Positions 1 to 64,000 of a stretch of 64,000 nt of DNA are shown here, in pieces (positions within the stretch are counted from its first letter, which is position 1; each line of letters begins with the position of its first letter). The DNA is taken from contig NZ_CP134227.1 of assembly GCF_031656915.1 (NCBI RefSeq), forward strand, positions 2,852,001-2,916,000, given 5' to 3'. The stretch comes from Nocardioides marmorisolisilvae (lineage in GTDB: Bacteria > Actinomycetota > Actinomycetes > Propionibacteriales > Nocardioidaceae). The notes beneath the pieces were generated by a model, which searched no databases, had not been told where the DNA came from, and was given only the letters and a program-made list of their open reading frames with translations. The translations under genes were made by a program, and so were the position numbers.

Positions 1-1436
1 CCAGGGTCATGTTCAGCGATCCCGTTTCCAACCCGCCGCTCACCGGACCGGAAGACATCGTCATACCGATGCGGACCGAAGCCCACGAACGGTCGGAACG
101 GCACACGCTCGAGGTTCGTGGGCTCCACCCTGCGCACAGTCAGCGGAGGAACCGTATCGATCAGGTCGCCAAAGAGATCCCCCGCGAGGCTCTTCGGATA
201 GGGCTCGATGTATTGCACCTCGACGATCCCAGCGCCGATAATGAACTTGGTGCACTCGTGGCACGGAAAGGTAGTGGTGTACAGGCGTGCCCCGGCGATC
301 GCCACTCCGCTTCTGGCGGCATCGACGATCGCGGCCTGCTCCGCGTGCAAGCAGCGGGTGAACTCGATCAACGATTTCGCGCGAGTTCCGTCCAGCACGG
401 ACCTGCCGTTGGCGTCGGGTGCGGTCGCCTCGCGCAAGATCGCATTGCCGCCGGCCGCGTTTCGTTCCTCAGTGAAGTACCGCGCCTTCGCAAGGCGATC
501 GATCAGCTCTCGGATGACCCGCTCGGTGTAGGCAGGGTTGGGGTCGGCCCCAGCCTGGAAGTCGCGGTGATCGGGCTCGTCGCCCTCCCGATACTGACCG
601 CCGCCGGGCCTCGGCACCTCGTTCGTCCCTGGCAAATACGGTGTACCCAACCGGGGAACGATGACCGCACCAACTTGTCGACCGATGGCAGCGGACCTCA
701 GTGCGGCCGCTTGGGCATGTCGCATCGCCTCCTCGTCCGCGGTCGGTGTCAGGAACGGAGCCGCGAAGACACCGCGCACGAATCGCTCCACCTCCCGGCG
801 CCACTGACCACCCCGTTGGACGGGTAGGAAGAAGTCGGCCTCAGAGAACACGTCCCGGACGTGCTGACCATGCGCTGCGTCGGGATCAGCTTCGTCGCGT
901 GCGATCAGGGCGGCGGCGCGTGCCTCCGGGGCGGCCGAGAAGCTCCCCTCCTGCTTGGCCAGGACGTCTGCGAGGTTCGTCGTGCGAACGGCGCTGTCCT
1001 CCACGATGGAGACGAGCCAGAACGCCGTGCCGTACACACTCTTCAGCAGGTCTGCTTCACGCGGGTGCTTGAGGCTGTCGAATACGAAGCAGGTGGGCTG
1101 TGGACCGTCGCCTTCGCTCGGCTGGCGAATGCTCGCGACACGCGCAACGGCCATTGCGGCTAGGGCACTGTCGTCTCCAGCTCCTCGGCGCAATCGGTCG
1201 CCCGCGTCCATCCGCGCCTCGTAGTACCCGCGATCCGTGAGGCGAGGAAGCGGGTCGGCGGTCGGAGCCACCGCGTCGAGCAGGTCAGCGAGTCGGACGT
1301 GCTCGACGCGATAGTCGTATGGGCGAAGAGTCGCGATGAGCGCCTTGACGACCTGGGCCCGGCTGGAACCGATTGGCGCCACCAAGCCGAGGAAGACGTC
1401 GTGACGCTCCGGCTCGTCGTCGGCGAGTCTCTTCAA
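1..1436 (-). CDS. Anti-phage-type dCTP deaminase with N-terminal P-loop-like domain (3' end outside window)
   Basis: The frame stays open from about 1481 to the left edge, so the C-terminus is missing; about 478 residues are visible. The C-terminal half is a zinc-dependent nucleoside deaminase: a HAEQAAI motif near residue 362 (zinc His and catalytic Glu) and FPCHEC near residue 391 (two zinc Cys), followed by VQYIEPYPKS, typical of dCMP/dCTP deaminases. The N-terminal half has a degenerate nucleotide-binding start (LVAPIGSS) and FVFDSLKHPRE, the layout of the anti-phage dCTP deaminases that drain the dCTP pool during infection. The start is uncertain: a stop lies at 1484-1482 and the first usual start codon after it is TTG at 1436, with a weak ribosome site. 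It is transcribed away from the operon starting at 1797. The family call is by motif and layout only. Confidence 0.8.
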   Translation of the reverse strand, partial: MKRLADDEPERHDVFLGLVAPIGSSRAQVVKALIATLRPYDYRVEHVRLADLLDAVAPTADPLPRLTDRGYYEARMDAGDRLRRGAGDDSALAAMAVARVASIRQPSEGDGPQPTCFVFDSLKHPREADLLKSVYGTAFWLVSIVEDSAVRTTNLADVLAKQEGSFSAAPEARAAALIARDEADPDAAHGQHVRDVFSEADFFLPVQRGGQWRREVERFVRGVFAAPFLTPTADEEAMRHAQAAALRSAAIGRQVGAVIVPRLGTPYLPGTNEVPRPGGGQYREGDEPDHRDFQAGADPNPAYTERVIRELIDRLAKARYFTEERNAAGGNAILREATAPDANGRSVLDGTRAKSLIEFTRCLHAEQAAIVDAARSGVAIAGARLYTTTFPCHECTKFIIGAGIVEVQYIEPYPKSLAGDLFGDLIDTVPPLTVRRVEPTNLERVPFRPFVGFGPHRYDDVFRSGERRVGNGIAEHDP

Positions 1437-1739
1437 CGTTCCGGGAGTATCTGGCGCTTCGGGTGTCAGCTCGGCACCTTCTCAGGATGACGGAGCACTA
1501 CCGGCTGCGTGCCCTCGGGGCTGAGACTACAGCGCAGTTGCCGGGCGCCGGCTCCGTGGTGAGCCAGTCGATTCCTTGTGAGCGTGCAACCCACAAGCGG
1601 ACACCGAGTCGTCCCCCTCCAGGCACTGCGACCACCTCGACGTCTGCGACCACTGCGACGGCACCTCGACCTTTCGAGCCTGACGCCCTGCGCCCACCAC
1701 TGATGTCGCCTTCTCGCTACCCCAACCTCGGCGCGTCGC

Positions 1740-1769
1740 TTGACATCACCTTGGCAGAACGCGCATTCT
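1740..1769 (+). promoter_or_regulatory. Candidate promoter of the 1797-5233 operon
   Basis: A perfect TTGACA at 1740-1745 is followed 18 bases later by CATTCT at 1764-1769, a passable -10. It lies just upstream of the palindrome at 1771-1787 and the first gene of the operon. The rest of the 1437-1739 gap shows no convincing gene on either strand. Confidence 0.4.
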
Positions 1770-1770
1770 G

Positions 1771-1787
1771 CTTTGACAGTGTCAAAG
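1771..1787. promoter_or_regulatory. Palindromic operator candidate
   Basis: CTTTGACA, one G, then TGTCAAAG form a perfect 8+8 inverted repeat between the likely promoter and the Shine-Dalgarno AAAGGAGGT (1784-1792) of the first gene. A protein bound here would block transcription and ribosome access. The XRE-type regulator encoded third in the operon is the natural candidate binder; that link is inference. Confidence 0.5.
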
Positions 1788-1796
1788 GAGGTCGTC

Positions 1797-2258
1797 ATGC
1801 CAGACGGCGATGTATTCACCCGCGGAGTGGCGCGACGGTGGCGAAATCTGGCTGCGGCGTTGCGTGATGGCCTGCCAGCGGAAGAGTGCGCTCTGCGAAT
1901 CGAGCACAGCCTCGCAGCGGAGCTTCGTAAAGCTGGCGGGCTCGCCCGCCCAGGCCTTGAGGACCTGCTGAATGCCGACGCCGTCGATGAAACTCAAGTT
2001 GCCGTCAGGCTCGGGGAGTTGGTTCGACGTGAGGTGTTCGAACGAGTCATGCCTCTTCTGGTCGCGCAGGAAAAGTTCGCCAACTATGGGCAGGCTCAGC
2101 GGTTCATGACGATGTGCGTCAAAACGGCCCGCATGGACGTGCTTGCGCGAAGCCTGGTGAGTCACCCGGATGGCAAGGGCCTGCGGCGACCGGGTCGTAA
2201 GAGGTCGTCGACCGCGGACCTGTTGAGCGAGCCCGCATCAATGGGTGGGCGCGCGTGA
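1797..2258 (+). CDS. Unknown 153-aa protein, first gene of QueC-like/ImmA/PIN operon
   Basis: I do not recognise this family. The protein is mostly predicted helix, with Arg/Ala-rich amphipathic stretches (RWRNLAAAL, LRIEHSLAAELRKAGG) and a basic tail around residues 125-135. It has no signal peptide or membrane segment. The start is ATG 1797, preceded by a near-perfect Shine-Dalgarno AAAGGAGGT at 1784-1792; the longer frame from 1740 would run through the operator. Its stop overlaps the GTG of the next gene (GTGA), so translation is probably coupled. Being first and strongly translated, it could be a substrate or partner of the QueC-like enzyme, but nothing in the sequence proves this. Confidence 0.75.
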   Translation: MPDGDVFTRGVARRWRNLAAALRDGLPAEECALRIEHSLAAELRKAGGLARPGLEDLLNADAVDETQVAVRLGELVRREVFERVMPLLVAQEKFANYGQAQRFMTMCVKTARMDVLARSLVSHPDGKGLRRPGRKRSSTADLLSEPASMGGRA

Positions 2259-3511
2259 CGAAGGCGCACCACGTCAACCGCAACGACGACTACATACTCG
2301 ACCTCGACGGCGGCGTCTCCGCGCTGGTGTCAGATCTCTTGTCGCTCTGCGAGCAAGCCTTCCTGGCCGATCGAAACCGACCTCGGGGCAAGGATCCAGA
2401 CAACCCCAACTGGCATCGAACCCTTGAAATCGAGGTCCCCGTTGCCAGTGTCGACCTCTGGTCCAGCGCACCAGCCTTGGACCAGGCAACTGAACTGCTG
2501 ACCTGGCTGACTGACGATGATTGGCAGATCCAATTCGTAGGAGTCAGCCGCGCTCAGCAGGCGACCCAGCGTCAGCTGAACATCGACCCAGTCGAGCGTA
2601 CGGTGATGCTCTTTAGTGGCGGCTTGGACGCCACGGCGGGCGCCGCGCTGCTTCTCCCAGAGACTCCCATACTCGGGGTTGGCGTCGTAACCAACCCGGT
2701 GATGGGTAGCTACCAACGCCGAGCCCATGCGGCGCTGACCCAGCTGGGGGACATTCGCTACTCCCCAGTGCTGTTCTCCGTAGTCAGCGGAGGAGTGAGC
2801 GACAATGAACCGACTCGCCGAACGAGAGGACTGGTCTTCCTCGGCGTCGGCGTGGCTGCGGCGCTGCAGCGCGGGACTCGACGGCTCGTGGTGGCCGAGA
2901 ACGGCATTGGCGCGCTCAACCTGCCATTAACGGGCGCTCAGTCCGGCGTCATGACGAGTCGAGCAGTCCATCCGAAGTCCCTGCGACTGATGGCTGCGCT
3001 AATCAGCGAAGTGACGGGCACGGAGTTCGTGATCGACAACCCGTTCCTCACCTCGACCAAGGGGCAAATGGTGCGTGCTCTGCCACCGGAAGCGCGTGAG
3101 GCGTGCGGACACAGCCAGTCCTGCGACAACGCGGCCGCTGGACGTGGCCCGTTGGAGAAGCGCTGCGGCCATTGCACGTCGTGCTTGCTTCGCCGCGTCT
3201 CATTTCATGCGGCCGGCCGCTCCGACTGGGACGCCCTTCCATACCTCATCGACTCTGACAAGAGAGAGCCGAGGTGGCGGTTGCCTGAGGTGCTCTGGCA
3301 AGCCGCTACCTTCGACGCCGTGCTCCGCTCAACCGAAGACAGCGCCCTCCTTCGACAGTTCCCGGACCTCCGGCACGTTCTCGAGTCGGAGCTTGCCCAT
3401 GACAACTTGCGTGACTTGCTCGCCACCTATGTCGAGGAGTGGCGGTCATTCCCTGACCCGAACATCAGTCGCTTCCTGCCCCAAATAGACCGAGGATCGG
3501 TGCTCGCATGA
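2255..3511 (+). CDS. QueC-like (7-cyano-7-deazaguanine synthase family) protein
   Basis: An ATP-pyrophosphatase-type enzyme of 418 residues, longer than a housekeeping QueC (about 220). Residues 1-115 are an extra N-terminal region. The PP-loop SGGLDATAG sits at residues 121-129. Near residues 284-313 four Cys (SCDN, then CGHCTSC) match the zinc site of QueC, and NPFLTSTKGQMV matches the QueC segment before it. Housekeeping QueC makes preQ0 for queuosine; relatives in Qat and type IV CBASS defence systems have been co-opted. No other queuosine gene is in the window, which favours a defence or modification role. GTG start at 2255 overlaps the previous stop; its own stop overlaps the next ATG. 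Confidence 0.8.
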   Translation: MTKAHHVNRNDDYILDLDGGVSALVSDLLSLCEQAFLADRNRPRGKDPDNPNWHRTLEIEVPVASVDLWSSAPALDQATELLTWLTDDDWQIQFVGVSRAQQATQRQLNIDPVERTVMLFSGGLDATAGAALLLPETPILGVGVVTNPVMGSYQRRAHAALTQLGDIRYSPVLFSVVSGGVSDNEPTRRTRGLVFLGVGVAAALQRGTRRLVVAENGIGALNLPLTGAQSGVMTSRAVHPKSLRLMAALISEVTGTEFVIDNPFLTSTKGQMVRALPPEAREACGHSQSCDNAAAGRGPLEKRCGHCTSCLLRRVSFHAAGRSDWDALPYLIDSDKREPRWRLPEVLWQAATFDAVLRSTEDSALLRQFPDLRHVLESELAHDNLRDLLATYVEEWRSFPDPNISRFLPQIDRGSVLA

Positions 3512-4704
3512 CCGTTGCAAGCGACGTGCCGCTGCCAGTCTTGGGTGCACGTCTGCGAGAGGCGCGACGCGCACGCGGGATGTCCCAGGCCGACGCCGCC
3601 GCCGGCATCGGTGTGAGCCGACCAACGCTCATTGCTGTTGAGCAAGGCAAACGAGTGCCGGCGGCTGCCGAACTCGTTGACTTCGCCCGCCTCTATGGAC
3701 GCGACGTGCACGAACTAGTGCGAGACACGCCACCTGTTGAGGCACTCACGGCGAGATTCCGTGCCGCCGAGCAAGGCTCGCGCGACACTCAGGCCGCTGT
3801 CGATGAGCTACAGCGCCTGGCCGACGATGTTCACGAACTTGAGCTCAGCGAAGGTCTGACTACCCAGCGCCGTTGGCCCGACGAATACGACGTGGCCGGC
3901 CTCTCGTTAGCGGCTGCCGCCACTTTGGCCGCAGACGAGGAACGCAAGCGCCTCGGCCTCGGCGACGGACCACTGTCGAATCTACGACAGGTGCTCGAGA
4001 GCGATGTGGGCCTCCGGGTGTTCTCGCTGTCCATGCCCTCAGCCGTTGCTGGACTATTCGCCGTCGTCGAACCTGTCGGGGCGTGCATCGGCATCAACTC
4101 ACGCCACCCCTTCGAGCGCCAGCGCTGGACGCTTGCGCACGAGTACGGCCACTTCCTGTTGCATCGCTACTCAGCCGAGGTCACGAGCGTGGTCCCCGGT
4201 AGGTCGCGGGACGAGCAGACCGCCGAGGCATTCGCGGCGGCGTTCCTCATGCCCAAGGACGGGCTCATCCGGCGCTTCCAGCAGGCCAGACGGCAGCGTG
4301 GAGGAACGGTTACCGCAGTAGACGTACTCCAGCTCGGCGCCGCCTACGAAGTCTCCGCCCAAGCCATGGCACTCCGTCTAGAGGACCTCGAACTGCTGGC
4401 TGGCGGCTGGTGGGACAGCCTCGTCCAGCGCGGACTCAAGGTTCAGGAAGCCCGAGACACCCTCGGCATAGCAATCCAGTCGCGTGACGAAGATACGGTG
4501 CCGAAACGGGCCCAGTATCTCGCCGTGGAGGCCTTCCTTGAGGGTCGATTGTCGGAGGGTCGCCTCGCCCGCCTTCTCAGACTTGATCGAGTCGCAGCGC
4601 GCGACGTCGTGCATCGTCTGGCGGGCAGTCAAGACGTCGCGCACGAGGGGGAAACGCAACGGTGGCTCTGGGAGCCGGAACCCGAAACCCAGGCCAGTGA
4701 CTAA
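3508..4704 (+). CDS. XRE-family HTH regulator fused to ImmA/IrrE metallopeptidase
   Basis: A 398-residue protein. Residues 12-65 form a classic XRE/Cro helix-turn-helix (LREARRARGMSQADAA, then GVSRPTLIAVEQGKR). Residues 165-270 are an ImmA/IrrE zinc peptidase with HEYGH at 211-215 and the downstream EAFAAAFLMP segment carrying the third ligand. Such proteins usually repress their own operon and are inactivated by self- or partner cleavage, often with a toxin beside them. The start ATG 3508 overlaps the QueC-like stop (ATGA). It is followed, with an 8-base overlap, by a PIN-domain gene, an arrangement typical of toxin-antitoxin pairs. It is the best candidate to bind the palindrome at 1771-1787. 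Confidence 0.9.
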   Translation: MTVASDVPLPVLGARLREARRARGMSQADAAAGIGVSRPTLIAVEQGKRVPAAAELVDFARLYGRDVHELVRDTPPVEALTARFRAAEQGSRDTQAAVDELQRLADDVHELELSEGLTTQRRWPDEYDVAGLSLAAAATLAADEERKRLGLGDGPLSNLRQVLESDVGLRVFSLSMPSAVAGLFAVVEPVGACIGINSRHPFERQRWTLAHEYGHFLLHRYSAEVTSVVPGRSRDEQTAEAFAAAFLMPKDGLIRRFQQARRQRGGTVTAVDVLQLGAAYEVSAQAMALRLEDLELLAGGWWDSLVQRGLKVQEARDTLGIAIQSRDEDTVPKRAQYLAVEAFLEGRLSEGRLARLLRLDRVAARDVVHRLAGSQDVAHEGETQRWLWEPEPETQASD

Positions 4705-5233
4705 CGGCGATCCTCTGCTCCTGGACGCCTGCGGATGTATCAACCTAGCTGCCGCATTCGCTCTCGAGTCCATTTCTGCAAACCTCGAGCGGCCCATTTA
4801 CATCGTCGAACAGGCAGCCTCGGAAACGCTGTTCCTCCATCAACAGATCGACGGCGAACGCGTCAAGGTTCAGATCGATGTCGAAGCCATCCCGGCCATT
4901 AGGCTCGATGGTGATCCCGAGCTCGAACTCTATGTGCGACTCGCAAGGCAACTCGGTGATGGTGAAGCGGCTTCTCTAGCCATCTCGCATTTCCGACAGC
5001 TAGAGCTCGTGACCGACGACCGCACCGCTCGCAAGATTGCAGGCAGGGAAGCACCGAACGCACGCATTCGAGGCACCGCAGAGACCCTCAGGGCGCTGAC
5101 CACTTCGATGGCACTACCCGACGACGAGGTTGCGCGAGCACTACGCCGAGTGGAATCTCATGCCAGTTTCCGCCCGCCACACGACGACCCCGAGCTGTCG
5201 TGGTGGATGTCTGCGCGTGAGCTCGCGGAGTAA
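4697..5233 (+). CDS. PIN-domain protein (putative RNase toxin)
   Basis: A 178-residue protein with the acidic pattern of PIN nucleases: LLLDACGCINL (Asp10), GDGEAASLA (Asp88/Glu90) and LVTDDRTARKIA (Asp107/Asp108). The nearest described group is the DUF3368-like PIN proteins that follow ImmA/IrrE regulators. The most likely role is Mg-dependent RNA cleavage, held in check by the preceding regulator. The start is GTG 4697, inside the end of the upstream gene; a longer frame from 4484 lies wholly within that gene and is unlikely. It closes the four-gene operon; the next gene faces it from the other strand, and 5234-5319 shows no clear terminator. Confidence 0.75.
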   Translation: MTNGDPLLLDACGCINLAAAFALESISANLERPIYIVEQAASETLFLHQQIDGERVKVQIDVEAIPAIRLDGDPELELYVRLARQLGDGEAASLAISHFRQLELVTDDRTARKIAGREAPNARIRGTAETLRALTTSMALPDDEVARALRRVESHASFRPPHDDPELSWWMSARELAE

Positions 5234-5319
5234 CGAGAGCTCGGTTCTCGATCGCCGCACACGCGACAAGCCAATACTCCTAACACTCGAGGAGCGTCTT
5301 TCCGCCGCGTGGAGGCGCC

Positions 5320-6386
5320 CTAATCGGTCGCTTCGTGTGCGTTCGGCTCCTCAGCCTTCGAACTAGTGTCACCTGCCTCGGAGTGCTGCTCACTTCCAGA
5401 GCCTGGTGCGGCGCCGAGGACCAACCCCTGGAGGTCGATGTCGATCGGGCCACCCTCGTCGAACTTCTTTTCCTGCCGCACCAGCGCTGGGTCGCCGGGC
5501 ATGCATTCGACCGCACGTGCAAGTGCCGCGCGAGCCTCAAGTACTGACCCGTCCGACGAAAGTGCACGGGCTGTCTCGACCCAGAGAAGCGCGTCGATCG
5601 CTGGACGGATCGGTTGAGGATTTCGCCGTTGGAGGTCGTTATGACGATCCTCCGCGAGGTCGCACCACTCGTCCACTGACCAGGGTGGCTGCTGACCGAT
5701 GACCGCGGCGACAGTCAGCGACTCCAACGACGGCCCGCTCAGTTCCTCCACCGCGACTTCCATCCACCTCTCCGAGTTGGGTCGATGCAGGTCTGGATGA
5801 GTGAGCCAGTGCCACAGAAAGTAGCTCGCCAGCATCGCCCGTCTCGGGGTTGCGTCCATGGGCCCGTTCAGTAGTTGTTCGATCCGCTCCAGAACCGGAC
5901 GCATGTCCGTCGAGAGCTGCTCCTCACGATTCGAGAGGACCTCGATGAAGATGGACGCGACCTCATCAACACGTTCCTGAGCCGTTGACGTAGTCATGTT
6001 CTCGGGCCGCCACATGTAGTACTGAGGCGCGAGTTGCGCCCGGACCACGTTCGGCAGGTTCTCGCGGTAGTTGTACGACTTGTCGACTTGAGTAGGACCT
6101 CGGCTGACGAAACTTCGAACCACGTGAAGGCAAACCCGATGAAGACCTTCGTGGGTCAGCATCAAGTCACTTCCAGCTGGGCTGACCGTGTGTGCTCCGT
6201 CCGACATGACCCATGCCTCAGGCACGAGTTCCTTGAGGCTATGCACGCTGTCTGACCGGACCTGGTACGCCCGTGCCAGTGCACGAGGGAGCGAAGTAGG
6301 ACGGATCGGATGAACGTGCGGAGGCAATTCCTCTCGGTAGAAGCCCGGCGTCAGGTGGTGCCGAACGAACTCAACGAACCGATGCT
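5320..6386 (-). pseudogene. 3' part of an unknown ~600-aa gene interrupted by IS21-family insertion
   Basis: This stretch encodes the last 353 residues of a protein whose first 247 residues lie at 10202-10942. The two parts are separated by an IS21-family element flanked by the 5-base duplication ATGCT (6382-6386 and 10202-10206). Removing the element and one ATGCT joins the parts in frame (AGSKH then RFVEF), so this was one 600-residue gene. The C-terminal part is rich in Trp and Arg helices with an acidic tail; no enzyme motif is recognised. TTG at 6327 could start a 335-residue fragment, but no good ribosome site is present. Confidence 0.75.
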
Positions 6387-6400
6387 TGTCGGCGGCGCTC
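6387..6400 (+). repeat. IS21-family left terminal inverted repeat
   Basis: TGTCGGCGGCGCTC, an exact inverted match to 10188-10201; the 5-base duplication ATGCT lies just outside at 6382-6386. Confidence 0.9.
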
Positions 6401-6448
6401 CAAAACTGGTCGATTCCGGCGCCTGAAAAGTGAACGGTTTGGGTGAGT

Positions 6449-7315
<867 letters not shown>

Positions 7316-8375
7316 TCACTCAGATCGCGCAGAAGGTCATCGCCAGTTGTCGCTGCACTGACTGGGCGTGGTTGCTGGAACCGTTTGCGCAGCCAGGCAG
7401 CGGTCTCGACATGGGCGGGGTCGGTGACGGTAGCGCCCCTGGCCCAGATTCGGGTGTGCTCGGTGACCAGCCGTCCCTCGGCGTGGACCCGGACGTGCTC
7501 CAGGTCGGCGGACACGTCGACGAGGCGGCCGATCAGGGTCGGGTCCACGGAGTAGTCGTTGGTGTCCAGACGCACGTAGTAGTCGCGGCCCAGTCGGATC
7601 CGGTTGCGCCAACCCAGATGCAACGGGATTGGTGGCAGCGGCAGCATCGCGGCCCGGTCGGCCTCGACCAGATCAACCGGGGATGCCTTGATGGTGCGCA
7701 CCGTCCGCGCGTTCGCCTTCAGCAGCCAGTCGCCGAACTGGTCGTTGAAGTCGACCGGGGAGCCGAAGGTGCGTCCGGGCATGAAGGAGGTCTCGAACCA
7801 GCCATTGCGGCGTTCCACCAATCCCTTGGATTCCGGATCCCTGGGCGGCAGCAAGACCAGCTTGGTGGCCAAGGTGCCCATGAACTGCTCGACGCCTTCG
7901 GCGCGGCGGTGTCCGCGGCCGATGCCAGGCTCGTTGTCCCAGATCAGGCGTCGTGGCACCCGTCCCAGTTGCTGGATCAACTCCCACGAACCCAGCAGCA
8001 GGTCCTCAGTCTTGCGGGTAGGGATCATCTTCGCGGTGATGAACCTCGAGTGCGCGGCGGTGATCACCAGCACCGGCAACAGCTTGGTGGTGCCGTCCTC
8101 CAGCGGGATCCGCCTCGGCGGGAACCACAGATCACACTGCGCCGCATCACCCGGCGCCCAGACGAGCCGATCCGCCGGATCCACCGGCCGATGCTCGGGA
8201 CGCAGCCGCTTCACGTTCTCGGAGAACCAGCGGATCGATCCCGTCCAGCCGACCCGCTCGGCCAACACCGTGGCAGGCATATCCGGCGTCACCTCGAGCA
8301 ACTCCCGCACCCGCGGCTCGAACACCGCGAACGACGACGCCTTCGGCGTCCGCTCATAGCGGGGCGGCGCCTCAG

Positions 8376-10014
8376 CCTGGATCCACCGACGGTGAATTCG
8401 GATCTCTGAATTCCTGATGGTGGGGCGGCTTCGGCGAGCGAGGCGTGGCTGGCCCGCCGGCCGGTGCCGGCTCTTCCACGTAGAGGTCCTCGGTAGTGCC
8501 GTCGCCGGCTGGGTGGTCAGGTCGCGACGGCGGTTGGCGGGTCGGTCGCGGTCGACCACAACAACTCCCAACTGCTGGCCCATGGCCAGTGTTGTGGCAG
8601 GTGCACGACCAGACGCCTGCCGGTGGACGCGATCCGGGCGGGGATGTTGATGATCCGGGTGCGCAGGGTGGCCCAGCGTGCGGTCCGCAGCGAGGCTGCG
8701 ACACCGGTGGCACGGGCGATGTTGAACGCGAGCACGGCGTGCGCGACCCAGGCGGCGTTCGCTGCGTACTTGCCCGATGGCAAGTGCGCGAGCGGCCCGT
8801 CCTTGAGCTCGGCGATGACTTGCTCGACCAGGGCGTGGTCACGATGACGCTGATCGGCCTCGATCATCGACAGGATGCTGTTGGTGATGAACGCGTGGTG
8901 GCGGTAGGCGGCGAACAGTTCGCCCTGCTCGGTCCCGTCGCCGGCCAGCGGTTGCAGTCGCTTGACCCGGCGCACGACCAGCCGGCACGCGACCTGCTCG
9001 GCCTTGCGGCGGCCGGTGAAGGCGGTGAACGGAATCTCGGCGACCTCGGCGTCGCTGACCCAGCGGTCCTCGGCCTCGTCGTAGACGGCGTTGGGGTAGG
9101 CGATCGGCGTCCAAGCGTCCTCCTCGATGCTGGCGATCGCCTTCACCACGGCCGGGTTCATCCGGGCGGTCACGCTGAACCAGGCCCGGTGGCGGATCGC
9201 GGTGCCCACGAAAGCCCACCCGTAGTAGGCCGAGTCCGCCCGGCACAGCACCTGGCCCTTCACCCCGGCAGCACGGGCAGTGGTGATCGCCTGGGCAAGC
9301 AGACGTCCGGCACCGGTGTGGGAAGCGGTGTTGCCCTTGCGGAGTCGGGCGCGGGCAATCATCGGCGCCGCCAGCGGGGTGCTGATCGTGGCCAGTTGCA
9401 GGTTCAGACCGCGGACCCCGGAGTAGCCGAACGCGGCGCCCTGCTTGGCGTGCCCGTGGACCTCGCGGATGGTGTCGTCGACATCGAGGAACGCGATCCC
9501 CTCGCGGCCGTGGGAACCGGCGATCAGGTCGGGGACCCGGACGGCGAGTCCGGCGAGGATGTCGGCACCGATCTTGTCGAGCTGTTGGACGTGGCCGTGG
9601 GTGAAGCAACGCAGGAACGTGCCCAGCGTCGAGGGCGCCCGCACCCCGGCGAACAACCGGCTCATCCCGCCGTGCCGCAGCAGGTCGAGGTCATCGATGG
9701 AGTCCGCGCCGGCCAGCATCCCGCCAATCACAGCCGCGGACTTCGCGGCCGCGTTGGCCGAGGACACGCTCAGCTCGTCGAGCAGGTCGTACAGACCCGC
9801 GGACTCAGCCAGCCGAAGAGCCGGAACCAGGCCCGCCGCCGACACCAGGTTGGGATCATCGAAGACAGGGCGGATCGTGTGAGAAGGTTTCACTTACGAG
9901 GTGCCCTTCGTGAGCGGCGGATTCGGACCCTAGACAAGCCCGATTCTCCCGTCCCACAAGGGCATCTCTGCGTTACGGCACGCTCACGACCCGACACTCA
10001 TCGGTGGATCAGGG
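8376..10014 (-). mobile_element. IS1380-family insertion sequence nested in istA
   Basis: Imperfect terminal inverted repeats: CCTGGATCCACCGA at 8376-8389 and, inverted from 10014, CCCTGATCCACCGA (12 of 14 identical). The sequence is flanked by CTCAG at 8371-8375 and 10015-10019, a 4-5 base target duplication as expected for IS1380. It is 1,639 bases long with one transposase gene. The nesting order shows it arrived after the IS21 element. Confidence 0.9.
8517..9893 (-). CDS. IS1380-family transposase
   Basis: A 458-residue DDE transposase of the IS1380/IS4 superfamily. It shows the conserved N-terminal MLAGADSIDDLDLLRHGGM, the first catalytic region FLDVDDTIREVHGHAKQG, the second CRADSAYYG, and the C-terminal HRDHALVEQVIAELKDGPL with the catalytic Glu. 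Length is normal for the family and no stop or frameshift is seen, so this inner element may still be active. It reads in the same direction as istA. Confidence 0.95.
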   Translation of the reverse strand: MKPSHTIRPVFDDPNLVSAAGLVPALRLAESAGLYDLLDELSVSSANAAAKSAAVIGGMLAGADSIDDLDLLRHGGMSRLFAGVRAPSTLGTFLRCFTHGHVQQLDKIGADILAGLAVRVPDLIAGSHGREGIAFLDVDDTIREVHGHAKQGAAFGYSGVRGLNLQLATISTPLAAPMIARARLRKGNTASHTGAGRLLAQAITTARAAGVKGQVLCRADSAYYGWAFVGTAIRHRAWFSVTARMNPAVVKAIASIEEDAWTPIAYPNAVYDEAEDRWVSDAEVAEIPFTAFTGRRKAEQVACRLVVRRVKRLQPLAGDGTEQGELFAAYRHHAFITNSILSMIEADQRHRDHALVEQVIAELKDGPLAHLPSGKYAANAAWVAHAVLAFNIARATGVAASLRTARWATLRTRIINIPARIASTGRRLVVHLPQHWPWASSWELLWSTATDPPTAVAT

Positions 10015-10187
10015 CTCAGAGTTCACCGCCTTGATGACCGTGGTCCGCGAGATCCCCAACCGTGCCGCGATCCGTGCCTTCGGCACCCCCTCAGCAGCCA
10101 GCCTCCTGATCAGCGCCCAGTCCTCCAAAGTGATCACACTCCAATCGTTGAGTGTTCACTTTTCACCGCCGAAACTGTTCAATTTTC

Positions 10188-10201
10188 GAGCGCCGCCGAC
10201 A
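10188..10201 (-). repeat. IS21-family right terminal inverted repeat
   Basis: Inverted exact copy of 6387-6400; the second ATGCT target copy follows at 10202-10206. Confidence 0.9.
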
Positions 10202-10942
10202 ATGCTTACTGCCGGCGCGCTCAGCCTCCAAGATCGCTGCTTGAAGATCTGCTGTCTGCGCAGGAGACAAATCCTGCAAGGCGGGCTTCAGAATTCTGCG
10301 CTTGCGTGAATCGAGACGTTCCCAATCGAGTCGAGGCGGATCGAAGCCTTCGGAGAGCGCTTCAAGTGAAGCCACGTAATCGGTGTAGGCCTGCGTCGGA
10401 TCCTCGACGCAGCGACGTGCTGCATTCACAATCCGTCTGATCGCTCGCAACGCCCGTTCGTACTGCGGTCGGCTCAGGGCCAGCAACTGACCGATGAAGA
10501 CCCTTGCATCGTCAATCTGCTCATCGGTGACACGTAGGTCGTTGTCGAACATCCGGCTGATGAACGCGCCCCGCCGGGTGCGGGGGCGACGCGACCGCTC
10601 ACCGATCAGATGCCGGGCGCGATCATGATCGAGATCGAACACGGCATTGAAGGCGAAGGACAAGATCGCCGCGAGGTCCTCGTACATCTCTTCCCCGCCG
10701 GTCGACACGAGGAACTCATCTGTCCCGTCGGGCCGCGTCGCTTCGAGGCGTTCGACGAGCGTGACCCACAGTGCGGTCGCTCCGTCGGTCGCCAACGAGG
10801 TCTCCGGTGACATCGAACCTATGCCGATGTCGATCTGGTCTCGACCAATCAGTTGGAGGTTGCAGTAGATGGGCCGCCGGTGCTCGGTCTCGTGCAAGGT
10901 GACGCCATCTCTGAAGTAGATGCCTGTGGAGACCTGAAGCAT
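10202..10942 (-). pseudogene. 5' part of the unknown ~600-aa gene interrupted by IS21-family insertion
   Basis: It encodes the first 247 residues; the rest is at 5320-6386. The N-terminal 60 residues are beta-like, followed by a helical region with many Arg/Asp (RARHLIGERSRRPRTRRG) and a segment (RRIVNAARRCVEDPTQAYTD) loosely like HEPN/Apea-like proteins. That resemblance is weak and not a claim of function. As it stands the frame runs into the IS end and stops after the added residues CRRRSKIEQFRR. The 192 bases upstream (10943-11134) show no gene. Confidence 0.7.
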
Positions 10943-11134
10943 GAAGAAAGCCTTGCATGCCTGCCCGACGACGCTCCCGGAGGCAAGATGGTCAGCCGGC
11001 CGAACACTTAGTCTTGCTCAGACCCACGGAGTGTCATTCCGCCGCGAATGCCCGATCAGCCAGCCGGGCCCCCGGCACTACGTCACGCCGGGCACAGCCT
11101 CACCCGATACGCGATCACCGCTCGGCGAAGATGC

Positions 11135-11794
11135 CTACGCGACGAGTTCGCCCGTGAGGCGGACGAGCAGACGCATGTGCATGCCCGCCTCGGCTGGGTT
11201 CACTCGATCGACGACAAGCTCGAACGGGCGCTCGATGATCCGGTGTACGTAGTCGAGCAACGGGTCCGGGACATATCCGATGCGGTCACCGGTCTGCCTC
11301 ACCAGCAGGGCGCGCTCGTTGAACTCGTTGTCTGGCTCGCAGCGCAGATCGAGACGATCGCCTGGCTTCAGGCCATCGATCGCGGCGCGCTCCTCTGGCG
11401 TCAGGTGTCGGATGCCGTGGACGAGGAACGGCAAGTTGACAGGTCCCGGTTGCGGCAGTGGAGTCAGCTCGTAGGTGTCGCCGGTGCGACCTCCGCCCGA
11501 TACGGCTAGCACTTCAAGCGGCTCAGCCTCGACGCCGAGACCCAACTGCTCCAGCGTTTCGGCCCGTTCGGGTCGGTGAGGGTCCATGACCCGCTCAGCG
11601 AAGATCGGGAAGAGGGACTCGCTCTCGTGCACTCGCTCGAGCGGAAGTCCCGGCAGAGCTCGCGTCACGCCGTCGTCGTACTTGAAGTAGAAGGTGTGCC
11701 CGTCGTGGCTCAAGACGCCCACGCGGCTGTAGTGCCGGGTTTCGGGGTCCTGTCGACTGACAAGTAGCTCATCAGTCTTCAGTAGCGTGGCCAT
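11135..11794 (-). CDS. HIRAN-domain protein with HipA N-domain-like start (HipA partner)
   Basis: A 219-residue protein with two parts. Residues 1-80 (VGVLSHDGHTFYFKYDDG, then LPGLPLERV and LFPIFAERVMDP) resemble the N-terminal subdomain of HipA kinases. The second half is a HIRAN domain (GLKPGDRLDLRCEPDNEFNE, then RIGYVP), a fold that binds DNA 3' ends or damaged DNA in Rad5/HLTF. The start is ATG 11794 with the strong ribosome site AGAGGAGGT; the gene overlaps the end of the kinase gene by 23 bases, so the two are coupled. HipA is normally one chain; here the N-domain appears moved to a partner, as in HipS of the HipBST type. That comparison is inference. Confidence 0.75.
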   Translation of the reverse strand: MATLLKTDELLVSRQDPETRHYSRVGVLSHDGHTFYFKYDDGVTRALPGLPLERVHESESLFPIFAERVMDPHRPERAETLEQLGLGVEAEPLEVLAVSGGGRTGDTYELTPLPQPGPVNLPFLVHGIRHLTPEERAAIDGLKPGDRLDLRCEPDNEFNERALLVRQTGDRIGYVPDPLLDYVHRIIERPFELVVDRVNPAEAGMHMRLLVRLTGELVA

Positions 11795-12677
11795 GGCACA
11801 ACCTCCTCTGATTCTCGAGCACCACCTGCTCCATGAAGGTAGACGCGACCTCCGACAGTCTCCCTTGAGGTGCTTCAAGTGTCTCCCGAATAGCGACCTC
11901 GTCCAAGGCAGCGACCCGCGCTACCCAGAGATCTGCACCACTGCGCCGAATGGCCTCAAGCGCCAGGTCCACGAGTAGCTGCTTTCGTGGCGAGAACGGA
12001 TTCGCTCGCCCTCGCCGCGCAAATGCCAGGGGATCCTTGTCCCCTCTGTTGTCGTCTGTCAGCCCCGCGCCCAACGCGCTGCCATGGTCGAAGGTCGGTG
12101 CGAGGAAGCGGGCGCCGTCGCTCTGGCGTTCCAGGATCGCCCAGTTGCCCGGATGCCGGTCGCCGTTCCCGACCAGTGCGTCGAGGACCAGGTAGCCGGC
12201 GAACACAGCGAACCCTGACAGGTCACTGACCCCCGGTGGGGACGCGACGTGTTCGAGGACCCGCTCCATGGAGTCGAGCGTGTAGCCCTCGTCGAGTCGC
12301 ATGCGACCATCATCGGAATCGGACCCGGCGGATGGCCGACGTTCGTAGCCCTCCACCTCGGGCAGATAGGTCGTGCCGGTGTTCAAGTTGAAGCCGTGGG
12401 GCGTGACGTTGCGGGAGATCAACCCGGGTTTGCCATCGAGTATCGCGAACCTGCACTCCGCTGCGGGTAAGTCGATCGCGGCGGCGAGGCGCGAAGTGAA
12501 GACCTCGGCACAGTCCGTCAACGCCGCTTCGGAGCCGTCGCCAGTCGTCTGGCGATATTTCCACAGCCAGTGTTGATCGCGGGGTGCGTCGGGGTCCTCT
12601 GCGATCCACCGCTTGTTCTTGTCGCGCCCGCCCGGCTCGTCACGGATGACGGTCCAGGCCGACACGTCAATCTCCAC
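11772..12677 (-). CDS. HipA-type Ser/Thr kinase domain protein
   Basis: A 301-residue protein of the HipA C-terminal kinase family. It has a likely ATP-binding Lys (LWKYR, Lys40), the catalytic loop GNGDRHPGNWAIL (Asp173, Asn178) and the metal-binding PTFDHGSALG (Asp197). HipA kinases phosphorylate tRNA synthetases or other targets and act as growth-arresting toxins. It lacks the N-terminal HipA domain, which seems to be in the following gene. Start is GTG 12677 with GGAGAG upstream. No HipB antitoxin is adjacent; the nearest HTH gene is the excisionase-like protein at 12852-13070. Confidence 0.85.
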   Translation of the reverse strand: MEIDVSAWTVIRDEPGGRDKNKRWIAEDPDAPRDQHWLWKYRQTTGDGSEAALTDCAEVFTSRLAAAIDLPAAECRFAILDGKPGLISRNVTPHGFNLNTGTTYLPEVEGYERRPSAGSDSDDGRMRLDEGYTLDSMERVLEHVASPPGVSDLSGFAVFAGYLVLDALVGNGDRHPGNWAILERQSDGARFLAPTFDHGSALGAGLTDDNRGDKDPLAFARRGRANPFSPRKQLLVDLALEAIRRSGADLWVARVAALDEVAIRETLEAPQGRLSEVASTFMEQVVLENQRRLCHGHATED

Positions 12678-12686
12678 TGCTCTCCT

Positions 12687-12842
12687 TCACCGGGTCAGCG
12701 TCGGTTGTCGTCGCGCTGCAGTCTGTCGAGGATGCTGGTCACCTGTCCGCTCACCAGCGCCATCGAGGAGTGCCTTCTTCTTCCGGTTCGCGTCGGCCAT
12801 CAGCTGCTTCGCCGGCCGTTCGACGTCGTTCGGTCCGACCAT
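12687..12842 (-). pseudogene. Short reading frame, probably a frameshifted remnant
   Basis: ATG 12842 opens a 51-residue frame starting MVGPNDVERPAKQLMADAN and then KKKALL. After that the in-frame peptide becomes arbitrary, while a +1 shifted frame continues plausibly (ALVSGQVTSILDRLQRDDNRR, stop). This suggests one small helical protein of about 55 residues with a single-base indel near 12760. It lies between the excisionase-like gene and the HipA-type kinase and could once have been a regulator. Low certainty. Confidence 0.35.
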
Positions 12843-12851
12843 GGTGGCAAG

Positions 12852-13070
12852 TCAATCACCGCGGCGTGCGCGCCAGGTGTTGACGGGATGCGCGTCGATC
12901 AGCCGGTCGAGCGACTCGGTCTTGATCCGGATCGTGCGCCGGCCGAGGCGGACGGCGTCGAGCTCGCCGGCAGCGATGTAGCGGCGGACCGTCTTGGGGG
13001 AGACGGCGAGGATCTCGGCCGCCTCGGGCAGTGAGACGAGGCGGCGAGGAATCGTGGCGGTCGGTGCCAT
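12852..13070 (-). CDS. Excisionase-type helix-turn-helix DNA-binding protein
   Basis: A 72-residue MerR/HTH_17-type protein: SLPEAAEILAVSPKTVRRYI followed by the wing GELDAVRLGRRTIRI. Proteins of this kind act as recombination directionality factors or element regulators in actinobacterial integrative elements. The start is ATG 13070 with AGGAG eight bases upstream; a longer frame to 13157 would run into the inverted repeat and is less likely. It is divergent from the relaxase gene across the structured region 13111-13330. Confidence 0.85.
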   Translation of the reverse strand: MAPTATIPRRLVSLPEAAEILAVSPKTVRRYIAAGELDAVRLGRRTIRIKTESLDRLIDAHPVNTWRARRGD

Positions 13071-13110
13071 GGGTTCTCCTGGTGTCAGGGCGGCCGGGTT
13101 GACCGCGTAG

Positions 13111-13330
13111 ATCCCCCAAGGCCGAGATCTGTCCTCCAGTGGCCACCCCATTTCCATCCCTTCCTTCGTCGTCCTCCCGCCCGCCTCCTCCTTCCCTGTC
13201 CGCCCCCCTCTCCTGCCCTCACTTCTTCACCCTCCCCCTGTCCTCATCCCTCACCTCCTCCTTCCAAACACACCTCTTTCACTGGCGAACCGGGGTGGCC
13301 ACTGGCGCCGCGGTTTGGGCCTTGGGGGAT
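13111..13330. other. Long interrupted inverted repeat around a pyrimidine tract: oriT or regulatory candidate
   Basis: Two perfect inverted pairs face each other: ATCCCCCAAGGCC (13111-13123) with GGCCTTGGGGGAT (13318-13330), and CCAGTGGCCACCCC (13136-13149) with GGGGTGGCCACTGG (13292-13305). Between them about 130 bases (13150-13280) are almost only C and T on the plus strand. The right outer arm ends at the GTG of the relaxase gene. Relaxase genes commonly sit next to their oriT, so this is a reasonable oriT candidate, but no nic site is identified. Confidence 0.5.
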
Positions 13331-16300
13331 GTGACGATGACGCTGAAGAAGCTCGCCGCCGGGTCGGGCTACGAGTACCTGACTCGCCAGGTCGCAGCGG
13401 CCGATTCGACCGAGCTCGGCAAGACCCCGCTGGCTGAGTACTACGCCGCCAAGGGCGAGGCGCCCGGCCGCTGGGTCGGCTCGGGGCTGGCCGAGATCCA
13501 AGGCGTCGAGTACGGCGACGTGGTCACGGCCGAGCAGATGCGACACCTGTTTGGCGACGGCTGCCATCCGGTGATGGGCACTGGGTTGGGCCGGAAGTTC
13601 GGCAAGAGATCGGTCGCCGGGTTCGACCTCACGTTCAGCCCGGCCAAGTCGGTCGCGACCCTGTGGGCGGTCGCGCCGCCCGAGTTCGCGCGGGCGATCA
13701 AGATGGCGCACAACGCCGCCGTACTCGACGCGCTGGCCTTCCTGGAGAGCCACGGGACCTTCACGCGCGAGGGCGCCGGCGGCGCTCGACAGGTCGAGAC
13801 GCGTGGTCTGATCGCGACCGCGTTCCTGCACCGCGACTCCCGCGCGGGCGACCCGGATCTGCACACCCACGTCGCGGTCTCGAACAAGGTCCAGACCATG
13901 CAGGGCAAATGGCTCTCGATCTACGGGACGATCCTGCACGAGCATGTCGTCGCCGCCTCCGAGGCCTACAACACCGCGCTCGAGGCTCACCTCCACGATC
14001 AGCTCGGCGTCCGATTCATCGACGTCCCACGAGCCGCGGGCAAGCGGCCGGTGCGCGAGATCGCCGGCGTCGACCCAAGGCTCTCCGCACGTTGGTCCCG
14101 CCGTAGGACCGACATCGAGGAGCGAGTCGAGGAACTCGCAGAGGAGTTCACGGACAACCACGGCCGCCGCCCGAACGACAAGGAGCGGATCGTGCTCGCG
14201 CAGCGCGCGAACCTGGAGACGCGGTCGGCCAAGCACGAGCCACGCTCCGAGGCGGAGCAGCGCACGACCTGGCATGGCGAGGCAGCGGACCTCCTCAGCG
14301 AACGCGGTCTGCGGGCCATGGTTGACACGGCGCTCCACCCCGATCCGGCACCCACCCAGCCGGTCTCCGCGGCCTGGCTCACCGAAGCTGCCCATCGGGT
14401 GATCCGCGAGCTCGAGGCGCATCGCGCGAGCTGCCAGAGCTGGCACATGTACGCCGAGGCGCAGCGCCAGGTCCGGGGCCTCACCCTCGCGCCCGAGCAG
14501 ATTCCCCAGGTCATCGAGCACCTCGTCGATGCCGTCACGGACCAGTTGATCAACCTGACGCCCGACCTCGACCCGATCACCGAGCCGGCCGCGCTCAAGC
14601 GTTCCGATGGCGTCAGCGTGTATCGCCACACGGGCGCGGACCACTTCACCAGTACGCGGATCCTGGAGGCCGAGGCCCGGGTCGTTGACGCCGCCGGCAC
14701 CGATGCCAGCACAAGTCCAGATCCGGTCGATGTTGACCTGGCGCTGATGACAGCCGCCCTTGAAGGGCCGGCGCTCAACGACGGCCAGCGGGAACTCGTG
14801 CGCAGCCTCGTCGCCGACCCGCGCCGGGTCGCGCTCGCCCTCGCGCCGGCCGGCTCCGGCAAGACCACCGCGATGAGCGTCCTCGCCCAGGTCGCCCACG
14901 ACCTCGGATACGACGTCGTCGGCCTCGCGCCATCAGCGGCCGCAGCCGCCGTGCTCACCGACGCGACCGGCATCCCCTCCGAGACCCTCGCCATGCTCGA
15001 TCACTCCCTCGTCGCCGGCCTGGATCCCGGGTTCGGGCCGCACACGATGGTGGTCGTCGACGAGGCCGGGATGTCCGACACCCTCACCCTCGACCGGATC
15101 ATCACCGCCTGCACCGGCCGAGGTGCACGAGTACGGCTGGTCGGCGACGACCAGCAGCTCGCCGCGGTCGGCGCTGGCGGCGTCCTGCGCGACATCGCCA
15201 CCACGCATGGAGCCGTGCGTCTCGACCAGGTAGTGAGGTTCGACGATCCCGTCGAGGCGTCGGCGTCGCTCGCACTGCGCGACGGCGACCGCACGGCGCT
15301 GGGGTACTACCTCGACCACGACCGCATTCACACCGGCGACGAGCTCACGAGCCTCACCGAGGTGCTGGCAGGGTGGCAGGAGGACGCCACTGCCGGCCGC
15401 GAGTGCCTGATGCTCGCGCCCGCTCGCGACCTTGTCGCCCGGCTCAACCACGCCGCCCGCAAAGCCCGCCTCACTGGCGTGCGACCTGAAGACGAGGTCG
15501 ACCTTGCCGACGGCAACCAGGCCTCGGTTGGCGACACGATCCTGACCCGCCACAACGAGCGCCGCCTCGGCGTCAGCGGCACCGACTGGGTCAAGAACGG
15601 CGACCGCTGGACCGTCACCGCGCTCGCCGCCAACGGCGGCCTGCGTGCTCGACACCTGCGGTCCGGACTCCAAGTCACGCTGCCGCGCGAGTACGTCGCC
15701 CACCACGTCGAGCTCGGCTACGCCACCACCGTCCACGCCGCCCAAGGCAGCACCGCGGACGTCATGCACGGCATCCTCACCGGGCACGAGGACCGGCAAC
15801 TGCTCTATACGATGCTCACCCGCGGCCGCTTCGAGAACCACCTCCACCTGATCGACGAGCCGATCACGCCGGAAGAGCAGTTCCTGCCCGGGATCGATGA
15901 GCAGATCACCGCCGTCGAGGCACTCGACCGGATCATCGCCCGCGACGGCGCCGCGACCTCCGCGACCACCGAGCTCACCCACGCCACCAGTCCCTCAACG
16001 CTGCTGCACGAGGCCGCAGGCAGGTACGCCGACGCCGTCACCGCCGCCACCCAGCGGCTCTCTGGCGCGGACGCCGACATCGCTCTCGAAGCGGCGGGCG
16101 CCGGCCCGCTCCCGTGGCTGCCCGGCGTCCCCGCCGCCCTGCGCAGCGATCTCGATTGGTCGGAGTACCTCGACGCTCGCGCCGAGCGCGTCCGCACCCT
16201 CGCCGACGCCGTCTGTCGCGACGCACACCTCCCGCCAAGCTTGCGGCGCTTCGATGACGTGCTTACCGACCAGCTTCGCGAGGCGGTAGTCGTCTGGCGA

Positions 16301-16699
16301 GCCGCCAACGGCGTTCCCGACGACGACCGGGGCCTCCTCGGCCCACGAACCAACGACCTCGCCGCCGACCGCTACGCCCGCCACCTCCAGCGCCAGGTCG
16401 ACGCCCTCTATCCCGAGTCAGTCCGGCGCTGGGAAGCACAGATTGCCCGGGCGATCGGCGACCTGGACCACCGCGACGACCGCACCCTCGACCTGGCTCG
16501 GGAGCTCGACCGCATTCAAGGCAGCGGTCTCAACGCCACCCAGATCCTCCGTCGCGCGGCCACCCTCCGACGCCCACTCCCTGACGACCGCAGAGTCGAA
16601 GCCCTGGCCTACCGGATCGAGCGCATCGCCGCCAACGACGCCGCACTCCGGCCGCAGACCCATCAGCCGAGCCGGCGGTCACCCGGCATCGGACTCTAG
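13331..16699 (+). CDS. MobF-type conjugative relaxase fused to RecD-like helicase (TrwC/TraI/TraA family)
   Basis: An 1122-residue protein. The N-terminal TrwC relaxase domain (1-300) has candidate catalytic tyrosines in GSGYEYLTRQ (residues 12-21) and the metal-binding HTH triad in DPDLHTHVAVSN near residue 177. The C-terminal half is a superfamily 1 helicase: Walker A APAGSGKTTAM near 506-516, Walker B VVVDEAGMSD, GDDQQLAAVGAGG, HAAQGST and MLTRGR. It would nick oriT and lead the strand into a recipient. GTG 13331 follows a G-rich stretch; ATG 13337 is equally possible. A frame extending to 13139 reads through the pyrimidine tract and is not credible. No secretion genes are nearby, so the element may be mobilisable only. 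Confidence 0.95.
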   Translation: MTMTLKKLAAGSGYEYLTRQVAAADSTELGKTPLAEYYAAKGEAPGRWVGSGLAEIQGVEYGDVVTAEQMRHLFGDGCHPVMGTGLGRKFGKRSVAGFDLTFSPAKSVATLWAVAPPEFARAIKMAHNAAVLDALAFLESHGTFTREGAGGARQVETRGLIATAFLHRDSRAGDPDLHTHVAVSNKVQTMQGKWLSIYGTILHEHVVAASEAYNTALEAHLHDQLGVRFIDVPRAAGKRPVREIAGVDPRLSARWSRRRTDIEERVEELAEEFTDNHGRRPNDKERIVLAQRANLETRSAKHEPRSEAEQRTTWHGEAADLLSERGLRAMVDTALHPDPAPTQPVSAAWLTEAAHRVIRELEAHRASCQSWHMYAEAQRQVRGLTLAPEQIPQVIEHLVDAVTDQLINLTPDLDPITEPAALKRSDGVSVYRHTGADHFTSTRILEAEARVVDAAGTDASTSPDPVDVDLALMTAALEGPALNDGQRELVRSLVADPRRVALALAPAGSGKTTAMSVLAQVAHDLGYDVVGLAPSAAAAAVLTDATGIPSETLAMLDHSLVAGLDPGFGPHTMVVVDEAGMSDTLTLDRIITACTGRGARVRLVGDDQQLAAVGAGGVLRDIATTHGAVRLDQVVRFDDPVEASASLALRDGDRTALGYYLDHDRIHTGDELTSLTEVLAGWQEDATAGRECLMLAPARDLVARLNHAARKARLTGVRPEDEVDLADGNQASVGDTILTRHNERRLGVSGTDWVKNGDRWTVTALAANGGLRARHLRSGLQVTLPREYVAHHVELGYATTVHAAQGSTADVMHGILTGHEDRQLLYTMLTRGRFENHLHLIDEPITPEEQFLPGIDEQITAVEALDRIIARDGAATSATTELTHATSPSTLLHEAAGRYADAVTAATQRLSGADADIALEAAGAGPLPWLPGVPAALRSDLDWSEYLDARAERVRTLADAVCRDAHLPPSLRRFDDVLTDQLREAVVVWRAANGVPDDDRGLLGPRTNDLAADRYARHLQRQVDALYPESVRRWEAQIARAIGDLDHRDDRTLDLARELDRIQGSGLNATQILRRAATLRRPLPDDRRVEALAYRIERIAANDAALRPQTHQPSRRSPGIGL

Positions 16700-17677
16700 G
16701 AGAGCCTTCCATTCACGCGGCGTCGCACTCCGACGCCTTGTCCCGAGAACCACGTTGAACGCAACACGCAGCTGCTTGGACGTCATGCCCGGATGGTCGA
16801 GACGAAAGCGCTCTTCCTCCGCCTCGACGAGCGTGAGGTCCATCTCGTCCCAGATCGTCAGCTCCCGCTCCCGGTGCTGGGCCTTCCACTCCGCGTACCG
16901 CTGCGGGTCGTCCCGCGCATCGACGTACTCGATCAGCCGATCCAGAGCCCTCGCCGCGCGCTTCCGCAGCGACCTCGGCGCGAGGTTCGCCTCCGCAGCC
17001 ACGGCCTCAACGACAGTGGGCGCCACCAGGCCCGTCCGCCCGCGGCGCGCGGGCGCGTTCTGGCGGTCGGCTTCCGCGGCGAGCGCCCACAGCAGCCAGT
17101 AGTCGAAGCCATTGATCGCGGCCTCCTCCTGGCCGACGTGGAAGACCTCGACGAGGACCGGACCAGGATCGTCCTCCAGTTCTATGCACGCCATCTCGTC
17201 GAGCACGTCGGGATCACCGACGACCTGCGCCATTGCCCGGTCTCGGCGTACTGCGAGGTCGCCCGCCCCCAGGTCAGCGAGCACCTCGCGCTGTGTCTGG
17301 CCCACGATCGCGCCGGCGATGTTCGGCGTGGTCAGGCGGTACGCCGCAACAGCCTCGATCCAGAGCTGGCTGGCCACCAGTCCGTCGATGTCATCCGACA
17401 TGTCTCGAAGCCGACGCGCGACCTTCTCCGCGCCCGGAAGCAGCGCCCAAACCAGCGCGGTGATCGCGTCCGGCTCACTCTCGGTCATCGAAGCGAGCGC
17501 GCCGAGAACTGCCTTCGCCTCATCCGGTGACGCGAGGGCCCACCCGGGCAGGTCGACGAGGTCGTCGACGACGTCGTCAACGAGGCGCTGTGTTACCCAG
17601 TGCCGCCAGGCCGCTCGCGCCTCCCCCATGAGCGCACCCCCCAGGTCCTGGAGGCCAAGGCGATCAGCAACCGACAC
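16679..17677 (-). CDS. Unknown 332-aa protein beside the relaxase
   Basis: Family not recognised. The protein is helical and acidic; it has a segment RSLRKRAARALDRLIEYV and a C-terminal region (PGMTSKQLRVAFNVVLGTR) that could bind DNA. No membrane segment or signal peptide. GTG 17677, with GGGAG upstream, is chosen; TTG 17743 would add 22 residues. Its 3' end overlaps that of the relaxase by 21 bases on the other strand. The position suggests a role in maintenance or transfer of the element. The 254 bases up to the vsr start hold an alternative minus frame (17593-17922) that I do not trust. Confidence 0.6.
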   Translation of the reverse strand: MSVADRLGLQDLGGALMGEARAAWRHWVTQRLVDDVVDDLVDLPGWALASPDEAKAVLGALASMTESEPDAITALVWALLPGAEKVARRLRDMSDDIDGLVASQLWIEAVAAYRLTTPNIAGAIVGQTQREVLADLGAGDLAVRRDRAMAQVVGDPDVLDEMACIELEDDPGPVLVEVFHVGQEEAAINGFDYWLLWALAAEADRQNAPARRGRTGLVAPTVVEAVAAEANLAPRSLRKRAARALDRLIEYVDARDDPQRYAEWKAQHRERELTIWDEMDLTLVEAEEERFRLDHPGMTSKQLRVAFNVVLGTRRRSATPREWKALLESDAG

Positions 17678-17931
17678 AACGTGCTCCCGAGGGACATCCC
17701 TGCCCCGACGGTCAGCAGGGACCTTCCAGCCTGAGCGGGACAAACCTGCACGTCAAGGGTCGCTTCCGCCGCCCGACGATGCATCTCGAGACGTTGAGAG
17801 ACAGTCCGAGACGCTCCGCAACAACCAGCACCAATCAGCAGTTGAATCTCTTCAGTCGTCATCTCAGCATGTGACCGTTGATGCCGATTCTCGGTCTTCG
17901 ATTCGCCCTTCGTTCGAGCCATGATGAAGAG

Positions 17932-18381
17932 GTGCCGGCATACCAGAGCTGGGCCAGCAGCCCGGCCTCACGCAAGGTCATGCAGGGCAACCGGTCGCGA
18001 GACACCGCGCCCGAGCTCGCCGTGCGTCGGCTCCTGCACGCAGCTGGGCTTCGCTTCCGCGTTGACTTCCGCCCCGAGCCGTCATTGCGGAGGACCGCCG
18101 ACATTGTGTTCACCAGGCAGCGCGTCGCGGTCTTCATCGACGGCTGTTACTGGCACGCATGCCCCGAGCACGGCACGAGCGCACGTACAAACAGCGAATA
18201 CTGGTCGGCCAAACTCCAGCGCAACGTCGCCCGTGATGCCGACACCACGGCCCGGCTCGAGGCGGCCGGTTGGACCGTGCTCCGTTTCTGGGAGCACGAG
18301 GATCCGACCCAGGTCGCACGTGAGGTAGCTGGCACCATCCGTGCCTACCCCGCTGAGTCGACTGCCGGTAACGCTCGATAG
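17932..18381 (+). CDS. vsr: Very short patch repair (Vsr) endonuclease
   Basis: A 149-residue Vsr protein of normal length. It carries the N-terminal SWASSPASRKVMQGN and RDTAPELAVRRLLH, the catalytic Asp in ADIVF (Asp57), the zinc/active segment FIDGCYWHACPEHG (residues 68-81) and the C-terminal GWTVLRFWEHE. Vsr nicks beside T:G mismatches that arise when 5-methylcytosine deaminates, protecting sites methylated by the partner Dcm enzyme encoded at 19363. GTG 17932 fits the family's N-terminus; ATG 17878 would add 18 residues. Its end overlaps the convergent DUF3883 gene by 37 bases. Confidence 0.93.
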   Translation: MPAYQSWASSPASRKVMQGNRSRDTAPELAVRRLLHAAGLRFRVDFRPEPSLRRTADIVFTRQRVAVFIDGCYWHACPEHGTSARTNSEYWSAKLQRNVARDADTTARLEAAGWTVLRFWEHEDPTQVAREVAGTIRAYPAESTAGNAR

Positions 18382-19193
18382 ACGTCCGGCTTGAGCTGAG
18401 CGTTGAGTCCGAGCGGGCCGAGCAGCGTGTAGTAGCCAGCGTCCCTCTTGCCGTACCGGTACAGGCGGCGAAGCCTGTACGCCGGGCCAAGGTCGTTCGA
18501 TGCCTCGACCTCATTGCCCGAGATGTAGAACGGGAGCTCCTTGGCGTAGCGCGTCGTCTTCACCTCGATGAACACGAGCTGGTCGGTCAAGTCCTGGAAC
18601 GACTGGACGTCGTACCCGAGACCGTCCCCGTCGAGTGCAGACACGTGTCGCACCTCGGAAGCAAGGTCATCGCGGCCACCGGCACTTAGCCGAGCACGCT
18701 CGCCTTCCACGACTGCCAGTTCGCCGGCCCTTCCCAGGGCACGATTGAAGGATTCGATCGCCGCGAAGTCGATGCCCACCACAGCCACACGGCCATGGGA
18801 CCTCTCCGACCAGTTGACAGCAGGTGGATCAACCTCAGCACCGAGCGGACTCCGGTCGACGTTCGGGTCCTCCACGGACCTGAGCATGAATGCGCGCAAC
18901 TCGGCGTCTTCCGTGAACCGATCGATCACCACCTCGCGGAGTCGTTCCTGAAGGTTGCTCAGCGGCTTGTACCCAGGGATCCACAGCGCGTTGATCTCAT
19001 CGAGGACCGCGGAGATGTTGCTGAACTTCTTGCCGATCGAGCCGATCGAACGGTCGACGGTGCGGGCGACTTCCCGCTGGTACGCGGCCTTGACGTACGG
19101 CTCCTCGGCCAGCTCCAGAGTCAGCATCTGGAAGTAGATGTCGACGGTCGTGTTGATCTCGTCATCGCTCCAGGGGCCGGTCGCCACGGGCAC
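18345..19193 (-). CDS. DUF3883-domain protein (restriction-associated, nuclease-like fold)
   Basis: The C-terminal 110 residues match DUF3883: GYDVQSF, VFIEVKTT with the nuclease-like E-x-K pair, ISGNEVEAS, and AYRLRRLYRYGKRD. This domain is frequent in restriction and mobile-island proteins and resembles PD-(D/E)xK nucleases. The N-terminal half is helical (DDEINTTVDIYFQML onward) and recurs as a specificity or recognition part in such proteins. The start is uncertain: GTG 19193 or 19187 is favoured over the upstream end at 19283. It diverges from dcm and probably belongs to the same restriction cluster. Confidence 0.75.
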   Translation of the reverse strand: MPVATGPWSDDEINTTVDIYFQMLTLELAEEPYVKAAYQREVARTVDRSIGSIGKKFSNISAVLDEINALWIPGYKPLSNLQERLREVVIDRFTEDAELRAFMLRSVEDPNVDRSPLGAEVDPPAVNWSERSHGRVAVVGIDFAAIESFNRALGRAGELAVVEGERARLSAGGRDDLASEVRHVSALDGDGLGYDVQSFQDLTDQLVFIEVKTTRYAKELPFYISGNEVEASNDLGPAYRLRRLYRYGKRDAGYYTLLGPLGLNAQLKPDVYRALPAVDSAG

Positions 19194-19362
19194 CAGGTTG
19201 CCGGACGTGTCGCCCCGTGTCCTGGATATCAACAAGCTCGCGGCCGTGAGCGACGAGCAGAACGGTGGTCCGGTCCAACGCACCGCGTGAGTTAGCCTTC
19301 ATCTGCGGCCGAACCGCGCGTTCTGCGCCGCCCTGTCGGAGGTTCCGCGTAAGCTTGCCAGC

Positions 19363-20688
19363 ATGTTCGATTTCGTCGACTACTTCGCTGGCGTCGGCGG
19401 GTTTCATGCTGCGCTCAGTGGCCTCGGCGGTCGGGCCGTTCAGGCATGCGAAATCGATCCGAAGCCTGCAGCGATCTACGAACACAACTGGAACCTGAAG
19501 CCCGAGAAGGACGTGCGTGAGCTCGCCCGGCATCCAGAGTTGATCCCCGCGCATTCTGTGCTGGCCGGCGGCTTTCCCTGTCAACCGTTCAGCAAGTCTG
19601 GTCGTCAACTCGGCATCGCCGAAGATCGCGGAACCCTCTTCGAGGACGTGCTGAAGATCCTTGAGGCGAAGCAGCCCCCGGTTGTGATGCTCGAGAACGT
19701 CCGCAACCTCGCCGGTCCACGCCAACAGGCCGCATGGCTGCGGATCCTCCGTGGCCTGCGCGAGGCTGGCTACCGGGTGGGCGATCGCCCCACCGTGTTC
19801 TCGCCGCACCTACTGTCTCGGGCGTTAGGCGGAGCTCCCCAGGTTCGGGATCGCGTCTACATCTTGGGAGTCTGGGTCGGTAGGGACCGAGCGATGACAG
19901 AAATCGACCTCGACCCTGTCGTCCCCCATACGGCTGAGGAGGGATGGGACGTTTCCGATTGGAGCATCGAGGCGGACGTGCTGCTTCCTGAGCCACCGGC
20001 CAGTGAGATCCAGCGGTACAAGCTGAGCGGTGACGAGATCGCCTGGATCGACACCTGGAATGAACTGCTCGCGATGCTCGGAGACGCCAAGTTGCCTGGA
20101 TTTCCGCTTTGGGAGTTCGCCTGGCATCAGCGGCGCCCAAACGGCTACCGGACGATGCCGGCCTGGAAGCAGAAGCTCATCGAGCAGAACCGAGACTTTT
20201 ACCTGACACACCGCAGTGCAATCGATGCATGGCGATCGCGGGATCGAGACGTTCCCCTCTCCAAGTTTCCAGCCTCGCGCAGGAAGTTCGAATGGCAGGC
20301 CGGCTCGGGTGAGCGGGATCTATGGAAGCACCTGATGCAACTCAGGCCGTCGGGCATTCGCGTCAAGCAGGCGACCTACGCACCGGCACTGGTGGCCATG
20401 AGCCAGACACCCATCTTTGGTCCGCGTCGTCGCCGACTGACTCCGCCCGAGACCGCCCGACTGCAGGGATTCGATCCGACGACGTTCTCGTTCGCCGATC
20501 AGCCGGACAGCGCGAGCTACAAGCAGATGGGCAACGCCGTCAACGTGGGCGTCGTACGACACGTCTTCAAGGCGTTCGTCGAGAAGAACGCCGATGACAT
20601 CGCGGCGTGCGGACCGGCCGGCACGTCCATCCTGGAGTCGCTGGGGATCGATGTTCCGCTGGTCTCGACCAGCGTCGCAGCCTCGTAG
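19363..20688 (+). CDS. dcm: DNA (cytosine-5-)-methyltransferase
   Basis: A 441-residue C5 methyltransferase. Motif I DYFAGVGGFHAAL (6-18) binds S-adenosylmethionine; motif IV GGFPCQPFS holds the catalytic Cys73; motif VI is MLENVRNL; motif VIII QVRDRVY; motif X YKQMGNAVNVGVV near residue 388. The variable region between about 180 and 330 would set the target sequence, which cannot be read from sequence alone. It sits between vsr and nuclease-like genes, so it likely protects host DNA in a restriction system. ATG 19363 is the natural start; the gene runs alone on the plus strand between minus-strand neighbours. Confidence 0.95.
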   Translation: MFDFVDYFAGVGGFHAALSGLGGRAVQACEIDPKPAAIYEHNWNLKPEKDVRELARHPELIPAHSVLAGGFPCQPFSKSGRQLGIAEDRGTLFEDVLKILEAKQPPVVMLENVRNLAGPRQQAAWLRILRGLREAGYRVGDRPTVFSPHLLSRALGGAPQVRDRVYILGVWVGRDRAMTEIDLDPVVPHTAEEGWDVSDWSIEADVLLPEPPASEIQRYKLSGDEIAWIDTWNELLAMLGDAKLPGFPLWEFAWHQRRPNGYRTMPAWKQKLIEQNRDFYLTHRSAIDAWRSRDRDVPLSKFPASRRKFEWQAGSGERDLWKHLMQLRPSGIRVKQATYAPALVAMSQTPIFGPRRRRLTPPETARLQGFDPTTFSFADQPDSASYKQMGNAVNVGVVRHVFKAFVEKNADDIAACGPAGTSILESLGIDVPLVSTSVAAS

Positions 20689-20713
20689 CCCAGTTCAAGG
20701 CGCAGATCAGAGA

Positions 20714-21715
20714 TCAGAGTCCCAACGCGGCGAAGAAGTCATCCGGGCCCTGTGATGGTGAGGATGAGAAGTCAGATCGAAATGTCATCCCGGAGACACC
20801 GGGAGGCAGCGGGTACCCGAGCTCTGGTCGTGGAACGTCCTCCCGCCTGAAAAACTCGAGGCTCTGGTCGCTCACGTCAGCGACGAATCGCTCCGCCATG
20901 AACTCTCCGAAGGACGCTCCGCACTCCGCCGCCAAGATCGCCCAGAACGCTTCTCGATCCTCGCTGGCACCTAGGCCGTCCGCGACCCTTCGGGCGAAGT
21001 CACCAATCGTCATCCCACTCTCGCGCAACTCGACCCGAACGGACGCGAAGTAGCGGTTCCCCGGGCCGAACGCCTGGTCTGCAGAGATCGTGTGCGATCG
21101 CGTGGCCGACTGGGTCGCCTTCACCTCGACCTCGACGGGCGGCCGTGTCAGCACGAAGTCGATGGTGCTGGTTGGCACGCTGTGCCACCCGCGAACCCAA
21201 TCCTCGGGTCGTCTCGCGGCCGCGATCAACGTCAACTCGCCGATCAAGCCCACCACGTCGGTTCGTGGCGGAGCCTGAAGCCTCCAGAACAGGCCAAGCC
21301 ACCGCGCGAGTTCGTCAGCAACGTCGGTCTCGGCCGGGTCGCTCGGAAGTGCGAGAAGCAGTTCGTGGACGAACGAGGCGAACAAGGTCTGTACTTCGGG
21401 GTCAACGCTCCTGCAGCGCATCACGGAGACCCGCATAGTCCGCTGTGTGATCCCATCGTCAAGGCGATACTGGACACCGAACTCGGCACTCAGCGCAGCC
21501 ATTCGCACCGGAATGGGGCTCGACGGCCCTGTGCGAGCCACGATCGCAGCGACGTACTCCCCACTGGCCGCGCCGCCCGCGTACGCCAAGGTGCCGCCGG
21601 CCTCCGTTGCGATGGCGCTGACAGCGAGAGTCTGATCAGGAAGGCCCTCCGCAGAGGCCCTCTCAGAACCAGACGCCATCGCGCCACGCAATTCGGCGCG
21701 CCGGTCTACTGACAC
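20714..21715 (-). CDS. PD-(D/E)xK motif protein (DUF4420), putative restriction endonuclease
   Basis: A 333-residue protein of the DUF4420 family. The nuclease core is visible as VVGLIGELTLI, then TIDFVL and PPVEVEVKAT (the D...ExK signature), followed by HTISADQ. It is known as the nuclease component accompanying Z1 and MutL-like ATPases. GTG 21715 starts within the TAG stop of the Z1 gene (TAGTG), implying coupling; a start at 21739 would overlap by 25 bases. Its C-terminus faces dcm, with only 25 bases between the two stop codons. Confidence 0.85.
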   Translation of the reverse strand: MSVDRRAELRGAMASGSERASAEGLPDQTLAVSAIATEAGGTLAYAGGAASGEYVAAIVARTGPSSPIPVRMAALSAEFGVQYRLDDGITQRTMRVSVMRCRSVDPEVQTLFASFVHELLLALPSDPAETDVADELARWLGLFWRLQAPPRTDVVGLIGELTLIAAARRPEDWVRGWHSVPTSTIDFVLTRPPVEVEVKATQSATRSHTISADQAFGPGNRYFASVRVELRESGMTIGDFARRVADGLGASEDREAFWAILAAECGASFGEFMAERFVADVSDQSLEFFRREDVPRPELGYPLPPGVSGMTFRSDFSSSPSQGPDDFFAALGL

Positions 21716-23850
21716 TAGAAGCCGACCTCGATGATCCACCCACTAGCCGCCGAGCTCGGAACGTGCCATGCAGTCACGAGATAGCGCCCGAGCGGCTCGC
21801 GATCGCGCGACTCAACCGCCACTTGATGTAGTTGAACTGCGATGCCATCGTGATCCGCGCCGATGCTGCGATCTCCCGGATAATCGCCAGAGCGTCCCTG
21901 GAAGATCTGGATCCCTCCTCCAACTGTCTCCTGCCGGCGTCCAGGCTCGCCGGGCCTCATCCAGTAGACGGCTATCGAGTGATCGCTTCCGGGCTCGTCG
22001 GAGAGACGCGCGAGCGCGAGCGACAGTGCCTGCGCTTGCTCGTCGCCCAACCGCGACCGCGGCGTCACGGCCTCGAGCAGTTCCAGTGTGACGTGCGGTG
22101 AGGTGTACCCGCGCCGATGACCGTAGGGGTCGAGACTCCAGTTGACGCCTTGGAGGATCCGCTCGGCCGTCCGGACGTTGTCTTCCAGCGCCGCGGCATC
22201 CACTCTTACCGGCTGTCGATCAGTGATCCATTTGTCTGCCATCGCAACTCGGGCTAACGGCATCCCGATTACCGACGCCCTGGTCGGCCGCATGCTGGGG
22301 TCGAGCAGGAACTTCCGACGCCACTCCTTCAGTGTCTCCGAGCCGTCCTGAATCGCTCTCAGTGACTCGAGCATGTCTCGCTCATGGTGTACGTAGTTCA
22401 CAAAGGCGTCTCGCACGTCCGCGTCGAGGAAGACACGACAGAGTCCCAAGTACGCGGCCTTGTATCCGAAGAACCGGGCTCGCTGTTGGATGGTGTCTGC
22501 GACGGACATGCCAGCGCCGCGCGGCATGTACGTCACCGTGAGCCCCTCGACCGTAAAGCCGCGGTCGATCGCCTGGCCTCCAACCAGCACGTAGAACTTG
22601 GTCCTTATCCATTGGATGACAGGCGTCTGACCCAGTCGAGTGTTGACCTCAGTGACATCGAGGTTGTTGAGCACGAAACCGAACGCCTCCCAACAACTCT
22701 TGAAATCCGCAAGTTCGGGATACGTCTTCTTGAGATCTTCCCAGGCAGTGCGGAAGTCGCCGCGAAGTTTGACGGGGTCAGCGTCACCGGCATGCTCGAG
22801 ACGGTCCTGCCATGTGGTCTTCATGTCCCGGACCCACGTGGCAAAGGTGCCTTGGTCGGCGGTCCCTCGCGACGGATGAACGAGCATCGACCTCGTCTCC
22901 GGTCGTCCACCGGCAACAACGTGCGCGGCGCCCACGAGGAAGAGCAGGAATGCCTGCCGCAGGCCGGCCGGGGGTGGACCGTTCGGATTACTGGCCGCCT
23001 GAACGTCAGCGGCATCGATCACGTGTACGTGCCGGGACGGCTCGCTGCCACCGAAGTAAACCTCGCCGCCGGTGTAGCCCTCGCCCGGCTCGAGCACGCG
23101 CACGAAGTCAGGCGATAGCGCGTCGTCGATTGCGATGAGCAATGGCGCCTGAGGAGTCGCCGTGTACTGGAGGTAGAAGTGGTTTGGCACCGCCTGCCTC
23201 AGCGCCTGCAAGTTGGAGTACGTGGAGGACTCTCGGCCACGCCGAACCAATGTATTGAGGCTGGCTTGGTCAGCCTCGTCGTCAACGATCAAGACCCGGA
23301 CAGCCGACAAATCCACTCGTGTGAGCGCTCCAGCCAGATCGGCGATCCGGGTGTAGTTCTTCAGCACGACAACAACAGCGGTCTCCTTGTAGGCGGCCGG
23401 CGTTGCAGGATTCATCCAGTTCGCTTTGACCCGCAGGAGCTCTTGCTCAACGTGGTCCGACGGCTGGAGGTTGTCCGCAGGGTCGAGGAAGGTCCACCCG
23501 GCCGGCGACGCTTCGTTGAGGTCCTTCTTGAGCCGCCGCTGGCCCTGCGCCAGAAGCGGGTTCGAGATGCCACTGATGACGATCACGACCGCGAAGTCAT
23601 TGTCGCGGGCGAGAGAGATGACGCCCTCGTACGACAACGTCTTTCCGGATTGGACCCGGCCCACGACCAAACCGGTGGACCTCGGCCCTGCTACCAGCGC
23701 ACCGCGCAGGACTTCGACGGCACTTGCCCGAACTGCCGGCCGCGCCTCAGGCCGAACGACCTCGCTAAGGAAGCCGGCGAAAGTATCCCCTGAGACAACG
23801 GTCGGCATCTCGTCGGCCGCACTTGCCGGCGACATCGTCGGTCCGGTCAT
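21715..23850 (-). CDS. Z1-domain ATPase/endonuclease-associated protein
   Basis: A 711-residue protein with a Z1 domain and a helicase-like P-loop core. Walker A is VVGRVQSGKTLSYEG (about residues 62-76), the Asp-Glu box is VRVLIVDDEADQAS, and the YTATPQA motif is typical of this superfamily 2-like group. The central Z1 region includes LVGGQAIDRGFTVEGL and RARFFGYK. Z1 proteins are found with Dcm methylases and MutL/MORC-type ATPases in predicted restriction systems. It probably couples ATP hydrolysis to DNA translocation or remodelling. Its ATG overlaps the stop of the GHKL gene (ATGA). Confidence 0.92.
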   Translation of the reverse strand: MTGPTMSPASAADEMPTVVSGDTFAGFLSEVVRPEARPAVRASAVEVLRGALVAGPRSTGLVVGRVQSGKTLSYEGVISLARDNDFAVVIVISGISNPLLAQGQRRLKKDLNEASPAGWTFLDPADNLQPSDHVEQELLRVKANWMNPATPAAYKETAVVVVLKNYTRIADLAGALTRVDLSAVRVLIVDDEADQASLNTLVRRGRESSTYSNLQALRQAVPNHFYLQYTATPQAPLLIAIDDALSPDFVRVLEPGEGYTGGEVYFGGSEPSRHVHVIDAADVQAASNPNGPPPAGLRQAFLLFLVGAAHVVAGGRPETRSMLVHPSRGTADQGTFATWVRDMKTTWQDRLEHAGDADPVKLRGDFRTAWEDLKKTYPELADFKSCWEAFGFVLNNLDVTEVNTRLGQTPVIQWIRTKFYVLVGGQAIDRGFTVEGLTVTYMPRGAGMSVADTIQQRARFFGYKAAYLGLCRVFLDADVRDAFVNYVHHERDMLESLRAIQDGSETLKEWRRKFLLDPSMRPTRASVIGMPLARVAMADKWITDRQPVRVDAAALEDNVRTAERILQGVNWSLDPYGHRRGYTSPHVTLELLEAVTPRSRLGDEQAQALSLALARLSDEPGSDHSIAVYWMRPGEPGRRQETVGGGIQIFQGRSGDYPGDRSIGADHDGIAVQLHQVAVESRDREPLGRYLVTAWHVPSSAASGWIIEVGF

Positions 23851-25523
23851 GCGTCGCTCCTCAGCCGCTTCGCAAGTGCGCCGCTCAGCAGCGTCTCGAC
23901 CTGACGCATGAAGGTTCCGGCGATCTCACCCTCGCCTGATGAATTGAGGACGCTCTCCGAGACGACCATGGCGACGGCAATCCGGAACACGGCCTCGATC
24001 GCGTCCGTGCTGCCGAGTGCGAACTGCTTCAGAAACGGGTGGGCGGTGTTTAGGACGACGTGTGCTGTTACATCTCCACTCCTTGGCTCAGCCTCGACGT
24101 GCCGCACGAGCCAGCGGGTTTCCCCTGGGCGCGACGAGGCGGTCATCCGAAGTGTCCATGTGCGGCCCTGGTGGCCGAAGGAGAACTCTCGCTCCACGTC
24201 ACCGACGGCGTCTTCCGATGTGCCGGCATCCGCAGGAACGGGCGAGTCGGTCGGAGCATCGATGCCCTCGGCCAACGCGTTTGGCAGCTCGCGCTCGACG
24301 ACGTCCGCGGTGTTCTCTGTTGCCTCGCGGATTCGCTTCTGCTCCTGCTTGGACGCTTGCCGCGCGCGGTAGTGCTCGGCCTGCTTCAACAATGGCAAGG
24401 GCTCAGCATCGAGGACCGCTCGCAACTTCTCCTCGAACTCCTCCTCGTGTCCATGCCACTGGAATCCATCCTTGGTATGGCTGACCGGTAGTCCAGCGAT
24501 CTCCAGTTCCCCGAAGAGACGCTGTGACCGGTAGGAGTTTCCGCCTCCATAGATGCGAGTGGGTCGATAGGGCGACTCGCCGCTTCCGACGATGACACGG
24601 CCCCGGCGAAAGAGAGAGAGTCCGTTGCCACTGGTGCGGCCCTCCGCTCGGATCGCACACCATCCTGCGACCTCGATGTCATCGCCGAAGACGAAGTCGA
24701 CCTCCTTGCGCCACTCCTTCGGCTCCTTGGAGAGGTCATGGTTGGCCTCGGAGCGAACATCGACGGCGCGGAGAACCTGTGGCTCCTCGTACTCCATTTT
24801 CTGTCCGGCGACGGTCAGGTTCAGGCGGTCGTCTCGGAGGAAGCCGCGATAGATCTCTCGTAGGTGGTCCCGCACCTTGCCCATAGTGCGCCCGGGAAGG
24901 AACTGATTGAGGTCCCAGAGCTCGATCCTGGTGTAATGAGCGTCCCGCGACACAGGCCGGGTCGTGACCACCAAGTCCTCTACCTCGTCACGCAGGACCG
25001 ACTCCATGTTGAACTCGATCGAGTACTCCGCCGGATCGCCAATGCTGGTCGTCACGACGCGCCAGTTCTGCGCGAACCAGATCGAGGCACTCTTCATACC
25101 CATGCCGAACTCGGACAGCCCACTTCGGTCGGGTGGTACCTCGGCGGCCTTGAAGGCGCGGGGGAAGTCCTGATGGGCGATCCCGCCGGCATTGTCCGCT
25201 ATGACGATGCGCCCGCCGTTCTCACGCTGGTAGTCGATGTCGACACGAAGCCTGTACTGCGGCTCCACGCCGACAATCTGCGCGTACGACTTCGAGGCGC
25301 TCTGGATCGCATTGTCGACGTACTCGGCCAGCGCGAACCATGGTTCATAGTTGAGGTGCCCCAACACTCCCAGGATCGACACGCCAGGAACGATGCTGAC
25401 GCGTTCGGCCGTTGCGCCAGCGGACGTTCGATTCGCGTCCTCGTTCGGACGCACTCCCTCGGCTACTCCTCGCTCCACTCCGTCGACCCTAGTAAAGACC
25501 CCCGACGCATGTGGCCGATTCAT
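23847..25523 (-). CDS. GHKL ATPase of the MutL/MORC type
   Basis: About 558 residues. The N-terminal GHKL fold has motif I ALAEYVDNAIQSA, motif II VIADNAGGI and motif III GLSEFGMGMKSAS, the pattern of MutL, Hsp90 and MORC ATPases. A second domain follows (DDIEVAGWCAIRAEGR; LFRRGRVIVG), then a coiled segment rich in Gln/Glu/Arg (ARQASKQEQKRIREATE) and a C-terminal domain. Such prokaryotic MORC-like ATPases form restriction systems with Z1, DUF4420, Vsr and Dcm. ATG 25523 is preferred; a longer frame would translate the tRNA-Ala gene and is false. It is the last island gene before the tRNA. Confidence 0.88.
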   Translation of the reverse strand: MNRPHASGVFTRVDGVERGVAEGVRPNEDANRTSAGATAERVSIVPGVSILGVLGHLNYEPWFALAEYVDNAIQSASKSYAQIVGVEPQYRLRVDIDYQRENGGRIVIADNAGGIAHQDFPRAFKAAEVPPDRSGLSEFGMGMKSASIWFAQNWRVVTTSIGDPAEYSIEFNMESVLRDEVEDLVVTTRPVSRDAHYTRIELWDLNQFLPGRTMGKVRDHLREIYRGFLRDDRLNLTVAGQKMEYEEPQVLRAVDVRSEANHDLSKEPKEWRKEVDFVFGDDIEVAGWCAIRAEGRTSGNGLSLFRRGRVIVGSGESPYRPTRIYGGGNSYRSQRLFGELEIAGLPVSHTKDGFQWHGHEEEFEEKLRAVLDAEPLPLLKQAEHYRARQASKQEQKRIREATENTADVVERELPNALAEGIDAPTDSPVPADAGTSEDAVGDVEREFSFGHQGRTWTLRMTASSRPGETRWLVRHVEAEPRSGDVTAHVVLNTAHPFLKQFALGSTDAIEAVFRIAVAMVVSESVLNSSGEGEIAGTFMRQVETLLSGALAKRLRSDA

Positions 25524-25612
25524 GTGCTCGCAGCACCTACGTGGAGCAGGCAACCCCCACCAGTCCCCCACGGAAGACCCAGACCTAGCAAGGGGATAGT
25601 TCGAAAATAGAG

Positions 25613-25640
25613 AGAAACCGCAGGCTGACCTGCGGTTTCT
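25613..25640 (-). terminator. Terminator after tRNA-Ala
   Basis: A perfect 12-base stem AGAAACCGCAGG with a 4-base loop at 25613-25640, followed on the minus strand by TCTCTATTTTC. It lies two bases beyond the 3' end of tRNA-Ala. Confidence 0.85.
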
Positions 25641-25642
25641 CG

Positions 25643-25718
25643 TGGTGGAGCCAAGGGGACTCGAACCCCTAACCCCCTGCTTGCAAAGCAGGTGCGCTAC
25701 CAATTGCGCCATGGCCCC
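25643..25718 (-). tRNA. tRNA-Ala (anticodon TGC)
   Basis: A 76-base cloverleaf with acceptor GGGGCCA pairing with TGGCTCC, anticodon loop CTTTGCAAG giving TGC, T arm GGTTCGAGTCC, and an encoded CCA end. Its 3' end points toward the accessory island, the usual orientation when an element integrates at a tRNA 3' end. The gene is intact. Confidence 0.95.
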
Positions 25719-25731
25719 TGAGGGCGGTGCG

Positions 25732-25857
25732 TCAGGCCTTGTCGACGGTGTCGGTGGCCTGCTGCCAGAGCGCCTGCTCCTTGCGGCCGTCGTCGATCTT
25801 CTTCTTCGCGAACGCAGCGCCGGCGGCCGCCAGCACCACGAGGAGCAGCTTCTTCAT
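25732..25857 (-). CDS. DLW-39 family small protein
   Basis: A 41-residue protein starting [17 protein letters not shown], one short hydrophobic segment, and ending with [13 protein letters not shown], matching the actinobacterial DLW-39 family (about 39 residues). The ribosome site GGGAGGT precedes the ATG. It lies between two tRNA genes, its usual place downstream of gyrA in this group. Function unknown; probably a small membrane-associated peptide. Confidence 0.85.
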
Positions 25858-25892
25858 GAACGACCTCCCGGTTGCCCCGGCCATCGGGGATG

Positions 25893-25966
25893 TGGGCCTA
25901 AGAGGACTTGAACCTCTGACCTCTTCCTTATCAGGGAAGCGCTCTAACCGTCTGAGCTATAGGCCC
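25893..25966 (-). tRNA. tRNA-Ile (anticodon GAT)
   Basis: A 74-base tRNA: acceptor GGGCCTA with TAGGCCC, anticodon stem-loop CTTCCCTGATAAGGAAG giving GAT, T arm GGTTCAAGTCC. No CCA is encoded. It lies downstream of the gyrase operon, as in many actinobacteria. Confidence 0.95.
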
Positions 25967-26027
25967 GTGGATGCGCAGGGAAGGCTACCCCATGGCCGAG
26001 CGCCGCAACAAAACGGAGGGCATCACG

Positions 26028-26732
26028 TCAGCGGTCCTCGGCGAGGGTCATCTCCACGCCACCGATCAGCGTGGCGGCGAGGTTGTAGATGAAGGCCCCC
26101 AACGTCGACAGCGCGGTGATCAGGATGACGTCGATGACCGCCGCGATCATCGTGAAGCCCACCGCCCGCGACGTGCCGATGTAGTGGGTGATGTCGAACG
26201 GCGTCCCCGACCCGGAGCCCACCGTCTGGTCGACCATCGAGTTGATCGAGTCCCAGACACCGGCGGCGCCGAGCACGCCCCAGATGATCGCGACGGCGAC
26301 CACACAGGTGATGCCGATGGCGATCGAGAGCAGGAACGCCGTCTTCATCACCGACCACGGATCGATGTGCACCAGGCGCAGCCGCGCCTTGCGAGTACGA
26401 CGCTCGGCGCCCGCCGTCGAGCCCGCCGGAGAGGGGCTCGGTCCGGCCGCCCTCACCGGGCTGCTGGGCTGCTGCGGAGCGGCCGAGCCGTCGGCCGCGA
26501 CGGCACTGCCGGACTCTCGCTCGGAGGAGGTCACGCCGGGCCGCCACGACGTACGGCGATCACTGCGTTCCGCCTCGGCCCCGGTCGACGGGCCGGAGAC
26601 AGGGCCTGTCGACCCCGCAATGGTGGGCGCAGCCTGTGAACCGTCACCCGCGTCGCGTTCCGCCGTCACCGCCGGCGTCGTACGCGGGTTCATCCGGTAC
26701 TTCTGGTTGCGCTTCTGACGGCCCTTCGCCAT
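26028..26732 (-). CDS. DUF3566 membrane protein
   Basis: A 234-residue protein. The first 115 residues are a disordered Ser/Pro/Ala-rich cytoplasmic region; the last 120 form the DUF3566 domain with two membrane segments (FLLSIAIGITCVVAVAIIWG and the stretch around VIDVILITALSTLGAFI) and the family ending NLAATLIGGVEMTLAE. The gene follows gyrA in actinobacteria and its role is unknown, perhaps linked to the cell envelope. Its ATG overlaps the gyrA stop by one base. Confidence 0.92.
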   Translation of the reverse strand: MAKGRQKRNQKYRMNPRTTPAVTAERDAGDGSQAAPTIAGSTGPVSGPSTGAEAERSDRRTSWRPGVTSSERESGSAVAADGSAAPQQPSSPVRAAGPSPSPAGSTAGAERRTRKARLRLVHIDPWSVMKTAFLLSIAIGITCVVAVAIIWGVLGAAGVWDSINSMVDQTVGSGSGTPFDITHYIGTSRAVGFTMIAAVIDVILITALSTLGAFIYNLAATLIGGVEMTLAEDR

Positions 26733-29362
26733 CAGTCCTCCTGCGGGTCGGCGGTCGCGTCAGGCTCGATTGTCGCATCCTCCTCGGCATCGGCCCGCTC
26801 GACGGACCTGGCGACCACCGCGACCGAGTCACCGGCCTTCGGGGTCACGAACTTCACACCCATCGTGGACCGCCCGGTCGGACGGAACTCGCCATTGATC
26901 GGGCTGCGCACCACCTGACCCGTAGCCGTCACCGAGAGGATTTCGTCGCCCTCCTCCACGATGAACGCACCGACGAGGACGCCGCGCTGCTGGTTGGCCA
27001 GCGACATCGCCTTGATGCCGATGCCACCGCGGTTCTGCTCGCGGTACTCGGTGATCCGGGTGCGCTTGGCGAAGCCGCCGTCGGTCATCGTGAAGACGTA
27101 CTGCGGGTGGACGCCGAAGTAGGGGCTGGTCGGCTCCTCGGAGGTGGCCGCGACCTGCTCGTCAGTGGGCGCTCCGGCAGCCTGGTCGGCCTCGGCCTCG
27201 GCGGCGACCTGCGCCTTGCGGATCACCGACATCGACAGCAGCGCGTCGCCGTCACGGAACTTCATCCCGGTGACCCCGGAGGTGGCCCGCCCCATCGGCC
27301 GTAGCTGGTTGTCGTTCGCCTCGAACCGGATCGCCTGACCCTTCCGGGACACCAGCAGGATGTGGTCGTCGGGACCGACCAGCTCGGCGCCGATCAGCTC
27401 GTCGTCGTCCTCCCGGAAGTTGATCGCGATGACTCCGGCCTGGCGCGGGCTGTTGTAGTCGCCCAGCCGGGTCTTCTTGACCAGCCCGGACCGGGTCGCG
27501 AGCACGAGGTACGGCGCCTGCTCGTAGTCGCGGATCGCCAGAACCTGGGCGATCTGCTCGTCGGGCTGGAAGCTGAGCAGCCCCGCCACATGCCCACCCT
27601 TGGCGTCGCGGGACGCCTCGGGAAGGTTGTAGGCCTTGGTCCGGTAGACGCGCCCCGCGGTCGTGAAGAACAGCAGCCAGTGGTGGTTGGAGGTGGCCAT
27701 GAAGTGCTCGACCACGTCGTCGCCCTTCAGCGCCGCTCCACGCACGCCCTTGCCGCCACGCTTCTGGGTGCGGTAGTTCGACGCCAGGGTCCGCTTGGCG
27801 TAGCCGCCGCGGGTGATCGTGACCACCAGCTCCTCGTCGGGGATGAGGTCCTCCATCGAGAGGTCCCCGTCGGCGGCGATGAACTGGCTGCGCCGTTCGA
27901 CGCCGAACTTGTTGACGATCTCGGCGAGCTCCTCGCTGACGATCGTCCGCTGGCGCTGCTCGCTGGCGAGGATCTCCTGCAGCTCGGCGATGATCAGCTC
28001 GAGCTCGGCCAGCCGGTCCATGATCTTCTGGCGCTCCAGCGCGGCCAGCCGGCGCAGCTGCATGTCGAGGATCGCGTTGGCCTGGAGCTCGTCGATCTCG
28101 AGCAGTTGGATCAGGCCCTGGCGCGCGTCGTCGACCTCGGGCGACCGCCGGATCAGCGCGATCACGTCGTCGAGCATGTCGAGGGCCTTGACCAGGCCGC
28201 GGAAGATGTGCGCCTCCTCCTCGCGCCGGCGCAGCCGGTGGCGGGTACGACGCTGGATGACGTCGATCTGGTGGGCAACCCAATGGCTGACGAACTGATC
28301 GAGGGTGAGGGTGCGGGGCACCCCGTCGACCAGCGCGAGCATGTTCGCGGAGAAGTTGGTCTGCAGCTCGGTGTGCTTGAAGAGGTTGTTCAGCACCACC
28401 CGGGCGACGGCGTCGCGCTTGAGTACGACGATGAGCTGCTGGCCGGTCCGCGAGGAGGTGTTGTCCTTGACGTCGGCGATCCCCTGGACCCGGCCGGAGT
28501 CGGCGAGCTCGGCGATCTTCAGTGCCAGGTTGTCCGGGTTGACCATGTAGGGCAGCTCGGAGATGACCAGCTGGGTGCGGCCCTTGGCGTCCTCGTCGAC
28601 GGTGACGACCGCGCGCTGGGTGATCGATCCGCGACCGGTGCGGTAGGCCTGCTCGATGCCGGCTCGGCCGACGATGAGCGCGCCCATCGGGAAGTCCGGG
28701 CCCTTGATCCGCTCCAGCAGCGCTTCAAGGAGCTCCTCGCGGGTCGCCTCGGGGTGCTCCAGCGCCCACTGCACGCCGTCGGCCACCTCACGCAGGTTGT
28801 GGGGCGGGATGTTGGTGGCCATCCCGACCGCGATGCCGGCAGAGCCGTTGACCAGCAGGTTGGGGAACCGGCTCGGCAGGATCACCGGCTCCTGGCCCTT
28901 GCCGTCGTAGTTGGGCGCGAAGTCGACGGTGTCCTCGTCGATGTCGCGCACCATCTCCATGGCCAGCGGCGCCATCCGGCACTCGGTGTACCGCATCGCC
29001 GCGGCGGGGTCGTTGCCGGGCGAGCCGAAGTTGCCCTGTCCCTGGACCAGCGGCGCGCTCATCACCCAGGGCTGCGCGAGCCGGACCAGGGTGTCGTAGA
29101 TCGCCGAGTCGCCGTGCGGGTGGTACTGACCCATCACGTCGCCGACGACGCGGGAGCACTTGTTGAAGCCGCGGTCGGGTCGGTAGCCGCCGTCGTACAT
29201 CGCGTAGAGGACACGCCGGTGCACCGGCTTGAGCCCGTCGCGCACCTCCGGGAGCGCCCGGCCCACGATGACCGCCATCGCGTAGTCGATGTAGGACTGC
29301 TGCATCTCGTCCTGGAGCTCGACCTCGCGCACGCGAGGGTTCTCGGGAGGGAGTTCAGTCAT
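26732..29362 (-). CDS. gyrA: DNA gyrase subunit A
   Basis: An 876-residue GyrA. The DNA-cleaving tyrosine is Tyr125 ([10 protein letters not shown]). The quinolone-pocket segment [10 protein letters not shown] spans 81-90, with Ser86, Ala87 and Asp90 as in fluoroquinolone-sensitive E. coli. The C-terminal beta-pinwheel includes the GyrA box QKRGGKG, followed by a short acidic tail. It forms the A2B2 gyrase with GyrB, encoded just upstream, and introduces negative supercoils. The gyrB-to-gyrA spacing is 57 bases, so one transcript is likely. Confidence 0.98.
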
Positions 29363-29419
29363 GACTGGTCACTTTCACGTCGGCACAGGAAGTGCGAGGG
29401 GCGGGCATCGCTCCTCATG

Positions 29420-31576
29420 TCAGATGTCGAGGAACCGGACGTCTTTGGCGTTGCGCTGGATGAAGCTGCGTCGCTGCTCGACGTCCTCCCCCATCAGCAC
29501 GGAGAACATCTCGTCGGCCCGGGCGGCGTCCTCGAGGTTCACCTGGAGGAGCAGCCGCTGGTCGGGGTCCATGGTCGTCTCCCACAGCTCGTCGGCGTTC
29601 ATCTCGCCCAGACCCTTGTAGCGCTGCACCGGCATGTCCTTGGGGAGCTTCTTGCCAGACTCCAGGCCCGACCGCATCAGCGCGTCGCGCTCGGCGTCGG
29701 AGTAGACGAACTCGTGATCGTGGGGCTTGTTCCAGCGCAGTCGGTAGAGCGGCGGCTGCGCGAGATAGACGTAGCCGTGCTCGATCAGCGGCTTCATGAA
29801 CCGGAACAGCAGGGTGAGCAGCAGCGTGCGGATGTGGTGACCGTCGACGTCGGCGTCGGCCATCAGCACGATCTTGTGGTACCGGAGCTTGTCGAGGTCG
29901 AACTCCTCGTGGATGCCGGTGCCGAGCGCGGAGATGATCGCCTGCACCTCGGTGTTGGCCAGCACCCTGTCGATCCGGGCCTTCTCCACGTTGAGGATCT
30001 TGCCTCGGATCGGCAGGATCGCCTGGATCCGCGGGTCGCGGCCGCCCTTGGCCGAGCCACCCGCCGAGTCGCCCTCGACGATGAAGACCTCGCACTCCTC
30101 GGGGTTGGTCGACTGACAGTCCGCCAGCTTGCCGGGCAGCCCGCCACCGCCGAGCAGCCCCTTGCGGGAGCGGGCCAGGTCGCGCGCCTTGCGGGCCGCG
30201 ATCCGCGCCGAGGCGGCGGCCTGCGCCTTGCGGACGATGTCGCGGCCCTCGGCGGGGTTCTTCTCCAGCCACTCGCCGAGCTGGTCGTTGACGATCCGCT
30301 GCACGAAGCCCTTGGCCTCGGTGTTGCCGAGCTTGGTCTTGGTCTGGCCCTCGAACTGCGGCTCGGCGAGCTTGATCGAGATGATCGCGGTCAGGCCCTC
30401 GCGGATGTCGTCGCCGGAGACCCGGTCCTCGCGCTTCTTGATCAGCCCCCACTCCTCACCCCAGTGGTTGACCAGCGAGGTCAGCGAGGCGCGGAAGCCC
30501 TCCTCGTGGGTGCCGCCCTCGTGGGTGTTGATCGTGTTGGCGAAGGTGTGCACCGACTCGGTGAACGAGACGTTCCACTGCATCGCCAGCTCCAGGCTCA
30601 TCTCCGAGCCGCCGTTGGCGGACTGGTTTGCCTCGAAGTTGATGATGGTGGGGTTGGCGGCCTGCTTGCTGCGGTTGAGGTACTCGACGTAGTCGACCAG
30701 GCCCCGCTCGTAGCAGAACCTGCGCTCGAGCCCGCCACCCTCGGCCGGATGGATCGCGTCCTGACCGGCCTGGTCGACGGAGTCGGCGATCGTGTCGTCC
30801 TGGACCGCCTCGACGATCTCGTCCGCGGCCGGCCGCTCGTCGCGCACGACGATCTCCAGGCCCTTGTTGAGGAAGGCGTACTCGCGGATCCGGTTGGTGA
30901 TCGTCTCCAGGGAGTACGTCGTGGTCTCGAAGATGTCTTCGGAGGCGTAGAAGATGATCGTGGTGCCGGTGCGCTCGCCCTCCTCCATCGGGCGAACGTC
31001 CTCGAGGTCGCCGTCGGGGACACCGAGGGAGAACGTCTGTCGCCACAGATGGTCGCGGTTCTTCACCTCGACGACGACCCGCGAGGACAGCGCGTTGACC
31101 ACGGAGATGCCGACACCGTGGAGGCCACCGGAGACCTTGTAGCCGCCACCGCCGAACTTGCCGCCGGCGTGCAGCATGGTGAGCGCCATGGTGACCGCGG
31201 GGATGCCCTCGGTCGGGTGGATGCCGGTGGGGATGCCACGGCCGTTGTCCTCGACGCTGACGCCGCCGTCGGCCCGCAGGGTCAGCACGATGCGGTCGCA
31301 GTAGCCGGCCAGCGCCTCGTCGACCGAGTTGTCCACGACCTCCCACACGAGGTGGTGCAGGCCGCGTTCACCGGTGGACCCGATGTACATGCCTGGGCGC
31401 TTGCGGACGGCCTCGAGACCCTCGAGGACTTGGATCGCGGAGGCGTCGTACGTCGACTCCACCGTGGTGTGGGCCGGCCCTCGCGTGATCGGATCGGTGA
31501 CGACGTCGTCGGCCATCTCCTCGACGCCGTCGACGGCGTCCTCGTTGGTCTGGGGACTCGGCTCTGGACTCGACAC
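29420..31576 (-). CDS. gyrB: DNA gyrase subunit B
   Basis: About 718 residues. ATP site: [22 protein letters not shown] and [19 protein letters not shown]; Toprim domain: [14 protein letters not shown] and [13 protein letters not shown]-terminal QRYKGLGEM. The start is placed at GTG 31576, which has AGGAAG upstream; the frame is open to 31684 but that extension is not typical. A short disordered N-terminal leader precedes the ATPase domain. The 280 bases to dciA (31577-31856) hold no gene and should contain the gyrase promoter. Confidence 0.97.
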
Positions 31577-31856
31577 CCGGTGACTTCCTGTTCGACTCTT
31601 GACACAAATGTGGCCGCCCCTCACAGCCCGTGTGCCGGGGCGACCTCGCATCGTCCAGTCTACCCGCTGAGGGCCCACAATCACGCGCGGCTGCCCGCGC
31701 GACCGGGGTGAAACGACGCCAGAGCGCCCCCAGGAGCCCGTTGAGTGGCCCCATGACGGGTTCGTGGGGCCGCGTCCTAGTCCCCATACGTCTGCGGGGC
31801 TGCTGAATCGACTCTGCGGGCCTGGTGCTCGCCCCGGAACCCGGTCGGCCGCCCGG

Positions 31857-32447
31857 TCAGCCGTAGGTGTCCCGTGGACCCCGGCCGCGGACCCGGTAGC
31901 GGCCCCGGCTCCACGAGGGTGCGTTGGGGCCGCGGACGTCGATCACGTCGACCGTCCCGTCGCCGAGCACCTGGTTGAGCCGGCGTACGACGTCCGCGAC
32001 GAGCAGCTTCATCTGGGTCGCCCACGCCGTCGAGTCGGTGCGTACCACCAGCCGGCCGTCGGCGAACGACTCCGGCAGCACGTGCTGGCCGACCTCGGGC
32101 CCGACGATCGCCTCCCAGCGGGAGAAGACGCCGTGCACCCGCAGCTCGGTCCCCCAGCCGTGGTCGGCGACGAACGAGCTCACGGTGGCGTCGAGGGTCT
32201 GCGGGTCGCGGGCGTCGGGGTGCGCGCCGGACAGCGTGGACCCGGTCGCGCGGGTCCGTCGGCCCGGCGTACGGCCGGAGCGACTCACCCCGCCCGTCGC
32301 GGCCGACGCACGGGTCGACCCGGCCAGGCCGCGGGCGATGCTGCGGGCCAGGTCGAGGCCGCCGTCGTCGTGGTCGGGCTCGGGCGGCGAGTCCTCAGGC
32401 AGCTCCGCGTCGTGCTCGGCCGGCTGCTCCGGGGGCTCCTCAGGCAT
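31857..32447 (-). CDS. dciA: DciA-type helicase loader (DUF721)
   Basis: A 196-residue protein. The first 100 residues are acidic and Pro-rich, then basic; the last 100 form the DUF721/DciA fold ([39 protein letters not shown]). DciA loads the replicative DnaB helicase in bacteria without DnaC. It sits between recF and gyrB as in streptomycetes and mycobacteria. ATG 32447 overlaps the recF stop by 8 bases; a longer frame into recF is not real. Confidence 0.9.
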
Positions 32448-33561
32448 CGCGCACCTGGCCGTCGGCCACCGACAGCCGTCGGCCGCGCAGCTGCTCGGGG
32501 ATGTCCTCCGGCACGGCCGCGGTGACCAGCACCTGCTCGGCGCCGGAGACGAGCTCGGCGAGCTGACCGCGCCGGCCGGCGTCGAGCTCGGCGAAGACGT
32601 CGTCGAGCACCAGCACCGGATCGTCGGCGTCACCGGACGTCGGCGCGCGCAGCAGCTCGTAGGACCCGAGCCGCAGGGCCAGCGCGAACGACCACGACTC
32701 ACCGTGGCTGGAGTAGCCCTTGACCGGAAGGTCGCCCAGCGAGCAGAGCATCTCGTCGCGGTGCGGGCCGACCAGGGTCAGGCCGCGGTCGAACTCGTCC
32801 TTGCGGCGGCGTTCGAGCTCGGCCACGAACGCCGCGACCTTCCCCTGGGCGTCCTCGAAGGAGGGCCGGTAGGTGAGCAGCGCATCGTCGCGGTGGGCCC
32901 CGCGCGCGACCGCCTCGTAGGCCTTGCCGAGCAGCGGCGTCAGCTCGGCGATGAGCTGAGTCCGGGCCGCCATGATCTCGGTGCCGAGCTCAGCGAGGCG
33001 CTCGTCCCACACCTCGAGGGTGGCCAGCGCGGCGTCCCGCGAGCCCTTGGTGACGCCGGCCGATCGGAGCAGGCTGTTGCGCTGCTTGAGGACCCGGTCG
33101 TAGTCGGCCCGGGTGCCGGCGTACCGCGGGGAGCGCTGGACCAGCAGGTCGTCGAGGAACCGGCGCCGCTCGCCGGGGTCGCCCTTGACCAGGGCCAGGT
33201 CGTCGGGCGCGAACACCACGCTGCGCAGCACCCCGAGGAGGTCCCGGGCACGCGGCAGTGGGGAGGAGTTGATCCGGGCGCGGTTGGAGCGGCCCGGGTT
33301 GATCTCCACCTCGAGGACCGCGCGGCGGTCGTCGCGGACGACGGCCGCACGCACGACGGCCTGGCTGCAGCCGGTGCGCACCAGGGGCGCGTCGGCCGCG
33401 ACCCGGTGCGAGGACAGCCGCGAGAGGTAGTCGACGGCCTCGACGACGTTGGTCTTGCCCTGCCCGTTGCGGCCCACCAGCGAGGTCGTCCCGGCGCCGA
33501 GCTCGAGGTCGAGATCGGTCCAGGAGCGGAAGTCGTGGAGGGTCAGATGGGCGACGTACAA
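32440..33561 (-). CDS. recF: DNA replication and repair protein RecF
   Basis: A 373-residue SMC-like ATPase. Walker A GRNGQGKT is at 30-37, the signature region includes SHGESWSFALALRLGSYELL, and Walker B is PVLVLDDVFAELD. RecF helps RecO/RecR load RecA at gaps. The N-terminus YVAHLTLHDFRSW is typical. The gene overlaps dciA and follows gnd by 10 bases, so dnaN-gnd-recF-dciA is likely one operon. Confidence 0.97.
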   Translation of the reverse strand: MYVAHLTLHDFRSWTDLDLELGAGTTSLVGRNGQGKTNVVEAVDYLSRLSSHRVAADAPLVRTGCSQAVVRAAVVRDDRRAVLEVEINPGRSNRARINSSPLPRARDLLGVLRSVVFAPDDLALVKGDPGERRRFLDDLLVQRSPRYAGTRADYDRVLKQRNSLLRSAGVTKGSRDAALATLEVWDERLAELGTEIMAARTQLIAELTPLLGKAYEAVARGAHRDDALLTYRPSFEDAQGKVAAFVAELERRRKDEFDRGLTLVGPHRDEMLCSLGDLPVKGYSSHGESWSFALALRLGSYELLRAPTSGDADDPVLVLDDVFAELDAGRRGQLAELVSGAEQVLVTAAVPEDIPEQLRGRRLSVADGQVRDA

Positions 33562-33571
33562 CGGCGGTTCG

Positions 33572-34453
33572 TCATCCTTCGGACTTGACCGCGTGGCCGC
33601 CGAACTCGTTGCGCATCGCCGCGATCGCCTTCATCGCCGGGCTGTCGTCCTGGCGCGAGACGAAGCGGGCGAACAGCGCTGCGGTGATCGCAGGCATGGG
33701 TACGGCGTTGTCGATCGCGGACTGCACCGTCCACCGACCCTCGCCGGAGTCCTCGGCCCAGCCGCGGATCTTGTCCAGGTGCGGGTCCTTGGTGATCGCG
33801 TCGGTGAGCAGATCGAGCAGCCACGAGCGGATCACCGTGCCCTCGCGCCAGGAGTTGAACGTCTCCGGGACGCTGTCGACCAGGTCGACGGCCTCGAGCA
33901 GCTCCCAGCCCTCGGCGTACGCCTGCATGATGGCGTACTCGATGCCGTTGTGGACCATCTTCGCGTAGTGCCCCGCGCCAGGCCTCTTCCCGGCATGGAC
34001 GAACCCGAACTCGCCCGGCGGCTTGAGGGCGTCGAAGGCCGGCTGCACCTTGGCGACATCGGCGTCGGAGCCGCCGCACATCAGCGCGTAGCCGTTCTCC
34101 AGGCCCCAGACGCCGCCGGACACGCCGCAGTCCACGAACCCGACCTTCCGCTGCGCGAGCAGGTCGGCGTTGATCTGGTCGTCGGTCCACTTGGAGTTGC
34201 CGCCGTCGACCACGAGGTCGCCCTCGCCGAGGAGGTCACGGAGCTGCTTGATGGTGTCGCGGGTGGGGTCGCCGGCGGGCACCATCACCCACACGACCTT
34301 GGGCGCCGGAAGCTTCTCGACCATCTCCTGGAGGCTGGCCACGTCAGCCACGTCAGGGTTCATGTCGTAACCGACGACCGTGTGCCCGGCGTTGCGCAGC
34401 CGGGTGCGCATGTTGCCGCCCATCTTCCCGAGCCCGACGAGTCCGATGTCCAT
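33572..34453 (-). CDS. gnd: 6-phosphogluconate dehydrogenase, decarboxylating (short form)
   Basis: A 293-residue enzyme of the short GntZ/YqeC-type group. The NAD(P) site is GLVGLGKMGGNM at 4-15; the substrate region VDGGNSKWTDD and the catalytic Lys in GHYAKMVHNGIEY are present. It oxidises 6-phosphogluconate to ribulose 5-phosphate and CO2 in the pentose phosphate pathway. Its place between dnaN and recF is characteristic of actinobacteria. Cofactor preference cannot be settled by eye. Confidence 0.95.
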   Translation of the reverse strand: MDIGLVGLGKMGGNMRTRLRNAGHTVVGYDMNPDVADVASLQEMVEKLPAPKVVWVMVPAGDPTRDTIKQLRDLLGEGDLVVDGGNSKWTDDQINADLLAQRKVGFVDCGVSGGVWGLENGYALMCGGSDADVAKVQPAFDALKPPGEFGFVHAGKRPGAGHYAKMVHNGIEYAIMQAYAEGWELLEAVDLVDSVPETFNSWREGTVIRSWLLDLLTDAITKDPHLDKIRGWAEDSGEGRWTVQSAIDNAVPMPAITAALFARFVSRQDDSPAMKAIAAMRNEFGGHAVKSEG

Positions 34454-34530
34454 GCGCTGCCTCCTGGTCGCGGTGTGCTCCGGTCCTGGTTGGTCCGGCT
34501 TGCCCGGCCCCGGTCGCGGGCCGGTGCCCG

Positions 34531-35706
34531 TCAGGACAGCAGCCGGCGGGGCATCAGCAGGTAGCGGAAGTCCGTGGCGTCAGCCGCGGACCCCGTCCCG
34601 GCGTCGCCGTCGATGCTGTCCACCCCCGACATTACGACAGGCTTCGACGCCTGGGTGAAGGCCAGCTGGACGAACGGGTCGGGGATCGCCTGGAGGCCAT
34701 CGAGCAGGAACTGCGGGTTGAAGCCCGTGGTGATGTCCTCGCCGGTGACGTGCGCCTCGAGCGACTCGCTGGCCATCGCGTCTTCGCCGCTGCCGGCATC
34801 CAGGGTGAGCACACCGTCGGAGAAGGCCATCTGCACGGCGCTGTTGCGCTCGGCGACCAGCGAGACCCGCTTGACCGAGTCGATCAGCGTGTCCCGAGCG
34901 ACCCGGGCCACGGTCAGGTGCTCGCTGGGGAACAGCGACCGGACCTTGGGGAACTCCCCGTCGAGGAGTCGGGTGGTGGTACGGCGTACGCCTCCGCCGG
35001 CCGAGCCCTCGAAGCCGATGATGCCCTCGCCCGATCCGGCGGAGGACAGCGCGATCGAGATCTCGGCCCCCCCGGTCAACGCCTTGGCGGTGTCGGCGAG
35101 CACCTTGGCGGGCACCAGCGCGGCCGCGGTGAGGTCGGTCGTCCCCGGGCTCCACTGGAGCTCGCGCTGGGAGAGCCGGAAGCGGTCGGTGGCCAGCATC
35201 GTGATCGCGTCGCCGTCGAGCTCGAGCCGCACCCCGGTCAGCACCGGAAGCATGTCGTCGCGGCCGGCCGCGGTGACCGCCTGCGCGACCGCGTTCGCGA
35301 ACGCCTCGCTGCTGACCCGGCCGCTGGACGCGGGGATCTCGGGCAGCGTCGGGTAGTCCTCGACCGGCATCGTCTGCAGACTGAACCGCGCCGAGCCGCA
35401 GGTCAGGCTGACCTTGGTGCCCTCGATGCTGACCTCGACCGGCTTGTTGGGCAGGCTGCGACAGATGTCGGCGAGCAGCCGACCCGACACCAGGGCTCGG
35501 CCCTCCTCGCTGACCGCCGCGTTGAGCGTCGCGCAGGCAGAGGTCTCGTAGTCGAAGGTCGACAGGCGCAGCCCGTCCCCGGCGTCACCGGAGCCGGCCT
35601 CGATCAGCAGGCCGGACAGCACCGGGGCGCTCGGGCGGATGGGCAGGGTGCGGGCGGTCCAGGCGACGGCGTCGGCGAGCACGTCGCGTTCGACAGTGAA
35701 CTTCAA
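34531..35706 (-). CDS. dnaN: DNA polymerase III beta subunit (sliding clamp)
   Basis: A 391-residue clamp with the three-domain layout. It begins MKFTVERDVLADAVAWTART, has the internal LPEIPAS and TDRFRLSQREL segments, and ends YLLMPRRLL, the conserved C-terminus next to the peptide-binding cleft. It holds replicative and repair polymerases on DNA. It is the first gene downstream of the presumptive origin, read away from dnaA. Confidence 0.97.
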   Translation of the reverse strand: MKFTVERDVLADAVAWTARTLPIRPSAPVLSGLLIEAGSGDAGDGLRLSTFDYETSACATLNAAVSEEGRALVSGRLLADICRSLPNKPVEVSIEGTKVSLTCGSARFSLQTMPVEDYPTLPEIPASSGRVSSEAFANAVAQAVTAAGRDDMLPVLTGVRLELDGDAITMLATDRFRLSQRELQWSPGTTDLTAAALVPAKVLADTAKALTGGAEISIALSSAGSGEGIIGFEGSAGGGVRRTTTRLLDGEFPKVRSLFPSEHLTVARVARDTLIDSVKRVSLVAERNSAVQMAFSDGVLTLDAGSGEDAMASESLEAHVTGEDITTGFNPQFLLDGLQAIPDPFVQLAFTQASKPVVMSGVDSIDGDAGTGSAADATDFRYLLMPRRLLS

Positions 35707-35875
35707 GTCAAGATCTCCTCAGATGACGTCTCGCGGACGTGGGGCGTGGAGCCGGTCGATCCGCGGGTCTGCATCCTGCCACGTCGACCGTCATCCCCAG
35801 AAGGGATGCCGTGATGAGTTCGGGGGTCGAAGGTGCAATGACAGGTTCAGTAGTCGTAGTAGGTCCGGTGGATTC

Positions 35876-35884
35876 TGTGGACAA
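35876..35884 (-). promoter_or_regulatory. DnaA box
   Basis: Perfect TTGTCCACA on the minus strand within the presumptive oriC. Confidence 0.8.
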
Positions 35885-35999
35885 CCCCGATTCATGCAGG
35901 TCAGTGCCGGTTCGGGGCTGTGGACCGCGTGTGGACGCAGCGTGCGTCGTACAGCCGACCCTGTGGTTCGTCGCAGCGGCTGTGCGTCGTACGACCCGG

Positions 36000-36008
36000 T
36001 TGTCCACA
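36000..36008 (+). promoter_or_regulatory. DnaA box
   Basis: Perfect TTGTCCACA on the plus strand within the presumptive oriC. Confidence 0.8.
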
Positions 36009-36087
36009 CGTGATCCCCAGCCGGTCCACCGATCGGGGCGCCACGAAGCACAGGGTCGAGCGGGGCGGATCGGGTGGCCGGCGGCGG

Positions 36088-37683
36088 TCACGCCTGCTTG
36101 GCCTGCTGCTTGATCCGGGTGGTCAGCTCGGTCACCTGGTGGAAGAGGTTGCGGCGCTCGGCGAGGTCCTTGCGGATCCGCCGGTCGGCGTTCATCACGG
36201 TGGTGTGGTCACGACCGCCGAACTGCTGGCCGATCTTCGGCAGCGACAGCTGGGTCAGCTCGCGACAGAGATACATCGCGATCTGCCGGGCGGTGACCAG
36301 GGCGCGGGTGCGGCTGGGTCCGCACAGATCGTCGATGCTGTAGCCGAAGTACGACGCCGTCTGGGCGATGATCAGCCCGGCCGTCACCTCCGGCTCGCCG
36401 CCCTCGGGGATCAGGTCCTTGAGGACGATCTCGGCCAGGGTGAGGTCGACCTCCTGGCTGTTGAGACTGGCGAACGCGGTGACCCGGATCAGCGCGCCTT
36501 CCAGCTCGCGGATGTTGGTCTGGATCCGGCTGGCGATGAACTCGAGCACGTCCGGCGGGGCGGAGAGCCGCTCGGCGGCCGCCTTCTTGCGCAGGATCGC
36601 GATCCGGGTCTCGAGGTCGGGCGGCTGCACGTCGGTGAGCAGGCCCCACTCGAAGCGGTTGCGCAGCCGGTCCTCGAGCTGGGTGAGCCGCTTGGGAGGC
36701 CGGTCGGAGCTGATCACGATCTGCTTGTTGGCGTTGTGCAGCGTGTTGAAGGTGTGGAAGAACTCCTCCTGGGTGGACTGCTTGCCCTCCAGGAACTGGA
36801 TGTCGTCGATGAGCAGCACGTCGACGTCGCGGTAGCGGCGCTGCAACGCGTCCCGCTTGTCGTCGCGGATCGCGTTGATGACGTCGTTGGTGAAGACCTC
36901 GGAGGACACGTAGCGGATCTTCGCCCCGGTGTAGAGGCTGCGGACGTAGTGGCCGATGGCGTGCAGCAGGTGGGTCTTGCCGAGCCCGGAGTCGCCGTAC
37001 ACCAGCAGCGGGTTGTAGGCCTTGCCCGGCGCCTCGGCGACCGCGACCGCGGCGGCGTGGGCGAACCGGTTGGAGCTGCCGATCACGAAGGTCTCGAAGG
37101 TGTAGCGCGGGTTCAGCGGGCTGTCCGGGATCCCGGTGGTCAGGGAGAGTCCGGTGGCTGCGGCATAAGGTCGATCTGTCGACAAATCGTTTTGGTGATC
37201 TATCGATATGCCGTTCTGTCGGCCGCCGGAGCCTTCACCCCGGCCCACTCGAGCGCGATCGTTACCGAAGGGGCCGCCGTCGGCGGGGCGGGGCGGGGGC
37301 CACGGGGCGAGCCCGCGGGACTGCGCGGTCGGTGCCGCCGGGTTGTCGACCGGACGGTCCGTGCGCTGGGCGGGCGCGACGGCACCTGCCGCGGCGGTCG
37401 GGGTCGCCGGCACCGGGTCGTTGCCCGGCTCGAGCGCAGGGTCGACGCTGACCGCGATCCGGATGGGCTGGCCGAGCGAGTCGCTGAGCGCATCCTCAAG
37501 GCGAGTGCGGAGCCGACCTTCGAGCTGGCCGCGGGTGAACTCGTTGGGCACCGCGATCACTGCGGTGCTCTCGGCGAGCATCAGCGGCTTGCTGTCCTCG
37601 AGCCACACCCGTTGCGTCGGGGCCAACCGGTCCACGATCCCTGGCCACAGTTCTACCAACCTGTCCCGGTCCGATGCCTCCAC
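36088..37683 (-). CDS. dnaA: Chromosomal replication initiator DnaA
   Basis: A 531-residue initiator. Domain I covers about 1-85, then a long Pro/Ala/Gly-rich domain II linker (86-190). The AAA+ domain has Walker A GDSGLGKT at 230-237 and Walker [10 protein letters not shown]. The C-terminal DNA-binding domain has the signature [11 protein letters not shown], which reads DnaA boxes. GTG start. It is transcribed toward oriC and dnaN; a DnaA box at 37720-37728 just upstream suggests autoregulation. Confidence 0.98.
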
Positions 37684-37719
37684 GCTTTCGCCCGCTCCCT
37701 TGTTTGACCATCCACATGT

Positions 37720-37728
37720 TTGTCCACA
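37720..37728 (+). promoter_or_regulatory. DnaA box upstream of dnaA
   Basis: Perfect TTGTCCACA 37 bases before the dnaA start. The 592-base dnaA-rpmH gap (37684-38275) also has an inverted pair CCTGTGGA/TCCACAGG at 37923-37949 made of two near-boxes, but no gene. Confidence 0.65.
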
Positions 37729-38077
37729 GGTTGTGCAACACCCGGGACCGGTCCGGCTCCGAGGTGTTGCCGAGAGCGGTTTCGGTGCTCGCAGGAGACA
37801 CGTCTTCCCAGTTCAGAGCCCGTTTCACCAGGTTGTGAGGGGGCCGGCGAAGGACTGTCGGAGCTCCTCGGTCGACCGTCCGGGACGACGCCCTCGGTAG
37901 CCGGACGCTAACAACTCATTGGCCTGTGGATCAACCGGTTCTCCACAGGTTCGGCAAGGATTGTGAGTCGGTACGGCGTGTCGTGCCCGGATCACCGCGA
38001 GAAGCGTGGCAACGTGGCGCGGTTCACGTCCGGTGCGCCCGACCCGGGTCCCACGGTCCTGGTCATCGCCTGCCGGT

Positions 38078-38107
38078 TTGACCCTCTGCCCGGCGGCCGC
38101 GTACCGT
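38078..38107 (+). promoter_or_regulatory. Candidate rpmH promoter
   Basis: TTGACC (38078-38083), 18 bases, then TACCGT (38102-38107), a fair match to a housekeeping actinobacterial promoter, about 170 bases before rpmH. Confidence 0.45.
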
Positions 38108-38275
38108 AGGTCAGTCGAACCGGTGTCGACCGGTGCCGCATGTCCACGCACTCACCTCGCAACACTTCCGGCGTCGTGGACTTGCGGTGCCAGTTGACGC
38201 AACGCAACGCACGCAACCGGTGGCCCGGTTCGCCGCATTCCACAGGCCGCAAACCCGTCAGGGGAGTTGAACCAC

Positions 38276-38413
38276 GTGAGCAAGCGTACGTACCAGCCGA
38301 ACAACCGTCGTCGGCACAAGAAGCACGGCTTCCGTCTGCGGATGCGCACCCGCGCCGGTCGCGCGGTCCTGTCCTCGCGTCGGGCCAAGGGTCGCAAGAG
38401 CCTCGCCGTCTGA
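38276..38413 (+). CDS. rpmH: 50S ribosomal protein L34
   Basis: A 45-residue, very basic protein [18 protein letters not shown] onward, ending [10 protein letters not shown], the canonical L34. GTG start preceded by GGGGAG. It is the first gene of the conserved rpmH-rnpA-yidD-yidC-jag-rsmG block and faces away from dnaA. Confidence 0.97.
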
Positions 38414-38430
38414 GCAGCTGAGCGACCGCC

Positions 38431-38799
38431 GTGCTCCCTGCCGGCAATCGGCTCACTGACGGCGCCACCTTTCGTGAGGTGGTGCGCCGTGGCACCCGAG
38501 CCGGTGGCCCGGTCCTGGTGCTGCACCTGCGCGACACCGACGAACAGCGACCCGTCCAGGTCGGTCTGGTGGTGTCGAAGGCAGTGGGGCCGGCGGTCAC
38601 CCGCAATCTTGTGAAGCGTCGTCTCCGTCACCTGATGAGGGACCGGATCGCGGATCTGCCGCCCGGTTCCCTGCTGGTGGTGCGCGCCCAGCCGGCCGCC
38701 GCTGGCGCGTCGTACGCCGAGCTGGGAGCGGAACTCGACCGTGGCCTGGCCCGTTTGACAGGGCAGCGCGGCGAGCACGCTGGGAGGGTCGGGCCGTGA
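38431..38799 (+). CDS. rnpA: Ribonuclease P protein component
   Basis: A 122-residue basic protein. It has the [20 protein letters not shown] start and the signature [21 protein letters not shown] that contacts RNase P RNA. It assists 5' maturation of tRNA precursors. GTG start; its stop overlaps the GTG of yidD (GTGA). Confidence 0.96.
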
Positions 38800-39044
38800 A
38801 GTACCTACTGATCGGCCTGCTTCGTCTCTATCGCCTGCTCATCAGCCCGCTCTACGGGCAGATCTGCCGCTACCACCCGTCCTGTTCGGCGTACGCGCTG
38901 GAGGCGGTGACCGTGCACGGGAGCGTCCGCGGCACCTGGCTCGCCGCGCGTCGCCTGGTCCGTTGCCACCCGTGGGCGGCCGGAGGGTATGACCCGGTGC
39001 CGCCGGTGGCCGGACGCAATTCCACGCTCAACCAAGGAGCCTGA
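38796..39044 (+). CDS. yidD: Membrane protein insertion efficiency factor YidD
   Basis: An 82-residue protein with the family core [20 protein letters not shown] and the segment [14 protein letters not shown], then [17 protein letters not shown]. Three conserved Cys are present. It lies between rnpA and yidC as usual and is thought to aid YidC at the inner face of the membrane. Confidence 0.95.
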
Positions 39045-40070
39045 GTGCACTTCCTCAGCGAAATCGGCAGCTTCATCATGACGCCGCTGTACTACCTGGT
39101 CTCGGTCGTCCTGGTCGGCTTCCATGACGTGCTCGGGAAGGTGTTCGGCAGCGGCTCGGGCTGGGCCTGGGGCCTGTCGGTGGTGGGGCTGACCCTGGTG
39201 ATCCGGGCGGCCCTGATCCCGCTCTTCGTCAAGCAGATCAAGTCGTCGCGCAACATGCAGCTGCTGCAGCCCAAGGTCAAGGAGCTGCAGAAGAAGTACG
39301 GCCACGACCGCGAGCGCCTGGCCCAGGAGACGATGGCGCTCTACAAGGAGACCGGGACCAACCCGTTCGCGTCCTGCCTGCCGCTGCTGATCCAGATGCC
39401 GATCTTCTGGGCGCTGTTCCGGCTGATCGACCACGCCGCCAAGAACAACCAGGGTCACGGCGTGCTCACCGACAAGCTGGCGGTCAGCTTCGCGAACGCC
39501 CCGTTCTTCGGCGGCAGCCTCAAGAACAGCTTCACCAGCAACGGCGGCCACACCAGCGTCCAGATCGCGGCGGCCATCCTGGTGGTCGCGATGATCGTCA
39601 CCACCTTCACTACCCAGCGCCAGCTGATGGCGAAGAACATGCCCTCCGATGCGCTCACCGGCCAGTACGCCCAGCAGCAGAAGATGCTGCTCTACGTGCT
39701 GCCGCTGGTGTTCGGTGTCGGTGGCATCGCCTTCCCGATCGGGGTGCTGTTCTACTGGACCACCTCGAACGTCTGGACGATGGGCCAGCAGTTCTACGTG
39801 ATCCGGAACAATCCGGCACCGGGAACGCCGGCCTTCGAGGCCAAGCAGAAGCGGGACCGAGCCAAGGGCAAGCCGCCGCCCGTCGAGGCCACCGCGGCGA
39901 CGAGCGACGACCCGGTGGCCCCGGCCGCCGGCGCAGGTCAGGCAGCCACCGATCGTCGGCCCGCCCAACGACAGCAACCCAGGAAACAGTCGCGTCAGCA
40001 GCGCAGACAGACCGGTGCCAAACCGGAGTCCGGCGCCGGCGATCAGAAGAAGCAGGGAGACAGCAAGTGA
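39045..40070 (+). CDS. yidC: Membrane protein insertase YidC
   Basis: A 341-residue YidC/Oxa1 protein of the Gram-positive type. Membrane segments include those around YYLVSVVLVGFHDVLG, GLSVVGLTLVIRAALIPLF, LPLLIQMPIFWALFRLID and the stretch near ILVVAMIVTTF. The hydrophilic-groove Arg lies in LVIRAALIP. The cytoplasmic tail (about residue 275 on) is long, basic and Gln-rich, and may contact ribosomes. GTG start directly after yidD; the stop overlaps jag by four bases. Confidence 0.96.
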   Translation: MHFLSEIGSFIMTPLYYLVSVVLVGFHDVLGKVFGSGSGWAWGLSVVGLTLVIRAALIPLFVKQIKSSRNMQLLQPKVKELQKKYGHDRERLAQETMALYKETGTNPFASCLPLLIQMPIFWALFRLIDHAAKNNQGHGVLTDKLAVSFANAPFFGGSLKNSFTSNGGHTSVQIAAAILVVAMIVTTFTTQRQLMAKNMPSDALTGQYAQQQKMLLYVLPLVFGVGGIAFPIGVLFYWTTSNVWTMGQQFYVIRNNPAPGTPAFEAKQKRDRAKGKPPPVEATAATSDDPVAPAAGAGQAATDRRPAQRQQPRKQSRQQRRQTGAKPESGAGDQKKQGDSK

Positions 40071-40714
40071 GCGAGCAGATCCAGGACGTCGAGGTCGACG
40101 CTGCGCCCGCAGAGGCCGGGGAGTCCGACACGACCACCGAGGCGCTGAGCGAGACCGACACCGACGACGCCGCCGTCGTCGGCGGTGCGGCCGATGAGGG
40201 CGATGAGGGCGATGAGGGTGGACGACCGGGTCGTCTGGCGCGACTGGAGCGGGAGGGCGACATCGCCGCGGACTATCTCGAGGAGTTGCTCGAGATCGCC
40301 GACCTGGATGGCGACATCGACCTGGACGTCGAGGGTGACCGCGCAACAGCGTCCATCGTCGGCGCGAATCTGCCCCAGCTCGTCGGCCATGACGGCGAGG
40401 TGCTCGAGGCGCTGCAGGAGCTGACTCGGCTCGCCGTCTACCGCGAGACCGGCGAGCGGTCCCGGCTGATGCTGGACGTCTCTGGGCATCGGGCGGCCCG
40501 GCGTACGGCGCTGGAGGCGTTGGCCTCCGAGGTCGTGGCGCGGGTGCGCGCCAGCGGTGAGCGCGAAGACCTCGACCCGATGCGCCCGTTCGAGCGCAAG
40601 GTCGTGCACGACGCCGTGGCGGCGGCCGGCCTGCGGTCGGAGTCCGAGGGTGTCGAGCCGCACCGCTACGTGGTGGTGCTTCCCGGCGACGACGTGAGCA
40701 GCGCCGAGGAGTGA
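40067..40714 (+). CDS. jag: Jag/KhpB RNA-binding protein (KH and R3H domains)
   Basis: A 215-residue protein. The first 55 residues are acidic and disordered; a KH-like domain follows (ADYLEELLEIADLDGDID, then VGHDGEVLEALQELTRL), and a C-terminal R3H domain (DLDPMRPFERKVVHDAVAA, ending EPHRYVVVLP). KhpB proteins bind RNA and affect cell elongation and division. The gene overlaps yidC and precedes rsmG by 7 bases. Confidence 0.93.
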   Translation: MSEQIQDVEVDAAPAEAGESDTTTEALSETDTDDAAVVGGAADEGDEGDEGGRPGRLARLEREGDIAADYLEELLEIADLDGDIDLDVEGDRATASIVGANLPQLVGHDGEVLEALQELTRLAVYRETGERSRLMLDVSGHRAARRTALEALASEVVARVRASGEREDLDPMRPFERKVVHDAVAAAGLRSESEGVEPHRYVVVLPGDDVSSAEE

Positions 40715-40721
40715 CCGGTCG

Positions 40722-41378
40722 GTGACCGACGTTTCACGTGAAACACCCCCCGCTCCCGACGTGGCGCGGGGGGTGTTTGCTGACCGGCTGGCCCTCGCCG
40801 AGCAGTACGCCGACCTGCTCGCCACCGAGGGCACCCTCCGTGGGCTGATCGGTCCGCGAGAGGTGCCGCGGCTGTGGGAGCGACACCTGCTGAACTGCGC
40901 GGTCCTCGCCGACCTGATCGCCCCTGGTGCGACAGTCTGTGACCTCGGCAGCGGTGCCGGGCTCCCGGGCCTGGTGCTGGCGATCCGACGGCCCGACCTG
41001 CGGGTGACCCTGGTCGAGCCGCTGCTGCGTCGTACCACCCTGCTCGACGAGATGGTCGCGATCCTCGGCCTCGACAACGTGGAGGTACGGCGTGCCCGCG
41101 CCGAGCAGCTGCAGGGGACGTCGACGTTCGACGTGGTGACCTCCCGTGCGGTCGCTCCGTTGCCCAAGCTCGTCGGTTGGTCCTTGCCGTTGACCCGGGG
41201 TGGCGGCGAGACGTTGGCCATGAAAGGCTCGGCCGCAGCCGAGGAGGTCCGCACCGCGGAGCCGACGCTGCGCAAGCTCGGCGCGACCCGATGGTCCGTC
41301 GAGTCCGTGGGTTCCGGGGTGGTCGACACCCTGGTGACCGTGGTACGCATCGGCAAGTCAGGAGGTCGTCGAGCGTGA
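40722..41378 (+). CDS. rsmG: 16S rRNA (guanine-527-N7)-methyltransferase RsmG
   Basis: A 218-residue methyltransferase. The cofactor site VCDLGSGAGLPGLVLA is at about 67-82, followed by the typical LVEPLLRRTTLLDEM and VTSRAVAPLPKLVGW. It methylates G527 of 16S rRNA; loss gives low-level streptomycin resistance. GTG start at 40722; codons 3-8 are part of a parS site, so the N-terminus is partly dictated by that DNA element. Confidence 0.96.
   Translation: MTDVSRETPPAPDVARGVFADRLALAEQYADLLATEGTLRGLIGPREVPRLWERHLLNCAVLADLIAPGATVCDLGSGAGLPGLVLAIRRPDLRVTLVEPLLRRTTLLDEMVAILGLDNVEVRRARAEQLQGTSTFDVVTSRAVAPLPKLVGWSLPLTRGGGETLAMKGSAAAEEVRTAEPTLRKLGATRWSVESVGSGVVDTLVTVVRIGKSGGRRA
40730..40745. promoter_or_regulatory. 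parS centromere site 1
   Basis: GTTTCACGTGAAAC (40731-40744), a perfect match to the ParB-binding core, lying inside the first codons of rsmG. ParB loads here to organise origin segregation. Confidence 0.92.
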
Positions 41379-41499
41379 GCGCTGAAGAGCCCGGACTGGG
41401 CTGGCCCGCGGGGACCGGGTCAAAGTTATCCACTGGTCTCGGCTGGCCCCCTGAGCGTGTCGGTCCACAGGAAGACTCAAGTTTTCCACAGGCTCCCCT

Positions 41500-41515
41500 C
41501 GTTTCACGTGAAACC
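41500..41515. promoter_or_regulatory. parS centromere site 2
   Basis: A second perfect GTTTCACGTGAAAC at 41501-41514, upstream of the preferred parA start. Near-DnaA boxes TTATCCACT (41426-41434) and TTTTCCACA (41482-41490) lie beside it. Confidence 0.92.
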
Positions 41516-41563
41516 ACGCCCGCCCCGAAGTCGGGCGCCGAGACCTCCGAGGAGACGCCGCGG

Positions 41564-42493
41564 ATGACCCGTCAGCCCGAGCAGACGCCATCGATCGTCC
41601 CCTTCGACGAGGACAACACACCCTTGGCCCGCGCGGTCGCCGAGCAGTTGAGGGCGCGTGCTGCGGTGCGCTTCAACGATCCGCTGCCCCGACCGGCGGA
41701 CACCCGGGTGATGGTCGTCGCCAACCAGAAGGGTGGGGTGGGCAAGACCACCACCACGGTGAACCTGGCCGCGGCACTGGCCCAGCAGGGACTCCGGGTG
41801 CTGGTGGTCGACCTCGACCCCCAGGGCAACGCGTCCACGGCCCTGTCCATCGAGCACCGCCGCGGCGTGCTGTCGTCGTACGACGTGCTGGTCGACTCCA
41901 CCCCCCTCGTGGACGCGGTCCAGCCGCACCCCGAGATCGCCGGCCTGTTCGTCGTCCCGGCGACGATCGACCTGGCCGGTGCGGAGATCGAGCTGGTCAA
42001 CGTGATGTCGCGGGAGAGCCGGCTGCGCAAGGCCCTCGCAGGCCACCCGCTGGTGCACGGCGAGTCGGAGGACCGGTTCGACTACGTGTTGATCGACTGC
42101 CCGCCGTCGCTCGGGCTGCTCACCCTCAACGCGCTCGTCGGCGGCGAGGAGATGCTGATCCCGATCCAGGCCGAGTACTACGCGCTCGAGGGTCTCGGCC
42201 AGCTTCTCGAGACCGTTGAGATGGTGCGCACGCACCTCAATCCGGGCCTGTCGGTGTCCACCATCCTGATCACGATGTACGACGCCCGCACCCGGCTCGC
42301 CGCTGGTGTGGCCGACGAGGTGCGTGAGCACTTCGCCAGCCAGGTGCTCAAGACCAGCATCCCGCGTTCGGTGCGAGTGTCCGAGGCCCCCAGCTACGGC
42401 CAGTCGGTGATGACCTACGATCCGGGTTCGCCGGGCGCGTTGAGCTATCTGGAGGCCGCGCGGGAGCTGGCGAACAAGGGAGCAGACCAATGA
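41564..42493 (+). CDS. parA: Chromosome partitioning ATPase ParA
   Basis: A 309-residue Walker-type ATPase from ATG 41564. The deviant Walker A is [19 protein letters not shown], Walker A' is [11 protein letters not shown], and Walker B is [17 protein letters not shown]. It drives origin separation together with ParB. The frame is open back to GTG 41375, which overlaps the rsmG stop; I prefer 41564 because 41375-41563 contains a parS site and DnaA-box-like sequences and its third codon positions are AT-richer than the gene. The longer form cannot be excluded. Confidence 0.93.
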
Positions 42494-43533
42494 GCGCACA
42501 GGCACCCCGTCGAGGTCTCGGCCGTGGTCTGGGATCCCTGATCCCGACGGCCCCTGCCCAGCCCGCCGCGGGCTCCGGCCCCGAGGACCAGTCCGCATCC
42601 CCGTCGACCTCCGGAGTCGAGCCCACGGCCCAGACCGGTGCGCCCGCTTCGGGGGAGCCGACCACTGTCGAGGGCCGTCCGTCGGACATTGCCCCGGCAG
42701 CAGTCGCGGGCGCCTACTTCGCCGAGATCCCGGTCGACCGGATCAGCCCGAACCCGCGACAGCCTCGCCAGGTCTTCGATGAGGACGCGATGGCCGAGTT
42801 GGTGCACTCGGTCACCGAGATTGGCCTGCTGCAGCCCGTCGTGGTCCGCCGGACCGGTGGCGAGGGCGACCAGGCCGCCTATGAGCTGATCATGGGCGAG
42901 CGCCGGTGGCGCGCCACCCGCCAGGCGGGCCTGGACGTCATCCCGGCCATCGTGCGCGAGACCGACGATGACGCGATGCTGCGCGACGCGCTGTTGGAGA
43001 ACCTGCACCGCGCGCAGCTCAACCCGCTGGAGGAGGCGGCCGCCTACCAGCAGTTGCTCGACGACTTCGGCTGTACTCACGATGAGCTCGCCGGACGGAT
43101 CGGTCGGAGCCGACCGCAGATCAGCAACACGCTCCGCCTGCTCAAACTCACCCCGGCCGTCCAGCGCCGGGTGGCAGCAGGGGTGATCAGTGCCGGGCAC
43201 GCCCGGGCCCTGCTCGGGGTCAGCGACCCGGCGAGCCAGGACCGGCTGGCCGGCCGAGTGGTGGCCGAGGGCATCTCCGTGCGCGGCCTGGAGGAGATCG
43301 TCTCGGTCGGTGACACCGGCAGTGCCGACGGGAGGCGGGTCCAGCACCGCCGACCGACCGCTCCCGGGCTGAGCGACTTGGGCGACCGTCTCTCCGACCG
43401 CTTGGACACGCGCGTCAAGATCACGATGGGCAAGGCCAAGGGCAAGATCGCGATCGAGTTCGCCAGCCTCGGCGACCTCGAGCGGATCGTGTCGATCATC
43501 GACCCGCGCAACCGTACCGACAGGCCGATCTAG
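42490..43533 (+). CDS. parB: Chromosome partitioning protein ParB
   Basis: A 347-residue ParB. The N-terminal CTPase/parS-gripping region has [31 protein letters not shown] and [15 protein letters not shown]; the HTH follows ([20 protein letters not shown]). The C-terminal dimer domain ends the protein. The first 60 residues are Pro/Ser-rich with an initial GRGLGSLIP ParA-contact motif. ATG overlaps the parA stop (ATGA). The two parS sites upstream are its targets. Confidence 0.97.
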
Positions 43534-43540
43534 CCCTTCA

Positions 43541-43568
43541 TCGATGAAGCGATAGGTCGCTTTGTCGA
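43541..43568. terminator. Bidirectional terminator between parB and the acyltransferase gene
   Basis: Stem AAGCGA/TCGCTT with loop TAGG, extended by outer TCGA/TCGA across two mismatches, between two convergent stop codons. Confidence 0.55.
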
Positions 43569-43569
43569 C

Positions 43570-44337
43570 TTATGGTTGAGTGGCCCGACGCTTCCGGGCG
43601 GCGCGGGCGGCGCGCTCCTCGGCGTACATCTGTGCGGCCTGCTCGGGGGTCGGCGCGGAGCCGCCGTGGCTCGCCGGCATCCACCAGGCGCCGGCGGCCC
43701 GGTCGGCGTCGGGGTAGGAGTCGATCAGCCCGGCGAGCATCGACTCCATCCGCTGCTGCAGATCGGCGGTCACCGTCGCCGGGTCGTCGTCGACGGCGGG
43801 GTGCATCGGCTCGCCGACCTCGATGGACACACACTTGTGCCGTCCGAAGTCGGCCTTCTGGCCCTTGGTCAAGAAGCGTTGCGTGCCGAAGAGCGTGACG
43901 GGCACCAGCGGTACGCCGGCGGCAGCCGCGATCCGGGCAGCGCCGGACTTCAGCGGCTGCAGCAGCAGGCTGCGCGAGATGGTGCCCTCGGGGAAGATGC
44001 CGACCAACTCGCCCTCGGCGAGGTAGCGCTGCGCGGTCTCCATCCCTTCCCGACCCGAGGACCGATCGATCGGGATGTGGTGGAAGGAGCGCATCACCGG
44101 ACCACCGACAGGGTGGTCGAAGACCTCACGCTTCGCGATGAACCGGGTCAACCGGCCCCGCTCGGCTCCCGGATAGCCCGCCATTACGTAGTCGACGAAG
44201 GACAAGTGATTGACCGCCAGCAGCGCCCCGCCGCTCTCCGGGATGTGCTGGAGCCCGTTCATGGTGATCCGCACATCACCGACCTTGAACCAGGTACGGG
44301 CAGCGGCAATCACCGCGGGATAGACGAAGTCGCGCAT
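43570..44337 (-). CDS. Lysophospholipid acyltransferase family protein (PlsC-like)
   Basis: A 255-residue acyltransferase. It has the catalytic NHLSFVDY (NHxxxxD), the substrate motif FPEGTISRS, and LVPVTLFGTQRFL. It would transfer an acyl chain to 1-acylglycerol-3-phosphate or a related lipid at the inner membrane. ATG 44337 is preferred over the upstream start at 44430. The last 40 residues are Ala/Arg-rich and probably disordered. It is divergent from the aminotransferase gene. Confidence 0.9.
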   Translation of the reverse strand: MRDFVYPAVIAAARTWFKVGDVRITMNGLQHIPESGGALLAVNHLSFVDYVMAGYPGAERGRLTRFIAKREVFDHPVGGPVMRSFHHIPIDRSSGREGMETAQRYLAEGELVGIFPEGTISRSLLLQPLKSGAARIAAAAGVPLVPVTLFGTQRFLTKGQKADFGRHKCVSIEVGEPMHPAVDDDPATVTADLQQRMESMLAGLIDSYPDADRAAGAWWMPASHGGSAPTPEQAAQMYAEERAARAARKRRATQP

Positions 44338-44480
44338 GCACTGAATGGTGCCACAACCTACGCAACCGTAGGCGAGCCGACGGGTGGTGCTCGGGCGACG
44401 TCGGCCCCGGGGAACCACGGGGTGAATCACGTGGTGAATATGGTGGCGGCGTCGGCCCGAGACTCTGGGAGAATCACCGC

Positions 44481-45698
44481 ATGCGCCCCATCGTCCAGAG
44501 CCGCAAGCTGCAGCACGTCCGCTACGACGTCCGTGGTCCGATCCTGGTCGAGGCCCAGAGGTTGGAGGCCGAGGGGCACAAGATCCTCAAGCTCAACATC
44601 GGGAACCCGGCACCGTTCGGCTTCGAGGCCCCCGAGGCCATCGTCGCCGACATCGTGCACAACCTCCCCGACGCACAGGGCTACTCCGACTCGCGCGGGA
44701 TCTACTCAGCGCGTACGGCGGTCGCGCAGTACTACCAGGGCCGTGGACTCACCGAGACGGCCGTGGACGACGTGTTCATCGGCAACGGGGTCTCCGAGCT
44801 GATCACGATGGTCCTCCAGGCCTTCGTCGACGAGGGCAACGAGATCCTGGTGCCGGCGCCGGACTACCCGCTGTGGACCGGGGCGGTCGCACTGTCCGGC
44901 GGCACCCCGGTGCATTACCGCTGCGACGAGGAGAACGGCTGGGACCCTGACCTGGCCGACATCGAGTCGAAGATCACCGAGAACACCCACGGCCTCGTGG
45001 TGATCAATCCGAACAACCCGACCGGGGCTGTCTACAACGAGGCGACCGTGCGTGGCCTCGTCGACATCGCCCGCCGACACGACCTGGTGCTGTTCAGCGA
45101 CGAGATCTACGAGAAGATCCTGTTCGACGAGGCAACGCACCACCACACCGCCAGGTTCGCCGGCGACGACGTCCTGTGCCTGACGTTCAGCGGCCTGTCC
45201 AAGGCCTACCGGGTCTGCGGCTACCGCGCGGGCTGGGTGATGGTGTCCGGGCCCAAGCACCTCGCCGAGGACTTCCTCGAGGGGCTCACCTTGCTGGCCA
45301 ACATGCGGATGTGCGCCAATGTCCCCGCCCAACACGCCATCCAGACCGCCCTGGGCGGCTACCAGTCCATCGAGGAGTACATCGGGCCCGGTGGCCGGTT
45401 CTACGAGCAGAGCAAGCTCGCGGCCAAGCTGCTCAACGACATCCCCGGGGTGAGCTGCGTGGAGCCGCGGGGAGCGCTCTACTGCTTCCCCCGGCTGGAC
45501 ACCGCCATGTACGGCATCGACGACGACGAGAAGTTCGTCATCGACCTGCTCCGTGCGAAGAAGATCCTGGTCACCCACGGCACCGGCTTCAACTGGTTCG
45601 CCCCGGACCACTTCCGCCTGGTCACCCTGCCCGACGTGGACACGCTCACCGAGGCGATCGGCCGGATCGCCGACTTCCTGGCCACCCAACGCGCCTGA
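44481..45698 (+). CDS. Pyridoxal-phosphate aminotransferase (class I/II, AlaA-like)
   Basis: A 405-residue aminotransferase. The cofactor Lys is Lys241 in TFSGLSKAYRVCGYRAGW. Other conserved parts are LNIGNPAPFGF, GNGVSEL, VVINPNNPTG, and the C-terminal substrate Arg in FRLVTLPD. The sequence is close to the glutamate-pyruvate (alanine-forming) group by these motifs, which would supply alanine from pyruvate and glutamate; other substrates are possible. Confidence 0.92.
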   Translation: MRPIVQSRKLQHVRYDVRGPILVEAQRLEAEGHKILKLNIGNPAPFGFEAPEAIVADIVHNLPDAQGYSDSRGIYSARTAVAQYYQGRGLTETAVDDVFIGNGVSELITMVLQAFVDEGNEILVPAPDYPLWTGAVALSGGTPVHYRCDEENGWDPDLADIESKITENTHGLVVINPNNPTGAVYNEATVRGLVDIARRHDLVLFSDEIYEKILFDEATHHHTARFAGDDVLCLTFSGLSKAYRVCGYRAGWVMVSGPKHLAEDFLEGLTLLANMRMCANVPAQHAIQTALGGYQSIEEYIGPGGRFYEQSKLAAKLLNDIPGVSCVEPRGALYCFPRLDTAMYGIDDDEKFVIDLLRAKKILVTHGTGFNWFAPDHFRLVTLPDVDTLTEAIGRIADFLATQRA

Positions 45699-45762
45699 CC
45701 GGCGCCAGACGCCCAGCACGGGCCTACGATGGGGCTTGGCAGACCAGTGTGGGAGTGAGCCG

Positions 45763-46407
45763 ATGGGACGTCGTGTGGTCCGGCTGACGCTGGACAACCT
45801 CGCCGACCTGCCCTGCGCGGACTGCGTCTTCTGGGAGCTCGACCCGATCCGGCGCGAGGCGGCCCGCGGGCACGAGCGCGAGGAGAAGGCGAGCTGGCTC
45901 TCCGAGGTGCTCCGCGAGTGGGGCTCCTGCGGACGCGTGGTGTACGTCGATGACGAGTACGCCGGGCACCTGGTGTGGGCGCCCCCGGTCTTCCTGCCCG
46001 CGGCCGCGGGCTTCCCGACCGCCCCGGTGAGCGCCGATGCGGTCCTGCTGAGCACCGGCTTCGTGGTTCCCCGCCATCGGCACGGCGGCCTGGGCCGGGT
46101 GCTGGTGCAGTCGATGGCCAAGGACCTGATCAAGCGCGGCGGCATCCGCGCCGTCGAGGCGTTCGGTGACACCCGCGGCTCGCGGGGGCGCTGCGTGCTC
46201 CCGGCCGACTTCCTGCTCGCGGTCGGGTTCGCCACCCAGCGTGCGCACGCGGCGTACCCCCGGATGCGGATGGAGCTGCGCAGTGCAGTGACCTGGCGCA
46301 GCGAGCTCGAGGCCGCCCTGGAGCGGCTGCTGCCGGTGCCGGGTCGACTGCGCCCGGGCCGGGTGGGGCCGGCTACTCCGGCACGAAGCCGGCGCGTAGC
46401 TCGCTGA
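45763..46407 (+). CDS. GNAT-family acetyltransferase
   Basis: A 214-residue protein. The acetyl-CoA segment is VPRHRHGGLGRVLVQSMAKDL; VEAFGDTRG and VLPADFLLAVGF follow. The same gene type lies beside cwlM in mycobacteria (the Rv3916c position). The substrate is unknown. ATG 45763 has GGGAGTGAG upstream. The 3' end overlaps the convergent amidase-like gene by 35 bases. Confidence 0.85.
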   Translation: MGRRVVRLTLDNLADLPCADCVFWELDPIRREAARGHEREEKASWLSEVLREWGSCGRVVYVDDEYAGHLVWAPPVFLPAAAGFPTAPVSADAVLLSTGFVVPRHRHGGLGRVLVQSMAKDLIKRGGIRAVEAFGDTRGSRGRCVLPADFLLAVGFATQRAHAAYPRMRMELRSAVTWRSELEAALERLLPVPGRLRPGRVGPATPARSRRVAR

Positions 46408-47515
46408 CCTGGAGTACGCCGGTGTGCGCGTCGGCGTCGGGGCTGAGGTAGAAGCGCTGGATGGCGACCACGACCGCCTCGGCGAGCACGTCGCGGAAGC
46501 CCGGGTCGGACAGGCGCTGCCGGTCGCCGCCGTTGGTCAGGTAGCCGACCTCGACCCGGACCGCAGGCATCCGGGTCAGCCGCAGCAGGTCCCAGCTCTT
46601 GGCGTGCGAGCGCAGGTCGACCAGGTCGGTGCGGGCGGCGATCTCGCGCTGGACCAGCCCGGCGAAGCGCTGGCCCGCGGTCGAGACGGTGCCGTGGTGG
46701 CCGGCGCCGAAGTAGTACGTCGCCACGCCGCTCGCGTCCGGGTTCGTCGAACTGTCGAGGGCCAGCGAGACGCAGAGGTCGGCGTCGGCGCGGTTGGCGA
46801 AGGCGGCCCGGGCCGCCTCATCGCCGTCGTCCCCGGTGCTGGGACGGGACAGATAGGCCTGGACGCCGATGGCGACCAGCCGGCCCTCGATCCGTCGCGC
46901 CAGGTCGGTGACCACCTGGTCCGACTCACCGGCCAGCTCGGCGGGGAAGGCGTGGCCCCGACCGGGGTCGATCACCACGATCTTGCCGCCCAGCTGCGGA
47001 CCGGCCTCGCGGATCCGCTCGGCGGCCCGCATCGCGTTGGGCTCGCCGCCACTGACGATCGGGGCCAGCCGGCCCAGTGCCTTGAGGGTGGCCGGGCCGC
47101 AGGTGCCATCGGGCGGGATGCCGACGTTGCGCTGGAACTCGCGCAGCGCATCCTCGGTGCGGGCGCCGAAGTAGCCGTCTATCCGGCCGGTGTCGAAGCC
47201 AAGCCCCAGCAGCCGCTGCTGGAGCGCGAACACGTCGTCGCCGGCCATCAGGGCGCCGGGCAGGTGGGTCAGGATCCGGTCGCCCAGGCTCCACCGAGCC
47301 TCGTCGAGGCGGCGGTAGGTCAGCGGGCCGACGACCCCGTCGACGCTGAGACCCCGCTGTTGCTGGAAAGCGCGAACGGCGACCTCGACCCGGGAGTCGT
47401 AGTTCGCCGGCGGCTCACCATCGAGCAGCCCGATCCGACCGAGCAGGTCGACGATGTGAGCCACCGCGGCACCGTCGTCACCGGGCCCATAGCTGGTCTG
47501 AGCGCTCCCCTGCAC
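46373..47515 (-). CDS. cwlM: CwlM-like protein: two peptidoglycan-binding domains plus amidase_3 fold, probably non-catalytic
   Basis: About 380 residues: two PG_binding_1 repeats (AFQQQRGLSVDGVVGPLT; FQRNVGIPPDGTCGP) followed by an N-acetylmuramoyl-L-alanine amidase_3 fold. In the active family the first zinc His is in GHGG; here the segment reads VIDPGRGHAFP, with Arg at that place. The HANA-type His is also missing (VSLALDSS). The final Glu (VEVGYLTNG) remains. This agrees with mycobacterial CwlM, a regulator of MurA rather than an enzyme. GTG 47515 is preferred because the longer frame to 47563 would lie in the terminator of trxA. Confidence 0.85.
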   Translation of the reverse strand: MQGSAQTSYGPGDDGAAVAHIVDLLGRIGLLDGEPPANYDSRVEVAVRAFQQQRGLSVDGVVGPLTYRRLDEARWSLGDRILTHLPGALMAGDDVFALQQRLLGLGFDTGRIDGYFGARTEDALREFQRNVGIPPDGTCGPATLKALGRLAPIVSGGEPNAMRAAERIREAGPQLGGKIVVIDPGRGHAFPAELAGESDQVVTDLARRIEGRLVAIGVQAYLSRPSTGDDGDEAARAAFANRADADLCVSLALDSSTNPDASGVATYYFGAGHHGTVSTAGQRFAGLVQREIAARTDLVDLRSHAKSWDLLRLTRMPAVRVEVGYLTNGGDRQRLSDPGFRDVLAEAVVVAIQRFYLSPDADAHTGVLQVSELRAGFVPE

Positions 47516-47533
47516 TGGTCCACTGAAACAGAA

Positions 47534-47568
47534 CCCGGACGCCGAGCCAAGCCGGCTCGGCATCCGGG
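47534..47568 (-). terminator. Terminator after trxA
   Basis: A 15-base stem (CCCGGACGCCGAGCC with its complement, one wobble pair) and 5-base loop, followed on the minus strand by TTCTGTTTC. Confidence 0.75.
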
Positions 47569-47591
47569 CGCGCTGGACAGGGGATCCGGCC

Positions 47592-47915
47592 TCAGATGAA
47601 GTCGGCGAGCTCCTTGAGCAGGACCGACTTGGGGCGGGCGCCGACGATCTGCTTGACGACCTCGCCGTTCTGGTAGATGTTCAGCGCCGGGATCCCGGTG
47701 ACGCGGTACTGCGAGGGCGTGACCGGGTTCTCGTCGACATTCATCTTCACGAACGTGACCTTGTCGCCGTGCTCGGCGGCGATCTCGTCCAGGATCGGGG
47801 AGACCTGGCGGCAGGGACCGCACCACTCGGCCCAGAAGTCGACCAGCACCGGCTTGTCGGACTTCAGCACCTCGGCCTCGAACGTGTCGTCGGTGACTGC
47901 CTTGAGATCAGCCAT
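47592..47915 (-). CDS. trxA: Thioredoxin
   Basis: A 107-residue thioredoxin with active site WCGPC at 31-35 and the cis-Pro in VTGIPALN. It reduces cytoplasmic disulfides using electrons from thioredoxin reductase, encoded just upstream. ATG 47915 follows GAGGAG. The frame extends to 48029 but the extra residues do not fit the family. Confidence 0.97.
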
Positions 47916-48050
47916 GAATGTCGCTCCTCGGGTCGGACGGGTGGACGAGGCCTGCTGCCTCGTGGAACCTCTTGCACTCATTGAACACCGCGGTGCCGAC
48001 GATTCTTCCCGGCAGAGGACGCGGGCCAACGATGGGTCGAGCCGACGACG

Positions 48051-49046
48051 TCAGACAACCGCTGCCTCGGAGGTCTCCGCGGGGACCGGCTCGGGCGTCT
48101 GCGCCGTGGTGTGCTCCAAGGTGGCCAGGTAGCGCTCCGCGTCGAGCGCGGCCGAGCAACCGGAGCCGGCCGCGGTGACCGCCTGGCGGTAGGTGTGGTC
48201 GACCAGGTCACCGCAGGCGAACACACCGGGCTGGTTGGTCAGCGTGGTGCGGCCCTGGACCAGCACGTAGCCCGCGTCGTCGAGGTCGACCTGGCCACCG
48301 AGCAGCTCCGAGCGCGGATCGTGGCCGATCGCGATGAACAGGCCGGTGGCGTCGAGCTCACGGGTCTCACCGGTCACGGTGTCGCGGAGTGTCAGTCCGG
48401 TCAGCTTGTCCTCGCCGTTGATCTCGGCGACCTCGGAGTTCCAGGCGACGTCGATCTTCGGGTCGGCCAGGGCGCGCTCCTGCATGATCTTGGAGCCGCG
48501 CAGGGCGTCGCGGCGATGGATCAAGGTGACCTTGGACCCGAAGCGGGACAGGAAAGTCGCCTCCTCCAACGCCGAGTCGCCGCCGCCGACGACGGCGATG
48601 TGCTGCTCGCGGAAGAAGAACCCGTCGCAGGTGGCGCACCAGCTCACGCCGTGCCCGGAGAGCCGGTCCTCTCCGGCCAGGCCGAGCTTGCGGTAGCCCG
48701 AGCCCATGGCCAGGATCACCGCACGGGCGTGGTACGTCGTGTCCGCGGTCCGGACCACCTTGACGTCGCCGGTGAGGTCGACCTCGACCGCGTCGTCGGC
48801 GATCAGCTCGGCGCCGAACCGCTCGGCCTGGGCGCGCATCTCGTCCATCAGCGCAGGACCCTGGATGCCGTCACGGAAGCCGGGGTAGTTCTCCACCTCG
48901 GTGGTGTTCATCAGCGCGCCGCCGGCGGTGACCGCGCCCTCGAGCACGAGGGGCTCGAGGCTCGCGCGCGCGGCGTACACCGCGGCGGTGTAGCCGGCCG
49001 GCCCGGAGCCGATGATGATCACGTTGCGGGTGTTCGCGTCCGACAT
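48051..49046 (-). CDS. trxB: Thioredoxin reductase (NADPH)
   Basis: A 331-residue flavoprotein. FAD site [18 protein letters not shown] (11-28), redox pair CATC at 137-140, NADPH site [15 protein letters not shown], and C-terminal [13 protein letters not shown]. It passes electrons from NADPH to thioredoxin, whose gene follows by 135 bases. A 25-residue acidic tail extends beyond the core. Confidence 0.97.
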
Positions 49047-49137
49047 GCTGCCTGCTCTCGACGGGTGGTCGACCGGTCCGGCCGACAGTGGGCTCAACCG
49101 ATCCTACGGGCCAGAGATTCCCGCCGGATCGGCCCGG

Positions 49138-49980
49138 TCAGCGGGCCAGCGTGGTGCGGGCCAGCACCGCGCCGTCGTCGCAGGAGTATGCCCTGGCCAG
49201 CCTGGGTCGAGCCCTGACGGGGTCGACGACGAGCGTGGCTCGCACCCCGTCGAGCAGGATCGGCCGGACGTCCTCCCGGGGCCCGACTGCCGGGGACGGA
49301 GCGGTGCAGGTCCGCACGGCCTGCGCTGCGCGATCGTCCAGATTCCCCGCACGCCCCGAGTGCCGCGGCTCGCGCGCCCGTGAGTCGCCTGTCGGGGCGG
49401 GTGTCGCCGCGGAGAACGTCGACAGGCCGTTGTCGAGGCCGAGCAGCGAGCGCACCTGCTCGCCGAACGCCGCCGTGGTGAGCGCCGGGAGCGTGCCGGC
49501 GAGCATGGGGGTGTGCCGATCCGGCTGCTTGGTGGACGCCGGAGCCCGCAGCAGCGAGCCGGAGGGCGAAGGCAGGATCACCCGGCCGCCGGCGGGTGCC
49601 GAGCTGGTGGCGGCGCCTGAGTCGGAGGTGGCGGCTGCGGAGCCCGAATGGCCGGCCTGGCCACGCTGGGCGATCGCGATGCCGCCGCCGATCGCCACCA
49701 CCGCGGCTGCCGCGACCAGGCCGCCGAGCACCCGGCGCCGCAGGGGTACGACGGTGCCCCGTCCGGTGCCCCCTCGCGTGGTCCGCTCGGTGGCCGGTTC
49801 GGTGGCCGATGGGGTGTGCTGCGCGCCGGCGCTGCTGCGACCCGCAGCAAGCCCGGCCAGTACGTCGTCCATCCGGGCGGCGACGTCGGCCGGCATCGGC
49901 TCGTCGGTCCGGGCGTCGGCGAGCAGAGCACGCACCCGGGCGTCGTCCTCGGACAACGGGTCGTTCGGACGATCGGTCAT
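49138..49980 (-). CDS. Membrane-anchored protein downstream of sigM (possible anti-sigma factor)
   Basis: A 280-residue protein. The N-terminal 80 residues are cytoplasmic and start like a zinc-less anti-sigma region (PLSEDDARVRALLADAR); one membrane segment lies around residues 84-104 (VLGGLVAAAAVVAIGGGIAIA); the rest is extracytoplasmic. It overlaps the sigM stop (ATGA), the classic position of a cognate anti-sigma factor such as RsmA. Sequence likeness to known anti-sigma factors is weak, so the role is inferred from place and topology. Confidence 0.7.
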   Translation of the reverse strand: MTDRPNDPLSEDDARVRALLADARTDEPMPADVAARMDDVLAGLAAGRSSAGAQHTPSATEPATERTTRGGTGRGTVVPLRRRVLGGLVAAAAVVAIGGGIAIAQRGQAGHSGSAAATSDSGAATSSAPAGGRVILPSPSGSLLRAPASTKQPDRHTPMLAGTLPALTTAAFGEQVRSLLGLDNGLSTFSAATPAPTGDSRAREPRHSGRAGNLDDRAAQAVRTCTAPSPAVGPREDVRPILLDGVRATLVVDPVRARPRLARAYSCDDGAVLARTTLAR

Positions 49981-50606
49981 GGCTGCTCACCTCCTCGCTG
50001 ATGGGACGCGCCGTCGAGCAGGCCGGTTCCCCTCAGCAGCTCGGCCAGCCGGGTCCGGCCCCGGGCACACCTGCTCTTGACGGTACCGACCGGGCAGTCG
50101 AGCATCTGCGCGACCTCGGCGACCGGGTAGCCCTCCATGTCGACCAGCACGAGTGCGGCGCGCTGCTCCGGCGCCAGCTGCTCGAGCGCGCCCAGCACGG
50201 TGCGTCGGCGTTCGGCGGCGACCGCACCGGCCTCGGGCTCGGTGTCCCCGGCGGTCGCGGCGAGCACCGCCCCCCGGGCGGCGAGGTCGTCGAGGTCGTC
50301 GGGCAGTGGGTCGGCGCGGCGTACCTTGTTGCGCCGGAGCCGGTCCAGTGCGGCGTTGACCACGATGCGGTGCAGCCACGTCGTGACGGCCGAGTCGCCG
50401 CGGAAGCCGTCGCTGCGGGTGAACGCGGAGACGAGCGCGTCCTGGAGGGCGTCCGCGGCATCCTCGGGGTTCCCAGTGGTCCGCAACGCGACCGCCCACA
50501 GCCGGTCGCGGTGCCGGGTGAACAGCACGCCGAACGCCTGCTCGTCGCCGTCGCGATGGGCGGCGAGCAGGTCGGCGTCGGACCGCTCGTCGCGCGGGAC
50601 GGTCAC
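49977..50606 (-). CDS. sigM: ECF RNA polymerase sigma factor SigM-like
   Basis: A 209-residue ECF sigma factor. Region 2 is DLLAAHRDGDEQAFGVLFTR to FRGDSAVTTWLHRIVVNAA; region 4 is LAPEQRAALVLVDMEGYPV with VGTVKSRCARGRTRL. A variable linker of about 45 residues joins them. GTG 50606 overlaps the pseudokinase stop (GTGA), giving the murJ-pseudokinase-sigM-membrane protein order seen in mycobacteria. It likely responds to envelope or oxidative stress. Confidence 0.93.
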   Translation of the reverse strand: MTVPRDERSDADLLAAHRDGDEQAFGVLFTRHRDRLWAVALRTTGNPEDAADALQDALVSAFTRSDGFRGDSAVTTWLHRIVVNAALDRLRRNKVRRADPLPDDLDDLAARGAVLAATAGDTEPEAGAVAAERRRTVLGALEQLAPEQRAALVLVDMEGYPVAEVAQMLDCPVGTVKSRCARGRTRLAELLRGTGLLDGASHQRGGEQP

Positions 50607-52345
50607 GACAAGACCGTGACCTGGTCGATCTCGCCGCGGAAGCCATGGCCGTACGGCGGCAGCCTCGTCAGCCAGACCACGACGAACCGGGTCTTCACCG
50701 GCGAGCCCGGTCGCAGCGTCGTCTCGCGCTGGTCGGCGGTGACCGAGGCGACCTTGCGCAGCCCGGTAAGCGATGTCGGGGGAGTGTCCGAGCCCGTCGA
50801 TGCGGCGTACAGGTCGACCGAGGTGGGGGAACCGCGCAGGGTCAGCCGGACCGATCCCACCGAGCGGTCGGTGCCGAAGTCGAGCAGCAGTCCGACGCCC
50901 GACTTCAGCCCGCCGAGTGCGGCAGTGGCGTAGGTCATCGTGGTCCAGCCGGTGTTGCCCCGGTCGTCGATCGCGAGCGGCACCTCCTGGGGGTTCTCCG
51001 ACGGGTCCGGCTTCCCCTTGGCGTTGCGGCCCTCGGGGTCGAAGTCGTGGACGGCCACGGGTGTGAGCACCTGGTCCGTGGGTCGGGCGGACCCCGACGG
51101 CGTCGGGTGCGTGCTGGCGCTGGGCGTGTGGTGGTCGTGCCCCAGCTCGAAGGCGAGCACCATCGCCACCAGCAGCACCACCACGCCCGCTGCGATCAGC
51201 ATCGTGCGCAGTGGGTGCCGGCCGTCGGTGGGGACCGCGGTGTCGTCGGCCGGCGGAGCGGACCCGGTGTCGTCGCCGAAGAGCCAGGCGGACGAGCCCC
51301 GGTCGGCGTCGGGGAGGGGGGTACGCCGCTCGGTGCCCGCGAACAGCGGCCGGTCGGGATGCTCTTCGTACGGCGGCAGCGAGGGCTGGGTGTCGAGCAG
51401 GGCCGGCGGTCCGGGCTCGTCGGGCCGGCCGGTCGGCCGCTCGTCGGGACGCTCGGGCCCGAACGGAGCGGGCAGCTGGTCGCGCCGGATCGCGACCGTC
51501 GGCTCGGTGTGCATGCTCTGCACGTCGAGCGGGGCCGACGCGAGCGGGTCGCCGACCTGGTCCTCGAGCGCGGCGAGGAGCTCGTGCGCCGACTCGATCG
51601 GCAGCGCGTGACTCTGCGCCTCCTTGCGCAGCACCCGGGAGCAGATCGCGTCGAGCATCCGGGGCACGCCGGCGCGGACCTGTCGGGGCCGCAGGGGTCC
51701 GCCGTGGTCCGTCGGCGCCCGGGGGACCGCGCTGGGTGAGATCCCGGGCCAGCGAGCGGTGAGGGCGGCGTACAGCAACGACGCGAGGTCGACCACGTCG
51801 GCCTGGCGTCCGTCCAGGTCGCCGTACCCGCGCTCGCGGACGCAGGGCTCGGCAGTGGCCGGCCCCTCGACGGCGGCGGTGACCACGAAGCCGATCAGCT
51901 TGACCGCGCCGGCCTCGGTGACCAGCACGCTCTCGGGGGTCAGCCGGCCGTGGCTGACCCCGGCGGCGTGCGCGGCCGCGATCGACTCGGCGACCTCGCG
52001 GACCAGCCAGGCGGCCCGGCTCGCCGGCAGCGGGCCCTGCTGCAGCATCACGTCCAGCGAGGTGCCCCAGCCCCACTCGTTGACCACCCAGGTGACCTCG
52101 TCGCCGGCGTCGCAGTCGAGCACCCGGAGCAGATGGGTCTCGCTGACCGTCGCGGAGTCACGGGCTGCGGCCATCAGCCGTTCGGCGCGCGGGTCGTCGC
52201 CGGCCACGGTGTGGATCGCCACGCTCCGCCCCAAGACGGTGTCGACACCTCGCCAGAAGCGTGCCCCGTCCGTCTCCGAGAGGAGGTCGTCGAGGCGGTA
52301 GCGGCCGCCGAGCAGGACGCCCGGACCGATCGCGTCAGTGGTCAC
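50603..52345 (-). CDS. Membrane pseudokinase (PknB-like fold) with extracytoplasmic discoidin-like domain
   Basis: About 580 residues. Residues 1-260 have a Ser/Thr kinase fold, but the catalytic HRD is replaced (VSHGRLTPESVLV) and the DFG Asp is gone (VKLIGFVV), so it should not phosphorylate. A Pro-rich linker, one membrane helix (MLIAAGVVVLLVAMVLAFEL) and an outer domain follow, resembling discoidin/carbohydrate-binding modules (IDDRGNTGWTTMTYAT). In mycobacteria this pseudokinase is fused to MurJ and bound by FhaA; here it is a separate gene after murJ. GTG 52345 has GGGAGG just upstream. Confidence 0.82.
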   Translation of the reverse strand: MTTDAIGPGVLLGGRYRLDDLLSETDGARFWRGVDTVLGRSVAIHTVAGDDPRAERLMAAARDSATVSETHLLRVLDCDAGDEVTWVVNEWGWGTSLDVMLQQGPLPASRAAWLVREVAESIAAAHAAGVSHGRLTPESVLVTEAGAVKLIGFVVTAAVEGPATAEPCVRERGYGDLDGRQADVVDLASLLYAALTARWPGISPSAVPRAPTDHGGPLRPRQVRAGVPRMLDAICSRVLRKEAQSHALPIESAHELLAALEDQVGDPLASAPLDVQSMHTEPTVAIRRDQLPAPFGPERPDERPTGRPDEPGPPALLDTQPSLPPYEEHPDRPLFAGTERRTPLPDADRGSSAWLFGDDTGSAPPADDTAVPTDGRHPLRTMLIAAGVVVLLVAMVLAFELGHDHHTPSASTHPTPSGSARPTDQVLTPVAVHDFDPEGRNAKGKPDPSENPQEVPLAIDDRGNTGWTTMTYATAALGGLKSGVGLLLDFGTDRSVGSVRLTLRGSPTSVDLYAASTGSDTPPTSLTGLRKVASVTADQRETTLRPGSPVKTRFVVVWLTRLPPYGHGFRGEIDQVTVLS

Positions 52346-52427
52346 GTCCCTCCCGCCGGCTGCTGTGCCATCCGTGCTCGGCTCCCGTTCGGAGCCTGCG
52401 TGGCCAATCGTAGGGCGGACCGCGCCG

Positions 52428-54125
52428 TCATCGGCGCAGCCTGCCGACAACGGTGCGGGTCAGGCCGTCCAGCTCACTGATCCGCATCAGCCGCGCCAGG
52501 ACCAGCACCACGACGACGTCCACCCCGCCGGTCACCGCGAGCCGGAGCAGCACCTCCGGCTTGCCCACCCCGGAAAGCACCTGGTGCAGGCCGTGCATGA
52601 CCAGCCAGGCCACCACGGTGGCCACGCCCGTGGCGATCGCCAGCCGCACCAGGAACCGGAGGACGCGGCTGCCATCGATGCCGCCCAGGCGCCGGGAGAG
52701 CTGGGTCAGCGAGAGGGTCGCGCCGACCAGGTACGACGCCGAGTAGGCGATCACCAGCCGAGGCGCGATCTCCCGGTCCGGTGCGCCGTGGGTGAGCCAC
52801 AGCGCGACCACGATGTTTGTGAGCGCCACGGCACACTGGATGTGGAAGACCCTCCGGGTCTCCTCCAGCGCGTAGAACGAGCGCAGCGACAGGTAGTGCA
52901 CGGTGTAGAAGACGACCCCGAGGGCGAACAGCGACAGGGTCGGCGCGAACCGCCCCGACGTCGACGACGACGCGCCCCAGCCGTAGACCAGCCCCGAGAG
53001 ATCGGTGGCCACCACCGGTACGACGGCCATCAGCGGGAGCACGATCGACAAGGTGGTGCGCAGCGTGGCGCTGGACTCCCGACCCAGGGCGCGCAGGTCG
53101 CCGGCCGCGGCGAAACGCGACAGCTGCGGCAGCACCGCGGTGGCCAGCGACACCGTGATGATCGAGTGCGGCACCATCACCAGCAAGAAGGCGTAGGAGT
53201 AGATGGTGTAGCCGGTGCCCTGGGTGCCGCCGCCCCCGCAGGCCGCGCCGGCGGCCTGGGCAGTGCCGCTCGAGGCCAGCCGGACGACGATCGCGTAGGC
53301 GATCTGGTTGACCACCACGAACAGCACCGTCCACACCCCGAGCCGCAAGGTGTGCCCGAGGCCGCTGTTCCGGAAGTCGAACCGCGGCCGGAAGTGGAAG
53401 CCCGCGGCGCGCAGGTAGGGGATCAGCACCAGCAGCTGGGCGGCGATGCCCACGGTCGAGCCGAGGCCGAGCAGGGCCTCCTGGCCACCGCCGTACCCGC
53501 CCGTCGCGTTGCGCGGGGCGGCGCCGAAGACGCCGAGGTACGTCGCGAGCACCGCGACCGCCACCACGTTGTTGACGATGGGCGCCCACATCATCGGGCC
53601 GAAGCTGCCGCGGGCGTTGAGCACCTGCCCGACCAGCACGAACATCCCGTAGAAGAACACCTGGGGCAGGCACCAGCGGGCGAACGCGAACACGGACTCG
53701 CGCTGGTCGGTGCACACGCTGGTGAAGTAGGAGCCGTCCAGGAACAGGTGCATGAGCAGGGGTGCCAGCACCACCAGCACCGCGGAGGCGCCGGCCAGGA
53801 ACAGCCCGGCGAGGGTGATCACCCTGTTGGTGTAGGCCTCGCCGCCGTCGGCGTCGGTCTTCTGGGCACGCACCAGCTGCGGGACGAGGACGGCGTTGAA
53901 CACCCCGCCGGCCAGCAGGATGTAGAGCATGTTCGGCACCGTGTTGGCGATGTTGAACACGTCGCCGTGCAGCCCGTTGCCGATCGCGGCCATCAGCATG
54001 CCGTTGCGGACGAACCCGCTGAGCCGGGAGACCACCGTCCCCGACGCCATCACCGCGCTGGAGCCGAGGACCGAGCCGCCGTCGCCGCCCCGGGGCCGCA
54101 GCCGTGCCCTGACCGGCCCCCTCAT
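52428..54125 (-). CDS. murJ: Lipid II flippase MurJ
   Basis: A 565-residue membrane protein of the MviN/MurJ family with about 14 helices. It starts SGTVVSRLSGFVRNGMLMAA; conserved Arg residues lie in the first helices, and NTVPNMLYILLAGGVFNAVLVPQ is diagnostic. It moves lipid II across the membrane for peptidoglycan synthesis. ATG 54125 overlaps the DUF6049 stop (ATGA). Unlike mycobacterial MurJ it has no kinase-like tail; that part is in the next gene. Confidence 0.95.
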   Translation of the reverse strand: MRGPVRARLRPRGGDGGSVLGSSAVMASGTVVSRLSGFVRNGMLMAAIGNGLHGDVFNIANTVPNMLYILLAGGVFNAVLVPQLVRAQKTDADGGEAYTNRVITLAGLFLAGASAVLVVLAPLLMHLFLDGSYFTSVCTDQRESVFAFARWCLPQVFFYGMFVLVGQVLNARGSFGPMMWAPIVNNVVAVAVLATYLGVFGAAPRNATGGYGGGQEALLGLGSTVGIAAQLLVLIPYLRAAGFHFRPRFDFRNSGLGHTLRLGVWTVLFVVVNQIAYAIVVRLASSGTAQAAGAACGGGGTQGTGYTIYSYAFLLVMVPHSIITVSLATAVLPQLSRFAAAGDLRALGRESSATLRTTLSIVLPLMAVVPVVATDLSGLVYGWGASSSTSGRFAPTLSLFALGVVFYTVHYLSLRSFYALEETRRVFHIQCAVALTNIVVALWLTHGAPDREIAPRLVIAYSASYLVGATLSLTQLSRRLGGIDGSRVLRFLVRLAIATGVATVVAWLVMHGLHQVLSGVGKPEVLLRLAVTGGVDVVVVLVLARLMRISELDGLTRTVVGRLRR

Positions 54126-56239
54126 CCGGCGGCCTTCCTCTCGCGCAGCCGGCGGCGGACCTGACGCAGCACCATCACCACCAGCAGGGCCAGACCGGCT
54201 CCCATGATCACCCAGAAGACCATGCCCACCTGGCTGGTGCGCAGGTTGAACACCAGTGCGGTGCCGACCTTCTGGCCCGCGGTCGTGATCGGCGTGAGCG
54301 CGACCTCGTGCACCCCGATCGCGCGGGCGTGGGCCACCAGTCGGACCGTGGTCCGCTGACCGGCGGCGAGCTGGATCGCGTGCGGAGCCTCGATGGTGAT
54401 GTCCGGGTTGCCCGTCCGGGCACGGACGGTGACCTTGATGGGTACGTCGAGCCCGTTGAGCATCGAGACGGTCAGCACACCGGACTCGCCCGAGAGCGTG
54501 ACGAACTGGGTACCGATCAGTCGGACCCCGGCCAGCAGGATCCGCAGCGCGTCGGCGAGCTCGGTGGCCTCGAGCCTCGCCGCGATCGGATCCGCGCGGG
54601 CGTCGTAGGACACCGCGGCCAGCGCGGCGCCGGTGACGCGATCCGTCACCGAGCGGTGCGCGCCAGCGTCGGAGTCGGGCTGCGGCCCGCCCACGTCGAC
54701 GAGCTGGCCGAGCACCGACCCGAGGTGGGCCAGCTGGCGCGCTGACCGGGCGTTCGTCAGTGGGATCTCGTCCTGGACCGCGTCGTGCGGCCAGCTCAGC
54801 GTGGGCCGGCGCACCGGCTCGCCGGCCGGCAGCGACTGCAGCTGCAGCCAACTCGGGTCGAGCCCCGCGTAGAACGCCGGGTAGGCGCTGGGGTCGTCGG
54901 GGTTCCAGTTCGCCGGGAGCGAGACGATCAGGGTCCGCGACGTGCGCTGCAGCGACTCGATCGCGGCGTCGGAGGCGATCCGCTGTCGCAGCGACAGCGA
55001 GTCCAGCTGCGGTGCTGGCAGCGGCCCACCCGCGGAGGTGCGGGCGTCGGTGGAGACGAACCGGCGGCCACCGCTGGACACGACCGGCCGGCGGACGTCC
55101 TGGCCGTGGTCGGAGAGCAGCACGGTCACACCGGCCGCCAGGTGCCGGACCACGGCCGGGTCGAGGTAGCCATCGATCGGCGCGACCGCGGGAGTCGCCG
55201 GGATGCCTCGTGTCCTGAACGCTGCAGTGGACAGGGCCCGGGCCTGCTTGAGCAGCCCCACGTGGTGGTGGTCCCCGAGCGCGGAAACGTCGGGGTCGCC
55301 GTACGGCAGGGCGAGGGTGGTGCCGTTCCGCATCAGCGTGGTCATCGAGCGCAGCCAGGTGCGGGCGTTCGCCCGGTCCTGGTCGGTGAGCTCGGGTGCC
55401 GCGGCGCCGTTGGCACCGGAGGTGCTGCTCGACGGAGAGGGCGACGGCGAGGATCGCTGGCCGGGCTTCGCCGCCCCGATCCCCAGGGGCGGATTGCCGT
55501 CGACGATGTCCTGGGCGGCGTCGAGCACGGCAGGATCGACCAGCCAGGTCAGCGTGTTGCCGGAGGCCGCCTGCCCGAAGGCCGCGATCCGGCCCAGTCG
55601 TCCGGAGGGGGAGAAGGACTGGGCGAGGTCCTGCACGTCGCGCAGGGTGCCGTCGTCGGCTCGCCGTACCGGAGCTCGGATCGGCAGCACCATCGCGACG
55701 GACGCCTGGGCCTTGTGCGGCAGCAGCGGGATGAACGTGCGCGCGCGCCCGTCGGCGATCCCGTCACGCCCCGCGGGACTCTCGCCCAGCACGTGCACGC
55801 CGAGCCAGTAGACGCCCGGCGCCCCGGAGATCTGCAACTGGCTGCGCGGCACCTTCAGGTGGAACGTCGTGCTCGCGCCCGGCACGAGGTTGCCGACCGG
55901 GACGCCGAGCGGCAGCAGCCGCTGGCCGAAGTCGGTGGAGTTGGGGTCGGTGAGCGCGGCCGCCTCGACGGCGGCACGGTCGGTCATCGGGGAGGGCGAG
56001 GTAAGCGGATAGACGTTGAGCCGCTTCCAGGTCACCGAGGAGTCGTTGCGGATGACCCCGTCGATCGTGATCCGGCCGTGCCGGGGGATGACCGCGGGGT
56101 TCAGCGAGGTGATCCGGACCGTCAACGCGGGGTCGTCGTCGCCGGCTGCGGCCGCCGGGCCGGTCGCGAACGGCGCCAGCAGCGCTGTCAGCAGCCCGAG
56201 CAGCCCCAGCAGCGCGATCAAAGGCCGGGCTCGGGTCAC
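54122..56239 (-). CDS. DUF6049 secreted/membrane-anchored protein
   Basis: A 705-residue protein. An N-terminal signal peptide (PLIALLGLLGLLTALLAPFA) and a C-terminal membrane helix (VFWVIMGAGLALLVVMVLRQ) frame a large outer region with an Ig-like start (LTVRITSLNPAVIPRHGRI). The order DUF6049-murJ is conserved in actinobacteria (the Rv3909 position). The function is unknown, presumably in envelope assembly. GTG 56239 is chosen; the same frame stays open to 57820 but that part is antisense to pcnB. Confidence 0.88.
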   Translation of the reverse strand: MTRARPLIALLGLLGLLTALLAPFATGPAAAAGDDDPALTVRITSLNPAVIPRHGRITIDGVIRNDSSVTWKRLNVYPLTSPSPMTDRAAVEAAALTDPNSTDFGQRLLPLGVPVGNLVPGASTTFHLKVPRSQLQISGAPGVYWLGVHVLGESPAGRDGIADGRARTFIPLLPHKAQASVAMVLPIRAPVRRADDGTLRDVQDLAQSFSPSGRLGRIAAFGQAASGNTLTWLVDPAVLDAAQDIVDGNPPLGIGAAKPGQRSSPSPSPSSSTSGANGAAAPELTDQDRANARTWLRSMTTLMRNGTTLALPYGDPDVSALGDHHHVGLLKQARALSTAAFRTRGIPATPAVAPIDGYLDPAVVRHLAAGVTVLLSDHGQDVRRPVVSSGGRRFVSTDARTSAGGPLPAPQLDSLSLRQRIASDAAIESLQRTSRTLIVSLPANWNPDDPSAYPAFYAGLDPSWLQLQSLPAGEPVRRPTLSWPHDAVQDEIPLTNARSARQLAHLGSVLGQLVDVGGPQPDSDAGAHRSVTDRVTGAALAAVSYDARADPIAARLEATELADALRILLAGVRLIGTQFVTLSGESGVLTVSMLNGLDVPIKVTVRARTGNPDITIEAPHAIQLAAGQRTTVRLVAHARAIGVHEVALTPITTAGQKVGTALVFNLRTSQVGMVFWVIMGAGLALLVVMVLRQVRRRLRERKAAG

Positions 56240-56281
56240 GGGGCCAAGGCTAAGGGTCGGGCCCGGATAGAGTGGTCTCCC

Positions 56282-57724
56282 GTGTCCGAGCCGCCGTTGT
56301 TGATGACCGAAGTCCAGGACCGGGTCGCCCGTGAGCTCGCTCGGCTGGCACCGGTGGTCGACCCACTCGGCGCCCGGTTCGCCGACGCCGGGGAGCAGAT
56401 CGCGCTGGTCGGCGGCCCCGTTCGCGACGCGATGCTCGGGCGTGACCTCTACGACCTGGACTTCACCACCTCTGCCCCGCCGGAGCGCACCGAGCAGCTG
56501 CTCAGCGGGTGGGCGGACGCGGTGTGGGACATCGGCCGGGCGTTCGGGACGATCGGCGCCCGCCGGGGCGACTGGCAGATCGAGATCACCACCTTCCGCA
56601 CCGAGGCCTACGACCCGTCCAGCCGCAAGCCGGCGGTGCAGTACGGCGACAGCCTGGCCGGCGATCTCCGGCGCCGCGACTTCACCGTGAACGCGATGGC
56701 GATCCTGCTGCCCGGACATGAGTTCGAGGACCCCTACGGCGGCGTGGTCGACCTGGCCCACCGCCTGCTGCGGACCCCCGGTCGTGCGGAGGACTCGTTC
56801 TCCGACGACCCCCTGCGGATGATGCGGGCCGCCCGGTTCGCCGCCCAGCTCGGCTTCGAGGTCGACCCCGACGTCGTCCGCGCGATGACGGAGATGGCCG
56901 AGCGGATCACGATCGTCTCGGCCGAACGGGTCCGCGACGAGCTCGTCAAGCTGATCTGCGCGCCGTACCCGCGGGCCGGCCTGACCCTGATGGTGGACAC
57001 CGGGCTGGCGGCGTACGTGCTGCCCGAGCTGCCCGCGCTGGCGCTCGAGCGTGACGAGCACCACCGGCACAAGGACGTCTACGAGCACACCCTGACCGTG
57101 CTCGAGCAGGCGATCGACCAGGAGGACCGGCTTGGCGGCGGGCCCGACTTCGTGTCCCGGTTCGCCGCGCTGATGCACGACGTCGGCAAGCCGAGGACGC
57201 GCCGGTTCGTCGGCGACGGCACCGTCACCTTCCACCACCACGACGTCGTCGGCGCCAAGCTGACCCGCAAGCGGATGCAGGCGCTGCGATTCTCCGGCGA
57301 CGAGATCGACGCGGTGGCCAAGCTGGTCGAGCTGCATCTGCGCTTCCACGGGTACGGCTCGGGTGAGTGGACCGACTCCGCCGTACGCCGGTATGTGCGC
57401 GACGCCGGGGACCAGCTCGAGCGGCTGCACATCCTGACCCGGGCCGACTGCACCACCCGCAGCCAGCGCAAGGCCGACCGGCTGCGCCGTACCTACGACG
57501 ACCTCGAGGCGAGGATCGCCCGGCTCGGCGAGGAGGAGGAGCTGGCCTCGATCCGCCCCGACCTCGACGGCAACGAGATCATGGAGGTCCTCGGCATCCC
57601 GCCCGGCCGGGAGGTCGGAGAGGCCTACCGCTTCCTGCTCGAGCTGCGCCTCGACCACGGCCCGATGTCCCCCGACCGGGCCCGCGCCGCCCTCCTCGAC
57701 TGGTGGCGCAGCACCCACCCCTGA
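56282..57724 (+). CDS. pcnB: CCA tRNA nucleotidyltransferase
   Basis: A 480-residue class II nucleotidyltransferase with an HD domain. Catalytic site LVGGPVRDAMLGRDLYDLDF; RRRDFTVNAMA; SDDPLRMMRAARFAAQLGF. The HD region has YEHTLTVLEQ and ALMHDVGKPRTR. It adds or repairs the CCA end of tRNAs; the tRNA-Ile in this window lacks an encoded CCA. GTG 56282 is preceded by TAGAGT 9 bases upstream, compatible with a leaderless transcript. Confidence 0.95.
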   Translation: MSEPPLLMTEVQDRVARELARLAPVVDPLGARFADAGEQIALVGGPVRDAMLGRDLYDLDFTTSAPPERTEQLLSGWADAVWDIGRAFGTIGARRGDWQIEITTFRTEAYDPSSRKPAVQYGDSLAGDLRRRDFTVNAMAILLPGHEFEDPYGGVVDLAHRLLRTPGRAEDSFSDDPLRMMRAARFAAQLGFEVDPDVVRAMTEMAERITIVSAERVRDELVKLICAPYPRAGLTLMVDTGLAAYVLPELPALALERDEHHRHKDVYEHTLTVLEQAIDQEDRLGGGPDFVSRFAALMHDVGKPRTRRFVGDGTVTFHHHDVVGAKLTRKRMQALRFSGDEIDAVAKLVELHLRFHGYGSGEWTDSAVRRYVRDAGDQLERLHILTRADCTTRSQRKADRLRRTYDDLEARIARLGEEEELASIRPDLDGNEIMEVLGIPPGREVGEAYRFLLELRLDHGPMSPDRARAALLDWWRSTHP

Positions 57725-57742
57725 TCCCACCCCTGACCCCCC

Positions 57743-57826
57743 CGAGTGGTCCCACATGACGCGCGAGTGGTCGGAAATGACGCGCGAGTGGTCCCAGATG
57801 ACGCGCGATTGGTCCCACATGGTGCG
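57743..57826 (+). repeat. Four tandem 21-bp repeats after pcnB
   Basis: Units at 57743, 57764, 57785 and 57806, each near CGAGTGGTCCCACATGACGC plus G, with few substitutions, mostly in the middle. Because 21 is a multiple of 3 they stay open in several frames but do not look like protein. Confidence 0.85.
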
Positions 57827-57906
57827 CCAGATGTGACGACTCGGTCGTCATACGGGACGCTTCGACGGATATTTGTGACGTCTCGGCGAGGAAGAGGAGG
57901 CCAGGA

Positions 57907-58388
57907 ATGGGCAACAGGAACGACGTACCGGAGCTGAGTGAGAGCGTGGAGATCGCGGCGCCGCCGGCGACCGTGTGGGGGCTGGTGCGCGACCCGCGGA
58001 ACATGACCAGGTGGAGCCCGCAGACGAGCAGGTCGTTCCTGCGTACGCCGGGTGAGATCCGCGAGGGATCTCGCTTCCTCAACATCAACCGCAAGGGCGT
58101 GCTGGTCTGGCCGACCCGCTCGAAGGTGGTCCGGTTCGTCCCCGAGCAGGAGATCGCCTGGCGGGTCAAGGACAACTACGCGATCTGAGCCTGCGACTCG
58201 AGCCCGCCGACGTCGGGGGTACGACGGGCACCCGGCTGGTGCAGACCCGCGAGACCCCGCAGGGCATCTCGAACGTGTCCGCGAGGCTGACCGACACGGT
58301 GATGGGCGGGCAGGACAGGTTCACCCGCGACCTCCGTGCCGGGATGGCCCAGACCTTGGAGCGGATCAGGGCCGAGGCCGAGGGCTGA
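57907..58388 (+). pseudogene. SRPBCC-family protein gene with a frameshift
   Basis: The first 93 residues (VEIAAPPATVWGLVRDPRNM, FLNINRKGVLVWPTRSKV) are the start of a polyketide-cyclase/START-like (SRPBCC) protein. The frame stops at 58186-58188, but the +1 frame goes on (LRLEPADVGGTTGTRLVQTRE to ERIRAEAEG, stop 58388). Adding one base near 58187 would give a normal protein of about 160 residues. Either a true single-base deletion or a sequencing error. Confidence 0.75.
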
Positions 58389-58458
58389 GCTCGTCGCCAG
58401 GCTCGGCGATCAGAGGCGCGGGGCGTCTGCGCGACCTTCCGCGCGGTCACCATCCGTG

Positions 58459-58472
58459 CGAACATATGTTCG
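58459..58472. promoter_or_regulatory. LexA (SOS) box at the dinB start
   Basis: CGAACATATGTTCG, a perfect palindrome matching the actinobacterial LexA operator CGAAC-N4-GTTCG, ending on the base before the dinB ATG. Confidence 0.85.
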
Positions 58473-59663
58473 ATGAACGGTGCTGCGACGATCCTGCACG
58501 CCGACCTCGACTCGTTCTATGCCTCGGTGGAGCAGCGCGACGACCCGGGGCTGCGCGGACGGCCGGTCCTGGTCGGTGCCGGCGTCGTGCTCGCCGCCAG
58601 CTACGAGGCGAAGGCGCGGGGGGTGCACACGCCGATGCCCTGCCGGGAGGCTCTCGAGCTGTGCCCCGATGCGGTGGTCGTCTCGCCCCGGATGTCGGCG
58701 TACCTCGAGGCGAGCCGGGCGGTCTTCGCGGTCTTCGACGACACCACTCCGCTGGTCGACCCGGTGTCGGTCGACGAGGCGTTCCTCGAGGTCGGTGGAC
58801 TGCGCCGGATCGCCGGTGACCCCGTCGAGATCGGCCGCCGGCTGCGCTCCGACGTACGCCGGCGGGTCGGCCTGCCCATCACGGTCGGCATCGCCCGAAC
58901 CAAGTTCCTGGCCAAGGTCGCCAGTGGGGTGGGCAAGCCGGACGGACTCCTCCTCGTCGAGCCCGATCGGGAGCGGCAGTTCCTCGACCCGCTGCCGGTG
59001 GGGCGGCTGTGGGGCGTCGGCCCGGTGACCGAGGCCGCCCTGCTCCGACGCGGGCTGGTGACCGTCGGTAACGTCCGTGCTCTGCCGGAGGGGGCCCTGG
59101 TGGCGATGCTGGGGCAGGCCGGCGGCAGGCACCTGCACGCGCTCGCCCACAACCGCGACCCACGACCGGTCGAGGTCGGGCGGCGGCGGCACTCGATCGG
59201 CTCCCAGTGCGCGCTGGGGACCCGGCCGCGGCCCGCCGAGGAGATCGACGCACGGCTGGCGGGTCTCGTCGACCGGGTCACCCGCAGGATGCGCACCGCC
59301 CATCGCGCCGGCCGAACGGTGACGCTGCGACTGCGCTTCGGCGACTTCACCCGGGCGACCCGCTCGCACACGCTGGCGGTTCCGACCGCGCGGACGAGCC
59401 TGGTCCTCGAGGTCGCCCGTACGTTGCTGCACCGAGAGAGCGCCCAGGTCCGGCAGCGTGGCCTGACCCTCATCGGGATCGCGGTGGGCAACCTTCAGGA
59501 CGCCGTGGCCGAGCAGCCGATGCTGCCGCTGGCCCGCCGCGACGTCGACGGCCTCGACGCCGCGCTCGACGGCCTGCGTGACCGGTACGGCGCCGGCGCC
59601 GTCACCCGCGCCTCGCTGATCGGCCGTGACCAGGGGCTGACCGTGCCGCTGCTTCCCGACTGA
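58473..59663 (+). CDS. dinB: DNA polymerase IV (Y-family)
   Basis: A 396-residue Y-family polymerase. Catalytic carboxylates: HADLDSFYASVEQ (Asp11) and SVDEAFLEV (Asp/Glu near 99-100). The steric-gate region is DSFYASVE and the thumb HhH region RLWGVGPVTEAALLRRG. The little-finger domain follows. It bypasses damaged bases with low fidelity. No clear C-terminal clamp-binding motif was identified. Expression is likely under LexA control through the adjoining palindrome. Confidence 0.95.
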   Translation: MNGAATILHADLDSFYASVEQRDDPGLRGRPVLVGAGVVLAASYEAKARGVHTPMPCREALELCPDAVVVSPRMSAYLEASRAVFAVFDDTTPLVDPVSVDEAFLEVGGLRRIAGDPVEIGRRLRSDVRRRVGLPITVGIARTKFLAKVASGVGKPDGLLLVEPDRERQFLDPLPVGRLWGVGPVTEAALLRRGLVTVGNVRALPEGALVAMLGQAGGRHLHALAHNRDPRPVEVGRRRHSIGSQCALGTRPRPAEEIDARLAGLVDRVTRRMRTAHRAGRTVTLRLRFGDFTRATRSHTLAVPTARTSLVLEVARTLLHRESAQVRQRGLTLIGIAVGNLQDAVAEQPMLPLARRDVDGLDAALDGLRDRYGAGAVTRASLIGRDQGLTVPLLPD

Positions 59664-59690
59664 CGCCGGCGGCGAGGCATCATCACCCCG

Positions 59691-60305
59691 TCAGTCCAGA
59701 CTCAGGTCGCCCCAGCGCAGCAGCCGTCCGCCGTCGGCGTCCAGCATCAGCACGGCGGTCTCCCCGTTGCGCAGCCGCCGCAGCCGGTCGTCGTACGGCG
59801 GGGCGACGTTGCCCGCCAGCGTGGTGAGTGCGACACAGGCGGCACTCTCGTGCGCGACCACCAGGACGGTCTCGCCGCGGTGTTGGTCGGCGATGGCGCC
59901 GAGCTGGTCGCGATAGCGGTCGACCACGTCCCGTCCTGACTCCCCGCCGGTGAAGCGAGCATCCAGGTCGCCGTCGGCCCAGCGGTCGGTGACCGCGCGG
60001 ACGGCCTCGACGTCGAACGGCTTGCCGAGCAGGTCGCCGATGCCGATCTCACGGAGCTCCTTGCGTGCGACCACGCCGGTGCCCAGCCGCGAGGCGGCGA
60101 GCTCGGCTGTCTGCACTGCGCGACTGCTGTCGCTGCACCACACTCGAGAGATCCGTGCACTCGCCAGGGAATCGCCGAGCTCGAGTGCCTGCTTGCGTCC
60201 GAGCGTGGTCAAGGTGCCGCCCTCGTCGGAGAACCAGGTCTCGACGTACTCGGCGTCCGCGTGCCGCGCGACCACGAGCGTGGCCGCGCAGAAGAGGTCG
60301 CTCAC
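59691..60305 (-). CDS. Histidine phosphatase family protein
   Basis: A 204-residue phosphoglycerate-mutase-like enzyme. Phospho-accepting His in VVARHADAEY (about residues 11-20), Arg in CSDSSRAVQTAEL, Glu in ELREIGIGDLLGKPFD and second His in VLVVAHESA. It removes phosphate from an unknown small molecule or protein. It ends 27 bases from the convergent dinB. Confidence 0.9.
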   Translation of the reverse strand: MSDLFCAATLVVARHADAEYVETWFSDEGGTLTTLGRKQALELGDSLASARISRVWCSDSSRAVQTAELAASRLGTGVVARKELREIGIGDLLGKPFDVEAVRAVTDRWADGDLDARFTGGESGRDVVDRYRDQLGAIADQHRGETVLVVAHESAACVALTTLAGNVAPPYDDRLRRLRNGETAVLMLDADGGRLLRWGDLSLD

Positions 60306-60345
60306 TCCCTCATCGTAGGGCGGCCCGCGCCTGGCCCGAACGCGC

Positions 60346-60383
60346 CGACGGCGGCCGGGGCACGAGGGCCCCGACCGCCGTCG
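60346..60383. terminator. Strong hairpin downstream of ino1
   Basis: A 16-base GC-rich stem (one wobble) with a 6-base loop between the ino1 stop and the phosphatase gene; no T-run. Confidence 0.6.
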
Positions 60384-60421
60384 GTCAGCTGAAGAGTGCG
60401 CTCAGGCAGTTCGGCGCTGGA

Positions 60422-61513
60422 TCAGCGCTCGACCTCGCCGCGGATGAAGGCCTCGACCGAGGTGCGACCCTCGTCGTCGGGGCGCTGCACCGGCGGGGAC
60501 TTCATCAGGTACGACGACGCCGACAGCAGCGGCCCGCCGATGCCGCGGTCCTTGGCGATCTTCGCCGCCCGGATCGCGTCGATGATGATGCCTGCGGAGT
60601 TGGGCGAGTCCCAGACCTCGAGCTTGTACTCGAGGTTCAGCGGCACGTCGCCGAAGGCGCGACCCTCGAGGCGGACGTAGGCCCACTTGCGGTCGTCGAG
60701 CCACGCGACGTAGTCGGACGGGCCGATGTGCACGTTGCGGTCGTCCTTGAGGCCGGCCAGCGACCCGGTCAGGTTGGACGTGACGGCCTGGGTCTTGGAG
60801 ACCTTCTTGGACTCCAGCCGCTCACGCTCGAGCATGTTCTTGAAGTCCATGTTGCCGCCGACGTTGAGCTGGTAGGTGCGGTCGAGGGCCACGCCGCGGT
60901 CCTCGAAGAGCTTGGCCATCACCCGGTGGGTGATGGTGGCGCCCACCTGGGACTTGATGTCGTCGCCGACGATCGGGACGCCCGCGTCCTCGAACTTCTT
61001 CGCCCAGACGGGGTCGGAGGCGATGAAGACGGGGAGCGCGTTGACGAACGCCACGCCGGCGTCGATCGCGCACTGGGCGTAGAACTTGTCGGCCTCCTCC
61101 GATCCCACGGGGAGGTAGGAGACGAGCACGTCGGCGTTGGTGTCCTTGAGGACCTGGACGATGTCGACGGGGTCGGCTGCGGACTCCTCGATCGTCATGC
61201 GGTAGTACTTGCCCAGCCCATCCAGGGTGTGGCCGCGCTGCACCTCGACGCCGATGGTGGGCACGTCACAGATCTTGATGGTGTTGTTCTCCGAGGCGTT
61301 GATGGCCTCGGACAGGTCCTTGCCGACCTTCTTGTCGTCGACGTCGAACGCGGCGACGAACTCGACGTCGGAGACGTGGTAGTCACCGAACGTGACGTGC
61401 ATCAGGCCGGGGACAACGGCGGCCGGATCGGCGTCCTTGTAGTAGTGGACACCTTGGATGAGGGAGGTGGCGCAGTTGCCCACTCCCACGATCGCTACTC
61501 GTACGGAACCCAT
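60422..61513 (-). CDS. ino1: Inositol-3-phosphate synthase
   Basis: A 363-residue enzyme. NAD site [20 protein letters not shown]; core segments [15 protein letters not shown] and [27 protein letters not shown] near the end. It converts glucose 6-phosphate to inositol 1-phosphate (3-phosphate numbering), the precursor of phosphatidylinositol and mycothiol in actinobacteria. ATG 61513 follows AAGGAG. The PadR gene lies 29 bases upstream and is probably co-transcribed. Confidence 0.97.
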
Positions 61514-61542
61514 CGGTTCGCTCCTTCTTGTGCGGTTTCTCT

Positions 61543-62196
61543 TCAGCTGGCCTCGGTCCGGACGGGGGCCGTGGTGGCGGCTGCTCCCTTGGACCGGGAC
61601 GTCGGGGTGGTGCCGCCGGACGGTGTCCGGGGCGGGGAGTTCCGGGGCGGCGTCGGCTGGCCGTGCTCGGCGTCGATGAGCTCGGTGAGCCAACGGACCT
61701 CCCGCTCCATCGACTCGAGCGTGTGGCGCTGCAGCTCGGTGACGTAGCGGTCGGCGCCCTTGGTGGTGCCGCGGCCCTGCGCGGTGGTGGCGCGGTCGAT
61801 GCGTTCCTGCAGCCGGGACCGTCGACCCTCCAGGATCCGCATGCGTACGCCAGCATCGGTGCGCGAGAAGAACGCGAACCTCATGTTGAAGTTCTCGTCC
61901 TCCCAGGCGGCCGGTCCGGCGTCGGTGATCTGCGAGGCGAAGAACTCGGTGCCGGCGGGACTGATCTGGTAGACGATCCGCTGCCGGCGCGAGACGCCGG
62001 GGGAGACCGTGGTGACCTCGGTGATCCAGCCCGCCCGGAGCATCCGCTTCAGCGCGGGATAGAGCGAGCCGTAGGAGAGCAGCCGGCCCCAGCCGAGCAG
62101 CAGGTTGAGCCGCTTGCGGAGCTCGTAGCCGTGCAGGGGCGACTCGTGCAGCAGTCCGAGGACTGCCAGCTCGAGGGTCGCGCCCTTGCTTGCCAT
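61543..62196 (-). CDS. PadR-family transcriptional regulator
   Basis: A 217-residue regulator. The winged-helix PadR domain is [20 protein letters not shown] to [16 protein letters not shown]; a long C-terminal helical dimer region and a Pro/Thr-rich tail follow. A PadR gene directly before ino1 is typical of actinobacteria, suggesting it controls inositol synthesis. The palindrome at 62267-62280 upstream may be its own operator. Confidence 0.93.
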
Positions 62197-62266
62197 GGTC
62201 CTGCTCTCTCGTGGATGGTGTGGCGGCGTGGATGTGTCGCCGCGTTCTATCGAGGCAATCTATCAA

Positions 62267-62280
62267 CTCGATATATCGAG
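62267..62280. promoter_or_regulatory. Palindromic operator candidate upstream of padR-ino1
   Basis: CTCGATATATCGAG, a perfect 14-base palindrome, with a further TATCGAGG half-site at 62249-62256. It stands out as AT-rich in a GC-rich gap between padR and the divergent penicillin-binding protein gene; 62197-62492 has no gene. Confidence 0.6.
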
Positions 62281-62492
62281 GAGTCAAGTTCGGCACGCTT
62301 CCCGGGCGCGTCCGAGGGGTCGCGTCGGTCACATTCGCAGGCGCTCTCCTCGGCCAACCCTCAGGATCAAGCCGTAACCTTGTCGCGTCCCGCCGCGAGC
62401 CCGCGGTCCCCCGACAGCGCCAGCAGCGCGGCCCCGAGACCCCCGAGACACAGCGCAGCACACAGCGCCCGAGAGCAACGGAGACCCTCGAC

Positions 62493-64000
62493 GTGAGTGG
62501 CACCCGCAAGAGTGCATCAGGCCCGAAGCCCGGCAAGGGCCGCGGCAAGATCGACTGGCGCCGGCTGGTCCAGCGGACGCTGATCGGCTGCATCGTCGGC
62601 GTGGTCCTGCTGGCGGCGATCTTCTACTTCGCCTACCAGCGCACCACGATCCCGGATCCCAACAGCGCCTACCAGGCGCAGGCCTCCTACATCTACTACG
62701 GCAACGGGCACGACAAGATCGGCACCTTCGCCACCCAGAACCGCGAGATCGTCCCACTCTCCGACATCCCCAAGTCGATGCAGAACGCCGCCGTCGCCGC
62801 GGAGGACCGGACCTTCTGGACCAACCACGGGATCGACCCCAAGGGCATCCTGCGCGCGGCCTTCTCCAACGCCCAGGGCAACGCGACCCAGGGCGCGTCG
62901 ACGATCACCCAGCAGTACGTCAAGATCCTCTACCTGAGCCAGCAGCGCACGCTCAAGCGCAAGATCAAGGAAGCGTTCCTCTCGCTGAAGATCCAGCAGG
63001 AGGAGTCCAAGCAGCAGATCATGGCCGGCTATCTCAACACCATCTACTTCGGTCGCGGTGCGTACGGCGTGCAGGCGGCCGCCAACGCCTACTTCGGGAT
63101 CAATGCGGACAAGCTCAAGCCGGCCCAGTCGGCGATGCTCGCCGCGCTGGTCAACTCGCCGAGCTATCTGTCCCCCAGCGGCAGCGCGGCCCAGCGTCAC
63201 GCGCTGCTCGACCGCTACCAGTACGTCATCGACGGCATGGTCAAGATGGGCACCCTCGACTCGTCGAAGGCCGACCGGATCCGTCCCCGGCTGCCGAAGG
63301 TGGTCAAGCAGCGCACCGACGACATGTACGGCGGCCAGCGCGGCTTCATGCTGACCATGGTCAAGAACCAGCTGCTCAGTCTCGGCTTCACCGACGAGCA
63401 GATCGAGGGCGGCGGCCTGCGGGTCACCACCACGTTCAACCGCAAGGTGATGGCGGCCGACAAGAGCGCGGTGCTGGCCCAGGCACCCAAGGGCCTCAAG
63501 CAGCTGCATGTCGGAGTGGCCTCGGTCGACGTCAAGACCGGTGCGCTCACCGGTTTCTATGGCGGGCAGGACTTCTTGAAGAGCCAGCTCAACTGGGCCA
63601 CGGCGACGGACTCGCCGGGCTCGGGCTTCAAGCCCTTCGCGCTGGCGATGGCGCTGTCCAACGGCTGGAGCCTGAAGGACACCTTCGACGGCAACTCGCC
63701 GTACACCTTCCCGGACGGGACCGAGGTGCACAACGAGGGCGAGCGGTCGGGCGAGCCCAACGGCCACTCCTACGGCTCCCACGTGAGCCTGCTCACCGGC
63801 CTGATCGACTCGATCAACACGGTCTACATCGACCTGACCGCGTCGACGCCGGACGGACCCGACAAGATCCGCCGGACCGCGATCCGGATGGGCATCCCGG
63901 CGCGCAAGTCGCTGGAGCCCAACTCCCGGATCGCGCTGGGCAGCGCGCCGGAGAGCCCGGTCGACATGGCCAACGCCTACGCCACGATCGCCAACCACGG
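62493..64000 (+). CDS. Class A penicillin-binding protein (transglycosylase/transpeptidase), 3' end outside window
   Basis: 503 residues are visible. A basic cytoplasmic start, one membrane helix ([20 protein letters not shown]), the GT51 glycosyltransferase domain ([47 protein letters not shown]), then the transpeptidase domain with the serine in [15 protein letters not shown] (SxxK). It polymerises and crosslinks peptidoglycan. GTG 62493 with a GGAG site upstream. The KTG motif lies beyond the window. Confidence 0.95.

Follow-up and report, generated by a model that had tools for sequence, protein, structure and literature searches.

The 64,000-nt window (the whole stretch of DNA that was analysed) contains an operon of four genes, B, C, X and P, headed by a strong ribosome-binding site and a perfect palindrome that overlaps it, as had been described in the initial annotation (Table 1). 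Stop and start codons are shared in 4-nt overlaps at the B/C (GTGA) and C/X (ATGA) junctions, and X and P overlap by 8 nt; the initial description of stop-start sharing throughout the four genes therefore stands for the first two junctions and, strictly, fails for the third.

Table 1. Features of the four-gene operon, in window coordinates
Feature	Position	Strand	Description
Candidate operator palindrome CTTTGACAGTGTCAAAG	1771..1787	.	core TGACAGTGTCA at 1774-1784; overlaps ribosome site
Shine-Dalgarno aaaggagg	1784..1791	+	read from sequence; strong, 5' of ATG 1797
Gene B	1797..2258	+	153-aa protein, predicted all-helical, N-terminus MPDGD...W15
Gene C	2255..3511	+	418 aa, QatC-type QueC-family ATP pyrophosphatase; PP-loop S121-A126, Cys 290/304/307/310
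Gene X	3508..4704	+	398 aa, XRE HTH + ImmA/IrrE (M78) metallopeptidase, H211-E212..H215
Gene P	4697..5233	+	178 aa, PIN-type nuclease; D10, E43, D88, D107

Genome contigs were scanned with C as the only query, with patterns drawn from five C proteins whose association with X and P had been established beforehand, X and P themselves playing no role in the scan; 158 relatives were obtained and the best 80 were kept. Among these best 80 of 158, the order C-X-P was found in 77 loci and all four genes in 72, a co-occurrence far from chance. The eight incomplete loci comprised two at contig ends (L095, L103), one with a split X (L093), four without a rule-based B start (L075, L098, L102, L116) and one with a short X and no P found (L078). 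Divergence was correlated among the four proteins (Mantel r 0.887-0.963, 78 loci; none of 500 permutations, which ignored relatedness, reached such values). Hosts, assigned by record title, belonged to several phyla, and many loci were MAGs. The neighbourhood search had been set beforehand as the refutation test and favoured one system, and the conclusion that the four genes form one recurrent system is well supported.

The palindrome is a conserved predicted operator. By motif count, TGACANTGTCA was present 5' of B exactly in 40 of 79 stretches and with at most one mismatch in 73 of 79, compared with 0.0056 per 150 nt in other parts of these loci; a shuffle-based palindrome scan was uninformative at most loci, whereas the motif count was informative. 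In the 4.23-Mb genome of the window, TTTGACANTGTCAAAG occurred a single time with up to two mismatches allowed. A TANNNT hexamer followed the operator by 6-10 nt at just 15/79 loci, so occlusion of a -35 box by the operator does not emerge as a general feature. Of 29 XRE-ImmA genes examined outside the four-gene unit, 15 had a P-like gene and none had C, and the operator motif was present at one and absent at 28. One gene order, co-varying divergence and a shared, predicted palindromic operator are directly shown. The 15 XRE-ImmA genes with a P-like neighbour but without C, together with a qatABCD locus (L020) adjoined by a divergent XRE/ImmA/PIN set, would suit two independent adjacent modules, one QatBC-like and one XRE-ImmA/PIN; this reading was rejected on co-occurrence (complete units across phyla), on divergence co-variation and on the predicted operator at the head of a whole operon of overlapping genes, and is extremely improbable. 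No description of the four-gene unit was found in the open-licence PMC library searched, in agreement with the initial annotation, to which no described system pairing a QueC-like protein with ImmA/IrrE and PIN proteins was known, and the unit is probably an undescribed immune system and not a chance neighbourhood.

The identities first assigned to X (XRE-ImmA/IrrE) and P (PIN) were both upheld. X consists of an XRE and an M78 domain (PF06114, 1e-19), with HExxH kept in at least 95% of 84 X proteins, and it matched RmrA (1.3e-34), CapP (7.1e-18) and CapH (6.5e-6) in PADLOC. The window P itself gave no match in Pfam, its profile gave none among solved chains, and in PADLOC it (as P0004) matched three weak PDC-S70 models and nothing else; its PIN identity rests on relatives, 9 of 23 scanned P proteins matching PF01850, with D10, E43, D88 and D107 invariant across the same 23.

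C matched the QueC family (PF06508, 6.5e-7), PADLOC QatC (5.4e-42) and solved QatC (9vlk, 3.8e-24), and it scored 165.4 bits against a cut-off of 280 with the QatC equivalog model NF041925 and 16.4 bits against a cut-off of 150.3 with the model of canonical QueC (preQ0 synthase, TIGR00364). In a tree, the C clades were separate from 13 other QatC-like rows (support 88/77); judged by sequence, C is related to QatC, yet the four-gene unit is not Qat. The PP-loop and zinc cysteines noted at the outset were recovered: Cys 290, 304, 307 and 310 are conserved in 85/85 C proteins, as are S121, G123, D125, T268-K269 and P240. The PP-loop of the window copy reads SGGLDA, its last position being Ser in the remaining 84/85, so that this copy of C may be impaired. 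The long extra N-terminus is present but not unusual; it aligns with the N-terminal extension of QatC and is expected of a QatC-type protein. At the substrate site, window C (GVMTSRAVHP) differs from QatC (GACSTRTTHP), and T278/T280 of QatC are replaced by S/A. Class I proteins, to which window C belongs, have S/T/A at the first and A/S at the second recognition position; class II proteins have Tyr at the first (70/78), N/S/T or another residue at the second, and an adjoining Asp (77/78). Since the classes differ at these positions, they may not share one substrate.

Starts of B were assigned where a start codon directly precedes x-D-[GAK], a pattern widened to include A and K because of L044 and L043. 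A start giving M-x-D-[GAK] was found in 80/85 loci, a count in which the rule forces D3 and which is bounded by the same search on other open reading frames (C 9/84, X 6/83, P 13/82). The B of L043 has 94 aa only and is perhaps broken; it was scored as present. An SD-like string, loosely defined, precedes 79/79 testable B starts. Most copies begin M-(T/S/P)-D-G, and 70/80 have a Trp near residue 15. B gave no match in Pfam, PADLOC or NCBIfam, and none when searched (as P0001) against plasmids, so it is detectable only via its neighbour genes. Homology of B to QatB was considered and rejected: hhalign to a QatB profile gave a probability of 0.1, Foldseek returned nothing at E <= 0.001 (from a library that may lack QatB entries), and the B profile retrieved no QatB among solved chains, where the QatB profile itself retrieves 9zee_A and 9vll_A. 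Gly2 is essential in QatB and in the CD-NTase; residue 2 was Gly in 0/80 of the B starts chosen by the x-D-[GAK] rule, and window B begins MPDGD, not with the MGTS of QatB. Without detected QatB homology or the essential Gly2, a substrate role of B rests on position and N-terminal motif, which make B a likely protein partner of C, in line with the initial mention of it as one possible target of the modification.

QueC chemistry yields 7-deazaguanines, and a deazapurine-type modification had been proposed initially. No QueC, QueD or QueE match was found in the one-contig genome of the window (QueE by one model only, which scored above its cut-off in 1/14 control genomes); this argues against a deazapurine made by the host there, so the proposal in that form is not sustained, and host-made 7-carboxy-7-deazaguanine is unlikely as the joined molecule in this host. 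Among sampled host genomes, QueC was above its cut-off in 20/28 and PTPS/QueD was matched in 20/28; class II relatives often occur in hosts with QueC, and their Tyr at the first recognition position makes a host-made deazapurine possible for class II. One class II host (G690, completeness unstated) had no QueC above the cut-off and no QueD or QueE match. The product of C might be a deazapurine-like modified nucleobase or nucleotide in free form, serving either as a mark on nucleic acid or as a signal to X, with B a mere scaffold. QueC chemistry, the QueC and QueD genes of sampled hosts and the class II Tyr and Asp fit such a product, but the two hosts just named, the residues of class I at the recognition positions, and the fixed N-terminus of B, which a protein substrate better accounts for, render it quite unlikely.

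The reading we prefer, a single self-regulated system in which a QatBC-like protein-modification core is joined to an XRE-ImmA/PIN toxin-antitoxin arm, probably directed against phages, is given about an even chance; we infer both the chemistry of C and phage defence by the unit. X would bind the TGACANTGTCA operator, repress the operon and keep P inactive. QatC is proposed to modify the N-terminus of QatB, and the CD-NTase is the target of Cap9 in the N-terminal deazaguanylation of type IV CBASS; by analogy with both, C would use ATP to act on B at its flexible N-terminal end, which in the mature protein reads Thr/Ser/Pro-Asp-Gly-. Infection would affect B, either in its complex with C or in its own state. 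In response, B would activate the M78 protease domain in X, leading to self-cleavage or release; the operon would be derepressed, and the PIN nuclease P, no longer restrained, would cleave RNA and halt the infected cell. That the metallopeptidase senses and the PIN protein answers, as initially supposed, is a reasonable hypothesis. In a narrower version, put forward tentatively and as less likely than not, the N-terminal Thr/Ser/Pro of B would be where C attaches a molecule that is not 7-carboxy-7-deazaguanine made by the host, and the modified end would be the signal on which X releases the PIN RNase in infection. The opposite polarity, with C and B as a restraint, was also considered: the B-C complex or modified B would silence X and P as long as the cell is healthy, and P would be released once a phage attacks C, ATP or the cofactor pool. 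The position of C 5' of X and P in 77/80 loci agrees with this, as do the XRE-ImmA genes that exist without B-C, which suggest that B-C is an extra level of control, but in Qat, QatBC alone gives some defence (PMC13279940), which suggests an active role and leaves the restraint unlikely.

C was found in 1/24 genomes of the window's genus. A class II-type C was present in 24 plasmid records, 19 of them conjugative or mobilizable, and the whole unit in all four plasmid records inspected; some units are chromosomal, among them that of the window (a single 4.2-Mb contig) and that of L059, in a record titled chromosome 1. Viral contigs gave 69 pattern matches with no relative of C among them, and phages gave no locus with a Sphingobium C as query. 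Matches in a scan of the flanks, taken without a background count, include Gabija, type IIG R-M, AbiEi and dGTPase. The plasmid records would suit an addiction or replicon-maintenance toxin-antitoxin operon with no role in phage defence, as would the prediction of XRE-COG2856-PIN operons as toxin-antitoxin systems in PMC2701414; such an operon would, however, leave unexplained a QatC-type enzyme that uses ATP and has a conserved partner, some units are chromosomal, defence genes are among the neighbours, and we regard it as very unlikely.

The QatC reaction and the way in which the modified partner stops phages are stated as open questions in PMC13279940. With its B-C pair, the unit adds to Qat and type IV CBASS another case of a QueC-family enzyme with a partner; the conserved N-terminus differs from theirs (M-[TSP]-D-G), and the output can be read, namely a repressor with a predicted operator and a PIN nuclease. 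With a one-contig host genome in which QueC, QueD and QueE were not detected, the unit can help to separate 'deazaguanine' from 'other small molecule'. If the preferred reading is true, XRE-ImmA/PIN toxin-antitoxin parts have been put under a modification enzyme. qatA lies beside 34.3% of the QatC cluster (PMC13329287), and the unit may partly explain why QatC-like genes occur that have no qatA.

The unit resembles Qat in that C is homologous to QatC, including N-terminal extension, PP-loop and Cys motif, and in that the gene directly 5', overlapping by 4 nt, encodes a small protein predicted to be helical, whose loose N-terminus is conserved and echoes that of QatB. It differs in having XRE-ImmA and PIN proteins in place of the KAP ATPase QatA and the TatD protein QatD (profiles of both, from four actinobacterial qat loci, gave 0 matches in the retrieved stretches of the 80 loci and matched Qat loci), in a B without MGTS or detected QatB homology, and in the residues at T278/T280 of QatC, which are S/A in the window and Y-R-N-like in class II. 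With type IV CBASS (Cap9/Cap10) it shares a QueC-family enzyme and partner protein in one operon, the idea of N-terminal conjugation, and the matches of X to the CBASS regulators CapP and CapH; however, models of CD-NTase and Cap10 gave no match among the four window proteins, which places the unit outside this type, B begins M-(T/S/P)-D-G, not MGGS, and Cap9 keeps the QueC Tyr/Asp pair, of which the class II Tyr and Asp are reminiscent and which class I lacks. Pairs of XRE-ImmA and PIN proteins are already known (PMC2701414, PMC10440598), and the unit has the XRE-M78 fusion and PIN gene in one operon (PIN via relatives). X likewise matches the XRE-ImmA antitoxin of RosmerTA, RmrA, but the two-gene architecture of RosmerTA with an RmrT toxin is replaced by a four-gene unit in 72/80 loci, and X-P, in contrast to both toxin-antitoxin types, lies behind B-C in an operon with its own predicted operator. 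CapH and CapP are an HTH repressor and an M78 protease that adjoin a defence operon and control its transcription; X likewise pairs HTH with M78, but it combines them in a single polypeptide, encoded at a fixed place between C and the PIN gene.

Four overlapping genes in the window encode a predicted all-helical protein (B, 153 aa), a QatC-type enzyme of the QueC family (C, 418 aa), an XRE-ImmA protein (X, 398 aa) and a PIN nuclease (P, 178 aa); neighbouring genes share 4 nt (B/C), 4 nt (C/X) and 8 nt (X/P), and a strong Shine-Dalgarno sequence 5' of B is overlapped by a perfect palindrome (the operator). C was matched weakly by Pfam QueC (6.5e-7) but strongly by PADLOC QatC (5.4e-42); it scored 165 bits with the NCBIfam QatC equivalog (cut-off 280), and solved QatC chains were aligned to residues about 24–324 (9vlk 3.8e-24, 9zee 1.9e-18). 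X carries XRE and M78 domains and was matched by RmrA models (best 1.3e-34, PADLOC) and by the CBASS regulators CapP (7.1e-18) and CapH (6.5e-6). The P of the window had no Pfam match; PIN was matched by 9 of 23 P proteins scanned (Pfam; best 2.5e-7), and D10, E43, D88 and D107 were invariant in all 23 aligned. The B of the window was matched in none of three profile libraries, and 46 B proteins gave two stray weak Pfam matches. As some 10 kb separate a relaxase-helicase from gyrA-gyrB-dnaN-dnaA, insertion of a conjugative element close to the replication origin is possible.

Features of the window
Feature	Position	Strand	Basis or remark
Anti-phage dCTP deaminase	3-1436	-	PADLOC dCTPase 1.5e-127; divergent from operon, truncated at window edge
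Palindrome (operator)	1771-1787
Four-gene operon B-C-X-P	1797-5233	+	ORFs read from sequence
PP-loop of C	within 2255-3511
PDC-M03B and PDC-M03A candidate pair	11135-12677	-	PADLOC 5.4e-69, 1.8e-87
TrwC/TraI-type relaxase-helicase	13139-16699	+

In the Rhizobium WL3, Bosea and Sinorhizobium records to which a plasmid search with C led, the four-gene set is annotated as hypothetical protein, '7-cyano-7-deazaguanine synthase', XRE regulator and 'DNA-binding' or hypothetical protein, and these four genes also occur in Sphingobium V4. Genome contigs were scanned with an alignment of five C proteins; 288 pattern matches were reduced to 158 relatives and the best 80 retained. Among these 80, X follows C in 78 and X plus P in 77 (by profile and position), and 72 have the complete set of four; the neighbourhood search called for in the initial annotation, which had read the operon as one system, thus found that the genes do co-occur. 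B was located by reading the sequence in L085 and in six loci of class I, the C clade that includes the window, and the B ORF of L043 is just 94 aa, yet was scored as present. Incomplete loci lie at contig ends (L095, L103), have X split in two pieces (L093) or have a short X and no P found (L078); in L075, L098, L102 and L116 no B start meets the rule described below, and the B profile still matches ORFs in the last three. At L078:9220-11770 the shortened X is followed by an ORF that is AbiEi-like by eye and by another XRE-ImmA gene. Hosts, as titled in the records, include Amycolatopsis, Acidobacteria, Chloroflexi, KSB1, Cyanobacteria, Bacteroidota and many Proteobacteria, with many MAGs. 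Pairwise distances of the four proteins correlate at 0.887–0.963 over 78 loci (0/500 permutations as high), to which shared host ancestry also contributes. B-C-X-P is very likely one conserved system.

The operator string TGACANTGTCA was found within 150 nt 5' of B exactly in 40/79 loci and with at most one mismatch in 73/79 (L057 was excluded as too short), against a background of 0.0056 per 150 nt elsewhere in those loci. It is preceded by T in 70 and followed by G in 69 of the 73; the window, with a single exact copy in 64 kb, has T and A. TTTGACANTGTCAAAG is unique in the whole window genome when up to two mismatches are allowed. The 29 best XRE-ImmA relatives of the class outside the unit have a P-like gene in 15 cases, C was not found within about 1.5 kb of any, and the operator stands beside one; in the 15 stretches around other C or QatC-like matches described below the exact string was absent (0/15), with one-mismatch copies in three. 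Being rare at the former and absent as an exact copy from the latter, the operator belongs to the B-C-X-P unit, and X would be the simplest agent acting on it.

S121, G123, D125, T268, K269, C290, C304, C307 and C310 are kept in 85/85 C proteins. Residue 126 is Ser in 84 of them and Ala in the window alone, a copy that may be weakened or adapted, judged by this codon; residue 122 is D in 49, N in 15, E in 12 and Gly in just 8. In X, H211, E212 and H215 are kept at 95% or more (84 sequences). According to PMC13279940, QatC has T278/T280 in place of the Tyr/Asp with which QueC and Cap9 bind deazaguanine; T278 and T280 align with S235 and A237 of the window. The first recognition position in class I (n=7) is S in 3, T in 3 and A in 1, and the second S in 4 and A in 3. 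In class II, the larger clade (n=78), the first is Y in 70, preceded by D in 77, and the second, past a gap, is mostly N (61/78). With this Tyr in place, nucleobase stacking could still occur in class II enzymes, and substrates may not be the same for class I and class II.

An M-x-D-[GAK] start is available for B in 80/85 loci; D3 is imposed by this start-picking rule, which control ORFs of C, X and P met in 9/84, 6/83 and 13/82. Residue 2 is T in 38, S in 31, P in 8, R in 2 and V in 1 (n=80), and T, S or P at this position normally permits removal of Met. Residue 4 is G in 78/80, residue 5 is P in 71/80, and Trp occurs within residues 13–20 in 70/80. A loose D-x-G-P-like pattern lies in the last about 14 residues in 67/80 (class I 0/7); in class II this C-terminal motif echoes the N-terminal DGP. 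Predicted structures of B from L059 (pLDDT 90.5) and the window (83.0) are all-helical with a less certain N-terminus, and had no PDB match at E <= 0.001. QatB, according to PMC13279940, has an MGTS start, conserved P16 and W18, and an N-terminal tail modelled inside the QatC active site and required in vivo. The best model, in which C modifies the N-terminus of B and X/P are the effector arm, has about an even chance of being right. QueC over cut-off was found in 20/28 host genomes, PTPS (QueD family) in 20/28, and a QueE match in 6/11 (E <= 1e-5 with a single model, in no case over cut-off). No QueC, PTPS/QueD or QueE match was found in the window genome (one contig, 100% complete by tool estimate), so host-made carboxy-deazaguanine is unlikely there; the donor may be phage-supplied or of a different kind.

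Among 24 genomes of the genus, C occurs in the window's own alone. Class II-type C was found in 24 plasmid records (14 conjugative, 5 mobilizable). Of 139 ORFs called in the flanks of 18 loci, 120 were scanned; the matches include Gabija GajB, type IIG R-M, RT, AbiEi and dGTPase, listed as families without per-ORF tally or background rate. The unit is likely anti-phage. No description of it was found in the open-licence PMC literature, the scope of the search.

The C protein of the window (P0002) had matches in 10/296 genomes of its phylum and 11/394 of its class, the window counted in both; 14 of the 18 other matched genomes were inspected, four weak ones being left out. With a Rhodococcus plasmid (L038) these gave 15 stretches, none with the B-C-X-P unit: 12 had at least one qatA, qatB or qatD match, L021 and L024 had C alone and L033 had nothing. 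For the QatC-like genes of L021, L022, L028 and L029, neither qatA nor qatD was matched within the stretches examined, and further QatC-based systems may exist. A tree was built from 48 C and QatC proteins: class II, represented by 28 of its 78 members, forms one group (support 100/100), as do seven class I rows including the window (88/88), and 13 other QatC-like rows are separate from both (88/77); the window C has a long branch (1.63), with Amycolatopsis L041 nearest by path. Related work covers Qat structures (PMC13279940; 'ImmA', 'IrrE', 'XRE' and 'PIN domain' absent by term search), QueC-family mapping (PMC13329287; 'ImmA', 'IrrE' and 'XRE' absent likewise), RosmerTA/ImmA hubs and XRE-COG2856-PIN predictions (PMC10440598, PMC2701414) and N-terminal deazaguanylation in CBASS (PMC11996544). 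L020 (2408-9344), where divergent genes for XRE, ImmA and PIN-like proteins adjoin a full qatABCD and TGACANTGTCA has no match, is a possible link between Qat and the B-C-X-P system.
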